Source: an uncultured Bacilli bacterium (lineage in GTDB: Bacteria; Bacillota_I; Bacilli_A; RF39; UBA660). From it: a stretch of DNA of 49,884 nt. The notes under the pieces are model-generated. The model saw only the letters and a list, made by a program, of their open reading frames with translations. It ran no database searches and had not been told where the DNA came from. The stretch covers positions 1 through 49,884 of the forward strand of contig CANQFJ010000010.1 in the NCBI GenBank assembly GCA_947598485.1, given 5' to 3'. A program made the position numbers and the translations under genes. Shown one piece after another: positions 1 to 49,884 of the stretch (positions are counted from its first letter, which is position 1; the number at the start of each line of letters is the position of its first letter).

Positions 1-473
1 CCTGGAATTGCACCATCAGTTTTTGCTAAATTCCATATCTTATATGCGTATCTTGGTATCCAGACAAAATAACTTTCTATATCATTTTCATCTATTTTAT
101 CTCCCGTATTATATTTATCTTCAGCACTATCAACCAGTATTACCGCATTAGCCCACCTTTTAGATTCATATGAATACCAGGTTGTATGTTTGTTGGCATA
201 ATATACTGTGCCATCACCATCTATATAAACAGGTATCATACCATTACCTAAAACCGGGTCAGCGCCATTTAATATATCTTCCTTATATTCTTCTTTTGTG
301 TAACCAGCTCTTTGATATAGTTCATCTAAACTACTTTTTACATCACTCGAACCTTGGCCATTAGAATAAGTAACATTTTCACTACTGTACATTGATTTAG
401 CCACAGCTATGCATGTACTAGATATGATTACGCCAATTATTATCCCAATTATTAGCTTATAAGCACTTTTCAT
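1..473 (-). CDS. Membrane-anchored secreted protein, 3' end cut by window edge
   Basis: An open frame starts with ATG at 473 and runs off the left edge without a stop, giving at least 157 residues. Residues 5-25 form a single hydrophobic N-terminal segment (signal anchor or uncleaved signal), followed by a polar extracellular part. It contains SSDVKSSLDELYQRAG, which resembles the 'VQxALDELY' phrase found in secreted and pilin-like proteins of uncultured Firmicutes, and near the cut end FVWIPRYAYKIW. The start overlaps the stop of the upstream gene by four bases (ATGA), so the two are translationally coupled. The function is not recognised. The C-terminal part lies outside the window, so a pilin-like or adhesin-like role is only a guess. 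Confidence 0.75.
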   Translation of the reverse strand, partial: MKSAYKLIIGIIIGVIISSTCIAVAKSMYSSENVTYSNGQGSSDVKSSLDELYQRAGYTKEEYKEDILNGADPVLGNGMIPVYIDGDGTVYYANKHTTWYSYESKRWANAVILVDSAEDKYNTGDKIDENDIESYFVWIPRYAYKIWNLAKTDGAIP

Positions 474-880
474 TTGTTGTCCTCTTTGTATAGTTCATAT
501 AATCCATCTAAGGCACATTGAATATTGTTGCAAGTATTTCCATTTGCATCTTGAGCATGACTTTCACTAGGATCATAAGTTATCATTGAAGAGAATGGTT
601 TATCAAATGATAAGTTACACATCACTGTTTGGCCAAGATCAATTGTTACAGTATTTCCTCCCGAGATTGAAACATTTGATACTACATTATTCTCAGCATC
701 TACACATAAACTATTAGACAAGTAGTAGCCATCTGGGAAAGTGTTGGAATCACTACCATTATTACTCACCTTAAAGCCAAAAGAATTATTAACAATTATT
801 AAGGTCACAGAAAAAACAAGGACAAAAGTTCCAATTACTATTAATAATAACTTTTTATTTTTAGTTTTTTCTATTTGCAT
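470..880 (-). CDS. Small membrane-anchored extracellular protein
   Basis: The 136-residue product has a basic N-terminus (MQIEKTKNKK) and a hydrophobic stretch at about residues 11-31, then a Ser/Asn/Gly-rich exported part. Four cysteines lie outside the membrane, two of them in NTCNNIQCALDGLYELY near the C-terminus. This is the same 'xLDxLY' phrase as in the downstream gene, which it overlaps by four bases. The pair is therefore probably one operon of related cell-surface proteins. No enzymatic motif is visible. Function unknown; a pilin-like or surface-assembly protein is possible because a prepilin gene also sits at the other end of the window, but there is no prepilin cleavage motif here. 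Confidence 0.75.
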   Translation of the reverse strand: MQIEKTKNKKLLLIVIGTFVLVFSVTLIIVNNSFGFKVSNNGSDSNTFPDGYYLSNSLCVDAENNVVSNVSISGGNTVTIDLGQTVMCNLSFDKPFSSMITYDPSESHAQDANGNTCNNIQCALDGLYELYKEDNK

Positions 881-994
881 CTTTATTCTTAGCCTCCATG
901 TATTATCCTATATTTTATCTTCTTAATTATCTCAAAAATAAATGAAAAACTCAACAATTTACATTAAAAATGTAGTTTTATTATGCCAAAGAAA

Positions 995-1031
995 AAACAA
1001 GACCTTAAAAATATAATTAAAAGTCTTGTTT
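995..1031 (-). terminator. Rho-independent terminator after the GH3 gene
   Basis: A perfect 9-bp inverted repeat (AAACAAGAC / GTCTTGTTT) lies 12 bases past the GH3 stop and, read on the minus strand, ends in a run of T. The A-rich 5' flank could also let it work weakly in the other direction. Confidence 0.8.
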
Positions 1032-1042
1032 TACTAGGTTGA

Positions 1043-2395
1043 TTATTTAATATTTTCTGATATTAAATTTTTATAATATTTCCAAGCAATAACATTTAAA
1101 GTTAAATTATCTATTAAATCTTCTGATAAAGTATCTTCCTCTACCGCGGTTTTTATATTTTGAAATGATGAAGCATAGTCAGTAGTAATAATAAGGTTAT
1201 TGCCCGCGATCAAAGCTTTAATTTCCGTGTCATCAACATCCTCTAAAGCTTTCATATCAAGATCATCAGTTATTATAATACCTGTAAAGTTTAAATCATT
1301 ACGTAATAAATTATGAACGGTTACTGATAAAGATGCTGGTGCTGTATCATCTAGATTGTTTACAACGTTATGACTTATTAATACACTTTCAGCTCCAGCA
1401 TCAATACCCGCTTTAAAAGGAAGAAGATATTTATTATTGATATCATCTAAAGATGAATTATCTACAGGTTGGGAGCTATGGGGATCATTTTCTGTTGCTT
1501 GAGTAGGAAAATGTTTTAATGTATAAGACACTCCTAAGCCTTTAGAGGCTTCAATCACCGTTTTAGCATACTCACTAGTCAAATCTTCATCATAACCAAA
1601 AGCCCGAGGATAGATATAATCATCTTCACTAGTTGATACATCTACAACAGGAGCTAGATTTAAATTAAGACCTAAAGATGCTAGCAACTTACTTTTTTCT
1701 TTAGTATCCTCAGTTATTTTAGCAAATCCTCCTTCATCATATAATTCCTTGGATGATTTAAAAGGTTCATCTCTTAAGTTTTTATTACTACTTACTCTAA
1801 CTACACTACCACCCTCTTCATCTACAGCAGTAAGAAGCGGTATTTTACTTGCTTTTTGTAAGTTTATTATCATATCTTTTACTTCATCTTTAGTTTTATC
1901 CGCAAAATCTTTACTATAAAAAACAAAACCACTTGGATTATATTTAGAAATATTCTCAAGGGCATTATCATCATATCTAGCCAAAAGTAGTTGACCTATC
2001 TTCTCATCTAAAGAAAGGCTATTTAATTTAGTTTGAGCAAGTTTATAATATTGTGAAAAAATGCCTTTTTCTTCATAATTTAGCAGACTAGATTTTTCGT
2101 CTTTTTTTATTAAGTCTACTACCTCTACCGTTTGATATGAATTTAAGCTATCTAAAATACCCGTATATTTAATTGCTAACATGTCTCCTGCTTTAACATC
2201 AACATCAGAGTATAACAGTTTATATATTTTATTATCTTCTGCCATTACAGTTAAATATTTGGAATCCGTATTTAGCACCATCGCATTTAGAGTTTTTTCA
2301 TTAGAACTCTTACTTCTTAAAATCACAGTTCCAACAATCACTATAGCAATAAAACCCATGACAGCAATATAAAAGCCTACTACATTTTTATTCAT
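1043..2395 (-). CDS. Glycoside hydrolase family 3, NagZ-like beta-N-acetylhexosaminidase
   Basis: The 450-residue protein has an N-terminal membrane anchor (about residues 6-26), a ~90-residue spacer and one GH3 barrel from about residue 125. Family landmarks are DEKIGQLLLARY, VDEEGGSVVRV, LNLNLAPVVDVS, KHFP near residue 293 and IIITDDLDM near residue 377. The latter carries the presumed nucleophile Asp. In NagZ enzymes an Asp/His catalytic dyad sits in the loop after KHFPGHG; here that loop reads KHFPTQATENDPHSS, so GHG is lost while a DxH remains. Extracytoplasmic peptidoglycan-fragment hydrolysis (GlcNAc release) is the likely role. AGGTGATTGA precedes the ATG. The single-barrel length with no C-terminal GH3 domain fits NagZ rather than beta-glucosidases. 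Confidence 0.85.
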   Translation of the reverse strand: MNKNVVGFYIAVMGFIAIVIVGTVILRSKSSNEKTLNAMVLNTDSKYLTVMAEDNKIYKLLYSDVDVKAGDMLAIKYTGILDSLNSYQTVEVVDLIKKDEKSSLLNYEEKGIFSQYYKLAQTKLNSLSLDEKIGQLLLARYDDNALENISKYNPSGFVFYSKDFADKTKDEVKDMIINLQKASKIPLLTAVDEEGGSVVRVSSNKNLRDEPFKSSKELYDEGGFAKITEDTKEKSKLLASLGLNLNLAPVVDVSTSEDDYIYPRAFGYDEDLTSEYAKTVIEASKGLGVSYTLKHFPTQATENDPHSSQPVDNSSLDDINNKYLLPFKAGIDAGAESVLISHNVVNNLDDTAPASLSVTVHNLLRNDLNFTGIIITDDLDMKALEDVDDTEIKALIAGNNLIITTDYASSFQNIKTAVEEDTLSEDLIDNLTLNVIAWKYYKNLISENIK

Positions 2396-2470
2396 TCAAT
2401 CACCTAGTAAAAATATATTTTAAAAAAAGGGAATTATCACTGATTAATATATAAAATAACATAGACACAA

Positions 2471-2503
2471 AAACATGGACTAAAGTATGAAACGTCCATG
2501 TTT
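2471..2503 (-). terminator. Terminator after the ABC-F gene
   Basis: A perfect 10-bp stem (AAACATGGAC / GTCCATGTTT) with a 13-base loop is followed on the minus strand by a short T run. It lies about 120 bases past the ABC-F stop, and no gene lies between. Confidence 0.65.
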
Positions 2504-2622
2504 AAAATTTTAAATTACAATTATAGATTTTTAATCTTATTTTATGACATTTACCAACTCCTTACACTAATTAGTTTAATATACTTATGTGAATTTTTTA
2601 TAAAGGATATATGAAATTTATG

Positions 2623-4476
2623 TTAGGTATTATTTTCCATTAAACTTTCCCAAGTTTTTTCTTTTTCTTTAAGAATATTATTTAGCCTTGTAATTTCTAA
2701 GGTTATTTCTGTAGACCTTTGATAATCAGAATAAATTTCTTCTTGATATAGTTTTTTGTTTAAGTCTTCTATCTCTTTATTTAATTTATCTATTTCATTT
2801 AATATTTTTTTTAATTTTTTTTCGTTATTTTCTATTATTACCTTTTTCTTAATAGGTTTAGTTTTTACTTCTTTATTTTCAAGCTTTACTTTTTTATTAT
2901 TAATATAATCTTCATAGCCACAATCATAGTATTGAATTTTTTCTTCATCAAACACAATTAAAGCATCGGCAATTTGTTTTACAAAGTATCGATCGTGACT
3001 TACAATCAAGGCAGAACCGGGATACTCTTGTAAAGCGTTTTCTAACTTTTCCTTACCTACAATATCTAAATGATTGGTAGGCTCATCTAAAAACATAAGG
3101 TTGGGTCTTGCATAAAAAGTTTCGCAAAGAAGCAATCTTACCTTTTCACCTCCTGAAAGAACATTTAAATTTTTTTCTACTTCATTGGCTTTAAATAAGA
3201 ATGAACCTAAAGCAGTTCTGGCTTCTTCATTTAAATAATCAGGGAAATTATGTATAAATTCCTCTAAAATAGTTCCTTGGGTCTTAAAGCTTAAATTTTG
3301 ATCAAAATAGGCCGTATGCACGTTATAGCCCAAAGAAATTTTTCCTTTTAAAGGAGGAATAATATTACAAATAGTTTTTAATAAAGTTGATTTACCTATA
3401 CCATTTGGGCCTATAATAGCAATCTTTTTCCCATATGGTAACTCAAATGATATTTTACCTAAAGCCTTATCATAGCCAAATTCTAAGTCTTTTACGGTCA
3501 AAACAATTTTACCAGGCTTAGGTATATCACTAAAATTAGTCTTAAAGCCTTTTGTATCAGCCTTTTTTGGCTTTTCAATAATTGTCATTTTTTCTATTTG
3601 CTTTAACTTAGAAAGAGCCATTTTAGCCTTTGTCGGTTTAAATCTAAATCTTTCGTATATATCTTTTAATCTTTTAATTTCCTTTTGTTGATATTCATAA
3701 TCTTTTAAAAGCTTATCATATCTTTCTTTTTTCAAATTAGTATACTTAGTATAATTACCTACATATTTGATTGTTTCACCAAATTCTATATCATAGACTA
3801 CGTCTACAACATTATCGAGAAACATCCGGTCATGACTTACCACGATAAAAGCTTTTTTATATTTTTTGAGATAATCCTCAAGCCACTGTATAGCATCAAT
3901 ATCTAAATGATTCGTAGGCTCATCTAAAATAAGTAAATCTGGTTCTGATAAAAGTAATTTCATAAAAGAGATTTTCATTTTCTCGCCACCAGAAAAATCT
4001 TTTATTTTTTTATTCTTGTCATCTTTTGCAAAGCCAAATTTATTAATCATAAGTTCAATACTCTTTTTATATGAAAGGCCACCAAGAGCATTAAACCGTT
4101 CTAAAGCATTAGAGTATTCCATAATATTTTTATCACTCGTCAACTTATTTTCCAAAGTGCTTATCGTATTTTCTAAACTTAGCATCTCTTTAAAGGAAGA
4201 AGATATTTCATCATACAAAGTAAGTTCATCATTAATTTTAATTTGTTCAAGATATCCTATTTTAAAGTTTCCTAATTTAGTTATCTCAAAAGGATCATCC
4301 CCAACACCTTCGGTGAACATATCGTTATCTATAATAGCTTTTAATAAAGTTGTTTTTCCACTACCATTTCTACCAACAATAGCAATATGATTATTATCAT
4401 TAACTTCAAAATTGACTCTTTCTAAAATAGTATTCCCGTTTATTTCCACCATACCATTTTGAATTCTTAGTTTCAT
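2623..4476 (-). CDS. ABC-F family ATPase (ribosome-associated)
   Basis: The 617-residue protein has two ABC nucleotide-binding domains in one chain and no membrane segment, which defines ABC-F. Walker A sequences are GRNGSGKTT (near residue 37) and GPNGIGKST (near 360). Signature and Walker B stretches are FSGGEK...LILDEPTNHLDI (near 162-185) and LSGGEK...MFLDEPTNHLDI (near 440-465). A charged linker at about 240-320 separates the domains, and a Lys/Glu-rich coiled coil (from about 550) closes the protein. Family members act on the ribosomal E site, either as housekeeping translation factors or as antibiotic target protection. Nothing here separates those two roles. An extended -10 promoter sits 24 bases upstream, so it is probably a monocistronic gene. 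Confidence 0.9.
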   Translation of the reverse strand: MKLRIQNGMVEINGNTILERVNFEVNDNNHIAIVGRNGSGKTTLLKAIIDNDMFTEGVGDDPFEITKLGNFKIGYLEQIKINDELTLYDEISSSFKEMLSLENTISTLENKLTSDKNIMEYSNALERFNALGGLSYKKSIELMINKFGFAKDDKNKKIKDFSGGEKMKISFMKLLLSEPDLLILDEPTNHLDIDAIQWLEDYLKKYKKAFIVVSHDRMFLDNVVDVVYDIEFGETIKYVGNYTKYTNLKKERYDKLLKDYEYQQKEIKRLKDIYERFRFKPTKAKMALSKLKQIEKMTIIEKPKKADTKGFKTNFSDIPKPGKIVLTVKDLEFGYDKALGKISFELPYGKKIAIIGPNGIGKSTLLKTICNIIPPLKGKISLGYNVHTAYFDQNLSFKTQGTILEEFIHNFPDYLNEEARTALGSFLFKANEVEKNLNVLSGGEKVRLLLCETFYARPNLMFLDEPTNHLDIVGKEKLENALQEYPGSALIVSHDRYFVKQIADALIVFDEEKIQYYDCGYEDYINNKKVKLENKEVKTKPIKKKVIIENNEKKLKKILNEIDKLNKEIEDLNKKLYQEEIYSDYQRSTEITLEITRLNNILKEKEKTWESLMENNT

Positions 4477-4499
4477 ATTAATTAATTCCTTTGTTTTTC

Positions 4500-4508
4500 A
4501 TTATAACA
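4500..4508 (-). promoter_or_regulatory. Extended -10 promoter for the ABC-F gene
   Basis: The minus strand reads TGTTATAAT, a consensus -10 hexamer with the TGn extension, shortly before the ABC-F start. No good -35 is present at 17 bases, as is common for extended -10 promoters. Confidence 0.6.
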
Positions 4509-4523
4509 TAAAGCATTAAAAAA

Positions 4524-4541
4524 CTCTTCGTTTAAGAAGAG
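4524..4541 (-). terminator. Terminator after the thioredoxin-like gene
   Basis: CTCTTC / GAAGAG with a 6-base loop is followed on the minus strand by six T. It lies just past the stop of the thioredoxin-like gene and immediately before the ABC-F promoter. Confidence 0.8.
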
Positions 4542-4548
4542 CTTCTAA

Positions 4549-5205
4549 CTATTTATTTTTCTTATTAAGTTTACTAATTTCATCTTGAAGTTTATTAAAT
4601 CTAATCGTATCGTAAACTATTACTATACCTACTGCTACTACAGCAATGATTATTACACCACCAATTTTAAGTCCTGAAGAAGTATTTTTACTAACAGGTT
4701 TACCATATGTCATTGCTTCAAAAATATCATATCGATCCTCTTTATCTTTAGCATATTCTTCATCTATGGCCTCTAAAACAGCATCACCATAACGCTCTTC
4801 AGTAAATCCTGGAAAATATTTATCACCAATTATGATAAATGGTACACCCGTTTTTTCAGGTTCTTCAACACCCATAAACTCAGCAGTATCTACTAATAAA
4901 GTGGCATTAGTAGCATCATTCCAAGTTTCAAAAGATACAATTCTAAACTTTTCTCCTTCATCTTCATAAATGCCGTTAATAAAGTTTAAAAAACCTCGAC
5001 AAAATTGGCAGCCTTGACCACGGAACACATAGATTATTACTTGATCATCATTTTCTACGTACTCGTCAAATTCTGGTTCAATTTTTTCAGCCTTAAGTGC
5101 CTCCTCTAGATTAAGTGTATTATAATTGTCTACGCTTACAGCCTTAGCATTAAGTGGTAAAGCTAAACATAATATAGTAGCAATAAATATTAAAATTCTT
5201 TTCAT
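4549..5205 (-). CDS. Exported thioredoxin-like protein with C-terminal membrane segment
   Basis: The start is taken at the ATG preceded by GGAGGAAAT (position 5205) rather than the longer frame, because the SD fits and a signal peptide then begins directly (MKRILIFIATILCLALP, cleavage near AKA at about residue 22). The 218-residue product carries a thioredoxin fold with CQFC at residues 66-69, followed by a cis-Pro-like TGVPFIIIG. A C-terminal hydrophobic segment (about residues 175-198) is followed by a charged cytoplasmic tail. It is therefore an extracytoplasmic, membrane-tethered thiol-disulfide protein. It could be an oxidase or reductase for exported proteins; no DsbB or CcdA partner is adjacent. 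An extended -10 promoter lies at 5222-5230. Confidence 0.8.
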   Translation of the reverse strand: MKRILIFIATILCLALPLNAKAVSVDNYNTLNLEEALKAEKIEPEFDEYVENDDQVIIYVFRGQGCQFCRGFLNFINGIYEDEGEKFRIVSFETWNDATNATLLVDTAEFMGVEEPEKTGVPFIIIGDKYFPGFTEERYGDAVLEAIDEEYAKDKEDRYDIFEAMTYGKPVSKNTSSGLKIGGVIIIAVVAVGIVIVYDTIRFNKLQDEISKLNKKNK

Positions 5206-5221
5206 ATTTCCTCCAAAATTA

Positions 5222-5230
5222 ATTATAACA
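5222..5230 (-). promoter_or_regulatory. Extended -10 promoter for the thioredoxin-like gene
   Basis: The minus strand reads TGTTATAAT, identical to the element before the ABC-F gene. It lies 16 bases before the chosen ATG, giving a very short leader. It also supports the short start, because the longer frame would begin upstream of this promoter. Confidence 0.6.
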
Positions 5231-5316
5231 TAAATCTCCATATTTTGATACTTTTTTATCAAATTGGCCTTAAAGATAATGAACATTACCTAAATAATTC
5301 GGAATCTAAACAAAAA

Positions 5317-5343
5317 AAACAAACCAATTTTTATGATTTGTTT
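5317..5343 (-). terminator. Terminator after the 56-aa membrane peptide gene
   Basis: A 9-bp stem with one wobble pair, 9-base loop and eight T on the minus strand begins just past the stop at 5346. Confidence 0.75.
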
Positions 5344-5345
5344 AA

Positions 5346-5516
5346 TTAATACCTAACACTTTCTGTAATATAAGTTTTTATATTACGGCTATTTTCTTCC
5401 ACTTTTTTTTCTGTTTTTTTATAAAAACCTATACCTAATATGGCTATAACCACAAGTCCTGTTAAGAAAATTTTATTACTAAATACTTTTAATAATCCTT
5501 CGTCATCTATATTCAT
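5346..5516 (-). CDS. Small single-span membrane protein (56 aa)
   Basis: An ATG at 5516 opens a 56-residue frame ending with TAA at 5346. The product starts MNIDDEGLLKVFSNK, has one hydrophobic segment at about residues 17-32, and ends in a Lys/Glu-rich tail (FYKKTEKKVEENSRNIK). A strong terminator directly after the stop supports a real transcription unit. The SD is weak (AGAAGAT). Function unknown. The C-terminal helix might be a coiled coil that binds a partner, but that is inference. Confidence 0.6.
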   Translation of the reverse strand: MNIDDEGLLKVFSNKIFLTGLVVIAILGIGFYKKTEKKVEENSRNIKTYITESVRY

Positions 5517-5590
5517 ATCTTCTTTAGCCTCATTGAGTATTATACAATAAATATAGAATTTTATCTAGACTTTTTTATTAAACTTACAAC

Positions 5591-5851
5591 TTATTTAACA
5601 TTATTTCTCGCAAAATAATTATTTTTTATTTTAATAATACTGCCCAAAAAGAAGAAAAATCCTAATAAAAAGTATACTAATGATAATAAAGTATTATCCT
5701 CAAATAAAATGACTCCTGTATTAAAAAAAACAAATGTCGCAATAACATATAATGATAAAATAATTATTATCAAAGGATATCTTATACTATTATCTAATTT
5801 TTTATCAAAAAATATACTTGAAATATTATTAAATAGTCTTTCCATACTCAT
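5591..5851 (-). CDS. Small two-span membrane protein
   Basis: The 86-residue product has an amphipathic N-terminus (MSMERLFNNISSIFFDKKL) and two hydrophobic segments at about residues 25-44 and 53-72, followed by a short basic tail (KIKNNYFARNNVK). A GGGGGATG stretch precedes the start. There is no recognisable domain. Its neighbours are another tiny membrane protein and DUF4186, which give no functional clue. Confidence 0.6.
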   Translation of the reverse strand: MSMERLFNNISSIFFDKKLDNSIRYPLIIIILSLYVIATFVFFNTGVILFEDNTLLSLVYFLLGFFFFLGSIIKIKNNYFARNNVK

Positions 5852-5886
5852 CCCCCGCTTAAGCTATTATACAATAAAAAATAATT

Positions 5887-6255
5887 TTAGTAATCTTTTT
5901 TGTCATCCATCTGTCTTTGTATCCAGGTCATAATAACCTCAACAATGTAATCAACTTCTTTATTATTTAGCTTTTTATTTGGCTCAATTTTATGCCATTT
6001 AGCCAAACAAGATCGACAACAGGTCGCAGTAGCGTGCTGAGCAATAAAGGTAGGATGCCCTCGCATAGGAGTTTGTTTACCATCATTAGGAATAAACTCG
6101 GGAGCTAACCTTTTATTGATAAAATCATAAGTATGAGCTCTTATTACCTCTAAAGACTTTTCATTTATATATTCTTTGTCTTTTTCTTTCAGATAAAATT
6201 TACTACGAAATTTTGATTTAGATAATCTATATAATATATTATTAATATCTTGCAT
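5887..6255 (-). CDS. DUF4186 family protein
   Basis: The 122-residue soluble protein matches DUF4186 by its characteristic order: FRSKFYLKEKDKEYI near the start, then FINKRLAPEFIPNDGKQTPMRGHP, then FIAQHATATCCRSCLAKWH and a C-terminal IVEVIMTWIQRQM. The conserved His/Cys cluster (GHP, QHATATCCRSC, KWH) suggests metal binding. The family is widespread in bacteria, sometimes as a standalone gene, and its biochemical role is not established. The frame begins about 18 bases after a terminator for the upstream membrane-protein gene, so it probably has its own promoter. Confidence 0.85.
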   Translation of the reverse strand: MQDINNILYRLSKSKFRSKFYLKEKDKEYINEKSLEVIRAHTYDFINKRLAPEFIPNDGKQTPMRGHPTFIAQHATATCCRSCLAKWHKIEPNKKLNNKEVDYIVEVIMTWIQRQMDDKKDY

Positions 6256-6272
6256 TTAAACTCCTAAAAAAA

Positions 6273-6286
6273 CTACCCTAAGGTAG
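6273..6286 (-). terminator. Terminator after the YjdF-like membrane protein gene
   Basis: CTACC / GGTAG with a 4-base loop and seven T on the minus strand, 5 bases past the gene's stop. Confidence 0.8.
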
Positions 6287-6290
6287 AATT

Positions 6291-7160
6291 CTATTTTTTC
6301 TTTTTCTTATTCTTTTGACTTTCTTGAAGTTTAGCTTGAACTGTCTTAGGAATCTCCCTTCTTCCTTTGGTAGGCACAAAATTGTCAATAATTTTAGCAT
6401 CTTTATTATTTTTTAAGTAAATAGCTCCTAAAGAACAGAAAACTAGGGCTCCTACAAAGTTTACAATTAAATCTTTCATCGTATCTATAATGCCTATATC
6501 AAGATAACCACCATTAATAGTCATTAGCTCATTTCCTTCTTTATCATATAAAATCGTTTTATCAATATTATCAACTACAATAGCGTTATTTGCTCTTTCA
6601 GGATCTAGTTCAACACTCGAAATAGTTTGAACAATACGATCTTTTTGCATATCAACTTTAAGGAATCTATCGGCCGAAAATTCAAAGAATTCCCATAAAA
6701 CACCAATCGTCATTGAAAAACAAAAAGCAACAATGCATAAATACATAGGACTCAAGTTAATTTTTTCACTGGCATTATTTAATAAATTAACAAGAGAAAA
6801 ACCTATCGCTGCGCATAAAAAACCATTTAAAGTATGTAAAATGGTATCCCAATAAGGAATAATTTCATAGAAATTATTAATTTCGCCAAGAATCTCTGAT
6901 GAGAAAATAAATAGATAAATAATTATCTCTAAAGTATTTGGTAAAGTTATATTAAGCTTATGCGATATTATCGAAGGCATAAGTAAAAGAATAATGGATA
7001 ATAGACATAAAAAAGCATTACCAATATCCCCATGTATGATTTGCATAATCATACATAAAATAACTAAAAATCTTAAAATCAAAAATACTAATAAAGAACT
7101 TTTTTTAGTTTCTTTATAAGCATCCTTAATCATATCTACTACTTTATATCTTTTACTCAT
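6291..7160 (-). CDS. Polytopic membrane protein, YjdF/DUF2238-like
   Basis: The 289-residue protein has about six hydrophobic segments between residues 20 and 165, then a ~65-residue polar loop and a last span at about 230-250. The tail is very basic (ends NKKKKK). The stretch YWDTILHTLNGFLCAAIGF followed by VLWEFFEFSADRF, with paired aromatic/acidic residues inside membrane segments, resembles the YjdF (DUF2238) family. That assignment is moderate. The physiological role of the family is not established. It is followed by its own terminator and preceded closely (18 bases) by the HMA-domain gene, with which it is probably co-transcribed. Confidence 0.65.
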   Translation of the reverse strand: MSKRYKVVDMIKDAYKETKKSSLLVFLILRFLVILCMIMQIIHGDIGNAFLCLLSIILLLMPSIISHKLNITLPNTLEIIIYLFIFSSEILGEINNFYEIIPYWDTILHTLNGFLCAAIGFSLVNLLNNASEKINLSPMYLCIVAFCFSMTIGVLWEFFEFSADRFLKVDMQKDRIVQTISSVELDPERANNAIVVDNIDKTILYDKEGNELMTINGGYLDIGIIDTMKDLIVNFVGALVFCSLGAIYLKNNKDAKIIDNFVPTKGRREIPKTVQAKLQESQKNKKKKK

Positions 7161-7178
7161 ACTTTCTTTCCTACTTTA

Positions 7179-7388
7179 CTACCTTACTTCTTCAACTTCA
7201 AAGCCTAAATCTTCAATTTTTTCTTTAATTTCATTTAAATCTAAAGTTTCTGTACTCTTTATTTCTACTTCTTTAGTTTCATGATCTGCTTTAACTTCTT
7301 CAACATTTTCCACACTTGCTAAAACATTCTTAATTCGGTTTTCGCATCCTTCACAATGCATTCCTTTTACTTTTAAAATAGTTTTCAT
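7179..7388 (-). CDS. Heavy-metal-associated (HMA) domain protein, CopZ-like
   Basis: This 69-residue protein is a single ferredoxin-like HMA domain. The metal site is MHCEGC near residues 10-15 in the normal loop, and the C-terminal half has the family's acidic pattern ending in LGFEVEEVR. Such proteins bind Cu(I) or other soft metals and hand them to a transporter. No copper P-type ATPase is in the window; instead the gene lies 14 bases after a CDF exporter, so zinc or another divalent metal is possible. GGAGAG precedes the ATG. It is likely co-transcribed with the CDF gene upstream and the membrane gene downstream. Confidence 0.85.
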   Translation of the reverse strand: MKTILKVKGMHCEGCENRIKNVLASVENVEEVKADHETKEVEIKSTETLDLNEIKEKIEDLGFEVEEVR

Positions 7389-7402
7389 AAAATCTCTCCT
7401 TC

Positions 7403-8296
7403 TTAATGATGATGGTGGTGATGGGTAATTGCCTTTAGCTCACATTTTTCCTCATCACAATGATCTTTGTCATCTTCAATTTCTATTGTAACATGATTTA
7501 TATTATGTTCAAGTAGTTCTTCACGAATTTTTTTCTTAATCTGCTTAATATCTTTACTAATAGTCTTAACATGCATAGTAGCAAAATTATTCTCACCATC
7601 TATACTCCAAATATGGATATGATGAACTTCATCAACAAACGGAATTTCACACAAATGATTTTTTATATCCTCAACTTCAATACCATGAGGAACTTTTTCT
7701 AAAAATAAATCTAAAATAGTTTTAAAATTTCTAAATGAATGAATCAAGATAAATAAAGCTACTCCTAAAGACATAATAGGATCAATTATTCTAACATCCG
7801 TAAAGTTCATAAGAATTGAGCCTATTAAAACTACTATCCATCCTAGGACATCCTCTAGCATATGTAAATTAACTGATCTTTGATTTATTGAATCCCCTTC
7901 TTTTGTAAAATATGCCGCAGCAAAGTTAATAATTACTCCCACAATGGCAAATATAATCATACCATTATAATTAACTTTAACAGGATTAATAATTCTTTTA
8001 ACTGATTCATATATAACAAAACAAGATCCAATTGTTAAGATACTAGTCGTAATAAAAGCTCCTAAAATAGAATAGCGAGCATAACCATAGGTATATTTGT
8101 TATTTGGTTTATTATGTGATTTTCTTTCTAAAACATAAGATATTCCTATACTAAGGGCATCACCAAAATCATGAATAGCATCTGACATAATAGCAATACT
8201 ATGGGTAATAAAACCACCAATTATTTCAAATATCGAAAATGATATATTTAAAAGAAAAGCAATTAAGATATTTGTTTGTGTCTTATACTTTTTCAT
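7403..8296 (-). CDS. Cation diffusion facilitator (Zn-type CDF exporter) with a C-terminal six-His tail
   Basis: The start is placed at the second of two adjacent ATG codons because GGTGAT is then correctly spaced. The 297-residue product has six membrane segments and a cytoplasmic C-terminal domain. Metal-site motifs of zinc-type CDFs are present: SDAIHDFGDA (HxxxD) in span 2 and HMLEDVLGW (HxxxD) in span 5. The C-terminal domain contains HHIHIWSID, and the last residues run DHCDEEKCELKAI followed by six histidines, a plausible metal-sensing or buffering tail. It exports divalent metal by proton antiport. An unclassified structured RNA with a terminator ends 45 bases before the start and may be its leader. 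The HMA gene follows. Confidence 0.9.
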   Translation of the reverse strand: MKKYKTQTNILIAFLLNISFSIFEIIGGFITHSIAIMSDAIHDFGDALSIGISYVLERKSHNKPNNKYTYGYARYSILGAFITTSILTIGSCFVIYESVKRIINPVKVNYNGMIIFAIVGVIINFAAAYFTKEGDSINQRSVNLHMLEDVLGWIVVLIGSILMNFTDVRIIDPIMSLGVALFILIHSFRNFKTILDLFLEKVPHGIEVEDIKNHLCEIPFVDEVHHIHIWSIDGENNFATMHVKTISKDIKQIKKKIREELLEHNINHVTIEIEDDKDHCDEEKCELKAITHHHHHH

Positions 8297-8342
8297 CATA
8301 ATCACCAATTTTAATTATACCACGAATATCATTTAAGCAACA

Positions 8343-8646
8343 AAAAACAGACTGCCTATCAAACAGCCTGCTTAATGGTGGAGATAACTTGAACTACGCC
8401 CCATATTTGATAGATATAAAACGTAATTCTATCAAGATTCCACGTATGCGCATATTACTTAATAGCTTGATATAGTAATATAACTAAAGTGTCAATCATA
8501 GATACTATAGTTGAAGAACTATAATATCCACAAACCACTACTTAGCATAAAACCAAACATAAAGCAAAGGCTTTATGAAGTTGTGACTTATTCTAAAATC
8601 TCTTTCAGCTTCCATCACAACTAGTTTCTATATTACCCTACTAAGT
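8343..8646 (-). ncRNA. Unclassified structured RNA, possibly the leader of the CDF operon
   Basis: There is no coding frame of note here, but the minus strand carries a consensus promoter, about 300 bases with several strong hairpins, and a terminator. From 5' to 3' these are: an 8-bp stem at 8615-8622/8579-8586; a 7-bp hairpin at 8558-8577; a 12-bp hairpin with a GAAG/CTTC loop at 8501-8528; an 8-bp hairpin at 8407-8435; and the terminator at 8348-8370. The segment TCTCCACC near 8377-8384 could pair with GTGGA before the 8407-8435 hairpin or with TGGGG after it, a possible switch. It matches no consensus I know for tmRNA, RNase P, SRP RNA, T-box or M-box. It is either a free small RNA or a transcription-attenuating leader for the metal exporter. 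Confidence 0.6.
8348..8370 (-). terminator. Terminator ending the structured RNA upstream of the CDF gene
   Basis: CAGGCTG / CAGTCTG (one wobble pair) with a 9-base loop is followed on the minus strand by six T. It stands only 52 bases before the CDF start, the position expected for an attenuator. Confidence 0.8.
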
Positions 8647-8652
8647 AATTAT

Positions 8653-8681
8653 ATTTTAGCATCTATTATTGCAAATATCAA
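8653..8681 (-). promoter_or_regulatory. Sigma-A promoter of the structured RNA
   Basis: On the minus strand TTGATA (8676-8681) and TAAAAT (8653-8658) are separated by exactly 17 bases. A start near 8646 is expected. The flank downstream to 8682-8848 is A+T-rich with nothing else recognisable. Confidence 0.75.
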
Positions 8682-8848
8682 TACCTTTTTTAACATTTTT
8701 TGCAAAAAATTGTCAACTTTGCATTTTAAAAAAAATGCACATTTGTTATCAACCATGTTTGCACCATGGTTTGAGCATTTTACTGTATCTTATCACTCAA
8801 ATTTTTTCTGTAATTGTTACTCTATTTTCAAGGTTTAAATTTATTAAA

Positions 8849-9304
8849 CTACATTATAATTATATAATTAGAATATAAACATTTTTCTTTTAAACTTAAT
8901 ACAAATTTTTCTCTTCCTATTATTGTAACGTAATTATCTTTATATTTGTTAAGACTAAAGTCATAATCAATAGCGATTTTAACATCTATATTAAGTCTTT
9001 CATAAATCTCATTAGCTCTTTTAATAAGATACATATTAATAGCTTGATTTACACCACCAATGCATAAAGTAAACTCACCATGTAACAAAGATATATCATT
9101 TATAATTTTAAGAGTGGTATAAAAATTGCCATCACTTATAATTGAATGACCAATTATAGGTGATGTTAAATAGGTAGATGTTTCACTAGCATTTAAAAAA
9201 GCCATTATGTCGTTTTTATCATTAATACTATCATAATTTAGAATATCTTCAATATTATCATTTTCAATATAATTTAATAAATTATTAAATACGGAGTTAC
9301 TCAT
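8849..9304 (-). CDS. Hypothetical soluble protein (151 aa)
   Basis: The start is taken at the ATG preceded by AGGTGAT, nine codons inside the longer frame. The product has no membrane segment. Its first third is acidic and Asn-rich (LLNYIENDNIEDILNYDSINDKNDI), and the rest has alternating hydrophobic patterns typical of a mixed alpha/beta fold (GEFTLCIGGVNQAINMYLI, VKIAIDYDFSLNKY). I do not recognise the family. It is bounded upstream by a terminator that ends the preceding P-type ATPase operon, and no terminator is evident after it. Confidence 0.6.
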   Translation of the reverse strand: MSNSVFNNLLNYIENDNIEDILNYDSINDKNDIMAFLNASETSTYLTSPIIGHSIISDGNFYTTLKIINDISLLHGEFTLCIGGVNQAINMYLIKRANEIYERLNIDVKIAIDYDFSLNKYKDNYVTIIGREKFVLSLKEKCLYSNYIIIM

Positions 9305-9353
9305 AGCTTTATCACCTGCTTGACTAGGCAATTATGATAACACAAAAAAAGTA

Positions 9354-9385
9354 AGAGCACAAATAAAATATTTATTGTGTGCTCT
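9354..9385 (-). terminator. Terminator of the cation-ATPase operon
   Basis: AGAGCACA / TGTGCTCT-type stem (8 bp including the inner A-T) whose 5' arm overlaps the 3' end of the 163-aa gene. The minus strand continues TTACTTTTTTT. Confidence 0.7.
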
Positions 9386-9863
9386 CATATACTTCTTCAC
9401 CTGACTCTAAACGGTCAACAACATTATATTTTAGATATTCTTCATCACTTAACTTTTCTTTACTATAAGTTTTATTAGCATCTATTATGCCATTTTTAAG
9501 AGAATAAAGATCATATTCTTCGGTAAAATAATTACTATTTATCATAATCAAGGGATTATAGACCCTAATTGTAATCTCTAAATAGTCAAGTACTTTTTGG
9601 TATAAATCATTTTCTTCTGTTATATCGTGATATACAACTTTAAAAGGTTCATCTATTTTACCTAGTGTATTTTTAACTTTATCTAAACTATCAGTATCTT
9701 TAACATAAAAAACATGAACATAAGTTACTCTACTTATTTTTTCATTTTTTGGTTTGTTATCATTTACCCCTTTAATAGCCACGACCACTATAGTAAAAAT
9801 AATTGGTATTAGTAAAACTAATATCCATATAATAATTTTTTTATCAAATACTTCTTTTTTCAA
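9372..9863 (-). CDS. Membrane-anchored protein with thioredoxin-like pattern
   Basis: The 163-residue protein has an N-terminal membrane anchor at about residues 10-30, then an extracytoplasmic domain with strands and helices reminiscent of thioredoxin folds (VTYVHVFYVKDTDSLDKVK; PFKVVYHDI; PLIMINSNYF). There is no CxxC, so a redox role is unlikely. Its ATG overlaps the stop of the P-type ATPase gene by four bases, so the two are coupled. It may be an accessory of the ATPase, but that rests on gene order alone. Confidence 0.65.
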   Translation of the reverse strand: MKKEVFDKKIIIWILVLLIPIIFTIVVVAIKGVNDNKPKNEKISRVTYVHVFYVKDTDSLDKVKNTLGKIDEPFKVVYHDITEENDLYQKVLDYLEITIRVYNPLIMINSNYFTEEYDLYSLKNGIIDANKTYSKEKLSDEEYLKYNVVDRLESGEEVYESTQ

Positions 9864-12487
9864 TTCTTTCTCCTTCGATTATAAAAATACTTATATAATT
9901 CCATTACTACTAAGATTGAGAGAGATATTACAAATAAAATAACTAAATGGATAAAAGGAATACTACCTGCATTAAGTATTTTAGCTAAAGCCGGAACTTC
10001 CATGATAATGATTTGTAATATAATACAAGCTAGAGCTCCAGTCACTACTAAGGGGTTACTTTTAAAAGAAATATTAAAGCATGAAGTATACTCACTACGA
10101 CAGTTAAAGACATGAATATTTTGAACAAATACCATCAAGGCCATTATATATCCCCTTGCTAAAGTGATATCCATTAAACCCTTGGCAACAAATAAATGAT
10201 ATAGGACGTACCAAGCACCAAATATTATAACACTTATTGTAAATCCCGCAATAAGAATTTCCTTAACTAAATGCTTATCAAATAAGGCTTCTTTAGGAGA
10301 TCTTGGTTTTTGATGCATAATCGTGTCTTCGCATTTTTCAAATGATAAAGCAAAGTCTTGAATACCATCCGTAACAATATTAAGCCATAATAACTGAATG
10401 GCCACTAAAGGGGCCTGCATATCAAAGATAACCGAAAAGGAAAAGAATAAAACTTCTGCCAGACCACAAGATATTAAAAAATAAATTATTTTTCGAATAT
10501 TGGCATAGGCTGTTCTACCTTCTTTAATACCTGTAACAATAGAATTAAAGTTATCATCCGTTATAATCATATTGGCAGTTTCTAAAGCAATATCTGTTCC
10601 ACTTCCCATAGCAATACCAATATTAGCACTTTTTAAAGCCGGAGCATCATTTACTCCATCACCCGTTACGGCAACATATTCGCCATTTCTTTTAAGGCTA
10701 TTAACTATTTGTAGCTTTTGAAGAGGTGTTACCCGCGTAAATATTTTTTTACTAGCTACAAATTCATCAAAAGCTTTTTGATCTTTATGCAAATATTCTT
10801 CTACCTCATCATAAGTTGTAACATCACTAGCATCATTAGTTAAATTTAGTTCTTTGGCAATACTAAAGGCCGTTAAAGGATGATCACCTGTAATCATCAA
10901 GACTTTAACACCCGCATCATGACAAGCGTTAATGGCATCTTTTACTTCAGGCCTGATTGGATCAATAAAGCCTACCAACCCCATGAAGCTTAGATTTTTT
11001 ATATCGCTAACATCATAAGACTCTTTAGCCTTTATTTTGCTATTTGCTAAAGCTATAACGCGGTACCCATCTTTAGCTAAGTCCTCATTTTGCTTTTCAA
11101 CAATGCTAAAATCTGTACTATCTTTAGCTAAGTTAAGTTTATTACAAAAGCTTTTAACAACTTCAATTGACCCTTTAATAGTACAATATACTTCATTTTG
11201 CATTTCATAAAAAACTGCTGAATATTTATTTTCTGATTCATATGGTATGACTTTTAAAATCTTAATATTATTTTTATTAACTCCTAACTTTTTTCCTAAA
11301 ATATGGAAAGCTATATCTATAGAGTCCCCTTTATACTCATTATTTTCATAGATAGCCTCATTATTTATAAAACCAAGCAAACCAATATTCCAAGCAAGGG
11401 CACTATCGGGTCCTTTTACAACTCCCTCGGGATTATAACCAACACCTGTAATTTCATAATAATAACCATTTGGTAAAACAATCTTTTTCGCAGTTTGCTC
11501 ATTTGCCGTCAGCGTTCCTGTTTTATCACTAGCAATAACTGTACAGCTACCTAAAGACTCAACAGATTTCAATTTACGAGCAATAACATTTTCCTTAGCC
11601 ATTTTATTGGACGCAATAGTTAAAGCCATAGAAAGGGCTAAAGGAAGTCCTTCAGGCATTGCAGATACCGCTAAAGAAATAATATATAAAGGTATTTCCT
11701 TAACATCATAGCCTTTAGAATAAAGTAAAAAAGCAAGGGCAAAAGAAGCAATTAAAATAGCAATACTAATTTGCTTAGAAAACTTCTCAATTCTAATTGT
11801 AAGAGGAGATTTTTCTTCTTTAGTTTCTGATATGCTTTGACTTATCTTACCAACTTCAGTATTAATACCTGTAGCAATAACGACTGCTTTACCTCTTCCC
11901 GATACTACAGTAGTACCCGCATAAAGCATATTTTTTTGCTCAGCAAAATGTCCGTTGCTACTCTCATGTTCACAAGTTTTTAAAATCTGCATGCTTTCAC
12001 CTGTTAATACTGATTCATTAACAAAAAGATTTTGGCTTTCTATTAATCGGCAATCCGCAGGAATCTTATCCCCCGAGTTTAGTAAGATTATATCGCCAAC
12101 TACGATGTACTCGGAAAGAATCTCTATCTTTTGGCCATCACGTACTATAATAGCTTTATCTTTAACTAAATTAGCCAAAGCTTCAGCATTATTATTAGCT
12201 TTATTTTCTTCAAAAGTTCCAATCAAAATATCTAGTAAAACAATGAAAGCAATAACTATTCCATCCGTTATGGAATGAGAAAGAAAAGAAATAAAAGAAG
12301 CTATAAGCAAGATAATAACAATTGGATCTTTAAATTCACTAAAAAAGATTTTAAGTATACTATCTTTCTTTTTTCTTGGCAAAGTATTAAGACCATTTTT
12401 TTCAAGTCTTTCTTTAGCCTCAGTAGATGTAAGTCCCTGTTCTGAAGTATTATATTCTTCAAATAAATTATTAACCTTTTTATCCAT
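9860..12487 (-). CDS. P2-type cation-transporting ATPase (calcium-type)
   Basis: The 875-residue protein is a complete P-type ATPase. It has an N-terminal cation-ATPase domain, a TGES loop (VLTGESMQ), PEGLPL in span 4, the phosphorylation site SDKTGTLT near residue 320, MITGDHPLTAF and GDGVNDAPALK in the P domain, and a C-terminal block of about six spans. PEGLP plus the absence of N-terminal heavy-metal domains places it with P2-type Ca2+ (or mixed divalent) exporters rather than Cu/Zn P1B pumps. The start at 12487 is preferred because AGGATGG then serves as SD; an ATG three codons upstream overlaps that SD. The overlapping downstream gene and the CDF gene just upstream suggest a metal-ion operon. 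Confidence 0.9.
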   Translation of the reverse strand: MDKKVNNLFEEYNTSEQGLTSTEAKERLEKNGLNTLPRKKKDSILKIFFSEFKDPIVIILLIASFISFLSHSITDGIVIAFIVLLDILIGTFEENKANNNAEALANLVKDKAIIVRDGQKIEILSEYIVVGDIILLNSGDKIPADCRLIESQNLFVNESVLTGESMQILKTCEHESSNGHFAEQKNMLYAGTTVVSGRGKAVVIATGINTEVGKISQSISETKEEKSPLTIRIEKFSKQISIAILIASFALAFLLYSKGYDVKEIPLYIISLAVSAMPEGLPLALSMALTIASNKMAKENVIARKLKSVESLGSCTVIASDKTGTLTANEQTAKKIVLPNGYYYEITGVGYNPEGVVKGPDSALAWNIGLLGFINNEAIYENNEYKGDSIDIAFHILGKKLGVNKNNIKILKVIPYESENKYSAVFYEMQNEVYCTIKGSIEVVKSFCNKLNLAKDSTDFSIVEKQNEDLAKDGYRVIALANSKIKAKESYDVSDIKNLSFMGLVGFIDPIRPEVKDAINACHDAGVKVLMITGDHPLTAFSIAKELNLTNDASDVTTYDEVEEYLHKDQKAFDEFVASKKIFTRVTPLQKLQIVNSLKRNGEYVAVTGDGVNDAPALKSANIGIAMGSGTDIALETANMIITDDNFNSIVTGIKEGRTAYANIRKIIYFLISCGLAEVLFFSFSVIFDMQAPLVAIQLLWLNIVTDGIQDFALSFEKCEDTIMHQKPRSPKEALFDKHLVKEILIAGFTISVIIFGAWYVLYHLFVAKGLMDITLARGYIMALMVFVQNIHVFNCRSEYTSCFNISFKSNPLVVTGALACIILQIIIMEVPALAKILNAGSIPFIHLVILFVISLSILVVMELYKYFYNRRRKN

Positions 12488-12517
12488 AAGAACCATCCTA
12501 TTATTATTCTATCACAA

Positions 12518-13402
12518 TTATTTACTCGAATTTTTTACTTTTATAGGATTGACATGAATAACCGTTAAATAGATTTCAGGAAATTTTTTGTCAATTTCCT
12601 TCTCTAATTTATTGGCAATGTCATGAGAAGCAAAAGTTGATAAATTACCATCAACAAAAATGGTAAATGATACTTGATATTGATAACCTATTGGTGTTGA
12701 ATTAAAATGATTAACTTTTAAAATCTCAGGATACTCTTTAATCACACTTAAAACTTCTTCTTTCTTTTGCTCATCTAATGATTTATCCATTAAAACATTA
12801 TAGCTTTCAATAAATATTTTTATGGCATTTAAGGCTATCCAAAAACCTATAGCAATACCAAGAAGAGCATCAACAAAATATATTCCAACTTGCGAAAGAA
12901 GACACGATATTAAGTTGGATGAAGTAATAATACAGTCATTAAAATGATCTTTACTATTTGCTTTTATCAAAATATTGTTATACTTTTTAGACACTTTATT
13001 GGTATATAAAAATAGAAAAAGTTTTACTGCTATTGTTATAATACAAACAATAATAAGCCAGTAAGAAAATTTAAATTTTTCTTGCGTTATTAAGCTTATA
13101 AGGGATGATTTAATAACGGAAAAAGATAATAAAAACATAATAATACTAATAAGCATAGAATAAATATATTCTGCTTTACCATGGCCTAAATTATGATCTT
13201 CATCAGCTTTTTGTGAAGATATTTTATTACCTATATAAGTTATATAAGAAGAGATAACATCTGAGGCACTATTAAAAGTATCGGCAAGCATAGCCATACT
13301 TCCTGATATAAAAGAAATTATACCTTTAATAATTAGCAAAAATAAATTCCCTATTATCCCTAATATACTTGATTTTTTAATATCACTATATTTTTTATCC
13401 AT
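12518..13402 (-). CDS. Cation diffusion facilitator family transporter (second CDF)
   Basis: The 294-residue protein has about six membrane segments and a cytoplasmic C-terminal domain. Metal-site motifs include MLADTFNSASDV (a DxxxD pattern as in FieF/MamM-type CDFs) in span 2 and DHFNDCIIT (HxxxD) in span 5. DEDHNLGHGKAEY, typical of the family, follows span 2. The DxxxD variant differs from the HxxxD of the other CDF in this window, suggesting a different substrate such as Mn or Fe, though specificity cannot be read reliably. The P-type ATPase gene begins 30 bases downstream, so the two are likely co-transcribed. Confidence 0.9.
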   Translation of the reverse strand: MDKKYSDIKKSSILGIIGNLFLLIIKGIISFISGSMAMLADTFNSASDVISSYITYIGNKISSQKADEDHNLGHGKAEYIYSMLISIIMFLLSFSVIKSSLISLITQEKFKFSYWLIIVCIITIAVKLFLFLYTNKVSKKYNNILIKANSKDHFNDCIITSSNLISCLLSQVGIYFVDALLGIAIGFWIALNAIKIFIESYNVLMDKSLDEQKKEEVLSVIKEYPEILKVNHFNSTPIGYQYQVSFTIFVDGNLSTFASHDIANKLEKEIDKKFPEIYLTVIHVNPIKVKNSSK

Positions 13403-13424
13403 TTTTATTCTCCCTAAAAATAAA

Positions 13425-13446
13425 TGAACTAACCCTCGTTAGTTCA
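13425..13446 (-). terminator. Inverted repeat, likely terminator between T7SS and CDF genes
   Basis: A perfect 9-bp stem (TGAACTAAC / GTTAGTTCA) with a CCTC/GAGG loop lies between the last WXG100 gene and the CDF start. On the minus strand it is followed by TTATTTTT. It backs up the terminator at 13494-13510. Confidence 0.6.
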
Positions 13447-13493
13447 CTACTAATTTACGACGTAAGATAATTATATCACAAGAAGCAATTAAA

Positions 13494-13510
13494 AACTCCA
13501 CAAAGGAGTT
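13494..13510 (-). terminator. Terminator of the second WXG100 pair
   Basis: AACTCC / GGAGTT with a 5-base loop starts inside the stop codon of the WXG100 gene and continues into T-rich sequence on the minus strand. Confidence 0.7.
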
Positions 13511-13793
13511 ATTTATTTTGCATTTGATCGTAGTATTCAGCTTCTTTACCTGCAGTTTCTACTTTAGATTGAACAGATTTTAAATATTGAATAAATTCTG
13601 TGAATTCACTAGATGCTTTATTCCATTCACTTTTAAAATCGTCTGCAGCAATACCAGTCCATGTTCTATCATTAATATTAGTTTGCACATTATCTATTAA
13701 ATCATTTAATATCTTTTCAATCTTTGAAGCATTTTCTGCTAAAACATTAGCTTTAGCTTTAACATAATCATATTCTATTCTTAATGTAGCCAT
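13509..13793 (-). CDS. WXG100 family T7SS protein (pair B, second gene)
   Basis: The 94-residue protein is a helical hairpin with W-T-G at the turn (NDRTWTGIAADDFKSEW), the hallmark of EsxA/EsxB-type substrates. It is clearly paralogous to the 93-residue protein at 17681-17962: both begin MAT-(Q)LR and share FKSEW/FKSAW, SVQSK/TVQSK and a Q-rich end. It follows its partner by 16 bases and is expected to form a heterodimer with it and be exported through EssC. This pair has its own promoter (14182-14210) and terminator. Confidence 0.9.
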   Translation of the reverse strand: MATLRIEYDYVKAKANVLAENASKIEKILNDLIDNVQTNINDRTWTGIAADDFKSEWNKASSEFTEFIQYLKSVQSKVETAGKEAEYYDQMQNK

Positions 13794-13809
13794 ATTATTA
13801 TCCTTTCTT

Positions 13810-14109
13810 TTAATACTTTCCTAAAATGGACCCTATTTCTTGAGCAGTTTGTCTTGCGCTATCAGCTCTATCTTCAAGCTCTCTTGAAAAAGAATTTAAA
13901 GAGTTATTTAAATCTTGTAAAGATGCTAAGCGAGCATGATATCCCTCTTTAAATGTTTGATATGAGTTTCCTTCCCAATGGGCTCCTAACTCATCAACTA
14001 TCGCTGTTGTCTCTTCAATAATTTGCAAATAATCAGCAGCTTGTTTTTTTATCATAATAGACATTTCAGTTATTGCACCAGTATTAATTCTAAATAAATC
14101 GTCTGCCAT
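13810..14109 (-). CDS. WXG100 family T7SS protein (pair B, first gene)
   Basis: The 99-residue helical-hairpin protein has W-E-G at the turn (LGAHWEGNSYQTFKEGY). It is paralogous to the 97-residue protein at 17995-18288, sharing the TFKxxYxxxLxxLxxLN pattern after the turn. GGAGGTGGAGAA precedes its start. It is the first gene of the promoter-led pair B and probably dimerises with the 94-residue partner. Confidence 0.9.
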   Translation of the reverse strand: MADDLFRINTGAITEMSIMIKKQAADYLQIIEETTAIVDELGAHWEGNSYQTFKEGYHARLASLQDLNNSLNSFSRELEDRADSARQTAQEIGSILGKY

Positions 14110-14181
14110 TTCTCCACCTCCATAATTTTAATTGTTGCTAAAACCATAACACCATTATTATTTACATATCTTATATAAATT

Positions 14182-14210
14182 ATGATACTCTATTATTAAA
14201 AAGATGTCAA
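14182..14210 (-). promoter_or_regulatory. Sigma-A promoter of WXG100 pair B
   Basis: On the minus strand a perfect TTGACA (14205-14210) and TATCAT (14182-14187) are 17 bases apart. It follows the terminator at 14238-14264, so pair B can be expressed independently of the rest of the T7SS locus. Confidence 0.8.
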
Positions 14211-14237
14211 ACCACTATACTTTTTTTTGACATATAA

Positions 14238-14264
14238 AAAGCCGCTAAATAAATTAGCAGCTTT
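14238..14264 (-). terminator. Terminator after the DUF4176 gene
   Basis: An 11-position stem with one mismatch (AAAGCTGCTAA / TTAGCGGCTTT on the minus strand) is followed by T-rich sequence, four bases past the DUF4176 stop. Confidence 0.75.
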
Positions 14265-14267
14265 AAA

Positions 14268-14582
14268 TTACATATTAGTATCTGATTGAGGTGTAGTAGA
14301 GTTAATAGCACCTAATTGATTAATTAGAGTATTTAATTTATTTTTAAACTCTACTTCTTCATCATCAACTAAGCCTTTGAAAAAGATTTTTTCAATTTGA
14401 CTATGATCAAACATACATGTTTGATTTGAAGCCATTAATCCTTCAGGATAAATGCATCCACTATAGTCGAAAATCTTTCCTTGTTGTTCTTGAGTCATTG
14501 CACAGAAGCCAATAATCATAACTCTTTTCTTTCCACCTTTTAATAGTACCACAGTACCTATTGGTAAAAATTTTTCTTCCAT
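14268..14582 (-). CDS. DUF4176 family T7SS-associated protein
   Basis: The 104-residue protein opens LPIGTVVLLKGGKKRVMIIGF and continues IFDYSGCIYPEGL, the recognisable beta-rich DUF4176 core. The end (LINQLGAINSTTPQSDTNM) is unstructured. DUF4176 proteins occur repeatedly in Firmicute T7SS loci next to LXG or WXG100 genes; their role is not settled. Here it sits 37 bases after the large Pro/Gly-rich protein and before WXG100 pair B. GGAGG precedes the ATG. Confidence 0.85.
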   Translation of the reverse strand: MEEKFLPIGTVVLLKGGKKRVMIIGFCAMTQEQQGKIFDYSGCIYPEGLMASNQTCMFDHSQIEKIFFKGLVDDEEVEFKNKLNTLINQLGAINSTTPQSDTNM

Positions 14583-14619
14583 AAAATTTCCTCCTTTTTA
14601 TATTTATTTAATCCAATTA

Positions 14620-17076
14620 TTATTGGTTAAATCCATTATAATTATTATCATTTGTTTGATTTATCTTTTCTTCGTCATTATTCATAAGTACTGCACCCAT
14701 CATACCTCCGGCTACACCTAGGTTTCTTGCAGCATCTTTAGTTTTTTGTTCTTCTTCAGCATCCTTTTTAGCTTGAGCAAGATAAACACCACCGATACCG
14801 ACACCTGCAGATATACCACCTAAGCCAAGTACAGTATTTAAATTACTCTTATCTGCATCCATTGATTGATTATCAACTGTGTCTGATGCTTCGCTAGAAT
14901 CAAGTCCTTCTCCTCCGTCAGTACTTGTTTCACCAGTACCTTGATCTAGAGTATTAACACCAGGTCCTGGCTCTGGGCCTTGCATAATTACATTATCAGT
15001 AGGTGTATCTAAAAGTCCAGCATCAAGCGCAGGATTTTCAACAGTAGGTGTCATAGATTCAAAAGTATATTTATCTTTCTTATTTTTCTCGTCTTCATCA
15101 TCTTTATTTTCATTAGTAGTATTTGCATATTGAGGACTAGATCCATCTATAGCTCCGGTACCAGCACCTGCATATCCTCCGCCGTAAGATCCACCATAGC
15201 CACCAGCAACACCAGCAGCTCCAAGCATACCGGCACCTAAGGCACCAGCATCTTGCAATGTAACTGATCCAGGTCCAACATTATCAACAGAAACTTTTGG
15301 ATGACTAGGATCGTTTGTTGGATCATTAGTTCCATAATTATCATTACCTGGCTCATCGTCACCACCAAGACTAGGTTCGTCTCCTCCAGGATTTGGATTA
15401 TCTTCGCCTTCATAGTCATCGCCAGGATTAGAATCATCACCACTACCAGGAGTATCATCTTCGCCTTGATAGTTATCACCAGGATTAGAATCTTCACCGC
15501 CACCCAAGTCAGTATCTCCACTTCCTGGAGTATCATCACCTGAAGGCGTATCACCCGTTACATCACCATCGCCACTTCCCGGTTCAGTTTGACCATCATT
15601 TTGATTATATTCCGGACCAGAATCACCAGAACCATCAGTTGGACCATTATCAGATGATGTTGTTCCTTGATCTGGTGTTGGTTCTGGCTTAGGATTCGGT
15701 GTTGGGTTTGGCTCAGGGTTCGGTGTTGGTTCGGGCTCAGGATTTGGTGTTGGCTCTGGCTCGGGATCTGGTGTTGGTTCCGGATCAGGATTTGGTGTTG
15801 GCTCTGGTTCAGGATTCGGTGTTGTATTATCAGGAGTAGTACTAGATTCATCTCCAGTCGCCAAATTTTCATTTTGTTGTCTTTTCCAATTACCATATTC
15901 GAAAGAGCTAACTCCTCCAAATTCATCTCTAACAACTTTAGTATCCATAACTGCATCAAATGCGGATGCTAAAATCGTATGAAGAACAACTGGATTAGAT
16001 CCAGCGCCTACAACAATATTACCCGTTGCGTTAACTGCATTAATAACCCATCCTCGAGGTTTAGCATTTACAATATCAGCATTTACAGCATATCTTTTTT
16101 GTAAAAGGCTTTTAAAATCACTTAGTTTATTAATTCCTGCATTTTCAAGTGATTTACCAACACTTCTTCCAATAAAGTAATCAACAACACCGGCAGCAAC
16201 AGATACACCTAAAGAAGACCAATAACCATAGCCTGCTTGAGACATATCTTCAGCAACCATTCCCATTCGAGACGTTCCGGCTAATATACCGCTTATAAAA
16301 GGTGTAGAGCCTGGAATAGCAACAGAAATTACGGCTATACTAACCCAACGACCAGTTTCTTGTAAAAAGGTTCTTGCGTCATCGCCAAGCCAACTGTTTT
16401 CATAAAGCCATCCACCCTCTTTATATAAAGGACTAAGAATAAAGCCTGTAGCATCAAAGCTAACAAACTTTTGGATTGCTGCTTTCCATTCAGCACCTCC
16501 AAAGATACCTGCTACCATTGCTAAAGAATCAACAATACCTTCAAGTAATTTAAAAAGGCCCGATATAAGAGAAACTACAGCATCTATAATAGTTGCAATA
16601 AAGCCTTGAACAGCGTTCCATAATCCATTAAGAAGATCAAGCAACTCATCGCCAAAACTTTTCTCTTGAGGAACTTGAGCAGTCGCACTCGTACTAGCTA
16701 CAACAGCAGTTCCAGCTTCTGCCGAAGCATTAGTAAGAAGTTGACCATTTTTTTGAGCTTCATTTATAGCTAAAGTTGAATAATCAAAGAATTTTTGACA
16801 TACAGTATTTATACTATATGTCAGCGCACTTAACTGATTAAATATATATTGACTATAGGGGATATCAGTCCACCACACATTATTACTAGTGGTAAATCTA
16901 TTAGGTGAATCTTCACAACATATTTTTAATTTTGAAAACTCTTCAATAAATTCTTCATATTTTTTAAAAGGAACTAAACCACTACCCTCAGTATCTGTTC
17001 CTACCAAATCGCTGAAATATTCAGTTGCTTTTTTTATTTTTTCTTGGTCAACATGAATTTCTGAAATATCGTTCAT
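14620..17076 (-). CDS. Large T7SS-locus protein with hydrophobic core and Pro/Glu, Asp/Gly repeats
   Basis: The 818-residue protein is not a recognised family. Residues 1-115 are helical and contain NVWWTDI and KICCEDS. Residues about 143-192 are strongly hydrophobic or amphipathic (LWNAVQGFIATIIDAVVSLIS), and further apolar segments run to about 300. Residues about 414-470 are a repeat of PEPEPTPNP units, and about 472-592 are a Gly/Asp/Pro/Ser-rich acidic stretch (NPGDDYEGED and variants). A Gly/Ala/Tyr-rich patch at about 605-645 and a hydrophobic segment at about 745-765 (GGISAGVGIGGVYLAQ) follow. The layout suggests a surface-exposed or secreted protein with a wall-spanning linker. It is flanked by the 161-aa helical protein and DUF4176. 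It has no LXG motif or identifiable toxin domain, so it could be a T7SS component or substrate. Confidence 0.75.
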   Translation of the reverse strand: MNDISEIHVDQEKIKKATEYFSDLVGTDTEGSGLVPFKKYEEFIEEFSKLKICCEDSPNRFTTSNNVWWTDIPYSQYIFNQLSALTYSINTVCQKFFDYSTLAINEAQKNGQLLTNASAEAGTAVVASTSATAQVPQEKSFGDELLDLLNGLWNAVQGFIATIIDAVVSLISGLFKLLEGIVDSLAMVAGIFGGAEWKAAIQKFVSFDATGFILSPLYKEGGWLYENSWLGDDARTFLQETGRWVSIAVISVAIPGSTPFISGILAGTSRMGMVAEDMSQAGYGYWSSLGVSVAAGVVDYFIGRSVGKSLENAGINKLSDFKSLLQKRYAVNADIVNAKPRGWVINAVNATGNIVVGAGSNPVVLHTILASAFDAVMDTKVVRDEFGGVSSFEYGNWKRQQNENLATGDESSTTPDNTTPNPEPEPTPNPDPEPTPDPEPEPTPNPEPEPTPNPEPNPTPNPKPEPTPDQGTTSSDNGPTDGSGDSGPEYNQNDGQTEPGSGDGDVTGDTPSGDDTPGSGDTDLGGGEDSNPGDNYQGEDDTPGSGDDSNPGDDYEGEDNPNPGGDEPSLGGDDEPGNDNYGTNDPTNDPSHPKVSVDNVGPGSVTLQDAGALGAGMLGAAGVAGGYGGSYGGGYAGAGTGAIDGSSPQYANTTNENKDDEDEKNKKDKYTFESMTPTVENPALDAGLLDTPTDNVIMQGPEPGPGVNTLDQGTGETSTDGGEGLDSSEASDTVDNQSMDADKSNLNTVLGLGGISAGVGIGGVYLAQAKKDAEEEQKTKDAARNLGVAGGMMGAVLMNNDEEKINQTNDNNYNGFNQ
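15667..15835. repeat. In-frame tandem repeat coding for PEPEPTPNP units
   Basis: About 170 bases of degenerate 24-30-base units encode repeated Pro-Glu-Pro and Pro-Thr-Pro-(N/D)-Pro blocks inside the 818-residue protein. Purine bias on the coding strand creates long shadow frames on the other strand. Copy number is likely to vary between strains by slippage or recombination. Confidence 0.8.
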
Positions 17077-17089
17077 ATTCTAATCCTTT

Positions 17090-17575
17090 CTATGAATTTA
17101 CGGTTGTTGTATTTTCGCTTGCTTGTGCTTGTTCTTGTGCTTTTAAATGCTCTTGATAAGCTACCCACGCTGAATAACTTTTAGTATCTTTATTTCTTGC
17201 ATTATTAGCAAAATCAATAATTTTTTGGCTAAATGTTGAAAACGTTTGTCTTATACTTGTTGCATCCTTTATTAAAGTATCCAAATTATCTGGGATATGG
17301 TTTAGGGTATCGCCATCATTATAAATGATATCAAAAGCTTCAGTATCACAATTTGCCTTGGCATTATCGCAACATGTTATAAAAGAATCAAGAGCTGAAT
17401 CTATTTGACTAATATAATTATCCAAAGTATTTACAACATCATCTAAATCATTTGTAGTCAAGCATTGTGATTGCATTCTAATTGGATATTGAGTGTTTAA
17501 GTACTGACTAATTTCAGAAGCATAAGCTGCAGGTTGATGGGATTTTATCTTTCCATCAAATTTATTATTTGCCAT
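17090..17575 (-). CDS. Helical T7SS-locus protein (161 aa), unknown
   Basis: The 161-residue protein looks all-helical with no membrane segment or signal peptide. It contains a cysteine cluster (FITCCDNAKANC), a short Trp-containing stretch near the end (YSAWVAYQEHLKAQEQAQ) and a Ser/Thr-rich tail. Together with its position just before the 818-residue protein (13 bases) it may be a partner or targeting factor, comparable in role to the small helical chaperones encoded beside LXG toxins. It shares no convincing motif with those. It could alternatively be a divergent WXG-like substrate. Confidence 0.7.
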   Translation of the reverse strand: MANNKFDGKIKSHQPAAYASEISQYLNTQYPIRMQSQCLTTNDLDDVVNTLDNYISQIDSALDSFITCCDNAKANCDTEAFDIIYNDGDTLNHIPDNLDTLIKDATSIRQTFSTFSQKIIDFANNARNKDTKSYSAWVAYQEHLKAQEQAQASENTTTVNS

Positions 17576-17648
17576 AGTTATTCCTCTTTTCTATATATTT
17601 CCCCAATATATTATAAATAGGGAAAATAACTTTTCCCGCTTTATAATA

Positions 17649-17672
17649 TATTGCATACCTATGTATGCAATA
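17649..17672 (-). other. Strong intergenic hairpin after WXG100 pair A
   Basis: An 11-bp perfect inverted repeat (ATATTGCATAC / GTATGCAATAT) lies just past the 93-aa WXG100 stop. It has no T run after it, so it is not a classical terminator. A second small hairpin (GGGAAAA / TTTTCCC) is at about 17623-17640. They may partly stop transcription or protect the 3' end of an abundant WXG100 message. Confidence 0.55.
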
Positions 17673-17680
17673 TGTATTTA

Positions 17681-17962
17681 TTATTGTTGATCGAATGTAG
17701 AAGTTTCTTGAGCAGCTAAATCGATTTTTGATTGTACAGTTTTAACATGGTTTACAAAATCGTTAAATGATTCTGCACAATTATCCCAAGCTGATTTAAA
17801 TTTAGTTGCAGAAGCACCTTGCCATACACTTGAATTATTTAAATTTGAGTCCATTTCTTGAACTAAATTTTTTAAAATAGAATCAATGTCATTAGCTAAG
17901 CTTTCAACAACTTTAGCTTGAGCAGAAGCTTCATCATATTGTAATCTTAATTGAGTAGCCAT
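17681..17962 (-). CDS. WXG100 family T7SS protein (pair A, second gene)
   Basis: The 93-residue protein has W-Q-G in the turn of the helical hairpin (NSSVWQGASATKFKSAW) and ends STFDQQ. It is the paralogue of the 94-residue protein at 13509-13793. It follows its partner by 32 bases with a good SD (AGGAGG). Expected to be an EsxA-like secreted partner of the 97-residue protein. Confidence 0.92.
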   Translation of the reverse strand: MATQLRLQYDEASAQAKVVESLANDIDSILKNLVQEMDSNLNNSSVWQGASATKFKSAWDNCAESFNDFVNHVKTVQSKIDLAAQETSTFDQQ

Positions 17963-17994
17963 TATTAACCTCCTTTATTTTATTTATAAGTTTA

Positions 17995-18288
17995 TTATTC
18001 CATCTTTGAATTGATATCATTAATCATTGCTTCGCCTTCTTCGGCTGTAGCACTGATTTGTGATGACATTTCTCTTAAAACTCTATTAAGTTCTTCAAGA
18101 GCACCTAGTTTAGAATCGTAAGCAGATTTAAAAGTATCATAAGTAGGTCCGCCCCATACAGAAGATAAATTATTAACTAAATTTGTAAGTTCATCAACTT
18201 TAGAAATATATCTTGCTGCTAAGTCGCCAACTGTTCCACCTAATTCTGAAACTTTGTCAGTTGCCATATTAAATTCTGATACAGACAT
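17995..18288 (-). CDS. WXG100 family T7SS protein (pair A, first gene)
   Basis: The 97-residue helical-hairpin protein has W-G-G at the turn (LSSVWGGPTYDTFKSAY). It lies immediately after yukD (14 bases) and before the 93-residue partner, the usual Firmicute T7SS arrangement of small secreted proteins near YukD/EsaB and EssC. The pair is paralogous to 13509-14109. AGGGAGGTGAA precedes the start. Confidence 0.92.
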   Translation of the reverse strand: MSVSEFNMATDKVSELGGTVGDLAARYISKVDELTNLVNNLSSVWGGPTYDTFKSAYDSKLGALEELNRVLREMSSQISATAEEGEAMINDINSKME

Positions 18289-18302
18289 TCATTTCACCTC
18301 CC

Positions 18303-18557
18303 TTACATTAAGATTAACCTTGATCCATTTAATATTTTGTTTTCTTTTACTGTCTTATTAACGTCATAAACAGATCCATTAAAACCATCAATTAATGTTA
18401 GCTCTTCACTTATAGGAAAACTCCCTGAAGACATTTCATTAATTGCTTTGTTTAATAAGAATATGATTTCAATAGTCTTCTTGTTTACTGGGATAAACAC
18501 GTCATATTGTTCTTCAAGGGCCGGAACAATTACTTCAACATTAACTTTGTTTTTCAC
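18303..18557 (-). CDS. YukD/EsaB-type ubiquitin-like T7SS protein
   Basis: The product is about 84 residues and follows the ubiquitin-like YukD pattern: KVNVEVIVPALEEQYDVFIP strand-turn-strand, a helix (IEIIFLLNKAINEM), then ...DGFNGSVYDVNKTVKENKILNGSRLILM. The start is placed at GTG 18557, which overlaps the essC stop as GTGA and has GGAGG just before it; a GTG four codons upstream would overlap that SD. YukD/EsaB is a cytosolic regulator or component of the Firmicute T7SS. Translation is coupled to essC. Confidence 0.88.
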   Translation of the reverse strand: MKNKVNVEVIVPALEEQYDVFIPVNKKTIEIIFLLNKAINEMSSGSFPISEELTLIDGFNGSVYDVNKTVKENKILNGSRLILM

Positions 18558-21500
18558 TTTTCCTCCCACAATACATCAGTGTCATCACTAGCATCCTCAA
18601 TGTATTTGAATAAGGTTGGGATGCCTGAGACAATATTATATCCGAAGTTATCTGGAATATTCCCGGAGATAGCCTTAGAAGTTACATTTAACCTGAATAT
18701 ACTTTGTTCGGCTAGTCCGTTACCAATCCAAATACCCCTCGTACTATTTACAATATCCTTATACCAACTATCATACTCTAATTTCTTAAGGTTGTCAAAC
18801 CCGTCAACTAAAACGTAACATATTTTTGACAGCTTCTTAGAAGTTTGAATTGTTTGACCTACTAAAGTGTCAAAATTTTCCGCTAAAATAGTCTTTATTT
18901 TATTCATACCCGTAATAACAAATACCATATCCCCATAATTATTTAAGCTATCAGGATTATAATCATTTTTAACATAAATATCATTAAGTTTATTTACTAT
19001 ATCTTTTAGGCTTTCAAATACTTTGCTAAATGCTGTGTTATAAATTTTAGCTTTAGGTATTGCTTTAGTAATTAATCTTTCGGCATCAATAACATATACC
19101 GTTGTATTTTTACTTTTGCATAGTTCCATAATATAGTTTTCCACAAAATTCTTAGTACTTTCAATTTTAGAAGCACTTACAACCAAAGATAATTGATTTT
19201 TTAAATCAATACTTAAAATATTTAAGTTCTCTTTAGCAATACCAATTGGCACAGAATTTAGATTATCAAACTCAGATGAAACATCAGCCCATTTAACAAC
19301 TTCAGGAATCGTTGGGATTGGTAATGCTTTAGTTGTAGATTGCGATGCAATAACGGTAATTAAGTCTTTAACATAATCATTGATATCATCAGGACTTGTA
19401 GGATAAGCAGCTTGAAATTCGTAAATATCATCTAGCTTTACTAAACCTCTACCCATGATTTTGGAAGGAAGTACATCTGATTTACCTATTATTTGACGAT
19501 AATCAAATTCATCATTCATTTGTAGTGATAACTTTAAATTAAAGTTTTGGGAAAGTTTAATTCTGATATTATTAGTAGCACTGACCGTAATTATAAACAT
19601 TATGCCATATTTAGGTCCCTCCCTTGTAAGAAGAACAAGATCATCAGCAAATTCAGCATAGGTTTCATTAAATGACTCAAAGCCATTTATAATAACCACG
19701 ATATTAGGTATTTTCTTTTGCGCTCTTTGATTATATAAGATAAAACTTCCGTTATAATTAATAAAAGCATTTTTTCTTAAATTCATTTCGTTTTTAAGCA
19801 TGCTTATTAAAGTTTTTATCTTATCCTTTTCACTTGAAGAAACAACATTACCTACTTGAGGAGCATCAGCATAAATTTTTAATGCTTCCGTCCCAAAATC
19901 AAGAACATAAATGTATACTTCAGCAGCCGAATATGTAGTTATTAAAGAAAAGATAATCGTAGAAACCAGATTTTCTTTACCACTTCCTACTGCCCCATAT
20001 ATTATTAAATTACCTTCTTCGGTAAGAGGTATTGTAAGAAGACCTTGCCTTTGTTCTTTGGGAGCATCATACTCTCCTACCGGGAAGTTTAACATAAATG
20101 GTGTTTTTTCATACTTATATTTATATTTTAAATCATCAATATAAATCTCCGCAGGTATGGCATCAAGCCATAGTTGTTTAACATTAATATTTTCTGCTTG
20201 GCCAATTTTTTGTAAATATTTTAAAATACTTGTAATTTCTTCCCCTTGATGGATTCCTCTTAAACTTTGTTTATCATTATCAACGGATTTTGTTCGCTCA
20301 CCAATATTATTTACAAAGCTAACCGAAGAGTCAACGAGTTTCTTACGCTTCTCCGCAGGATAATAAGGAGCTCCTGCCCAAGCTGATTGTCCAAGAGCAA
20401 AGAATTCATTAAAGCCTACTTGTAAGAAGAAACGTCCTGTTTCTTTTATATAAGCGGCATCAGGAACTCTTATCATATCATTACTATCAGATTTATCTTG
20501 AACTTTTAAACATACTCTAAATTTAGCATTAGACCAAATTTGATTATCAACAACGCCGGAAGGCTTTTGGGTAGCAAGTATTAAGTGAACACCCAAAGAA
20601 CGACCTATACGAGCCGCGGATATTAATTCATCCATGAATTCTGGTTGTTGGCTTTTAAGTTCGGCAAATTCATCAGAGATAATAAACAAATGAGCTACAG
20701 ATTCTTTTACTTTACCTTCACGATATAATTTTTGATATTTATAAATATCGATTGTGCTTTCATTACAAGCATCTCTTGCTTCATTAAAGACCCTTTGTCT
20801 TCTTTTTAGTTCACTTTGTAAAGAAGATAATGATCTATTAATTTCATTAATATCAAGGTTGGTAATTGTTCCTGCTAAATGAGGAAGTTTATCCCCTGTC
20901 TCTTTATTTTCAAAAGCTCCTGCCAGTCCTCCACCTTTATAGTCAATCAAAACAAATTGAACTTCATTAGGATCATAATTAACCGCCATTGATAGAATAT
21001 ACGTGATGATAAACTCTGATTTACCTGAACCAGTCATACCGGCAATCAAACCATGGGGTCCATGAACCTTTTCATGTAAATCTAACTTAAATAGTTCACC
21101 ATTTTCATCAACACCTACAGGACAAGCAAGAGATGTTGTTGGATCATTTTTCTTCCAAAGATTATAAGCATTTAACTGTTCAACATTACCAGCATCATAC
21201 ATTTCCAAAAAGGTATAAACACTTGGAAGTTCATAAGAAGAAGTCATATTCTCAATAGGAATATTACTTACCATATAAATATAAGAATCAATTGTCGTTT
21301 GAATAAAATCTGGAACAAACTCTTGCTTTTTATTAACAAGTTCATTTTCAAAGATACCACCAATATTAGCATCAATACTTACAAAGGAAGAGCACTCACT
21401 AGGAAGAGAGTTTAAAGTATCGGTTAAGAATAATAAAGAAAATCCTCTTGGTTTACTATCTTTTAAGATGTCTCTAACAATGCCTACTTTAGAACACATA

Positions 21501-23173
21501 GTAACATCATCAGTAATAATCATATAATGAGTTGTAAATGTTATTTCTTTGCCTTCTTCAAGGCTGGCTCTTTCTTGGTAAATGGTTTCTAGTTCAGAGG
21601 AAATTCTTGCTATTTCATCTTTGCCTATAGCATAATATCTTATTGTTTTATCACTATTCCAAATATAAGGTATATTTTTATACTTTTCCCAGTTAGAACT
21701 ATTATTTTCATTAGTTAAAATAACAATTTTAAGTTCATCATAAGAATGATACGCCATCATTTGTAAAATAAGGCCATCCGTAAATCTTCGTAGTAAATTA
21801 TACTTACCTATTAGGGCACTAATATATTTTTCTTTAAATGATATAGTTACAGGTACACTTTCAATAACACTATTAGCGTTTATTACCCTACGAGCCTCGA
21901 CTTCAAGATCATCTTCTTGAAGTTCAAATTGTTCTTTTTTAAATTGGACATTTATTTTAGGGATAACATTACCTATACCAAGTCTTAATTCCAAAAAATC
22001 TTGATGAGTTATTTTTCTTTCCCATAGATTTCTCTTCTTATATAGAATAATATCACCAACATCTTTTAATGATACATGATTCTCTGTCAATATTCTTTTT
22101 TGCCTTGTACATTCATTACGAAGCTCAATAGCTTTTTCGTTAATATATTTGCGATATTTTTCTTGTCTAAGCCTTTCTTTTTTAGCAGCTTTTCTTTTTT
22201 GATATAGTTTATTCATTGTGGGAAAAACAAGCATAGCGGTAATCATACAAAAAGCCGTTAAAATAGAAGTAAAATTATCTTTAAGACTAGCCTCACCCAT
22301 CATAACTTTAATTAAAGCTGTAGCTCCTGAAACAGAAGCACTCATTCCCATGATAAGCATTGGACCTAAGGTAAGAATCATAGGAGTGCTCTCATCACTT
22401 GGCGCTGATGGTGGCGTATCAATTTCTAGGTTATATGGTTCAATTATTTCGCTAAAACGTGGTGGTCTAACAAAGTAATCCTTTTTTTGATACATTTCAA
22501 TATTTTGATCAGCAACTTTATCAATTAAACTATAATCAAGTTTAGGAAATTGATGAGTTATAAATTTATTAGTAGAATATTTAACTTTAGCTTCTACAGT
22601 ACCAAGAAGTAAAATATTACCTACAAAAGAAAAAGTTAAACCCTCACAAAAAACAACATCACCATACTTAAGATAAGTGTCCTCGACTAAATAATTGTTA
22701 ACATAGACATTAACATCAGGGCTCATATTTCTTAAATGGTATATAGCACTTTCTCTTTCAATTAAAATTTGATTATAATGAACAGTGGGATTTTCGTATG
22801 AAATATAATTGGCTCTTCCGCCTTCACTAGAGGTGGAATTACCAATAGTAAAGCTTAGGGTACTTTGCTCAGTAAATTCAAGTGAGAGCATTTTGCTATC
22901 ATAGGTAGCTCCTACAAATACACGATATTTTTCTTCACTAGTTACATCCAAAAAATGATAGAAGTGATTTTCTTCTATAGGAGTAGTTTCAATTATTTGA
23001 TCATTCTCAACTATTTTTATTTCATCGTTGCTTTTCATTACCCAGTTGTTATCTATCGCCTCAATGTTTATAAGATTCTCATTATTTTCATTTGTAATCC
23101 AGTAGTTACCATAAACTCTTTGAGGTAAAGTTAAGCTGACTATTTTTTTCTTGCCAATTAACTTGATTTTCAC
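18554..23173 (-). CDS. essC: EssC, FtsK/SpoIIIE-family motor ATPase of the type VII secretion system
   Basis: The 1539-residue protein has N-terminal FHA-like domains (residues about 1-190, ending VNNYLVEDTYLKYGDVVFCEG), two membrane segments at about 265-290 and 300-325, a coiled-coil linker, and three tandem ATPase domains. D1 has a good Walker A (GMTGSGKSE near 714) and FVLIDYKGGGLAGAF. D2 has GAVGSGKEN near 1062. In D3 the P-loop is lost (SASKIESTKN near 1334), as is common for the last domain. EssC drives export of WXG100-type substrates and selects them through its C-terminal domains. Start is GTG with AGGGTG upstream, and a promoter lies at 23196-23224. yukD overlaps its end. Confidence 0.95.
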   Translation of the reverse strand: MKIKLIGKKKIVSLTLPQRVYGNYWITNENNENLINIEAIDNNWVMKSNDEIKIVENDQIIETTPIEENHFYHFLDVTSEEKYRVFVGATYDSKMLSLEFTEQSTLSFTIGNSTSSEGGRANYISYENPTVHYNQILIERESAIYHLRNMSPDVNVYVNNYLVEDTYLKYGDVVFCEGLTFSFVGNILLLGTVEAKVKYSTNKFITHQFPKLDYSLIDKVADQNIEMYQKKDYFVRPPRFSEIIEPYNLEIDTPPSAPSDESTPMILTLGPMLIMGMSASVSGATALIKVMMGEASLKDNFTSILTAFCMITAMLVFPTMNKLYQKRKAAKKERLRQEKYRKYINEKAIELRNECTRQKRILTENHVSLKDVGDIILYKKRNLWERKITHQDFLELRLGIGNVIPKINVQFKKEQFELQEDDLEVEARRVINANSVIESVPVTISFKEKYISALIGKYNLLRRFTDGLILQMMAYHSYDELKIVILTNENNSSNWEKYKNIPYIWNSDKTIRYYAIGKDEIARISSELETIYQERASLEEGKEITFTTHYMIITDDVTMCSKVGIVRDILKDSKPRGFSLLFLTDTLNSLPSECSSFVSIDANIGGIFENELVNKKQEFVPDFIQTTIDSYIYMVSNIPIENMTSSYELPSVYTFLEMYDAGNVEQLNAYNLWKKNDPTTSLACPVGVDENGELFKLDLHEKVHGPHGLIAGMTGSGKSEFIITYILSMAVNYDPNEVQFVLIDYKGGGLAGAFENKETGDKLPHLAGTITNLDINEINRSLSSLQSELKRRQRVFNEARDACNESTIDIYKYQKLYREGKVKESVAHLFIISDEFAELKSQQPEFMDELISAARIGRSLGVHLILATQKPSGVVDNQIWSNAKFRVCLKVQDKSDSNDMIRVPDAAYIKETGRFFLQVGFNEFFALGQSAWAGAPYYPAEKRKKLVDSSVSFVNNIGERTKSVDNDKQSLRGIHQGEEITSILKYLQKIGQAENINVKQLWLDAIPAEIYIDDLKYKYKYEKTPFMLNFPVGEYDAPKEQRQGLLTIPLTEEGNLIIYGAVGSGKENLVSTIIFSLITTYSAAEVYIYVLDFGTEALKIYADAPQVGNVVSSSEKDKIKTLISMLKNEMNLRKNAFINYNGSFILYNQRAQKKIPNIVVIINGFESFNETYAEFADDLVLLTREGPKYGIMFIITVSATNNIRIKLSQNFNLKLSLQMNDEFDYRQIIGKSDVLPSKIMGRGLVKLDDIYEFQAAYPTSPDDINDYVKDLITVIASQSTTKALPIPTIPEVVKWADVSSEFDNLNSVPIGIAKENLNILSIDLKNQLSLVVSASKIESTKNFVENYIMELCKSKNTTVYVIDAERLITKAIPKAKIYNTAFSKVFESLKDIVNKLNDIYVKNDYNPDSLNNYGDMVFVITGMNKIKTILAENFDTLVGQTIQTSKKLSKICYVLVDGFDNLKKLEYDSWYKDIVNSTRGIWIGNGLAEQSIFRLNVTSKAISGNIPDNFGYNIVSGIPTLFKYIEDASDDTDVLWEEK

Positions 23174-23195
23174 ACTTACACCCTATTCTCTAAAA

Positions 23196-23224
23196 ATTAT
23201 ATCGTATAATTTACTATAACTCAA
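23196..23224 (-). promoter_or_regulatory. Sigma-A promoter of essC
   Basis: On the minus strand TTGAGT (23219-23224) and TATAAT (23196-23201) are separated by 17 bases, 23 bases before the GTG start. Confidence 0.7.
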
Positions 23225-23241
23225 TAAAATAATTAATAATC

Positions 23242-24288
23242 TTATTGGCAAGTGTACTTGTTATCTTCATAATATTTCTTGATATTATTGTAATTTAAAC
23301 GAATACCATCTGTTTCTTCATTTAATATCTCATCAGTTAAATCAACAGCGATTCTAATAGTATTATTCACATCATCTCTTAAGGCATATCCCGAAATATC
23401 ATCTATTGTTATCTTGCCATTTTCTATTTGACCTATTAATTCCACATATTTTTCAACATCAAGATTAGCAAAGGTATAAATGCGAGCAGGAACATTCAAG
23501 TAATTTTTAAATGCATCAAAGACAAAAACATCAGATATTTGATAGCTTAACTTAAAAGCCGTATTAGTTTCTTTAACAGGACCCGTGCATGTTAAGTTGC
23601 TTCTTACTTTAGACTCCGTTACATATAAAATAGATGATACTGTTCCTTTGGTATTATCCTTAGTATTTTCAATATCTAATAATACATAATAAGGTCCTCC
23701 AGGGGTATACAAGTAATTGGTTAAATTATTATCTTTTATAGCATAAGTATAATCATTACTACCACTTATAAATTCTGAAGGTATTAATACATCACTAGAT
23801 GTTTTATATACTATATTAGCAGTTATTTCAAAAGGATATTTTTCTTTTACGGTTATCTTTCCTGTATACTTATCGTTATGACACATCATCGAGTATTCAT
23901 AGACACCGGCTTTAGAAGTATCAACTTTAGAGGTATCAAGAGTACAATCGGCAATATCAACAGCCGCGAAGCTTCCATAATCTAAAATACTTTGCGAAAG
24001 ATTAGCACCCACAAAAACAGTTTTATTATCTAAAACAAATTTAGGCTTCTTTTGAACTTTTTCTTTACCTAAGTGAAGGTAAAAATACACACCAAAAGCT
24101 ATTAAACCCATTAAAGCTAGAATTCCAAAAGCAAAAAGAATTTTAATAATAATTTCTTTGGTATGATTTTTCTTATTATTAAGATTATTATTAGTATTAG
24201 TACTACCAAAATCTAAAGTATCGATTATTTCAACCGTAGTTGGATCTATACCTATTTCATCTCTACTTGTTGGAACTCCTGTATTCAT
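23242..24288 (-). CDS. Bitopic membrane protein of the T7SS locus
   Basis: The 348-residue protein has a ~45-residue Asp/Asn-rich cytoplasmic N-terminus, one membrane span at about residues 48-70 (IIIKILFAFGILALMGLIAFG), and a ~275-residue extracytoplasmic part. Residues about 80-150 have the pattern of an immunoglobulin-like domain (FVLDNKTVFVGANLSQSILDY ... KAGVYEYSMMC). Three pairs of cysteines outside the membrane could form disulfides. The orientation is like that of EssB (cytoplasmic N, one span, external C), but the EssB pseudokinase domain is absent. It lies directly upstream of essC and is the best candidate for a membrane partner of EssC; it could also be an unrelated envelope protein. 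Confidence 0.7.
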   Translation of the reverse strand: MNTGVPTSRDEIGIDPTTVEIIDTLDFGSTNTNNNLNNKKNHTKEIIIKILFAFGILALMGLIAFGVYFYLHLGKEKVQKKPKFVLDNKTVFVGANLSQSILDYGSFAAVDIADCTLDTSKVDTSKAGVYEYSMMCHNDKYTGKITVKEKYPFEITANIVYKTSSDVLIPSEFISGSNDYTYAIKDNNLTNYLYTPGGPYYVLLDIENTKDNTKGTVSSILYVTESKVRSNLTCTGPVKETNTAFKLSYQISDVFVFDAFKNYLNVPARIYTFANLDVEKYVELIGQIENGKITIDDISGYALRDDVNNTIRIAVDLTDEILNEETDGIRLNYNNIKKYYEDNKYTCQ

Positions 24289-24363
24289 GTCATCGCCCCT
24301 TATAATAATTTAATTATATCTTTTTTAATATTTCATTTCAATATTTTTTAATACCATAAAAAA

Positions 24364-24388
24364 ATGCTAAGCCTTAAAGCTATAGCAT
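24364..24388 (-). terminator. Terminator after murD
   Basis: ATGCTA / TAGCAT stem with a short imperfect inner helix, followed on the minus strand by seven T. It closes the dNMP kinase-alaS-murD operon. Confidence 0.75.
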
Positions 24389-24396
24389 CTTTATAG

Positions 24397-25707
24397 TTAC
24401 TTACATAACGTTTTAAATTCATCGCCCCGGTCTTCGAATCTGGCGTATTGATCCCAGGAAGCTGAAGCTGGTGATAACAAGACAATATCATTAACAGATA
24501 CATTATTTTTAACTTCTTCCATGGCCTTTTTAATAGTTACACATTTAGATACAGGTATTTGTTTTTCCTTGGCGTACTCAACAACTTTGTCTGCCGTTTC
24601 ACCAAGAGCATATATATGTTTACATTTATTTATTACTGAATCTAATTCATGAAAATCTTGTTTACGATCCATGCCTCCTAAAAGAAGATGAACATTACCA
24701 TCAAAAGCCTTTAAAGCCGTAATAGTCGATGTCGGATTCGTGGCTTTTGAGTCATTATAGTATTTAACATTATCTTTTTCTAGGACAAACTCAATACGGT
24801 GCTCAACACCATTAAAAGTACTTAAATACTTTTTAACGATATCTTTATCAATGCCAAAGTAATTAACTGCTAATAAAGCTGCTAAAATATTTTCATAATT
24901 ATGAGTTCCCTTTAATTTGATATCTTTTAAATCAATAATTTTTTGGCCATTAATGTATATTCCTTCATTATCATAATAATTATTTTCATCATTAAAATAA
25001 ATCTTTTGACCACTAATGTCTTGAGTAATATCTAAGCAATCACTATTTGCTTTATTAATAATATTTAAATCACTATCCGTATGGTTTAAAAAGATATTCT
25101 TTTTAGCTAGTTTATACTTTTCATAAGTACCATGATAATCTAAGTGCGTAGGACATATATTAGTTAAAACACTTATATTCGTTTTAAAATCTTTGAAATT
25201 ACTTAATTGATGGTCGGATATTTCAAGAACTAAAATACTTCCTTCATGAGCCTCATATATTACTTCACTCAAAGGAAAACCGATATTTCCTCCCAAAATA
25301 ACATCTTTGCCCATCAACTTAAGGATATTATATAAAATAGTCGTAGTAGTTGTTTTACCATTAGAGCCTGTTATACCAATGATAAAGGTATCTTTAGGCA
25401 AGAAATGGTAAGCTACCTCCATCTCGTTTAAAACCGGGATATTAAGTTCACTAGCCTTTAATACTGTTTTATGAAATGGCATAATGCCAGGGTTTTTAAC
25501 TAGATAATCAAATGATTCATCTAAAAGGTCCGTAGGATCATCACTCAAGATAAATTTAATGCCCAAGTTTTCTAATTCTTTAAGCATATCTTGATCTTGA
25601 TCTTTAATATCTGTAACTATTACTTCATTATGAGAAGCTAAAAGTTTAGCTACGTTATAGCCACTTTTTGCCATCCCTAAAACCAATATTTTCTTATTTT
25701 CAAACAT
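24397..25707 (-). CDS. murD: UDP-N-acetylmuramoyl-L-alanine--D-glutamate ligase
   Basis: The 436-residue protein is full length for MurD. It has an N-terminal Rossmann-like domain (KKILVLGMAKSG), the ATP-binding loop GITGSNGKTTTT near residue 117, the Mur-ligase middle domain (NICPTHLDYHGTYEKY), and a C-terminal domain with YNDSKATNPTS and LLLGGMDRKQDF. It adds D-Glu to UDP-MurNAc-L-Ala in cytoplasmic peptidoglycan precursor synthesis, so the organism has a wall. It follows alaS by 26 bases and is part of the T-box-led operon. Confidence 0.96.
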   Translation of the reverse strand: MFENKKILVLGMAKSGYNVAKLLASHNEVIVTDIKDQDQDMLKELENLGIKFILSDDPTDLLDESFDYLVKNPGIMPFHKTVLKASELNIPVLNEMEVAYHFLPKDTFIIGITGSNGKTTTTTILYNILKLMGKDVILGGNIGFPLSEVIYEAHEGSILVLEISDHQLSNFKDFKTNISVLTNICPTHLDYHGTYEKYKLAKKNIFLNHTDSDLNIINKANSDCLDITQDISGQKIYFNDENNYYDNEGIYINGQKIIDLKDIKLKGTHNYENILAALLAVNYFGIDKDIVKKYLSTFNGVEHRIEFVLEKDNVKYYNDSKATNPTSTITALKAFDGNVHLLLGGMDRKQDFHELDSVINKCKHIYALGETADKVVEYAKEKQIPVSKCVTIKKAMEEVKNNVSVNDIVLLSPASASWDQYARFEDRGDEFKTLCK

Positions 25708-25733
25708 TTTTTAATCTCCTTTATACTAAAATA

Positions 25734-27509
25734 TTATTTTAAGACTGCCTTTATTCTTCTTACTCCTGCTGAAGAACTTTCTTCCTTAACAATTTCAAAT
25801 GTTCCTAATTCAGAAGTATTCTTAACATGAGGTCCACCACATATTTCTTTTGATAGATTACCGATTGTATATACTTTAACTATTTCACCATATTTATTTT
25901 CAAAAGTACCATGAGCACCTTCCGCTTTAGCCTGTTCATAAGGCATCGTTTCACAAACAACATCTGTATGGCTTTGAATCATTTCATTAACGCGTTTTGT
26001 AATCTTTTCTTTTTCTTCGTCACTAAGTTTATGATCTAAATTAAAGTCAAATCTTAGTCTTTCTGGCGTTATATTAGATCCTTTTTGGATAACATCTTTA
26101 CCATACATTTCTTGCAATGTGGCAAGTAATAAATGGCAGCAAGTATGATATTTAGTACTCTCATAAGATTGATCAGCAAGACCGCCTTTAAATGAGCCCG
26201 CATCTAAAGTACGTGATTTATCTTGATGATTTTTAAAGCTTTCTTCAAAACCTTTTTCGTCTACTTCAAGATTATTTTCTTTAGCAAGTTCAATTGTCAT
26301 TTCTAAAGGGAAGCCAAAAGTATCAAATAGTTTAAAGGCATCAGTACCACTTATAACATTACCTTCAAGATGCTTGATTGTTTTGTAAAATAATTTTTCG
26401 CCATCTTTTAAAGTTTTGCTAAACTTATCCTCTTCTTTAATAATTTCTCTTACAACAACATCCTTATTTTTAGCAAGTTCAGGATAAATATCTTCATAAG
26501 GCTTAATTAGAGCATCCACTAATGTGGATAAAGACTCTTTAAAATTAATCTTTTTGGCTTCTCTAACCGCCCTTCTTATTACTCTTCTAAGGACATAACC
26601 TTGCCCAATATTCGAAGGCACAATACCATGACTATCCGCAAGGATAAAAGTAGCTGTGCGCATATGATCTAAAATAATACGATAACTGCGGGGATTTTCT
26701 TCATAAGAAATATCCGATAATTCTTTTAATTTTTGTAAAGCTAGAGCAAAAACATCGGTCTCATAAACTGAACTTTCATTATTTAAAACACAACATACTC
26801 TTTCAAGCCCCATGCCCGTATCGACATTATGATGGGCAAGTTTAGTAATTTTACCATCCGCATCTTTATGATACTCCATAAAAACGTCATTCCATATTTC
26901 TAGGTATTTGCCACAATCACATGAAGGATTACATTCAGGGCAACATTTTTCTTTGCCGGTATCATAAAACATTTCCGTATCTGGGCCACATGGACCTATG
27001 CCACTACCTAATATCCAAAAATTATTTTCTCGAGGTAAAAAGAAAATATGATCTTCTTCAACGCCACAGGCTTTCCAAGCATTAAAGCTCTCCTCATCTT
27101 TAGGAAAATCTTCATCACCTTTAAAGCACGTAAAATATAATTTATCTTTAGGAATACCTAAATATTTTTCACTTGTTAAAAACTCAAAGCTCATAGCTAT
27201 AGCTTCTTTTTTAAAATAATCGCCCAAAGACCAATTTCCTAACATTTCAAAAAAGGTTAAATGGCTAGCATCGCCTACTTCATCAATATCACCAGTTCTA
27301 ATACACTTTTGCGAGTCCGTAAGTCTATGTCCCTCGGGATGTGGTTCACCAAGTAAATAAGGAACCAAAGGGTGCATTCCTGCCATAGTAAATAAAACGG
27401 TTGGGTCATTCTCCGGAATTAAAGAAGATGAAGATATTCTCTTATGATTATGTTCCTCATAAAAATTTAAATATAGTTCTCTTAACTCTTTAGTAGTTAA
27501 TTTTCTCAT
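25734..27509 (-). CDS. alaS: Alanine--tRNA ligase, short form without C-Ala domain
   Basis: The 591-residue protein has the class II catalytic core (FFEMLGNWSLGDYFKKEA; GSGIGPCGPDTEMFYDTG), a cysteine-rich insert (CCPECNPSCDCGKY), and the editing domain with CHLL near residue 456 and CGGPH near residue 556. It ends right after the editing domain, whereas most bacterial AlaRS run to about 870 residues with a C-terminal oligomerisation (C-Ala) domain. The frame ends in a normal stop and shows no frameshift remnant downstream, so this is a genuine short form. It charges tRNA-Ala. Its start overlaps the upstream kinase by four bases, and both are under the alanine T-box. Confidence 0.93.
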   Translation of the reverse strand: MRKLTTKELRELYLNFYEEHNHKRISSSSLIPENDPTVLFTMAGMHPLVPYLLGEPHPEGHRLTDSQKCIRTGDIDEVGDASHLTFFEMLGNWSLGDYFKKEAIAMSFEFLTSEKYLGIPKDKLYFTCFKGDEDFPKDEESFNAWKACGVEEDHIFFLPRENNFWILGSGIGPCGPDTEMFYDTGKEKCCPECNPSCDCGKYLEIWNDVFMEYHKDADGKITKLAHHNVDTGMGLERVCCVLNNESSVYETDVFALALQKLKELSDISYEENPRSYRIILDHMRTATFILADSHGIVPSNIGQGYVLRRVIRRAVREAKKINFKESLSTLVDALIKPYEDIYPELAKNKDVVVREIIKEEDKFSKTLKDGEKLFYKTIKHLEGNVISGTDAFKLFDTFGFPLEMTIELAKENNLEVDEKGFEESFKNHQDKSRTLDAGSFKGGLADQSYESTKYHTCCHLLLATLQEMYGKDVIQKGSNITPERLRFDFNLDHKLSDEEKEKITKRVNEMIQSHTDVVCETMPYEQAKAEGAHGTFENKYGEIVKVYTIGNLSKEICGGPHVKNTSELGTFEIVKEESSSAGVRRIKAVLK

Positions 27510-28030
27510 TGTATTTCCTCCAATATTTTAAAGATTTTATCTCTTAAAGTTTTTAAATCTTCATTAACAATATTATAATCAAAGTCAGTATAATTTTCTA
27601 ATGCTGTCTCCGTAACATGAGATTGTTCTTCAATACTAAGTTTACTTGTCCCAAATTGATTAATTACATAAAAAGTATAAACCTCACTAAATTCTTCACG
27701 TATTTTATCAATTTCATTAGGCATTCTTACATCTGATACAATAACATTTTGCGCAACAAGATTATAATATTTCATATCTTTTATCATGCTATCCACAAAA
27801 AAGTCAGGGTCAATGCTTCGCGCGTCATCGCCTATTTTTTGCATCAATGCTCTAGGTTTGGTATTATCGTTGCCATCCCAATCACTTATTTCCATAGCAA
27901 AGTTTTTAATATACTTACTAAAGTTAGTTATTACTGTATTTTCTTTTTTGTAAATATAGAATTCTTTAATAAGTTTTGCTACTTCGCTTTTACCACTACC
28001 TGCTTTACCAGCAATTAAAAATATTTTCAT
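27506..28030 (-). CDS. P-loop nucleoside monophosphate kinase-like protein
   Basis: The 174-residue protein has an N-terminal Walker A (GKAGSGKSEVA), a helical lid region (KPRALMQKIGDDARSIDPDFF) and VIVSDVRMPNEID, the arrangement of deoxynucleoside-monophosphate kinases and dephospho-CoA-kinase-like enzymes. DVRMPNE with a preceding DARSIDPD is typical of the dNMP-kinase family found in phages and Firmicutes. The substrate cannot be read. It is the first gene after the alanine T-box and is coupled to alaS, so it shares control by uncharged tRNA-Ala. Confidence 0.75.
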   Translation of the reverse strand: MKIFLIAGKAGSGKSEVAKLIKEFYIYKKENTVITNFSKYIKNFAMEISDWDGNDNTKPRALMQKIGDDARSIDPDFFVDSMIKDMKYYNLVAQNVIVSDVRMPNEIDKIREEFSEVYTFYVINQFGTSKLSIEEQSHVTETALENYTDFDYNIVNEDLKTLRDKIFKILEEIQ

Positions 28031-28051
28031 AATATTCCTTTCCTAAATAAA

Positions 28052-28236
28052 AAAAGAATAATACCAAGGAGTGCAAAAAGCACGGTACCATCCTTTTATT
28101 TAACTTTATTTTGATAACGGTCCATACCGATTAGTCTGTTAAAAGTAGCATTAAAAGCCTTGTTTTGTTATTTTTCACCAATTAATAACTCTCTTAAAAA
28201 ACAACATGCTTTTAAAATCTTTTGTCTTCGACTACG
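28052..28236 (-). promoter_or_regulatory. T-box leader (alanine) of the kinase-alaS-murD operon
   Basis: Read on the minus strand, the leader has AGAGAG followed by a GGTGAAA loop (Stem I apical part), then AATGCTACTTT, where GCT is the likely alanine specifier codon. The antiterminator has AAGGA, the T-box bulge TGGTACC, and GTGC/GCAC closing on TCCTT (28072-28100). A T-rich stretch (TTCTTTTTTT) follows near 28043-28052. Uncharged tRNA-Ala should stabilise the antiterminator and turn the operon on. A promoter lies at 28242-28270. Confidence 0.88.
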
Positions 28237-28241
28237 AAGTT

Positions 28242-28270
28242 AATATATCACATTTTAGTTTTCTGTACAA
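28242..28270 (-). promoter_or_regulatory. Promoter of the alanine T-box operon
   Basis: On the minus strand TTGTAC (28265-28270) and TATATT (28242-28247) are separated by 17 bases. The -35 lies inside the 3' end of the preceding gene, so the two units abut closely. Confidence 0.65.
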
Positions 28271-28860
28271 GTAACATTATCTAAAACAACGCCACCTTTA
28301 TATTTCTTTCCTTGATGCATACTTTGATTAATACCTGCGATATTATAGAATTTAATTTTAATTTGCAGCCTATTAATTTCTTTACTATTAGATATTGCCG
28401 TTATATTACTTGAATTTACATCAATTCTCATCGTATCAGCATTATAATCTGGTACTTGTTTTTCCTCTGAGGAATCAATAGCTACAGTATATTCTTTTAT
28501 ATTAATTCCATCTACATTTTCAGATTTTACATATTCACTATTGCTCATATCCCAGCGCCAAGCAAAATCATATGTACATGTAACATTTTTATCTGAATTA
28601 TTATCTAAAATTACATTAAGATTAACATCATAATTTACTAATTCTTGATTACTATTGGCCCCAAAATTATTTAAATTATCTATATCTATCGTGTCTATAC
28701 CATCACTTTCAGTTGAAAGAGTATAATTATCACCAAGATATACAACATAATTACCTATATCTTCATCATCAAAATAACCATAGGATATAGAGATAACTAT
28801 AGATACTAATATGGCCGCTACTATAATTAGAAATATAATTTTTTTATTAATAGATTTCAT
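28255..28860 (-). CDS. Exported protein with N-terminal hydrophobic segment, unknown
   Basis: The 201-residue protein has a signal-like N-terminus (MKSINKKIIFLIIVAAILV) ending in SISYGYF, followed by an all-beta-looking extracytoplasmic part rich in Asn, Asp and Ser. The SYGYF border and the beta-rich remainder recall SipW-dependent TasA/camelysin-type proteins, but a matching signal peptidase or repeat is not seen here. Two cysteine-containing strands (VTCTYDF; VTCTEN at the end) could pair. A consensus promoter is at 28867-28895. Confidence 0.65.
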   Translation of the reverse strand: MKSINKKIIFLIIVAAILVSIVISISYGYFDDEDIGNYVVYLGDNYTLSTESDGIDTIDIDNLNNFGANSNQELVNYDVNLNVILDNNSDKNVTCTYDFAWRWDMSNSEYVKSENVDGINIKEYTVAIDSSEEKQVPDYNADTMRIDVNSSNITAISNSKEINRLQIKIKFYNIAGINQSMHQGKKYKGGVVLDNVTCTEN

Positions 28861-28866
28861 GCTTTA

Positions 28867-28895
28867 AATATATCAAAATTATAAATTAAAATCAA
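28867..28895 (-). promoter_or_regulatory. Promoter of the 201-aa exported protein gene
   Basis: On the minus strand TTGATT (28890-28895) and TATATT (28867-28872) are 17 bases apart. The expected transcription start would be at or just before the ATG, so the leader is extremely short or the true start codon is slightly downstream. Confidence 0.5.
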
Positions 28896-28907
28896 CATTG
28901 TATGTTT

Positions 28908-29744
28908 CTAGCTTTCATTTTTTTCACTTTCTCTTTGATAATTTAAACTCATGCCTATTACAAAGAAATACGATATTAAATAAAACCAAATCATAAGAAC
29001 ACATATATTAGTCAAATTACCATAAAAGGCGGTATAATCGGCGATATTATTAATATAGTAGGAATACAAAAAGGTAATAATAATCCAAGATATCGTTGTA
29101 AATATAGCCCCATAGTTTGCATTTTGAGCTTTAACACTTCGATCCGGAGCTATTATATACATTATTTTTATTAAGAAAAAGAGAATTACCCAAATAAATG
29201 GACTTTGTAAATAAGTTATAATATTTATCAAAGTTTTAGTTACTCCTATAGCTAAATGACCATTTTTTACGATTTTGATCATAATATTACCAAATATAGG
29301 GAAAAGTAAAATAAATAATAGTAAGATGGTAAAAATAATTGACATCGATATAGCTTTAATTCTGCGCACAAAACCATTACCATTTTCAATGCCATATATC
29401 GCATTTGAAGTAACAATTATAGAATTCATGCCATTACTAGAAATATAATAGCAAGTTATTAATACTATGGCTAACTTTAATCCTGCTTTAGGAAGATTGC
29501 TTCCCCCTAAAATAAGAGATGCTATTGTTGGTGAAAAAGCCTTTTCCAAAAAATGAGTTATAACATCTGTTGATAGATTTAATATGGAAGCTCCATAGGA
29601 AATAAGGGTTATTGTAGGAATTATTGAAAGGACAAAGAAAAAAGCAAGTTGTCCCGGGAGTACGCCCATTTCCGGTCTGGTAATTATCTTTTTAACTCTT
29701 TTAAAAAACTGTTTAAATTCTTTATTAACTTTCTTTGCTTTCAT
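28908..29744 (-). CDS. YihY/virulence factor BrkB family membrane protein
   Basis: The 278-residue protein has about six membrane segments and the family's landmarks: GQLAFFFVLSIIPTITLISY near the start, an internal ASLILGG, and NYGAIFTTISWIIITFLYSYYINNIADYTAFYGNLTN near the end (shown in part: YTAFYGNLTNICVLMIW). The family is broadly conserved and its exact activity is debated. The start overlaps the GGDEF gene by 20 bases, with GGAAGC as SD, so it is coupled to that gene. Confidence 0.9.
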   Translation of the reverse strand: MKAKKVNKEFKQFFKRVKKIITRPEMGVLPGQLAFFFVLSIIPTITLISYGASILNLSTDVITHFLEKAFSPTIASLILGGSNLPKAGLKLAIVLITCYYISSNGMNSIIVTSNAIYGIENGNGFVRRIKAISMSIIFTILLLFILLFPIFGNIMIKIVKNGHLAIGVTKTLINIITYLQSPFIWVILFFLIKIMYIIAPDRSVKAQNANYGAIFTTISWIIITFLYSYYINNIADYTAFYGNLTNICVLMIWFYLISYFFVIGMSLNYQRESEKNES

Positions 29745-31746
29745 TAGCTTCCTTTTGCTCTTTTAAAGCTTTTGTAGCTTCATTAAGGGCATCTTCAATC
29801 GTTTTTAAATCATTTACAATAATTGAATAACCAAATTCAGCGCCGTAGTCATATGGTAATTTTTTAAATTCTTTATTTAACTTATGAATATAATTGGTTA
29901 TTTGTTTTTGCGAATAACCTACTAAATAGACAACAAATTCATTACCATCCGTTCTAATAATATCGGAATTATCAAGTTGAATTTTAATTAAAGCATTAGC
30001 AGCGGCTTGAATTTGTCTATCTCCTTCTTCATAACCTTGAACATCATTTATCTCTTGTAGATGGTTTAAATCAATAACAAGGATAGCCTGAGGATAAATA
30101 GTATTATTATTCCATTTATCAATATTTTCATTTAAATAATTACGATTCTTAAGCATTGTTAATTGATCAATGAATTTAAGCTTATCTTCTTTTTTAATTT
30201 TTTTAGCAATAGTTATTTTACGGGTTTTCTTGATAACTACGATAAAAATAACTGCTAAAACGATTAAAAGAATAAAGATATATCTTGCTAAGGAAGCAAT
30301 TAAAGTTCCTGAAGAAATTACTTTTTCATGTTCATATAATCCATTATATAATTCTTTACTAGGATCCATTAAGCTAATATATTTATTAAATAGTTTATAT
30401 GTTCCTCTTATTTCACTAAACTTAAATGTATAAGTAAGATTAATACTTGCTTTATATCTTTCAGAATAATCTTCAAGACCATGATTACGATAATAAGCAA
30501 ATGTATTACTATCTAAAAAGATAATGACATCTTTACTATTTAATTTTTTTAAATCCTTATTAGTTTCATAAGTTTCAATAGTTATACCTTGAATATTTTT
30601 CAAATAATTATATAAAGTTGTATTTTTTTGAACATAGACTGTTTTACCAATAAGAGAATTGATTGAATTAATTACAAAGTCATTTTTATTATTAGCTACT
30701 ACACTATAACTAACATTAATACCCGTGGTTGTTGGCGTGTAATCAGATGAAGCATCATAATAATCAAAGAAAAAATCAATCTTCTTATTACCAATAGCCT
30801 TATTTAATTTATTAATATCTTTGTATTCTTTATAGTCAATTTCAATATCAGCAAATTCGGCAAAGTTTTTCAAATATCTTGCCGTTATTCCCCCATAGTT
30901 TCCTGCTGCTGAGGCTTCATATGGCGAGTTATCGATATAACCATAGTTATATGTTACACTACGCATTTTATCTATTTCAGCTTCAGTTATACCCATTTTA
31001 TCAACAATTTCATCAAAAAGATTAATATTGTATCTTGTTGGAATATTTTCTTCCCAATAATTAAAATATTTTCTTAAAATACTTGAAAAAGTATCTCCAT
31101 TTACTAAAGACATTGTGTAGTAAACATTGATATCACTAAAATGGTATATAATATTATAATTATTTTCTAAAATTTCTGATAAATATGCATGAAGAGGTAC
31201 CATAGCATACTTGGTATCTTTCATCGCTTCAAATAGTTTTGTATTATCTTCTTGAGGCTTTAAATTTACTTTAGTAGTATCAATAAAGTTTTTAACATAT
31301 GCCAAGTCTTCATTTAAGATATTTATATCTTTACCACTTAAATCTTCAAAACTATGTAAAATTTCATTTTCACTACTTATTAAAACGTAATGATCCGTAA
31401 AAAAAACAACATCATCATCTGTTATGCTTTTTTTGGCACCTAAAGTTATACCTGCAGAAGACGTAGAAGTACTATATGCGACTAAATTTAATTTTAAAGA
31501 ATATTTATTTTGGAAATCATTTAAGAAATCATAAAAGATTCCCTTAGCATTATCGCCTATGGCAGGCACATTGTTAATAACATTAACATTAAGTACTTGG
31601 CTTGTAGAAGATGTCGTATCAATCCATTTTTTTTCTTGTACCGTTAGACGATTAGGATTTTTAAAAAAGTATATTGCTCCTAAAGAACCAAGGGCAATTA
31701 AAAAAATTGCGATAAATGTTATTATAATTCCATTTCTTTTTTTCAT
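29725..31746 (-). CDS. Membrane sensor protein with substrate-binding-like domains and a degenerate GGDEF domain
   Basis: The 673-residue protein has an N-terminal membrane segment (about residues 7-27), an extracytoplasmic region of ~470 residues that resembles tandem type 3 solute-binding domains (ITDDDVVFFTDHYVLIS; GITARYLKNFAEFADIEIDYK), a second span at about 505-525, and a C-terminal GGDEF-type domain. The metal-binding strand VIDLNHLQEINDVQGYEEGD is intact, but the signature reads RTDGNEFVVYL near residue 597 instead of RxGGDEF. The second Gly and the catalytic Asp are changed (DGNEF). It is therefore probably not an active diguanylate cyclase and may instead bind a ligand or a partner. 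It follows the 189-aa anchored protein by two bases. Confidence 0.85.
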   Translation of the reverse strand: MKKRNGIIITFIAIFLIALGSLGAIYFFKNPNRLTVQEKKWIDTTSSTSQVLNVNVINNVPAIGDNAKGIFYDFLNDFQNKYSLKLNLVAYSTSTSSAGITLGAKKSITDDDVVFFTDHYVLISSENEILHSFEDLSGKDINILNEDLAYVKNFIDTTKVNLKPQEDNTKLFEAMKDTKYAMVPLHAYLSEILENNYNIIYHFSDINVYYTMSLVNGDTFSSILRKYFNYWEENIPTRYNINLFDEIVDKMGITEAEIDKMRSVTYNYGYIDNSPYEASAAGNYGGITARYLKNFAEFADIEIDYKEYKDINKLNKAIGNKKIDFFFDYYDASSDYTPTTTGINVSYSVVANNKNDFVINSINSLIGKTVYVQKNTTLYNYLKNIQGITIETYETNKDLKKLNSKDVIIFLDSNTFAYYRNHGLEDYSERYKASINLTYTFKFSEIRGTYKLFNKYISLMDPSKELYNGLYEHEKVISSGTLIASLARYIFILLIVLAVIFIVVIKKTRKITIAKKIKKEDKLKFIDQLTMLKNRNYLNENIDKWNNNTIYPQAILVIDLNHLQEINDVQGYEEGDRQIQAAANALIKIQLDNSDIIRTDGNEFVVYLVGYSQKQITNYIHKLNKEFKKLPYDYGAEFGYSIIVNDLKTIEDALNEATKALKEQKEANESKES

Positions 31747-31748
31747 TA

Positions 31749-32318
31749 TTAATCCTTACTACTCAAAGTTTTATTATTTGTCCAAGATACATGATCAACA
31801 TTTAAGTTTTTAGCACCAATTGCCTTGAAACGATATTCTTGATTTTCTGGTTTAGCAAGGGCTTCATCATATTCTTCTTGCGTAATTTCCGCATTTTCAA
31901 ATTGTTTTTTTAAATTAGCTACATTATCTTTATAGTCAGGATTTTGGCTTTCAATAATTAAATTAAATTCATAATATTTTAAATATTTTTCTTCAAATAA
32001 GTCCAATGATTTAGAAGCAATTTCTTTAGCAGCATCAAGTTGAGCTGTATCATCAAAATCAATTTCAATATAAATTACTCTACTTTTATCATTTACAGTC
32101 ATTGAAGCTTTTGTAACATTTTCACTATCAAGTAAGCTTTCTTTATATGAGTTTTGGAATTTTTTTGATATTTGATAATCATCAATATCCTTTAGTCTTG
32201 GGTCAGAACCAGAGGGTCTCATGAATGATATAGCTACGATTATAATAGCTATCAAACAAAGAAGTAAAACTCCTAATAATAGAACCAAAACCCGATTATT
32301 TTTCCATAATTTTTTCAT
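31749..32318 (-). CDS. Membrane-anchored extracytoplasmic protein, unknown
   Basis: The 189-residue product has a basic N-terminus, a hydrophobic segment at about residues 10-32, and a charged extracytoplasmic helix-rich part (AAKEIASKSLDLFEEKYLKYYEF; NLKKQFENAEITQEEYDEAL in part). No cysteine and no catalytic motif are visible. It is the first gene of an operon with the sensor GGDEF-like and YihY genes and may belong to the same envelope-sensing unit. Promoter at 32343-32371; AAAGGAG before the ATG. Confidence 0.7.
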   Translation of the reverse strand: MKKLWKNNRVLVLLLGVLLLCLIAIIIVAISFMRPSGSDPRLKDIDDYQISKKFQNSYKESLLDSENVTKASMTVNDKSRVIYIEIDFDDTAQLDAAKEIASKSLDLFEEKYLKYYEFNLIIESQNPDYKDNVANLKKQFENAEITQEEYDEALAKPENQEYRFKAIGAKNLNVDHVSWTNNKTLSSKD

Positions 32319-32342
32319 TAACTTCGCTCCTTTGGCTATTTA

Positions 32343-32371
32343 ATTATACTATATAATTTATATTAATTCAA
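32343..32371 (-). promoter_or_regulatory. Sigma-A promoter of the 189-aa gene operon
   Basis: On the minus strand TTGAAT (32366-32371) and TATAAT (32343-32348) are separated by 17 bases, 24 bases upstream of the ATG. Confidence 0.75.
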
Positions 32372-32447
32372 ATTCATGATTCAATCTATTAATATAAGTA
32401 TATTAAATACTCCTTATTTTAATAATGACCTCATAATTATAATAAAA

Positions 32448-32470
32448 AAGCCGAAGTTTATCTCCAGCTT
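32448..32470 (-). terminator. Terminator after ligA
   Basis: A 9-bp stem with wobble pairs on the minus strand (AAGCTGGAG / CTTCGGCTT) followed by a T run, just past the ligA stop. Confidence 0.75.
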
Positions 32471-32476
32471 AATTAA

Positions 32477-35360
<2,884 letters not shown>

Positions 35361-35369
35361 TTTATTCAC

Positions 35370-37457
35370 CTATACTTTCTTTATTCCTTTATAATTTTTC
35401 AGTAATTTCTTAGTCCCAATTTTAAAGCTAAAGGCAATTGTTACAAACCTGTCATCAACATCCGTAACAACACCTTTGCCAAAAGTAATATGATTTACTA
35501 AATCACCCTTATGATATTCTTCAGAAGATGTTCCCTCCTCATCATAAAGTAACTGCTTGTTAACTTTCTTAACATCTTCTTTTTGATCAATATCGATTAT
35601 TTCTTTTCTGATTTCACTTATAAATCTACTTGGGGGATTCATAGTTGTCTTACCATAAAGCATCCTTCTCTCAGCATTTAATAGATAAAGCCTTTCTTTG
35701 GCTCTAGTAATAGCCACATACATAAGTCTTCGTTCTTCTTCAAGCTCAGCTTCTTCATAGAGACTATTAGCATGAGGCAAAATGCTTTCCTCAAGGCCAA
35801 TGATAAATACAACTTTAAACTCTAGCCCCTTAGCACTATGAATAGTCATAAGGGTTACAGCATCCCCATCTTTAGTATACTCTGAAGCATCTGCTACTAA
35901 ACTGATTTCATCTAAGAAATCGTTGATATTAACGGAACCAGTAACCTTTTCAAAATTCTCAGTAACGGATTTAAATTCCATTAAGTTTTCTAGTCTTAAT
36001 GAACTTTCTAAAGTATTTTCTTTTTCTAGTAACTCTTTAATCTTCGTTTTTTCTAAGATAGTATCAATAAGTTCTGTTAAAGACTCGTTCTTACTATCAT
36101 TTTCAAGTTCTAAAATCAAATCTTTAAATTCTTTTTCTTTACCTGATTCAATGGCCTCGAACATTGATATATTTTCAATATCTGCGACTTTGGCAATATT
36201 TTCAATTGTCTTATCACCAATTTTTCTTTTAGGCTCATTTATTACTCTAAGAAGGGATACATCATCGTCATGATTAGCTATTAATTTTAAATAAGCGATT
36301 AAATCTTTAATCTCTTTTCTTTTATAGAAATAGTAGCTACCAAATACTTTATAAGGAATATTTTCTTTGACCATTTTATCTTCCATCGCTCTTGATTGAG
36401 CATTGGTTCGATAGAAAACAGCCATATCTTTTCTTTGATAACCTTCGTTTAAAAGATTTTTTATTTCATCTACTACCCTTGTAGTTTCCATATCATCATT
36501 ATAGGCTCTAATATATTTGATATTAACGCCTTTACCTAAATCACTATATAAATCTAAATCTTTTCTTTGACGATTATTTTTTATAACATCATTAGCAGCA
36601 TCTAGTATAACTTGCGTACTACGATAATTTTTAGGTAAAGTTACTGTTTTGCAATCAGGATAGTCCTTTTCAAAATTCAAAATATTTTGGAAATTAGCAC
36701 CCCGGAAAGCATAAATAGATTGCGATGGATCTCCAACAACAAACAAATTACGATATTTGCTAGCCAGTAGCTTAACAAGTTTATATTGTACTTCATTCGT
36801 ATCTTGATACTCATCAATTAAAATATATTTATAATGTTCTTGATATCTTTCTAATATCTCAGGATTATTTTTAAAAAGTTCTACGGGTTTTTTTAATAAA
36901 TCATCAAAGTCAACCGTATTATTTCTTTTTAATATCTTTTCATACTCATAATATACGTTGGCCGCCATTTGTTCAGGTTCTGTTAAAAAGAAACGATTTA
37001 TCTCCGATTCTGATAACATATTATTTTTAATAAAAGATATTTTATTTCGGATAAAAGCAGGGCTATATTCTTTTGGGTCTAATCCTTTATCTTTTAGAAT
37101 TTTTTTAATAATCGAGTTAACATCTTCAGTATCAATTATCGTAAAATTACGAGTCATGCCTAAAGCCTCTAAGTTTTCTTTTATGACTCTTAAACCAAAA
37201 GAGTGAAAAGTTCCCACGAAAGCATAATGAGTTCCTATTAAATTTTCTACTCTTTGTCTCATCTCGGTAGCAGCTTTATTCGTAAAAGTTATGGCTAAAA
37301 TATTACTGGATTTAACCCCTCCGGCAATTAAATTAGCAATTCTTGTCGTAAGTACTTTAGTCTTACCGGAACCTGCGCCGGCAATTACTAAACAAGGCCC
37401 TTCTTCGTGCGTCGCGGCCTCATATTGTTCTTTATTTAAGCTATCTAAAAAATTCAT
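35370..37457 (-). CDS. pcrA: UvrD/PcrA-type 3'-5' DNA helicase
   Basis: The 695-residue protein has all SF1A motifs: AGAGSGKTKV near residue 28, LAITFTNKAATEMRQRV, DEYQDTNEVQ, GDPSQSIYAFRGA, TLPKNYRS, TIHSAKGLEFKVVF and YVAITRAKERLYL. The C-terminal part ends in a Tudor-like stretch (KGDLVNHITFGKGVVTDVDDRFVTIAF). PcrA removes proteins from DNA and acts in repair and plasmid replication. GGAGGTAAC before the ATG and an extended -10 (37485-37493) support the start. Confidence 0.96.
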   Translation of the reverse strand: MNFLDSLNKEQYEAATHEEGPCLVIAGAGSGKTKVLTTRIANLIAGGVKSSNILAITFTNKAATEMRQRVENLIGTHYAFVGTFHSFGLRVIKENLEALGMTRNFTIIDTEDVNSIIKKILKDKGLDPKEYSPAFIRNKISFIKNNMLSESEINRFFLTEPEQMAANVYYEYEKILKRNNTVDFDDLLKKPVELFKNNPEILERYQEHYKYILIDEYQDTNEVQYKLVKLLASKYRNLFVVGDPSQSIYAFRGANFQNILNFEKDYPDCKTVTLPKNYRSTQVILDAANDVIKNNRQRKDLDLYSDLGKGVNIKYIRAYNDDMETTRVVDEIKNLLNEGYQRKDMAVFYRTNAQSRAMEDKMVKENIPYKVFGSYYFYKRKEIKDLIAYLKLIANHDDDVSLLRVINEPKRKIGDKTIENIAKVADIENISMFEAIESGKEKEFKDLILELENDSKNESLTELIDTILEKTKIKELLEKENTLESSLRLENLMEFKSVTENFEKVTGSVNINDFLDEISLVADASEYTKDGDAVTLMTIHSAKGLEFKVVFIIGLEESILPHANSLYEEAELEEERRLMYVAITRAKERLYLLNAERRMLYGKTTMNPPSRFISEIRKEIIDIDQKEDVKKVNKQLLYDEEGTSSEEYHKGDLVNHITFGKGVVTDVDDRFVTIAFSFKIGTKKLLKNYKGIKKV

Positions 37458-37484
37458 GTTACCTCCAGCATTTTAGTTACCTTT

Positions 37485-37493
37485 ATTATACCA
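37485..37493 (-). promoter_or_regulatory. Extended -10 promoter of pcrA operon
   Basis: The minus strand reads TGGTATAAT (TGn plus TATAAT) 27 bases before the pcrA ATG, with a poor -35. Confidence 0.55.
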
Positions 37494-37555
37494 AATATAC
37501 TTTATAAGCAAAAGATTATTGACAAGTCCTAAAGTAAAAAAACTCAAATAAAAAA

Positions 37556-37579
37556 GCAATTATAAAAAGCTATAATCGC
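37556..37579 (-). terminator. Terminator overlapping the 3' end of the 268-aa gene
   Basis: A 9-bp stem (GCGATTATA / TATAATTGC on the minus strand) followed by six T; its 5' arm lies in the last codons of the 268-aa gene. Confidence 0.7.
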
Positions 37580-38366
37580 ATATCATATCATTTTTTTCTT
37601 TTATTAAATCTTCTTTAGTTTTTTCTATTAATTTATCTTTATTCTCTTTTGTTATTCTTTCATAATTAGTATTACTTATTGTATTTAAATCAATATTAAT
37701 ATAATAAGAGTATTTAGTCTTACCTAAAGTATTTCCTGATGCGCTAACGCCGGCATAATTATTAAATAAATTAATATCTTTAACTATTTGGTTTACATCA
37801 TCAGGAATATATGTTTGGCTCTTACTATAATAATATATCTTTCCTTCTTTAAAATAATATTTTTCTACTATGGTATTATTTGTATTTTCTTTTTTACAGT
37901 TCAAAATCCCATATCCTTTAACATTATCATTAATATATTCATTTAATTTTTCAATATTATCTGAGTCTAATTTTGCCATGGCCCCATTAATATTTATATA
38001 ATCTTCTTTAACAAGGATATTTAAATTATTTTTATTATCCTCCGACTTTAATAACATAGTATAGTAAAATTGATCATCTTCTTGTAAAGTTTCATATGTA
38101 TCTGTTAGCATATCAGCATCTTTAATTAAACTTAGAATATTTTCTAGTTCACTTTTTTCAGTAACCATTATCGCGGCTTTAAAGACGCCACTTGTTTCAA
38201 ACGGACTATGGATAATAATATCTATTTGCTTTATGGTTGCTAATTTTTCTGTATATGTTTTATCTTTCGCCTTTTTTGGTAGTGGATTAGCAAATAAAAC
38301 AAAAATTAAAATAATAACTAATATAATAATAAAAGTAATAATTAAATTTTTAAAACGCTTGTTCAT
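37560..38366 (-). CDS. Membrane-anchored extracytoplasmic protein (268 aa), unknown
   Basis: The product has one N-terminal membrane segment (about residues 9-28, ITFIIILVIILIFVLFANPL) and an extracytoplasmic part of ~235 residues with regularly alternating strands and helices (IKQIDIIIHSPF; YYTMLLKSEDNKNNLNILVKE). Two cysteines (ILNCKK; MICDYSFL) may pair. No known family is recognised. It has its own terminator and lies between the spore coat gene and pcrA. Confidence 0.65.
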   Translation of the reverse strand: MNKRFKNLIITFIIILVIILIFVLFANPLPKKAKDKTYTEKLATIKQIDIIIHSPFETSGVFKAAIMVTEKSELENILSLIKDADMLTDTYETLQEDDQFYYTMLLKSEDNKNNLNILVKEDYININGAMAKLDSDNIEKLNEYINDNVKGYGILNCKKENTNNTIVEKYYFKEGKIYYYSKSQTYIPDDVNQIVKDINLFNNYAGVSASGNTLGKTKYSYYINIDLNTISNTNYERITKENKDKLIEKTKEDLIKEKNDMICDYSFL

Positions 38367-38406
38367 AAGTAAAATTATAGCATATTTTAAATTATTATCA
38401 CATAAA

Positions 38407-38429
38407 AAAACCTCTTATTTAGAGGTTTT
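38407..38429 (-). terminator. Terminator after the CotY/CotZ-like gene
   Basis: A perfect 9-bp stem (AAAACCTCT / AGAGGTTTT) with a 5-base loop, flanked by A on one side and T on the other, just past the stop. Confidence 0.85.
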
Positions 38430-38432
38430 AAA

Positions 38433-38876
38433 CTAACAAACACAATCTACGTAACAATCATTTAAACATCTTATTGCACATAGACAACCGCAATCCATTG
38501 TGAAGAATGAGTTAGTAGCAACATATGGATTTAATGAAGATGTATCAGTATTCTCTTCTAAGACTCTAAATGTACAACAATTGCCTTCGATTTTCTCAAC
38601 TCTAAATACTGTTGAACAAGTAGTGCCTGATGCTTCTCCATCACAATTTACTTGAGAATCTTTAGTAGTTGGCATACTCCATGGAACACCATTTCCACCA
38701 CAAGTATAAAGCATTACAGGTCTTGTGTTACAAATTAGACAGCTAGGTCCACCACCAAGCATTGGTCTATCACATGAATCTAAGCAATTATCAGGACAAG
38801 CATTTTCTTGAAGCACTAGAATAACTGATAAAATTTCATTAATGCAGTTTCCGGATCCGTTCGTGTTATTGTTCAT
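38433..38876 (-). CDS. CotY/CotZ family spore coat protein
   Basis: The 147-residue protein is cysteine-rich and follows the CotY/CotZ order: NCINEILSVILVLQ, a cysteine cluster (CPDNCLDSCD), LGGGPSCLICNTRPVMLYT, TVFRVEKIEGNCCTFRVLE, NPYVATNSFFTMDCGCLCAIRCL and a Cys-rich end. In Bacillus these proteins form the crust and outer coat of the spore by cysteine-linked lattices. A sequence matching the sigma-K promoter consensus lies 31 bases upstream, so expression late in the mother cell is likely. It is evidence that the organism makes endospores. Confidence 0.88.
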   Translation of the reverse strand: MNNNTNGSGNCINEILSVILVLQENACPDNCLDSCDRPMLGGGPSCLICNTRPVMLYTCGGNGVPWSMPTTKDSQVNCDGEASGTTCSTVFRVEKIEGNCCTFRVLEENTDTSSLNPYVATNSFFTMDCGCLCAIRCLNDCYVDCVC

Positions 38877-38906
38877 TTAATTCACCCTTTCTTTGTGCTT
38901 TCATTA

Positions 38907-38933
38907 TAATTTATGATACTTAAATCTAAATGT
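38907..38933 (-). promoter_or_regulatory. Sigma-K-like promoter of the CotY/CotZ gene
   Basis: On the minus strand CATAAATTA fits the sigma-K -10 consensus CATAnnnTA exactly, with AC 16 bases upstream as the -35. In A+T-rich DNA such a match can occur by chance, but the downstream gene is a coat protein. Confidence 0.5.
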
Positions 38934-38982
38934 GCTACAATTTTTTAGGATTATGTAGTATAATGATTTTAGGTGATAAAAA

Positions 38983-39306
38983 ATGGAATGGGAGCAAATA
39001 ATTACTTATGTAATAATTGCTGTAGCCTTATTAATAATTACGCTTGTTGTTGTTAAACTTAATAGGAAAGACTTTAATATTGAAGCTAATAAGTTAGTTA
39101 CCTACTTGGGTGGTAAAGATAATATTATAAATGCTGAATGTAATATGAGCAGGTTTAAAGTAATTTTAAAAGATGTTTCAATAGTAGATAAAGAAGGTAT
39201 TCAAAAATTGGGTGCCAAAGGAATTGTCGAAATTGATAATCAGCTCAAAATAATATTTGGTAAAGATGCCGTAATGCTTAAAAAGTACATTAGTCAAATT
39301 ATCTAA
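38983..39306 (+). CDS. Membrane-anchored PTS EIIB-like protein
   Basis: The 107-residue protein has one N-terminal span (about residues 7-25) followed by a domain with the glucose-type EIIB pattern: NKLVTYLGGKDNIINAE, KDVSIVDKEGIQKLGAKGIVEI and LKIIFGKDAVMLKKYI. In active EIIB the phosphorylated Cys sits in xxCITRLR. Here the aligned residue is Asn and the cysteine is one residue earlier (AECNMSRFK). No EIIC or EIIA gene is adjacent. It may be a regulatory or ligand-binding remnant fixed to the membrane. AGGTGAT before the ATG; its last codons form the 5' arm of its terminator. Confidence 0.75.
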   Translation: MEWEQIITYVIIAVALLIITLVVVKLNRKDFNIEANKLVTYLGGKDNIINAECNMSRFKVILKDVSIVDKEGIQKLGAKGIVEIDNQLKIIFGKDAVMLKKYISQII

Positions 39307-39315
39307 TGTACTTTT
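39281..39315 (+). terminator. Terminator overlapping the 3' end of the EIIB-like gene
   Basis: A 13-bp perfect stem with a 9-base loop, whose 5' arm encodes the last residues and whose 3' arm runs into seven T. A 25-base core of this element recurs identically at 39755-39779. Confidence 0.85.
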
Positions 39316-39336
39316 TTTATTTAGAAAAGTAGACTA

Positions 39337-39345
39337 TGTTATAAT
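39337..39345 (+). promoter_or_regulatory. Extended -10 promoter of the zinc-ribbon gene
   Basis: TGTTATAAT, the same element as before two other genes in this window, 19 bases before the ATG. Confidence 0.55.
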
Positions 39346-39363
39346 TAGCTAAAAGGAGGAAAT

Positions 39364-39744
39364 ATGGCAGTAATAAAATGTTCAAATTGTGGAAAATATA
39401 TTTCAACCAATGCTGAAAAATGTATCCATTGTGGAGCTGATAATGAAAGATTTGGAGAAGCTAAAGTAGTAACTATTGAACGTGAAAAAACGAATAACAT
39501 TTTAAATGGCTTTCGTATTACAGCAATTATTATGGCAGGTTTACAAATTATAGGTTATATCATAATCGGTTTAGCTTTTTCACTAGAATTTGGTGCTACA
39601 ACAGGTCTTTTCTTTGTGGGAAGCTCTATCACAATATTTTTCACATATTTTTTGATAGCTCTTATGAAAGCTTTATCAGCAATTATTAATGAACTAAATC
39701 AAATAAATTCTCATTTATCTAATAATTCTAAAATTGATAAATAA
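39364..39744 (+). CDS. Zinc-ribbon membrane protein
   Basis: The 126-residue protein begins with a zinc ribbon (CSNCGKYISTNAEKCIHCG, two CxxC pairs), continues with a short basic linker and has two membrane segments at about residues 55-76 and 81-103. The soluble C-terminus is short and helical. Many Firmicutes carry such zinc-ribbon membrane proteins of unknown function. A strong SD (AAAGGAGGAAAT) and an extended -10 promoter precede it, and a terminator follows. Confidence 0.75.
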   Translation: MAVIKCSNCGKYISTNAEKCIHCGADNERFGEAKVVTIEREKTNNILNGFRITAIIMAGLQIIGYIIIGLAFSLEFGATTGLFFVGSSITIFFTYFLIALMKALSAIINELNQINSHLSNNSKIDK

Positions 39745-39750
39745 TCGCAA

Positions 39751-39783
39751 AAAATACATTAGTCAAATTATCTAATGTATTTT
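39751..39783 (+). terminator. Terminator after the zinc-ribbon gene
   Basis: A 12-bp perfect stem with a 9-base loop and six T. Its core is identical over 25 bases to the terminator of the EIIB-like gene, and the flanks are also similar. Confidence 0.85.
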
Positions 39784-39854
39784 TTATTTAGTTTTAAGTA
39801 GTTTACTTTGTTCGTTTTCAAATTATTTAAAGCTTTTTCTCGGTTTAGGCATTT

Positions 39855-39886
39855 TTATCGTTTTGGCGGCTCCGACAAAATGATAA
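39855..39886. repeat. Intergenic hairpin, copy 1
   Basis: An 11-bp stem (TTATCGTTTTG / CAAAATGATAA, one wobble) with the 10-base loop GCGGCTCCGA. A second copy is at 39967-39998 with nearly the same loop and compensatory stem changes. There is no T run, so it is not a plain terminator. Confidence 0.7.
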
Positions 39887-39966
39887 TTAATGGTGTTATT
39901 GCATAGTTTGCAAGCATTCATCGCTTTCTATTTTTATATTCTCTCTTTTTAATTTAGCCTCTGCTT

Positions 39967-39998
39967 TTACGATTTTGGCAGCTCCGACAAAATCGTAA
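39967..39998. repeat. Intergenic hairpin, copy 2
   Basis: An 11-bp perfect stem (TTACGATTTTG / CAAAATCGTAA) with loop GCAGCTCCGA. Three stem positions differ from copy 1 while pairing is kept. The rest of the 39784-40061 gap is A+T-rich with no gene; a weak ACCTT/AAGGT hairpin near 40016-40036 may end the minus-strand PLP gene. Confidence 0.7.
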
Positions 39999-40061
39999 TT
40001 TATACCATTTTTACTGACCTTCTTTTTTTAAAGGTAATTTTATTGTGCTTTTTTATTTAAA

Positions 40062-41303
40062 TTAAACTAATTTGCCAATTGCTAACATTAAAGCAAGACG
40101 TCCATATTCATAAGTAAGGGAGCCTTGTTGATAAGCAATATATGGTTCTCTTACCGGGCCATCGCAAGATAGTTCAATTGAAGATCCTTGCGTAAATGAG
40201 CCTGAGGCCATGACAATTTTATCATCATATCCTGGCATATCCGTTGGCATAACAGTAGCATTTGAATCAATAGCACTAGCCTTTTGAATTCCTCTTACAT
40301 AAGAAAGAAGATCATCTTCATTGCCAAACTTGATAGTTTGCACAATATCAGCTCTTACTTCATCATACTTAGGATCAACATCATAGCCAAGCTTTTCTAA
40401 TACTTTGCTTGTAAGAATTGCTATTTTAATGCTTGATGCTACAGCATTTGGCGCCATATAAAGCCCCATTAAAACTTCACGATTAAAGTGCCCTGATGGT
40501 CCTACCTCTTTACCTTGGCCAGGAACATTTAATCTTTCCGCTGCCAAAGTGACTAAATCACTTCGCCCAGCGATGTATCCACCATTTGGCGCAATACCTC
40601 CACCCAAATTTTTTATAAGTGAGCCGGCCATTAAATCTGCTCCTACCTCTGTAGGAGTCATATTTTCAACAAATTCCGTATAGCAATTATCGACCATAAT
40701 AATAACATCTTGATCTATTTTTTTGATAAATTCACATACTTCTTTTATTTTATCAATAGGTATACTCTTACGATCAGAGTAACCTCTGCTTCTTTGAATA
40801 TAAACCATTTTTATCTTTTTAGCTTCTAAAGCCTCTTTTATAGCACTATAATCAAAATCATTATCAGCAAGCTCAATTTGTTCATAATTAACTCCAAAGC
40901 TAGCAAGAGAGCTTCCATTTTCTTTAATACCTATTACTTCATGAATCGTATCATAAGGAAGGCCCGTGATACAAAGCATAGTATCCCCAGGTCTTAAAAC
41001 GCCAAATAAACTTATAGTTAAAGCATGAGTTCCTGATATAATTTGAGATCTTACTAAAGCATCTTCAGCTCCTAAAACTTTAGCAAATACTCTTTCAATT
41101 TTATCTCTACCAGTATCATTATAACCGTAGCCTGTCGTGCCTTGTAAATCTGATTCCATAACATTTTCGCTTTGCATAGCAGCTAAAACTTTAGCACTAT
41201 TTACAAAGGATAGATTTTCCACTTTATTAAAAATATCTTTTAATTCTAATTCTTCTTTGATAACAAGTTCAAATGCCTTTTTATTAATATCAATTTTATC
41301 CAT
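40062..41303 (-). CDS. Methionine gamma-lyase-family PLP protein, YnbB-like
   Basis: The 413-residue protein belongs to the 'methionine gamma-lyase / aluminium resistance' PLP family (PF06838): TTGYGYNDTGRDKIERVFAKV, SGTHALTISLFGVLRPGD, and the lysine region ADLMAGSLIKNLGGGIAPNGG near residue 230, then GHFNREVLMGLYMAPN. In Bacillus subtilis the homologue YnbB takes part in attaching 5-aminopentanol to elongation factor P. Here its start overlaps the stop of a SDR gene by eight bases, and efp lies 4 kb away, so a role in EF-P modification is likely. A general Cys/Met lyase activity remains possible. Confidence 0.88.
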   Translation of the reverse strand: MDKIDINKKAFELVIKEELELKDIFNKVENLSFVNSAKVLAAMQSENVMESDLQGTTGYGYNDTGRDKIERVFAKVLGAEDALVRSQIISGTHALTISLFGVLRPGDTMLCITGLPYDTIHEVIGIKENGSSLASFGVNYEQIELADNDFDYSAIKEALEAKKIKMVYIQRSRGYSDRKSIPIDKIKEVCEFIKKIDQDVIIMVDNCYTEFVENMTPTEVGADLMAGSLIKNLGGGIAPNGGYIAGRSDLVTLAAERLNVPGQGKEVGPSGHFNREVLMGLYMAPNAVASSIKIAILTSKVLEKLGYDVDPKYDEVRADIVQTIKFGNEDDLLSYVRGIQKASAIDSNATVMPTDMPGYDDKIVMASGSFTQGSSIELSCDGPVREPYIAYQQGSLTYEYGRLALMLAIGKLV

Positions 41304-41994
41304 TTATATTACCTTCTTTCATATGAATTATATCGCCACTTATATAGTTATCATTATTCACAATCATTTCAATTATTTTAAGACAAACTTCATCTTTAGT
41401 TAATAGTCTTGGTTGTTCATTTTTCTCAAGTTCTCTTTTTATGTAATTAGGATCACAGACGCGAACATTTTCGGTATCAATCCATCCGGGAGCTAAAGCA
41501 CAGACTTTAATATTTTTAAGGTTCCTAGCAAAGTTTTTAGTTAAACATTCCACGGCACTTTTCGAAGCTGCATAGTCCATATTATATTCGTTATAACTTT
41601 CGCTTGCATCTAAAGATGACATGTTAATAATAGTCCCCTTTTCATTGTAAAGAGCAAAATATTTACATAGCAAAAAGGTTCCAAGGACATTAGTCTTTAA
41701 AACATCCATGAAACTATCAGCATCTTTTTCTAAGAAAAATTCATCTTTTGATAAGGCGGCTAAATTAATAAGGACATCTATACCATTATATTTCTTTTTT
41801 AAATATTCAAATAATTTCTTAACATCTTTTTCACTAGTAATATCACATTTTACTAAGTCAATGTTACTTGATACTTTACTTTTATGATAAGTACCTACAA
41901 CAGTAGCATTATTATATTTTAAAATATTTATTAAATTATTTCCTAAATCAGATGACGCTCCGGTTACTAATATAACTAAATTACTAAAATCCAT
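41296..41994 (-). CDS. SDR-family reductase, YmfI-like (candidate EF-P 5-aminopentanone reductase)
   Basis: The 232-residue protein is a classical short-chain dehydrogenase: VTGASSDLGNNL for the dinucleotide, NLAAL (NAG-like), the Ser in INMSSLDASESYNEY, and YAASK near residues 139-143, with APGWIDT after it. Alone it would be called FabG-like. Its overlap with a YnbB-like PLP gene, and the presence of efp nearby, point to YmfI, which reduces the 5-aminopentanone group on EF-P in B. subtilis. The specificity is inferred from context. Confidence 0.85.
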   Translation of the reverse strand: MDFSNLVILVTGASSDLGNNLINILKYNNATVVGTYHKSKVSSNIDLVKCDITSEKDVKKLFEYLKKKYNGIDVLINLAALSKDEFFLEKDADSFMDVLKTNVLGTFLLCKYFALYNEKGTIINMSSLDASESYNEYNMDYAASKSAVECLTKNFARNLKNIKVCALAPGWIDTENVRVCDPNYIKRELEKNEQPRLLTKDEVCLKIIEMIVNNDNYISGDIIHMKEGNING

Positions 41995-42044
41995 TTTACT
42001 TTCCTACCTGTTTTTATTGTATCAAAATGGTATTTTAAAGTCTA

Positions 42045-42338
42045 TTAAATCTTATTTATATCTACGATATCATCAATTCTAATCTTGTTTCCCCGCATTG
42101 TTAAAAGTTCATCTTTAGTTCTGCCAATTATTGTTTCTTCGATAATATCATCTTTAAATTTTATTCTTACTCTACTTTTGTAAACATAGCTACTATCAGA
42201 AAAAATATCATTTATTTTGGAAATAATATTACGCGGTTTTTCATTTTCAATAGTATTACTACTTCCATAAAATCTTTCTTGGGAATTATTTAATTTTTCT
42301 TTAATTTCAAAAGCAGTTACTTTTGGTAAGTTATTCAT
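42045..42338 (-). CDS. Hypothetical soluble protein (97 aa)
   Basis: The start is at ATG 42338, with AGGTGAT six bases before it (a GTG three codons upstream would overlap the SD). The product is polar. The N-terminal part is helical (VTAFEIKEKLNNSQERFYG) and the C-terminal part looks like a small beta domain (VYKSRVRIKFKDDIIEETIIGRT; KIRIDDIVDINKI). It ends 50 bases before the SDR gene. Family not recognised; it may be a nucleic-acid-binding or adaptor protein, but nothing shows it directly. Confidence 0.65.
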   Translation of the reverse strand: MNNLPKVTAFEIKEKLNNSQERFYGSSNTIENEKPRNIISKINDIFSDSSYVYKSRVRIKFKDDIIEETIIGRTKDELLTMRGNKIRIDDIVDINKI

Positions 42339-42424
42339 TATTATCACCTATTAAAGTATATGTAAAACTAAAGAATATTGTCACTTATAATTATCTTTCT
42401 TAATAAAAATAACATACTAATAAT

Positions 42425-43537
42425 ATGACTAGATTAAAGGACAATAAAATCTATTTATATATATTCATATTTTTTATTATAAGTGTTGTTAACTTATATA
42501 ATGCAAAATACTTAAATGAGCTATATAAATATTATTATATAAAACAAACTATATGGTATATCGCCGGTTTTATAACTATGATATTTTTTAGCAAAAGAAA
42601 TCTTAATTACATATTTAAATATGCCCCTTTTTTTTATTATGTCTTAAATATTTTGCTTTTATATCTTTTACTATTTGGTAATTCAATTAATAATATAAAA
42701 GCTTGGATTAGTATAGGCCCTATTAACTTTCAACCTAGTGAATTTATGAAACTAGCCCTAACACTTATGCTAATCAATGTTTTATGTAGTAAAGATAAAA
42801 AGTTTATTAAATTTATTAAGATGTTTATATATACTCTTATTCCCTCGATATTAGTATTTTTAGAGCCTGATACCGGAGCCATTATTTTTTATGTCTTAAT
42901 ATTTGTTATTATGTTATTTTTTCTTAAGCTAAAATGGTATTATTACCTTTTATTTTTAATTTTAGGAATTTCTTTAATAAGTTGCTTTATCTATTTATTT
43001 ATCTTTAATCAAGATTTACTAATTAAACTCATCGGTACATCTTTTTTCTACCGCGTTGATAGATTTATTAATTTTAGAACTAATAATTATCAACTAGATT
43101 TAGCTTTAATATCGATCTTTTCAGCACCACTTATAAGAAACGGCTTTAATGATATGGCCTTATATATCCCCGAGGGAGCTACCGATTTTATCTTTGCTTT
43201 TTCGATAGGAAACTTTGGTTTTATTTTAGCAATTATAATTATTATTTTATATGCTTTATTTATTATAGCTATTAACAAAATTATTAAAAAAAATCACAAC
43301 AAAAAAGCCCACTATTTAATAGTCAGCTTTAATTTAATGTTCGGCGTGCAAGTACTCATTAATATTCTTATGAATGTGGGACTTGTTCCTATCATTGGCA
43401 TTACTCTTCCCTTTCTTTCTTATGGTGGAAGTAGTATGCTCTTTTATTTTCTATATCTTGGTCTAATACTATCTTTAATTACCACATCGGATAATAATAA
43501 GAGTATGAATAGTTTCCATATGGATAGGCAGGATTAA
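42425..43537 (+). CDS. SEDS family peptidoglycan polymerase (FtsW/RodA/SpoVE)
   Basis: The 370-residue protein has about ten membrane segments and the SEDS landmarks: INNIKAWISIGPINFQPSEFMKLAL, LVFLEPDTGAIIFY with the catalytic Asp, and the late GLVPIIGITLPFLSYGGSSML. SEDS proteins polymerise lipid II with a class B PBP. One such PBP is encoded at 46081-48015. The sequence does not separate RodA (elongation), FtsW (division) and SpoVE (spore cortex). The last 59 bases overlap in antiparallel fashion the tail of the 43479-43706 gene. Confidence 0.9.
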   Translation: MTRLKDNKIYLYIFIFFIISVVNLYNAKYLNELYKYYYIKQTIWYIAGFITMIFFSKRNLNYIFKYAPFFYYVLNILLLYLLLFGNSINNIKAWISIGPINFQPSEFMKLALTLMLINVLCSKDKKFIKFIKMFIYTLIPSILVFLEPDTGAIIFYVLIFVIMLFFLKLKWYYYLLFLILGISLISCFIYLFIFNQDLLIKLIGTSFFYRVDRFINFRTNNYQLDLALISIFSAPLIRNGFNDMALYIPEGATDFIFAFSIGNFGFILAIIIIILYALFIIAINKIIKKNHNKKAHYLIVSFNLMFGVQVLINILMNVGLVPIIGITLPFLSYGGSSMLFYFLYLGLILSLITTSDNNKSMNSFHMDRQD

Positions 43538-43706
43538 ATCCTTGTGGATATCCTTGATATTGTGGTGCTACATTATAAATTGGTCTAGGTCTTGTTAAAC
43601 CTACCGCAGCACCTCCGGCAAGGCCTCCTAAAAGAAATGGAACAATGAAGCGATTATCCCCATAATTATTCATAGGATATCTATATCTATTATTATAATA
43701 GTTCAT
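43479..43706 (-). CDS. Small Tyr/Asn/Gly/Pro-rich protein
   Basis: The start at ATG 43706 has AAAGG upstream; a TTG three codons further out is less likely. The 75-residue product is MNYYNNRYRYPMNN..., has one Gly/Ala-rich apolar stretch (FIVPFLLGGLAGGAAVGL) and ends in Tyr- and Pro-rich repeats (PAYPYGNYSYSYYYPMW). Proteins of this look are common in spore-forming Firmicutes as spore-associated or surface proteins. That role is only suggested by composition. Its 3' end overlaps the SEDS gene on the other strand. Confidence 0.6.
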   Translation of the reverse strand: MNYYNNRYRYPMNNYGDNRFIVPFLLGGLAGGAAVGLTRPRPIYNVAPQYQGYPQGFNPAYPYGNYSYSYYYPMW

Positions 43707-43765
43707 ATATCTCAACCTTTCATTTTAAGATATGAAATATTAATAATACCGCTTAATTTAATAGC

Positions 43766-44992
43766 CTACTTAAGTGTTCCTAAGAAATAATTCTTTTTAC
43801 CCTTTTTAATAAGTAGAACTTTGTCTTCAATTAAATCTTCTTTCTTAATAACTCTTTCTAAGTTAGTTTCTTTAACACCATTAATACTTATAGCATTACC
43901 AGAGACCATTTCTCTAGCTTCCCTTTTGGAAGAACATATCTTAGCATTTACTAAAGTATCAACAATATTTAAGTCAAGTTCTATAGTAAAATGAGGCACA
44001 TCTTTAAACTGAGTTGTTAAGAAATCAGCACTTAGATTAAGAACATCGCCTGAGAATAAACTTTCCGCTTGTTTTACAGCCTTTTCATATTCTTCAGCTC
44101 CATGTAAGTCCGTGATTATTTCTTTAGCTAAAGCTTTTTGCGCAATTCTTTTTTCCGGGCAGGCCAAATGTTCTTTTTCAATATTTTCTATTTCCTCAGG
44201 AGTTAAAAAAGTAAGCATCTTTAAATAAGAAATAATCATTGAATCTTCAAGATTAATAAAATATTGATATAATTCAAAACTAGAAGTTTTATTTTTATCA
44301 AGCCATAAAGCATTACCTTCGGTCTTACCAAATTTCTTGCCATTTGAATCAGTTACTAAAGGCATAACCATACCATAAGCTTCTTTATCAAGTTTCTTAC
44401 GAATAAGTTCAATACCAGAAGTAATATTACCCCATTGATCGGAACCGGCGACTTGTAAAGTACAACCATAATTTTCATATAAGTGTAAGAAGTCTAAGGC
44501 TTGTAAAATCATATAAGAAAATTCCGCATAAGTAATACCAGTTTCAAGTCTAGATTTTACTTTATCTTTAGCAAGCATATAATTGACATTAAAGTATTTA
44601 CCATAATCTCTTAAGAAATCCAGAATATTGATATCTTTAGTCCAATCATAATTATTTACTACTTCAAAGCCAAATATTTCTTTAGCTTGTTTAGTAAGGC
44701 CTTCGATATTATGAGCTACCTCTTCATAAGTAATCATTGGTCTTTCACTATCAGGTTTAGGATCCCCAATAAGACCAGTGGCTCCCCCGATTAATAAAAT
44801 AGGTCTATGACCATGTTTAGCTAATCTTTTGCTAATTAAAAATGATGAATAATGGCCTATATGCATTGAATCAGCAGTAGGATCAGTTCCTATATAAAAA
44901 GTAAGACCTCCATTATTTAACTTATCAATTAAATCAGGACTACTGATATCTTGAATAAGTCCTCGCCATTTTAATTCTTCATAAAGTGTCAT
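43766..44992 (-). CDS. tyrS: Tyrosine--tRNA ligase
   Basis: The start is at ATG 44992, with AAAGGAGC upstream. The 408-residue protein has the class I HIGH motif (DSMHIGHYSS at residues 41-50), GGATGLIGDPK, the tRNA- and Tyr-binding LQVAGSDQWGNI, the KMSKS-like KFGKTEGNALW near residue 222, and a C-terminal S4 domain (AKICSSKREAREMVSGNAI). It charges tRNA-Tyr. A T-box leader and its promoter precede it. Confidence 0.96.
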   Translation of the reverse strand: MTLYEELKWRGLIQDISSPDLIDKLNNGGLTFYIGTDPTADSMHIGHYSSFLISKRLAKHGHRPILLIGGATGLIGDPKPDSERPMITYEEVAHNIEGLTKQAKEIFGFEVVNNYDWTKDINILDFLRDYGKYFNVNYMLAKDKVKSRLETGITYAEFSYMILQALDFLHLYENYGCTLQVAGSDQWGNITSGIELIRKKLDKEAYGMVMPLVTDSNGKKFGKTEGNALWLDKNKTSSFELYQYFINLEDSMIISYLKMLTFLTPEEIENIEKEHLACPEKRIAQKALAKEIITDLHGAEEYEKAVKQAESLFSGDVLNLSADFLTTQFKDVPHFTIELDLNIVDTLVNAKICSSKREAREMVSGNAISINGVKETNLERVIKKEDLIEDKVLLIKKGKKNYFLGTLK

Positions 44993-45014
44993 ATAAATGC
45001 TCCTTTCCAAAGAA

Positions 45015-45143
45015 AAATCTCATAACATATAAGGACGAGATATTCTCGCGGTACCACCTTACTTTATGAGATTTCATACACTTAATTGTTAACGCCAACT
45101 ACGATTTGAAATGAGAAGTTGTAAATTTCTCTTAACTTCAATT
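45015..45143 (-). promoter_or_regulatory. T-box leader (tyrosine) of tyrS with a short 5' domain
   Basis: On the minus strand an antiterminator (AAGG, bulge TGGTACC, GCGAGA/TCTCGT, CCTT; 45031-45060) competes with a terminator whose 11-bp stem (AAATCTCATAA / TTATGAGATTT; 45015-45025 and 45064-45074) leads into a T run. Only ~70 bases separate the predicted transcription start from the terminator's 5' arm. In them GAGAAATTTACAACTTCTC offers TAC (Tyr) as specifier in a small hairpin loop. Confidence 0.85.
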
Positions 45144-45149
45144 GTTATC

Positions 45150-45178
45150 ATTATAATTAATATTTATTTAAAATGCAA
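45150..45178 (-). promoter_or_regulatory. Sigma-A promoter of tyrS
   Basis: On the minus strand TTGCAT (45173-45178) and TATAAT (45150-45155) are 17 bases apart. It fixes the 5' end of the T-box leader near 45143. Confidence 0.78.
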
Positions 45179-45189
45179 GTATAAAAAAA

Positions 45190-45207
45190 GCAAGATTTTT
45201 GCCTTGC
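45190..45207 (-). terminator. Terminator after efp
   Basis: GCAAG / CTTGC stem with an 8-base loop followed by seven T on the minus strand. Confidence 0.82.
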
Positions 45208-45231
45208 CTCTTAATTACGTAAAATATATTA

Positions 45232-45792
45232 CTATGCTCTTGAAGAATATTTACCATCTTTAGTAGAGATAATAATTTTTTCACCTTGATTTATGAACAT
45301 AGGTACTTTAACTACATATCCAGTTTCAATTGTTGCATCTTTTTGCGCATTATTTGTTGTATTTCCTTTTACAGCAGGTTCAGTAGCTACAACTTCATAT
45401 TCAACTTTTTCAGGTAATGTTACTCCTAAAATTTCACCATTATAGAAATCAATTTGAATATCTAGTCCCTCTTTAATAAATGGTTTTTCATCTTTAAGTT
45501 TATCACCACTTACTTCGATTTGTTCATAAGTTTCATTATTCATAAATGTATAAGTATCTCCTGAAGCATATAAGAATTGAACATTTACTTTATCTACATG
45601 AGCTTTAGTAATTTTGATATTAGTATTAAAAGTATTTTCAGTAGTAGAACCCGTTCTTAGATTTTTTAATTTAATTCTAACAAAAGCAGGACCCTTACCT
45701 GGTTTTACATGTTGAAATTCTTGGATAACGTATAAGTTACCATCCATTTCAATAGTCATTCCATTTTTAATATCATTAATATTAATTTGCAT
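45232..45792 (-). CDS. efp: Elongation factor P
   Basis: The 186-residue protein is full length, with the KOW-like N-domain (MQININDIKNGMTIEMDGNLY in part) and the acceptor loop PGKGPAFVR, Lys33 being the position that is modified in many bacteria. Domains II and III follow (FLYASGDTYTFMNNETYEQI; NTTNNAQKDATIETGYVVKVPMF in part). EF-P relieves ribosome stalling at proline runs. The PGKG loop is of the Bacillus type, where Lys receives 5-aminopentanol rather than beta-lysine, which fits the YmfI-YnbB-like pair at 40-42 kb. It follows rpmG by 15 bases. Confidence 0.96.
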   Translation of the reverse strand: MQININDIKNGMTIEMDGNLYVIQEFQHVKPGKGPAFVRIKLKNLRTGSTTENTFNTNIKITKAHVDKVNVQFLYASGDTYTFMNNETYEQIEVSGDKLKDEKPFIKEGLDIQIDFYNGEILGVTLPEKVEYEVVATEPAVKGNTTNNAQKDATIETGYVVKVPMFINQGEKIIISTKDGKYSSRA

Positions 45793-45807
45793 AATATGTT
45801 AAGCCTC

Positions 45808-45972
45808 CTATTTCTTTTCTTTTGCTATTGTATGTTTACGACAATTTGAACAATATCTCTTAAGTTCCATTTTTTCTGGATGATTTTTTTTATTTTTGTT
45901 TATAGGGCGAAGCTCTTTACCACACTCACTACATCTAGTTGTAACATATTGTCTATTCTCATTTTTAGCCAT
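45808..45972 (-). CDS. rpmG: 50S ribosomal protein L33
   Basis: A 54-residue frame from ATG 45972 to TAG 45808 encodes a typical L33: MAKNENRQYVTTRCSECGKE, a basic middle (INKNKKNHPEKMELKRY) and CSNCRKHTIAKEKK. Two CxxC pairs form a zinc ribbon (the zinc-binding C+ type). AAAGGAGG precedes the ATG. It is the first gene of an operon with efp, a grouping that is not the usual one for L33. Confidence 0.95.
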   Translation of the reverse strand: MAKNENRQYVTTRCSECGKELRPINKNKKNHPEKMELKRYCSNCRKHTIAKEKK

Positions 45973-46003
45973 AATTAAACTGCCTCCTTTTTTGGTCGCT
46001 CTT

Positions 46004-46032
46004 ATTATATCAATTAATTACAACTTTAGCAA
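46004..46032 (-). promoter_or_regulatory. Sigma-A promoter of rpmG-efp
   Basis: On the minus strand TTGCTA (46027-46032) and TATAAT (46004-46009) are separated by 17 bases, 31 bases before the rpmG start. Confidence 0.78.
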
Positions 46033-46080
46033 ATATATTCCTATATTTTTACGCAATATAACTTTTTATTTGCCAATAAA

Positions 46081-48015
46081 TTAAGCAAGAGTATCTAAAT
46101 AAGCTGTTATTTCTCTACTTATTTTGGCAGGCATATAGTATATATAGTCACTACTAGCTCCGGCAAAAGAGATATTGGGAGACAATATAAGAAAGCTATA
46201 CTTCGGATTATCATAAGGATAGTAAGAACCTATAGTTAAAGTAATAGTTTCTGTATCAATTACGCCATCATTATCAGAATCTAAAAAAGATTCACTTGTT
46301 CCTGTTTTTCCTGCACCATTAAACTTGGAATCCATATATCCCCAACCGGTTCCTCCAGATTCCATTACAGCTTTAAATCCCCTTTTTATAAGCTCTATGT
46401 CATTATTATCTATATCAACTTTTTCTTTTACTTCATATTTGTTTTGCCATATTATTTTATCATTGGCATTTTTTATGTATGAAACTAAACTGGGAGCTTT
46501 TCTATTTCCAGCCATAGCAATCGTATTAATGTAAGTCATAATCTGCATAGGTGTGTATGTATCATATTGGCCTATCGCTAGGTTTAAAAGTAAATCACCA
46601 CTTATTTTTTGGCCTTTTTGCCCTTGAGCCTCTCCAGGTAGATCGATGCCGGTTTTAATTCCTAAGCCATATGAAGATAACATTTTACGATAAATATCAA
46701 ATTCTTTTTCCGTTACATCTAAAAACATACCAGGTATATATTCATTACCGGTTAAATGTAAAGCAATAAGAAACTGATAATAGTTTGAACTATATTTTAA
46801 CGCTGTTATAGCATTAATATATCCTAGAGATTTAAACGAGCATTTCGCAGGTTGATAAGCCAGTTTAATACATCCGTCAAGTATATATTCATCGGGATTA
46901 ATGAGTCCATATTTATAACCTACAGAAATTGTGGCTCCTTTTACAACCGATCCAACTGTATAAGAAGAAGTTATTGTCGATACATTAATATCATTAAACA
47001 TACCATCTTTTAGATATCTTTTACCTATTAAAGCAATTATCTCAGAAGTATTAGGATTTGTTAAAATCAAATAAGTATCATTTAAATAATTAGTGTTGGG
47101 CATTAATTTAGCAAGAGCTATATTACTTTCCACAATGTTTTCTAACTCTTTTTGAATATTAATATCTATTGATAAATATAAATCATTGCCTTTTACCATC
47201 GGAGATATCTCGGTTAGGGAATAATCTTCATTAACTAGATATTTAGCCTTTGTACCTTTTAAATAGTCTTCATAATAGGCCTCTAAAAAGGAGTTTCCAA
47301 CCTCATCATCTAAATTATAACCTTTATCTAAATATTTGTCTTTTTCTTCAAAAGTTATTTTACCAACAGTTCCAAAAACATCTTTTAAAACATTACCATA
47401 AGGATAGTATCTTTTATATCCAGTTTCAACACTAATGCCAGGAATATCCTCCCTAATTATTTCATCAACAAGTTTATTGTCAGCCTCTTTAACAATTATC
47501 TTGCTTTCATAAGGAAACCCTTTTGACATAGTGCTATATATTTTAGCCAAACTTTTTTCTTCGGCTGATAAAGTATCTTTTAAAGCTAATATTTTTTCAT
47601 TAATAACATCTTCCTTTTGGATTTTTCTTTCATCAATTAATCTTCTTTCTTCATCAGTTAATAATTCATCTGTATCATAGTAATCATTATAATATATAAT
47701 AATATCATTATCAGATGCATTGTCATCAAAAATATATTTACTAATTTTTTCTGCTGAATTTTTTATATCAATTCCTTTTTGATATTTAAAAACGATATTT
47801 TTTATAGCTATATTATCTACTAGAACGTTACCATTGCGATCAAGTATTCTTCCTCGCACAGGATTACCTAATTCAACTATTTTATTAGTTTTAAGGAGTA
47901 ATTTTTGTTCATAAATATTATGCCTATTTATATAAATTATAATCATATAACTTAAAAGGCTTATAAATATTCCTAAAACAACTATTTTATAGATATTACT
48001 AAACTTATTCATCAT
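46081..48015 (-). CDS. Class B penicillin-binding protein (transpeptidase)
   Basis: The 644-residue protein has an N-terminal membrane anchor (about residues 10-28), the dimerisation domain (GNPVRGRILDRNGNVLVDN) and a transpeptidase domain with SVVK (GSVVKG near residue 355), SSN (KYSSNYYQF near 407) and KTGT (GAGKTGTSES near 568). It crosslinks peptidoglycan, paired with a SEDS polymerase such as the one at 42425. PBP2, FtsI-like or SpoVD roles cannot be told apart; no C-terminal PASTA domain is present. Just after KTGT it carries DSDNDGVIDTE, a calcium-binding-loop pattern. Confidence 0.92.
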   Translation of the reverse strand: MMNKFSNIYKIVVLGIFISLLSYMIIIYINRHNIYEQKLLLKTNKIVELGNPVRGRILDRNGNVLVDNIAIKNIVFKYQKGIDIKNSAEKISKYIFDDNASDNDIIIYYNDYYDTDELLTDEERRLIDERKIQKEDVINEKILALKDTLSAEEKSLAKIYSTMSKGFPYESKIIVKEADNKLVDEIIREDIPGISVETGYKRYYPYGNVLKDVFGTVGKITFEEKDKYLDKGYNLDDEVGNSFLEAYYEDYLKGTKAKYLVNEDYSLTEISPMVKGNDLYLSIDINIQKELENIVESNIALAKLMPNTNYLNDTYLILTNPNTSEIIALIGKRYLKDGMFNDINVSTITSSYTVGSVVKGATISVGYKYGLINPDEYILDGCIKLAYQPAKCSFKSLGYINAITALKYSSNYYQFLIALHLTGNEYIPGMFLDVTEKEFDIYRKMLSSYGLGIKTGIDLPGEAQGQKGQKISGDLLLNLAIGQYDTYTPMQIMTYINTIAMAGNRKAPSLVSYIKNANDKIIWQNKYEVKEKVDIDNNDIELIKRGFKAVMESGGTGWGYMDSKFNGAGKTGTSESFLDSDNDGVIDTETITLTIGSYYPYDNPKYSFLILSPNISFAGASSDYIYYMPAKISREITAYLDTLA

Positions 48016-48065
48016 TATTAGTATTATTTAATTAAGTTAATTCATACACTTTAATGGGTGATAAA

Positions 48066-48326
48066 ATGTTTAATATGGTTGATAAATTTATGCAAAATTT
48101 AACTGCGGAACAAGTAGATAATTTTGCTAAAAGTAAAAATGTAATTTTAAGTAACGAAGAATTAAGTTTCACATATACTTTCGTCAAAAAAAATTACAAA
48201 GAAATTCTTAAAAATCCTTCTTTATTTGACATAGATAGATACCAAAATAAATATTCTGCAGAAAATTTTAAGAAAATAAAAAAGGTATATATAGAATACC
48301 TTTCCAAATATAAATCTTTATTTTAA
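48066..48326 (+). CDS. DUF2624-like (YqfT) small protein
   Basis: The start is at ATG 48066, with GGTGAT six bases before it. The 86-residue product is helical and charged: MVDKFMQNLTAEQVDNFAKS, VILSNEELSFTYTFVKKNYKEIL. This resembles DUF2624/YqfT of Bacillus, which in B. subtilis lies next to the endonuclease IV gene, as here. The match is moderate. Its last nine bases overlap the 3' end of the nfo gene on the other strand, and the nfo terminator lies inside this coding sequence. Confidence 0.68.
   Translation: MFNMVDKFMQNLTAEQVDNFAKSKNVILSNEELSFTYTFVKKNYKEILKNPSLFDIDRYQNKYSAENFKKIKKVYIEYLSKYKSLF
48282..48302 (-). terminator. Terminator of nfo located inside the YqfT-like gene
   Basis: AAGGTAT / ATACCTT stem with a 7-base loop followed by T-rich sequence on the minus strand, beyond the nfo stop and within the convergent gene. 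Confidence 0.7.
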
Positions 48327-49190
48327 AACATCTTCTTTTAGGTGTTCATTAAACTTCTTCTCTAATATAGCTTTAATTTCATAATAATAAGGAGCATGGT
48401 CTTCAATATAAGGTGTTTCTAATATTTTAGGAACATCTTTTAATCTGGAATTATAAGCTACATTTATTAATGTATCAAATCCTATAGTACCATAACCTAT
48501 ATTCGCATGACGATCTTTATGAGAGCCTAAGGGATTTAAACTATCATTTAAATGAAGACATTTTATTTTATCTAAACCTATTTCTTTATCAAAATCATCT
48601 AAATATTTATCAAATAAAGAAATATCTACTCCTGAATCGTTTAAATGGCATGTATCAAGACAAACACCAACTTTATTTTTATATATCACGCCATTTAATA
48701 TTTGCTTTATCTCTGTTAAGTTTATACCATATTCAGTACCTTTACCAGCCATTGTTTCTAACAAAATCATAACTTTAGTATCATTATCAACAACTTCATT
48801 TAAGCCATCACAAATATTTTGTAAAGCTTTTTCTCTCGTTTCAAGAACACAACTTCCCGGATGTAAAACTAAATAAGAAACTCCTAAAAGCTCACATCTT
48901 TTTAACTCTTCTTTTAGAAAATTAACACTAAATTCCCAAGCTTCAATTTTAGCTTTATTCGCTAAATTTATAATATAAGGAGCATGGCAAATGACATTTT
49001 TCATTTCAATATTATTACTATCAATTAATTCATGGGCTTTTTTTACATCGTCTAAATCAATAGCTTTTCGAATAGAGTTTTGTGGTGCACCAGTGTAAAA
49101 CATAAAAGCATTAGCCCCATAACTTAAAGTTTGTTTTACACAACCATACATCCCATCTTTTCCATAATTAACATGTGATCCTATTATCAT
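48318..49190 (-). CDS. nfo: Endonuclease IV (apurinic/apyrimidinic endonuclease)
   Basis: The start is taken at ATG 49190 with AAGGATAT upstream, giving IIGSHVNYGKDGMYG at the N-terminus as in the family; the longer frame adds a non-homologous leader. The 290-residue TIM-barrel enzyme has the zinc ligands in ICHAPYIINLA, YLVLHPGS, LLETMAGKG, VCLDTCHLNDSG, LHLNDS and GSHKDRHANIGYG. It cuts DNA 5' to abasic sites in base excision repair. Its 3' end overlaps the YqfT-like gene tail to tail. Confidence 0.95.
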   Translation of the reverse strand: MIIGSHVNYGKDGMYGCVKQTLSYGANAFMFYTGAPQNSIRKAIDLDDVKKAHELIDSNNIEMKNVICHAPYIINLANKAKIEAWEFSVNFLKEELKRCELLGVSYLVLHPGSCVLETREKALQNICDGLNEVVDNDTKVMILLETMAGKGTEYGINLTEIKQILNGVIYKNKVGVCLDTCHLNDSGVDISLFDKYLDDFDKEIGLDKIKCLHLNDSLNPLGSHKDRHANIGYGTIGFDTLINVAYNSRLKDVPKILETPYIEDHAPYYYEIKAILEKKFNEHLKEDVLK

Positions 49191-49227
49191 AATTATATCC
49201 TTACTACAAGTAAATTTTATCATAAAA

Positions 49228-49249
49228 AAAGTAATATTGCTATTACTTT
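49228..49249 (-). terminator. Terminator overlapping the end of the pilin-like gene
   Basis: AAAGTAATA / TATTACTTT, a 9-bp stem with a 4-base loop followed by seven T on the minus strand. It begins inside the last codons of the pilin-like gene. Confidence 0.82.
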
Positions 49250-49770
49250 GCTACGTGACAGCCACCAGAACTTGTACAAACTATGCCGTCACTATATTTA
49301 GTTTTAAAATTGGCCTCACTTGATTCACCACAAAATGCTGAAGCAGTTGAGCCATTTTTTGCTTGTTCATAATCATATGCATCTGGAGACATACCATCAA
49401 ATACATACATTCCATTGGATAGCCAAAACGTATATTTATACTTCTTGGTACTAGAGTCATAAGCAACCAATACTGAGCCCGTATAATCGTTTAAATAACC
49501 TTTTTCAAAATATTGATGATCATTTAAGTATTCCAATGAAAAACACACTGTACTTGTGGATTCTATGACATTTGGTGCTTTCATTTGTTCTAGTTGAAAA
49601 GCATCTTTAGCAGCTTCTACTAACTGAAGTCCTTCTTCACCTAAGGCACCTTTTCTGGTTCTAGTCATCATTGGTCCTACGGCTGTTACAGACATCGCCA
49701 TAATCATAGCAATAATTGCTCTTACGGTCAAAAATTCAACTAATGTAAACCCCCTATTATTATTCTTCAC
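49243..49770 (-). CDS. Type IV pilin-like (prepilin N-terminal motif) protein
   Basis: The start is placed at GTG 49770, six bases after GAGGTGAC; a longer frame begins in the -10 region. The 175-residue product has the short basic leader and cleavage motif NNNRGFTLVEF followed by a hydrophobic helix (LTVRAIIAMIMAMSVTAVG). It is thus processed by a prepilin peptidase at G/F and assembled as a type IV or competence-type pseudopilin. The usual E5 is present (FTLVE). The C-terminal part has cysteines (FCGESS; VCTSSGGCHVAK) that may form a disulfide loop. Its promoter is at 49791-49819. No assembly ATPase is in the window. Confidence 0.85.
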   Translation of the reverse strand: MKNNNRGFTLVEFLTVRAIIAMIMAMSVTAVGPMMTRTRKGALGEEGLQLVEAAKDAFQLEQMKAPNVIESTSTVCFSLEYLNDHQYFEKGYLNDYTGSVLVAYDSSTKKYKYTFWLSNGMYVFDGMSPDAYDYEQAKNGSTASAFCGESSEANFKTKYSDGIVCTSSGGCHVAK

Positions 49771-49790
49771 TAAAGTCACCTCTATTATTG

Positions 49791-49819
49791 ATACTAGCAC
49801 AAAGCACTATTTTTTTCAA
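49791..49819 (-). promoter_or_regulatory. Promoter of the pilin-like gene
   Basis: On the minus strand TTGAAA (49814-49819) and TAGTAT (49791-49796) are 17 bases apart, and the -10 has a TGn extension. The remaining bases to the window end hold no gene that I can support. Confidence 0.72.
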
Positions 49820-49884
49820 CGCAAAATCCTTAGTAGCCATCATGTGAAAACAATAATCTGCTATTGGTATAATTGTTCCAATAA

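Follow-up and report, generated by a model that had tools for sequence, protein, structure and literature searches.

In retroviral DIS and other kissing-loop dimers, the loop of a hairpin is palindromic, and its letters can vary yet remain self-complementary. The argument for intermolecular pairing that we use below was made for OLE, with its palindromes GGCC, GAUC and AGCU, together with GOLLD (PMC12286853). New classes of large structured non-coding RNA (ncRNA) are rare, and natural RNA homodimers are rarer still. The RNA described here is encoded in the window (the whole 49,884-nt stretch of DNA that was analysed) and comes from gut bacteria with small genomes, a family that is represented here by metagenome assemblies alone and whose RNA biology is almost unexplored. 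It is best explained, with good though not full confidence, as the representative of a new family of free-standing, probably homodimeric, trans-acting structured ncRNAs of about 260-450 nt, with a fold made up of helix P1, pseudoknot A-B, a GUGG/CCAC helix and a kissing contact C-D. In total, 51 copies were examined, 36 of them in alignment A6 and 15 found later with covariance model R3.

Predicted transcription unit, fold and covariation

The preliminary description had placed an unclassified structured RNA of ~300 nt at 8343-8681. This much stands: the fold is strong, no Rfam family matches and the RNA is conserved in relatives. Of the interval itself, the signals of the RNA and of its promoter are confirmed, but the transcript is expected to start at ~8647 rather than at 8681. 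The promoter TTGATA-17-TAAAAT is present as reported on the minus strand (8681-8653) and additionally carries a TG before the -10 box. Because P1 begins 5 nt past the -10 box in 34 of the first 36 copies, the 5' end of the RNA is expected at P1 itself; re-scanning of the later copies mis-picked a few promoters, and the count from the first set is the cleaner one. At the other end, an intrinsic terminator (8373-8341, minus strand) of 13 pairs followed by a T-run ends about 40-45 nt before the start of a CDF exporter gene, a gap given as about 50 bases in the earlier description. Measured from the -10 box to the 3' end, the first 36 copies span 259-456 nt.

Promoter-like sites by themselves are not rare in shuffled sequence (4 found versus 2.9), whereas two terminator-like sites were found versus a shuffle mean of 0.1, one of them within the 5' domain of the RNA. 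The latter, a hairpin at 8577-8558 (minus strand) in the variable part of that domain, is an arm of the RNA that is kept across the genus. The folding energy of the 316-nt strand, -102.2 kcal/mol (z = -7.83), was equalled by none of 100 shuffles. Distant relatives repeat the promoter, the helices and the terminator, with compensating changes; these features are therefore not put down to chance, and we infer that the RNA is transcribed from its own promoter. The features, all on the minus strand, are as follows.

8653-8681, minus: promoter of the RNA, with -35 TTGATA (8681-8676), -10 TAAAAT (8658-8653) and a 17-nt spacer with TG
8341-8647, minus: the RNA, about 305 nt long and ending at the terminator; 5' end expected from promoter geometry
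8638-8647, minus: P1, 5' strand UACUUAGUAG (36-copy swap test; 15 later copies)
8473-8637, minus: variable 5' domain enclosed by P1, with several hairpins predicted by folding
within 8473-8637, minus: P2, GGUAAUAUAG/UUAUAUUACU, adjoining P1 (swap test)
8466-8472, minus: A strand of pseudoknot A-B, UAUCAAG (covariation)
8456-8465, minus: P1, 3' strand CUAUUAAGUA (36-copy swap test)
8445-8454, minus: palindromic hairpin UAUGCGCAUA with tetraloop GCGC, the predicted dimerisation loop (loop covariation)
8440-8443, minus: PX, 5' strand GUGG (helix 97.9% paired)
8430-8436, minus: B strand of pseudoknot A-B, CUUGAUA (covariation)
8393-8427, minus: C hairpin, with apical loop C, CUAUCAA, at 8413-8407 (covarying helices)
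8378-8381, minus: PX, 3' strand CCAC (helix 97.9% paired)
8341-8373, minus: terminator hairpin and T-run, with loop D, UUUGAUAG, at 8363-8356 (covariation with loop C)
8314-8322, minus: extended -10 element TGGTATAAT of the CDF gene, read from the sequence, downstream of the RNA terminator
7403-8299, minus: CDF cation efflux gene, a neighbour only, outside the RNA unit

The 51 copies have a single architecture in common, in which the elements follow, from 5' to 3', in the order P1, (P2), variable arms, A, the 3' strand of P1, the palindromic hairpin, GUGG, B, the C hairpin, CCAC and the terminator with loop D. Covariation supports an A-B pairing that crosses P1, a kissing contact of loop C with terminator loop D, and a GUGG/CCAC helix that closes the C hairpin. 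The pyrimidine segment TCTCCACC, to which two alternative G-rich partners had been ascribed, has a single supported one, GTGG at 8443-8440, with which it covaries in 36 copies.

Conserved structure in relatives had been set in advance as a test of the RNA, and covarying helices were found across the 51 copies. In A6 (36 copies), the 42 pairs are 95.7% paired, versus 73.1% in shuffles and 33-47% in slid controls; 37 of them show double changes, with 278 doubly changed cells versus 70 in shuffles (0/500). Taken alone, pseudoknot A-B has 10 doubly changed cells versus 1.7 shuffled, and the kissing pair C-D has 11 versus 1.0. For P1, which shows C-G to G-C exchanges, 342 of 360 positions are paired over the 36 copies, versus 313 in swaps (maximum 328; 0/1000). 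Double changes occur at 14/14 pairs of the C hairpin helix, and P2 beats its swaps (0/300) but is absent from some copies. The 15 later copies keep P1, with 9-10 of its 10 pairs, and most of them visibly keep C-D, CUGUC/GACAG having turned into CUGAC/GUCAG; GACUA/UAGUC and UGACU/AGUCA are further changed forms. The length statistic for C-D is a lower bound, as a simple automatic hairpin finder missed or mis-picked loop C in several copies. An A-B helix of 6-10 bp is found in nearly all 51 copies, the picks for L293 and L298 being doubtful.

The nested helices were part of the search models, whereas P1, A-B and C-D were outside them, so that the alignments were not fitted to these three. The shuffle statistics ignore shared ancestry; ancestry alone is nevertheless an unlikely cause of the covariation, because pair types vary between genera. 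Comparative evidence shows the helices and both long-range pairings, A-B and C-D.

Distribution and the neighbouring CDF gene

With BLAST, three species of the genus gave close copies, and two other genera gave fragments. Covariance models of 6 sequences (R1, the 3' domain), 22 sequences (R2) and 36 sequences (R3) extended the set: R1 matched 19 of 291 family genomes, R2 matched 31 of 386 family genomes in 18 of 150 genera, and R3 added further, more distant copies. These tallies are lower bounds, the large searches having scored few candidates per genome with a first-look filter that limits sensitivity, and the true presence is perhaps wider for this reason. Covariance-model searches of class and phylum genome samples gave no copies outside the family, and phages, plasmids and viral records gave no blastn match to the RNA. 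Matches of a 14-nt pattern in viral contigs were set aside, the pattern being too loose; the single viral-contig match of a strict pattern lies inside an apparent tape-measure protein gene and has no model match. In these searches, all copies fall in one family of small AT-rich gut Bacilli. The distribution of the RNA is patchy, some species of the same genus having yielded no copy; an essential role is not easily squared with this, although the search is limited in sensitivity.

In two genomes (G361 and G405) the RNA occurs in tandem, at 5227 and 5619 of L256 and at 7459 and 7916 of L260; both copies of a tandem have the same palindrome, and each has a promoter and a terminator of its own. 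The two copies in genome G001 are divergent, lie at separate loci and differ in their palindromes, GAUC and GUAC. One copy (L111, in G094) lies between tRNA arrays, the only clear case of a setting that is also known for ROOL and GOLLD.

The gap of about 40-45 nt between terminator and CDF start, and an RNA-CDF order common to two species of the genus, would suit the metal-responsive riboswitch or attenuator leader that the preliminary description had proposed. Against this, an extended -10 site, TGGTATAAT, belongs to the CDF gene itself; the -35/-10 promoter scan did not report it, and L002 and L003 have TGCTATAAT at the equivalent position. Furthermore, 79 of 80 CDF loci fetched with flanks from other genomes lack the RNA, and the one that has it (L013) is the same locus in a sister species. 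In sister species G009 an HMA gene follows the RNA and no CDF gene lies in between, and the CDF orthologue of sister species G003 lacks an RNA match. The relatives of the RNA in other genera adjoin unrelated genes (rpsL/rpsG, a yvcK-like gene, tRNAs and others), and outside the genus no recurrent neighbour gene was found. Neither a conserved position upstream of metal genes nor an alternative pairing that would place the terminator under control in a shared transcript was found; one pairing pattern is supported, with none to open the terminator. The leader hypothesis is already largely refuted, and we give it next to no credence. Of the two layouts envisaged earlier, the free small RNA stands and the attenuator falls. 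The independence of the RNA from its neighbouring gene is shown by comparative evidence.

Elsewhere in the window, at 13509-14109 and 17681-18288 (minus strand), there are pairs of proteins of ~95 aa, candidate members of the WXG100 (type VII secretion) family that they resemble. They lie beside large genes and are syntenic in two sister species.

The palindromic tetraloop

In 32 of 36 copies the tetraloop is exactly palindromic, versus 6% expected from composition. Eight palindromic forms occur in the 36 copies and ten over all 51 (GCGC, ACGU, GUAC, AUAU and others); in the related copies L270 and L306 the palindrome is imperfect and of odd length. When loop positions 1-4 and 2-3 are treated as pairs, they are 98.6% complementary, versus 62% in shuffles, with 33 doubly changed cells versus 8.7 (0/500). 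Neighbouring bases of a loop are unable to pair in a single chain, so this covariation points to pairing between two molecules. The pattern on which the OLE case was built, a symmetric kissing loop that covaries between palindromes, is found here. A self-complementary 10-mer (G-U allowed) is present in 48 of 51 copies versus 21-24% of control windows in this AT-rich sequence, and since palindromic 10-mers are fairly common in such sequence, the case for a dimer rests on the tetraloop covariation.

The same free-standing RNA might be monomeric, with the palindrome put to some other use, for example as a site at the DNA level, as a hairpin that a protein binds or for a short-lived contact. The raiA motif is comparable in size and monomeric in cryo-EM (PMC12286853), palindromes are not rare in AT-rich sequence, and the dimer is a prediction from sequence. 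A loop that takes ten exact palindromes and stays self-complementary is no fixed protein or DNA motif, however, and the other variable positions of the alignment show nothing of the kind, which makes a monomer unlikely in our judgement. Most probably, the RNA homodimerises via the palindromic tetraloop or via the 10-16 nt palindrome around it. The contact may be either a 4-bp kiss or a longer duplex, and C-D may form within or between chains.

In the proposed scheme for the homodimer, transcription would start from a sigma-A-type promoter that belongs to the RNA and stop at the RNA's own terminator, and the RNA would fold with P1 at its very 5' end, pseudoknot A-B across P1 and the GUGG/CCAC helix. 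Loop C would kiss terminator loop D, which would make the terminator part of the tertiary fold and seal the 3' end of the RNA into it. Two copies would then pair through the self-complementary loop, and the dimer would serve as a trans-acting scaffold, either RNA or RNP, the role supposed for OLE, ROOL and GOLLD. We are evenly divided on a more specific version, in which the RNA would be a compact RNA-only homodimer class, smaller than OLE, ROOL and GOLLD, with a built-in terminator hairpin and lineage-specific palindromes that keep the dimers self-specific; the differing palindromes of the G001 paralogues, GAUC and GUAC, are cited for the last point. The variation of the palindrome offers a direct genetic test of dimerisation, and its modest size makes the RNA accessible to chemical probing, mass photometry and structural studies.

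Relation to known RNA families

In size and complexity the RNA is comparable to known families (tmRNA, 6S, RNase P, raiA, OLE, ROOL and GOLLD), of one of which it might be a divergent member, and TTCAA...CTCCACCA near the 3' end superficially recalls the end of tmRNA. The T-arm pairing of that candidate does not form, and we judged the likeness a coincidence; the pair of tmRNA hallmarks, a covariance-model match and a tag ORF, was not found at the RNA. In keeping with the preliminary view that this is no known housekeeping RNA, the tmRNA (RF00023, G000:C18), 6S RNA (RF00013, G000:C1) and class B RNase P RNA (RF00011, G000:C23) of the same genome are located on other contigs. In the window, no Rfam family matches the RNA at gathering or permissive thresholds, and 20 homologous loci searched at permissive E-values gave only nearby tRNAs and sub-threshold noise. 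This includes OLE, ROOL and GOLLD, without a covariance-model match in the window or the 20 loci, and the raiA motif (RF03072), without one in the window or the homologous loci and in 0 of 60 relatives, in a search that had no positive control. Membership of a known family is thus very improbable.

The sole Rfam match of the window above its gathering score is RF03531 (n00280), at 35665-35765 (minus strand), an sRNA of C. difficile that lies inside a helicase gene; the match is possibly conserved helicase coding sequence and not a separate RNA.

The RNA family is new by every library tested, though it may already be among the thousands of candidates of a metagenome survey such as PMC8040213. 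In general type it is an orphan structured RNA that may form homo-oligomers. Like OLE, it is a free-standing structured ncRNA of Bacillota. OLE forms homodimers through a symmetric kissing loop, in which one palindromic tetranucleotide is exchanged for another (PMC12286853), and a dimer of this sort is predicted here. OLE is about 600 nt long and has known protein partners, whereas the present RNA measures 260-450 nt, lacks a conserved neighbour and has a kissing contact that involves the terminator loop. ROOL and GOLLD are likewise pseudoknotted orphan RNAs, whose RNA-only homo-oligomers form by kissing loops (PMC12286853), but they far exceed it in length and occur with phages and tRNA islands, whereas no phage, plasmid or viral record was found for the RNA described here. 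The raiA motif, an orphan structured RNA from Firmicutes of about 205 nt, shares the compact fold but is monomeric in cryo-EM (PMC12286853). Finally, retroviral DIS is an element of viral genomes, whereas the palindrome reported here lies within a cellular ncRNA.
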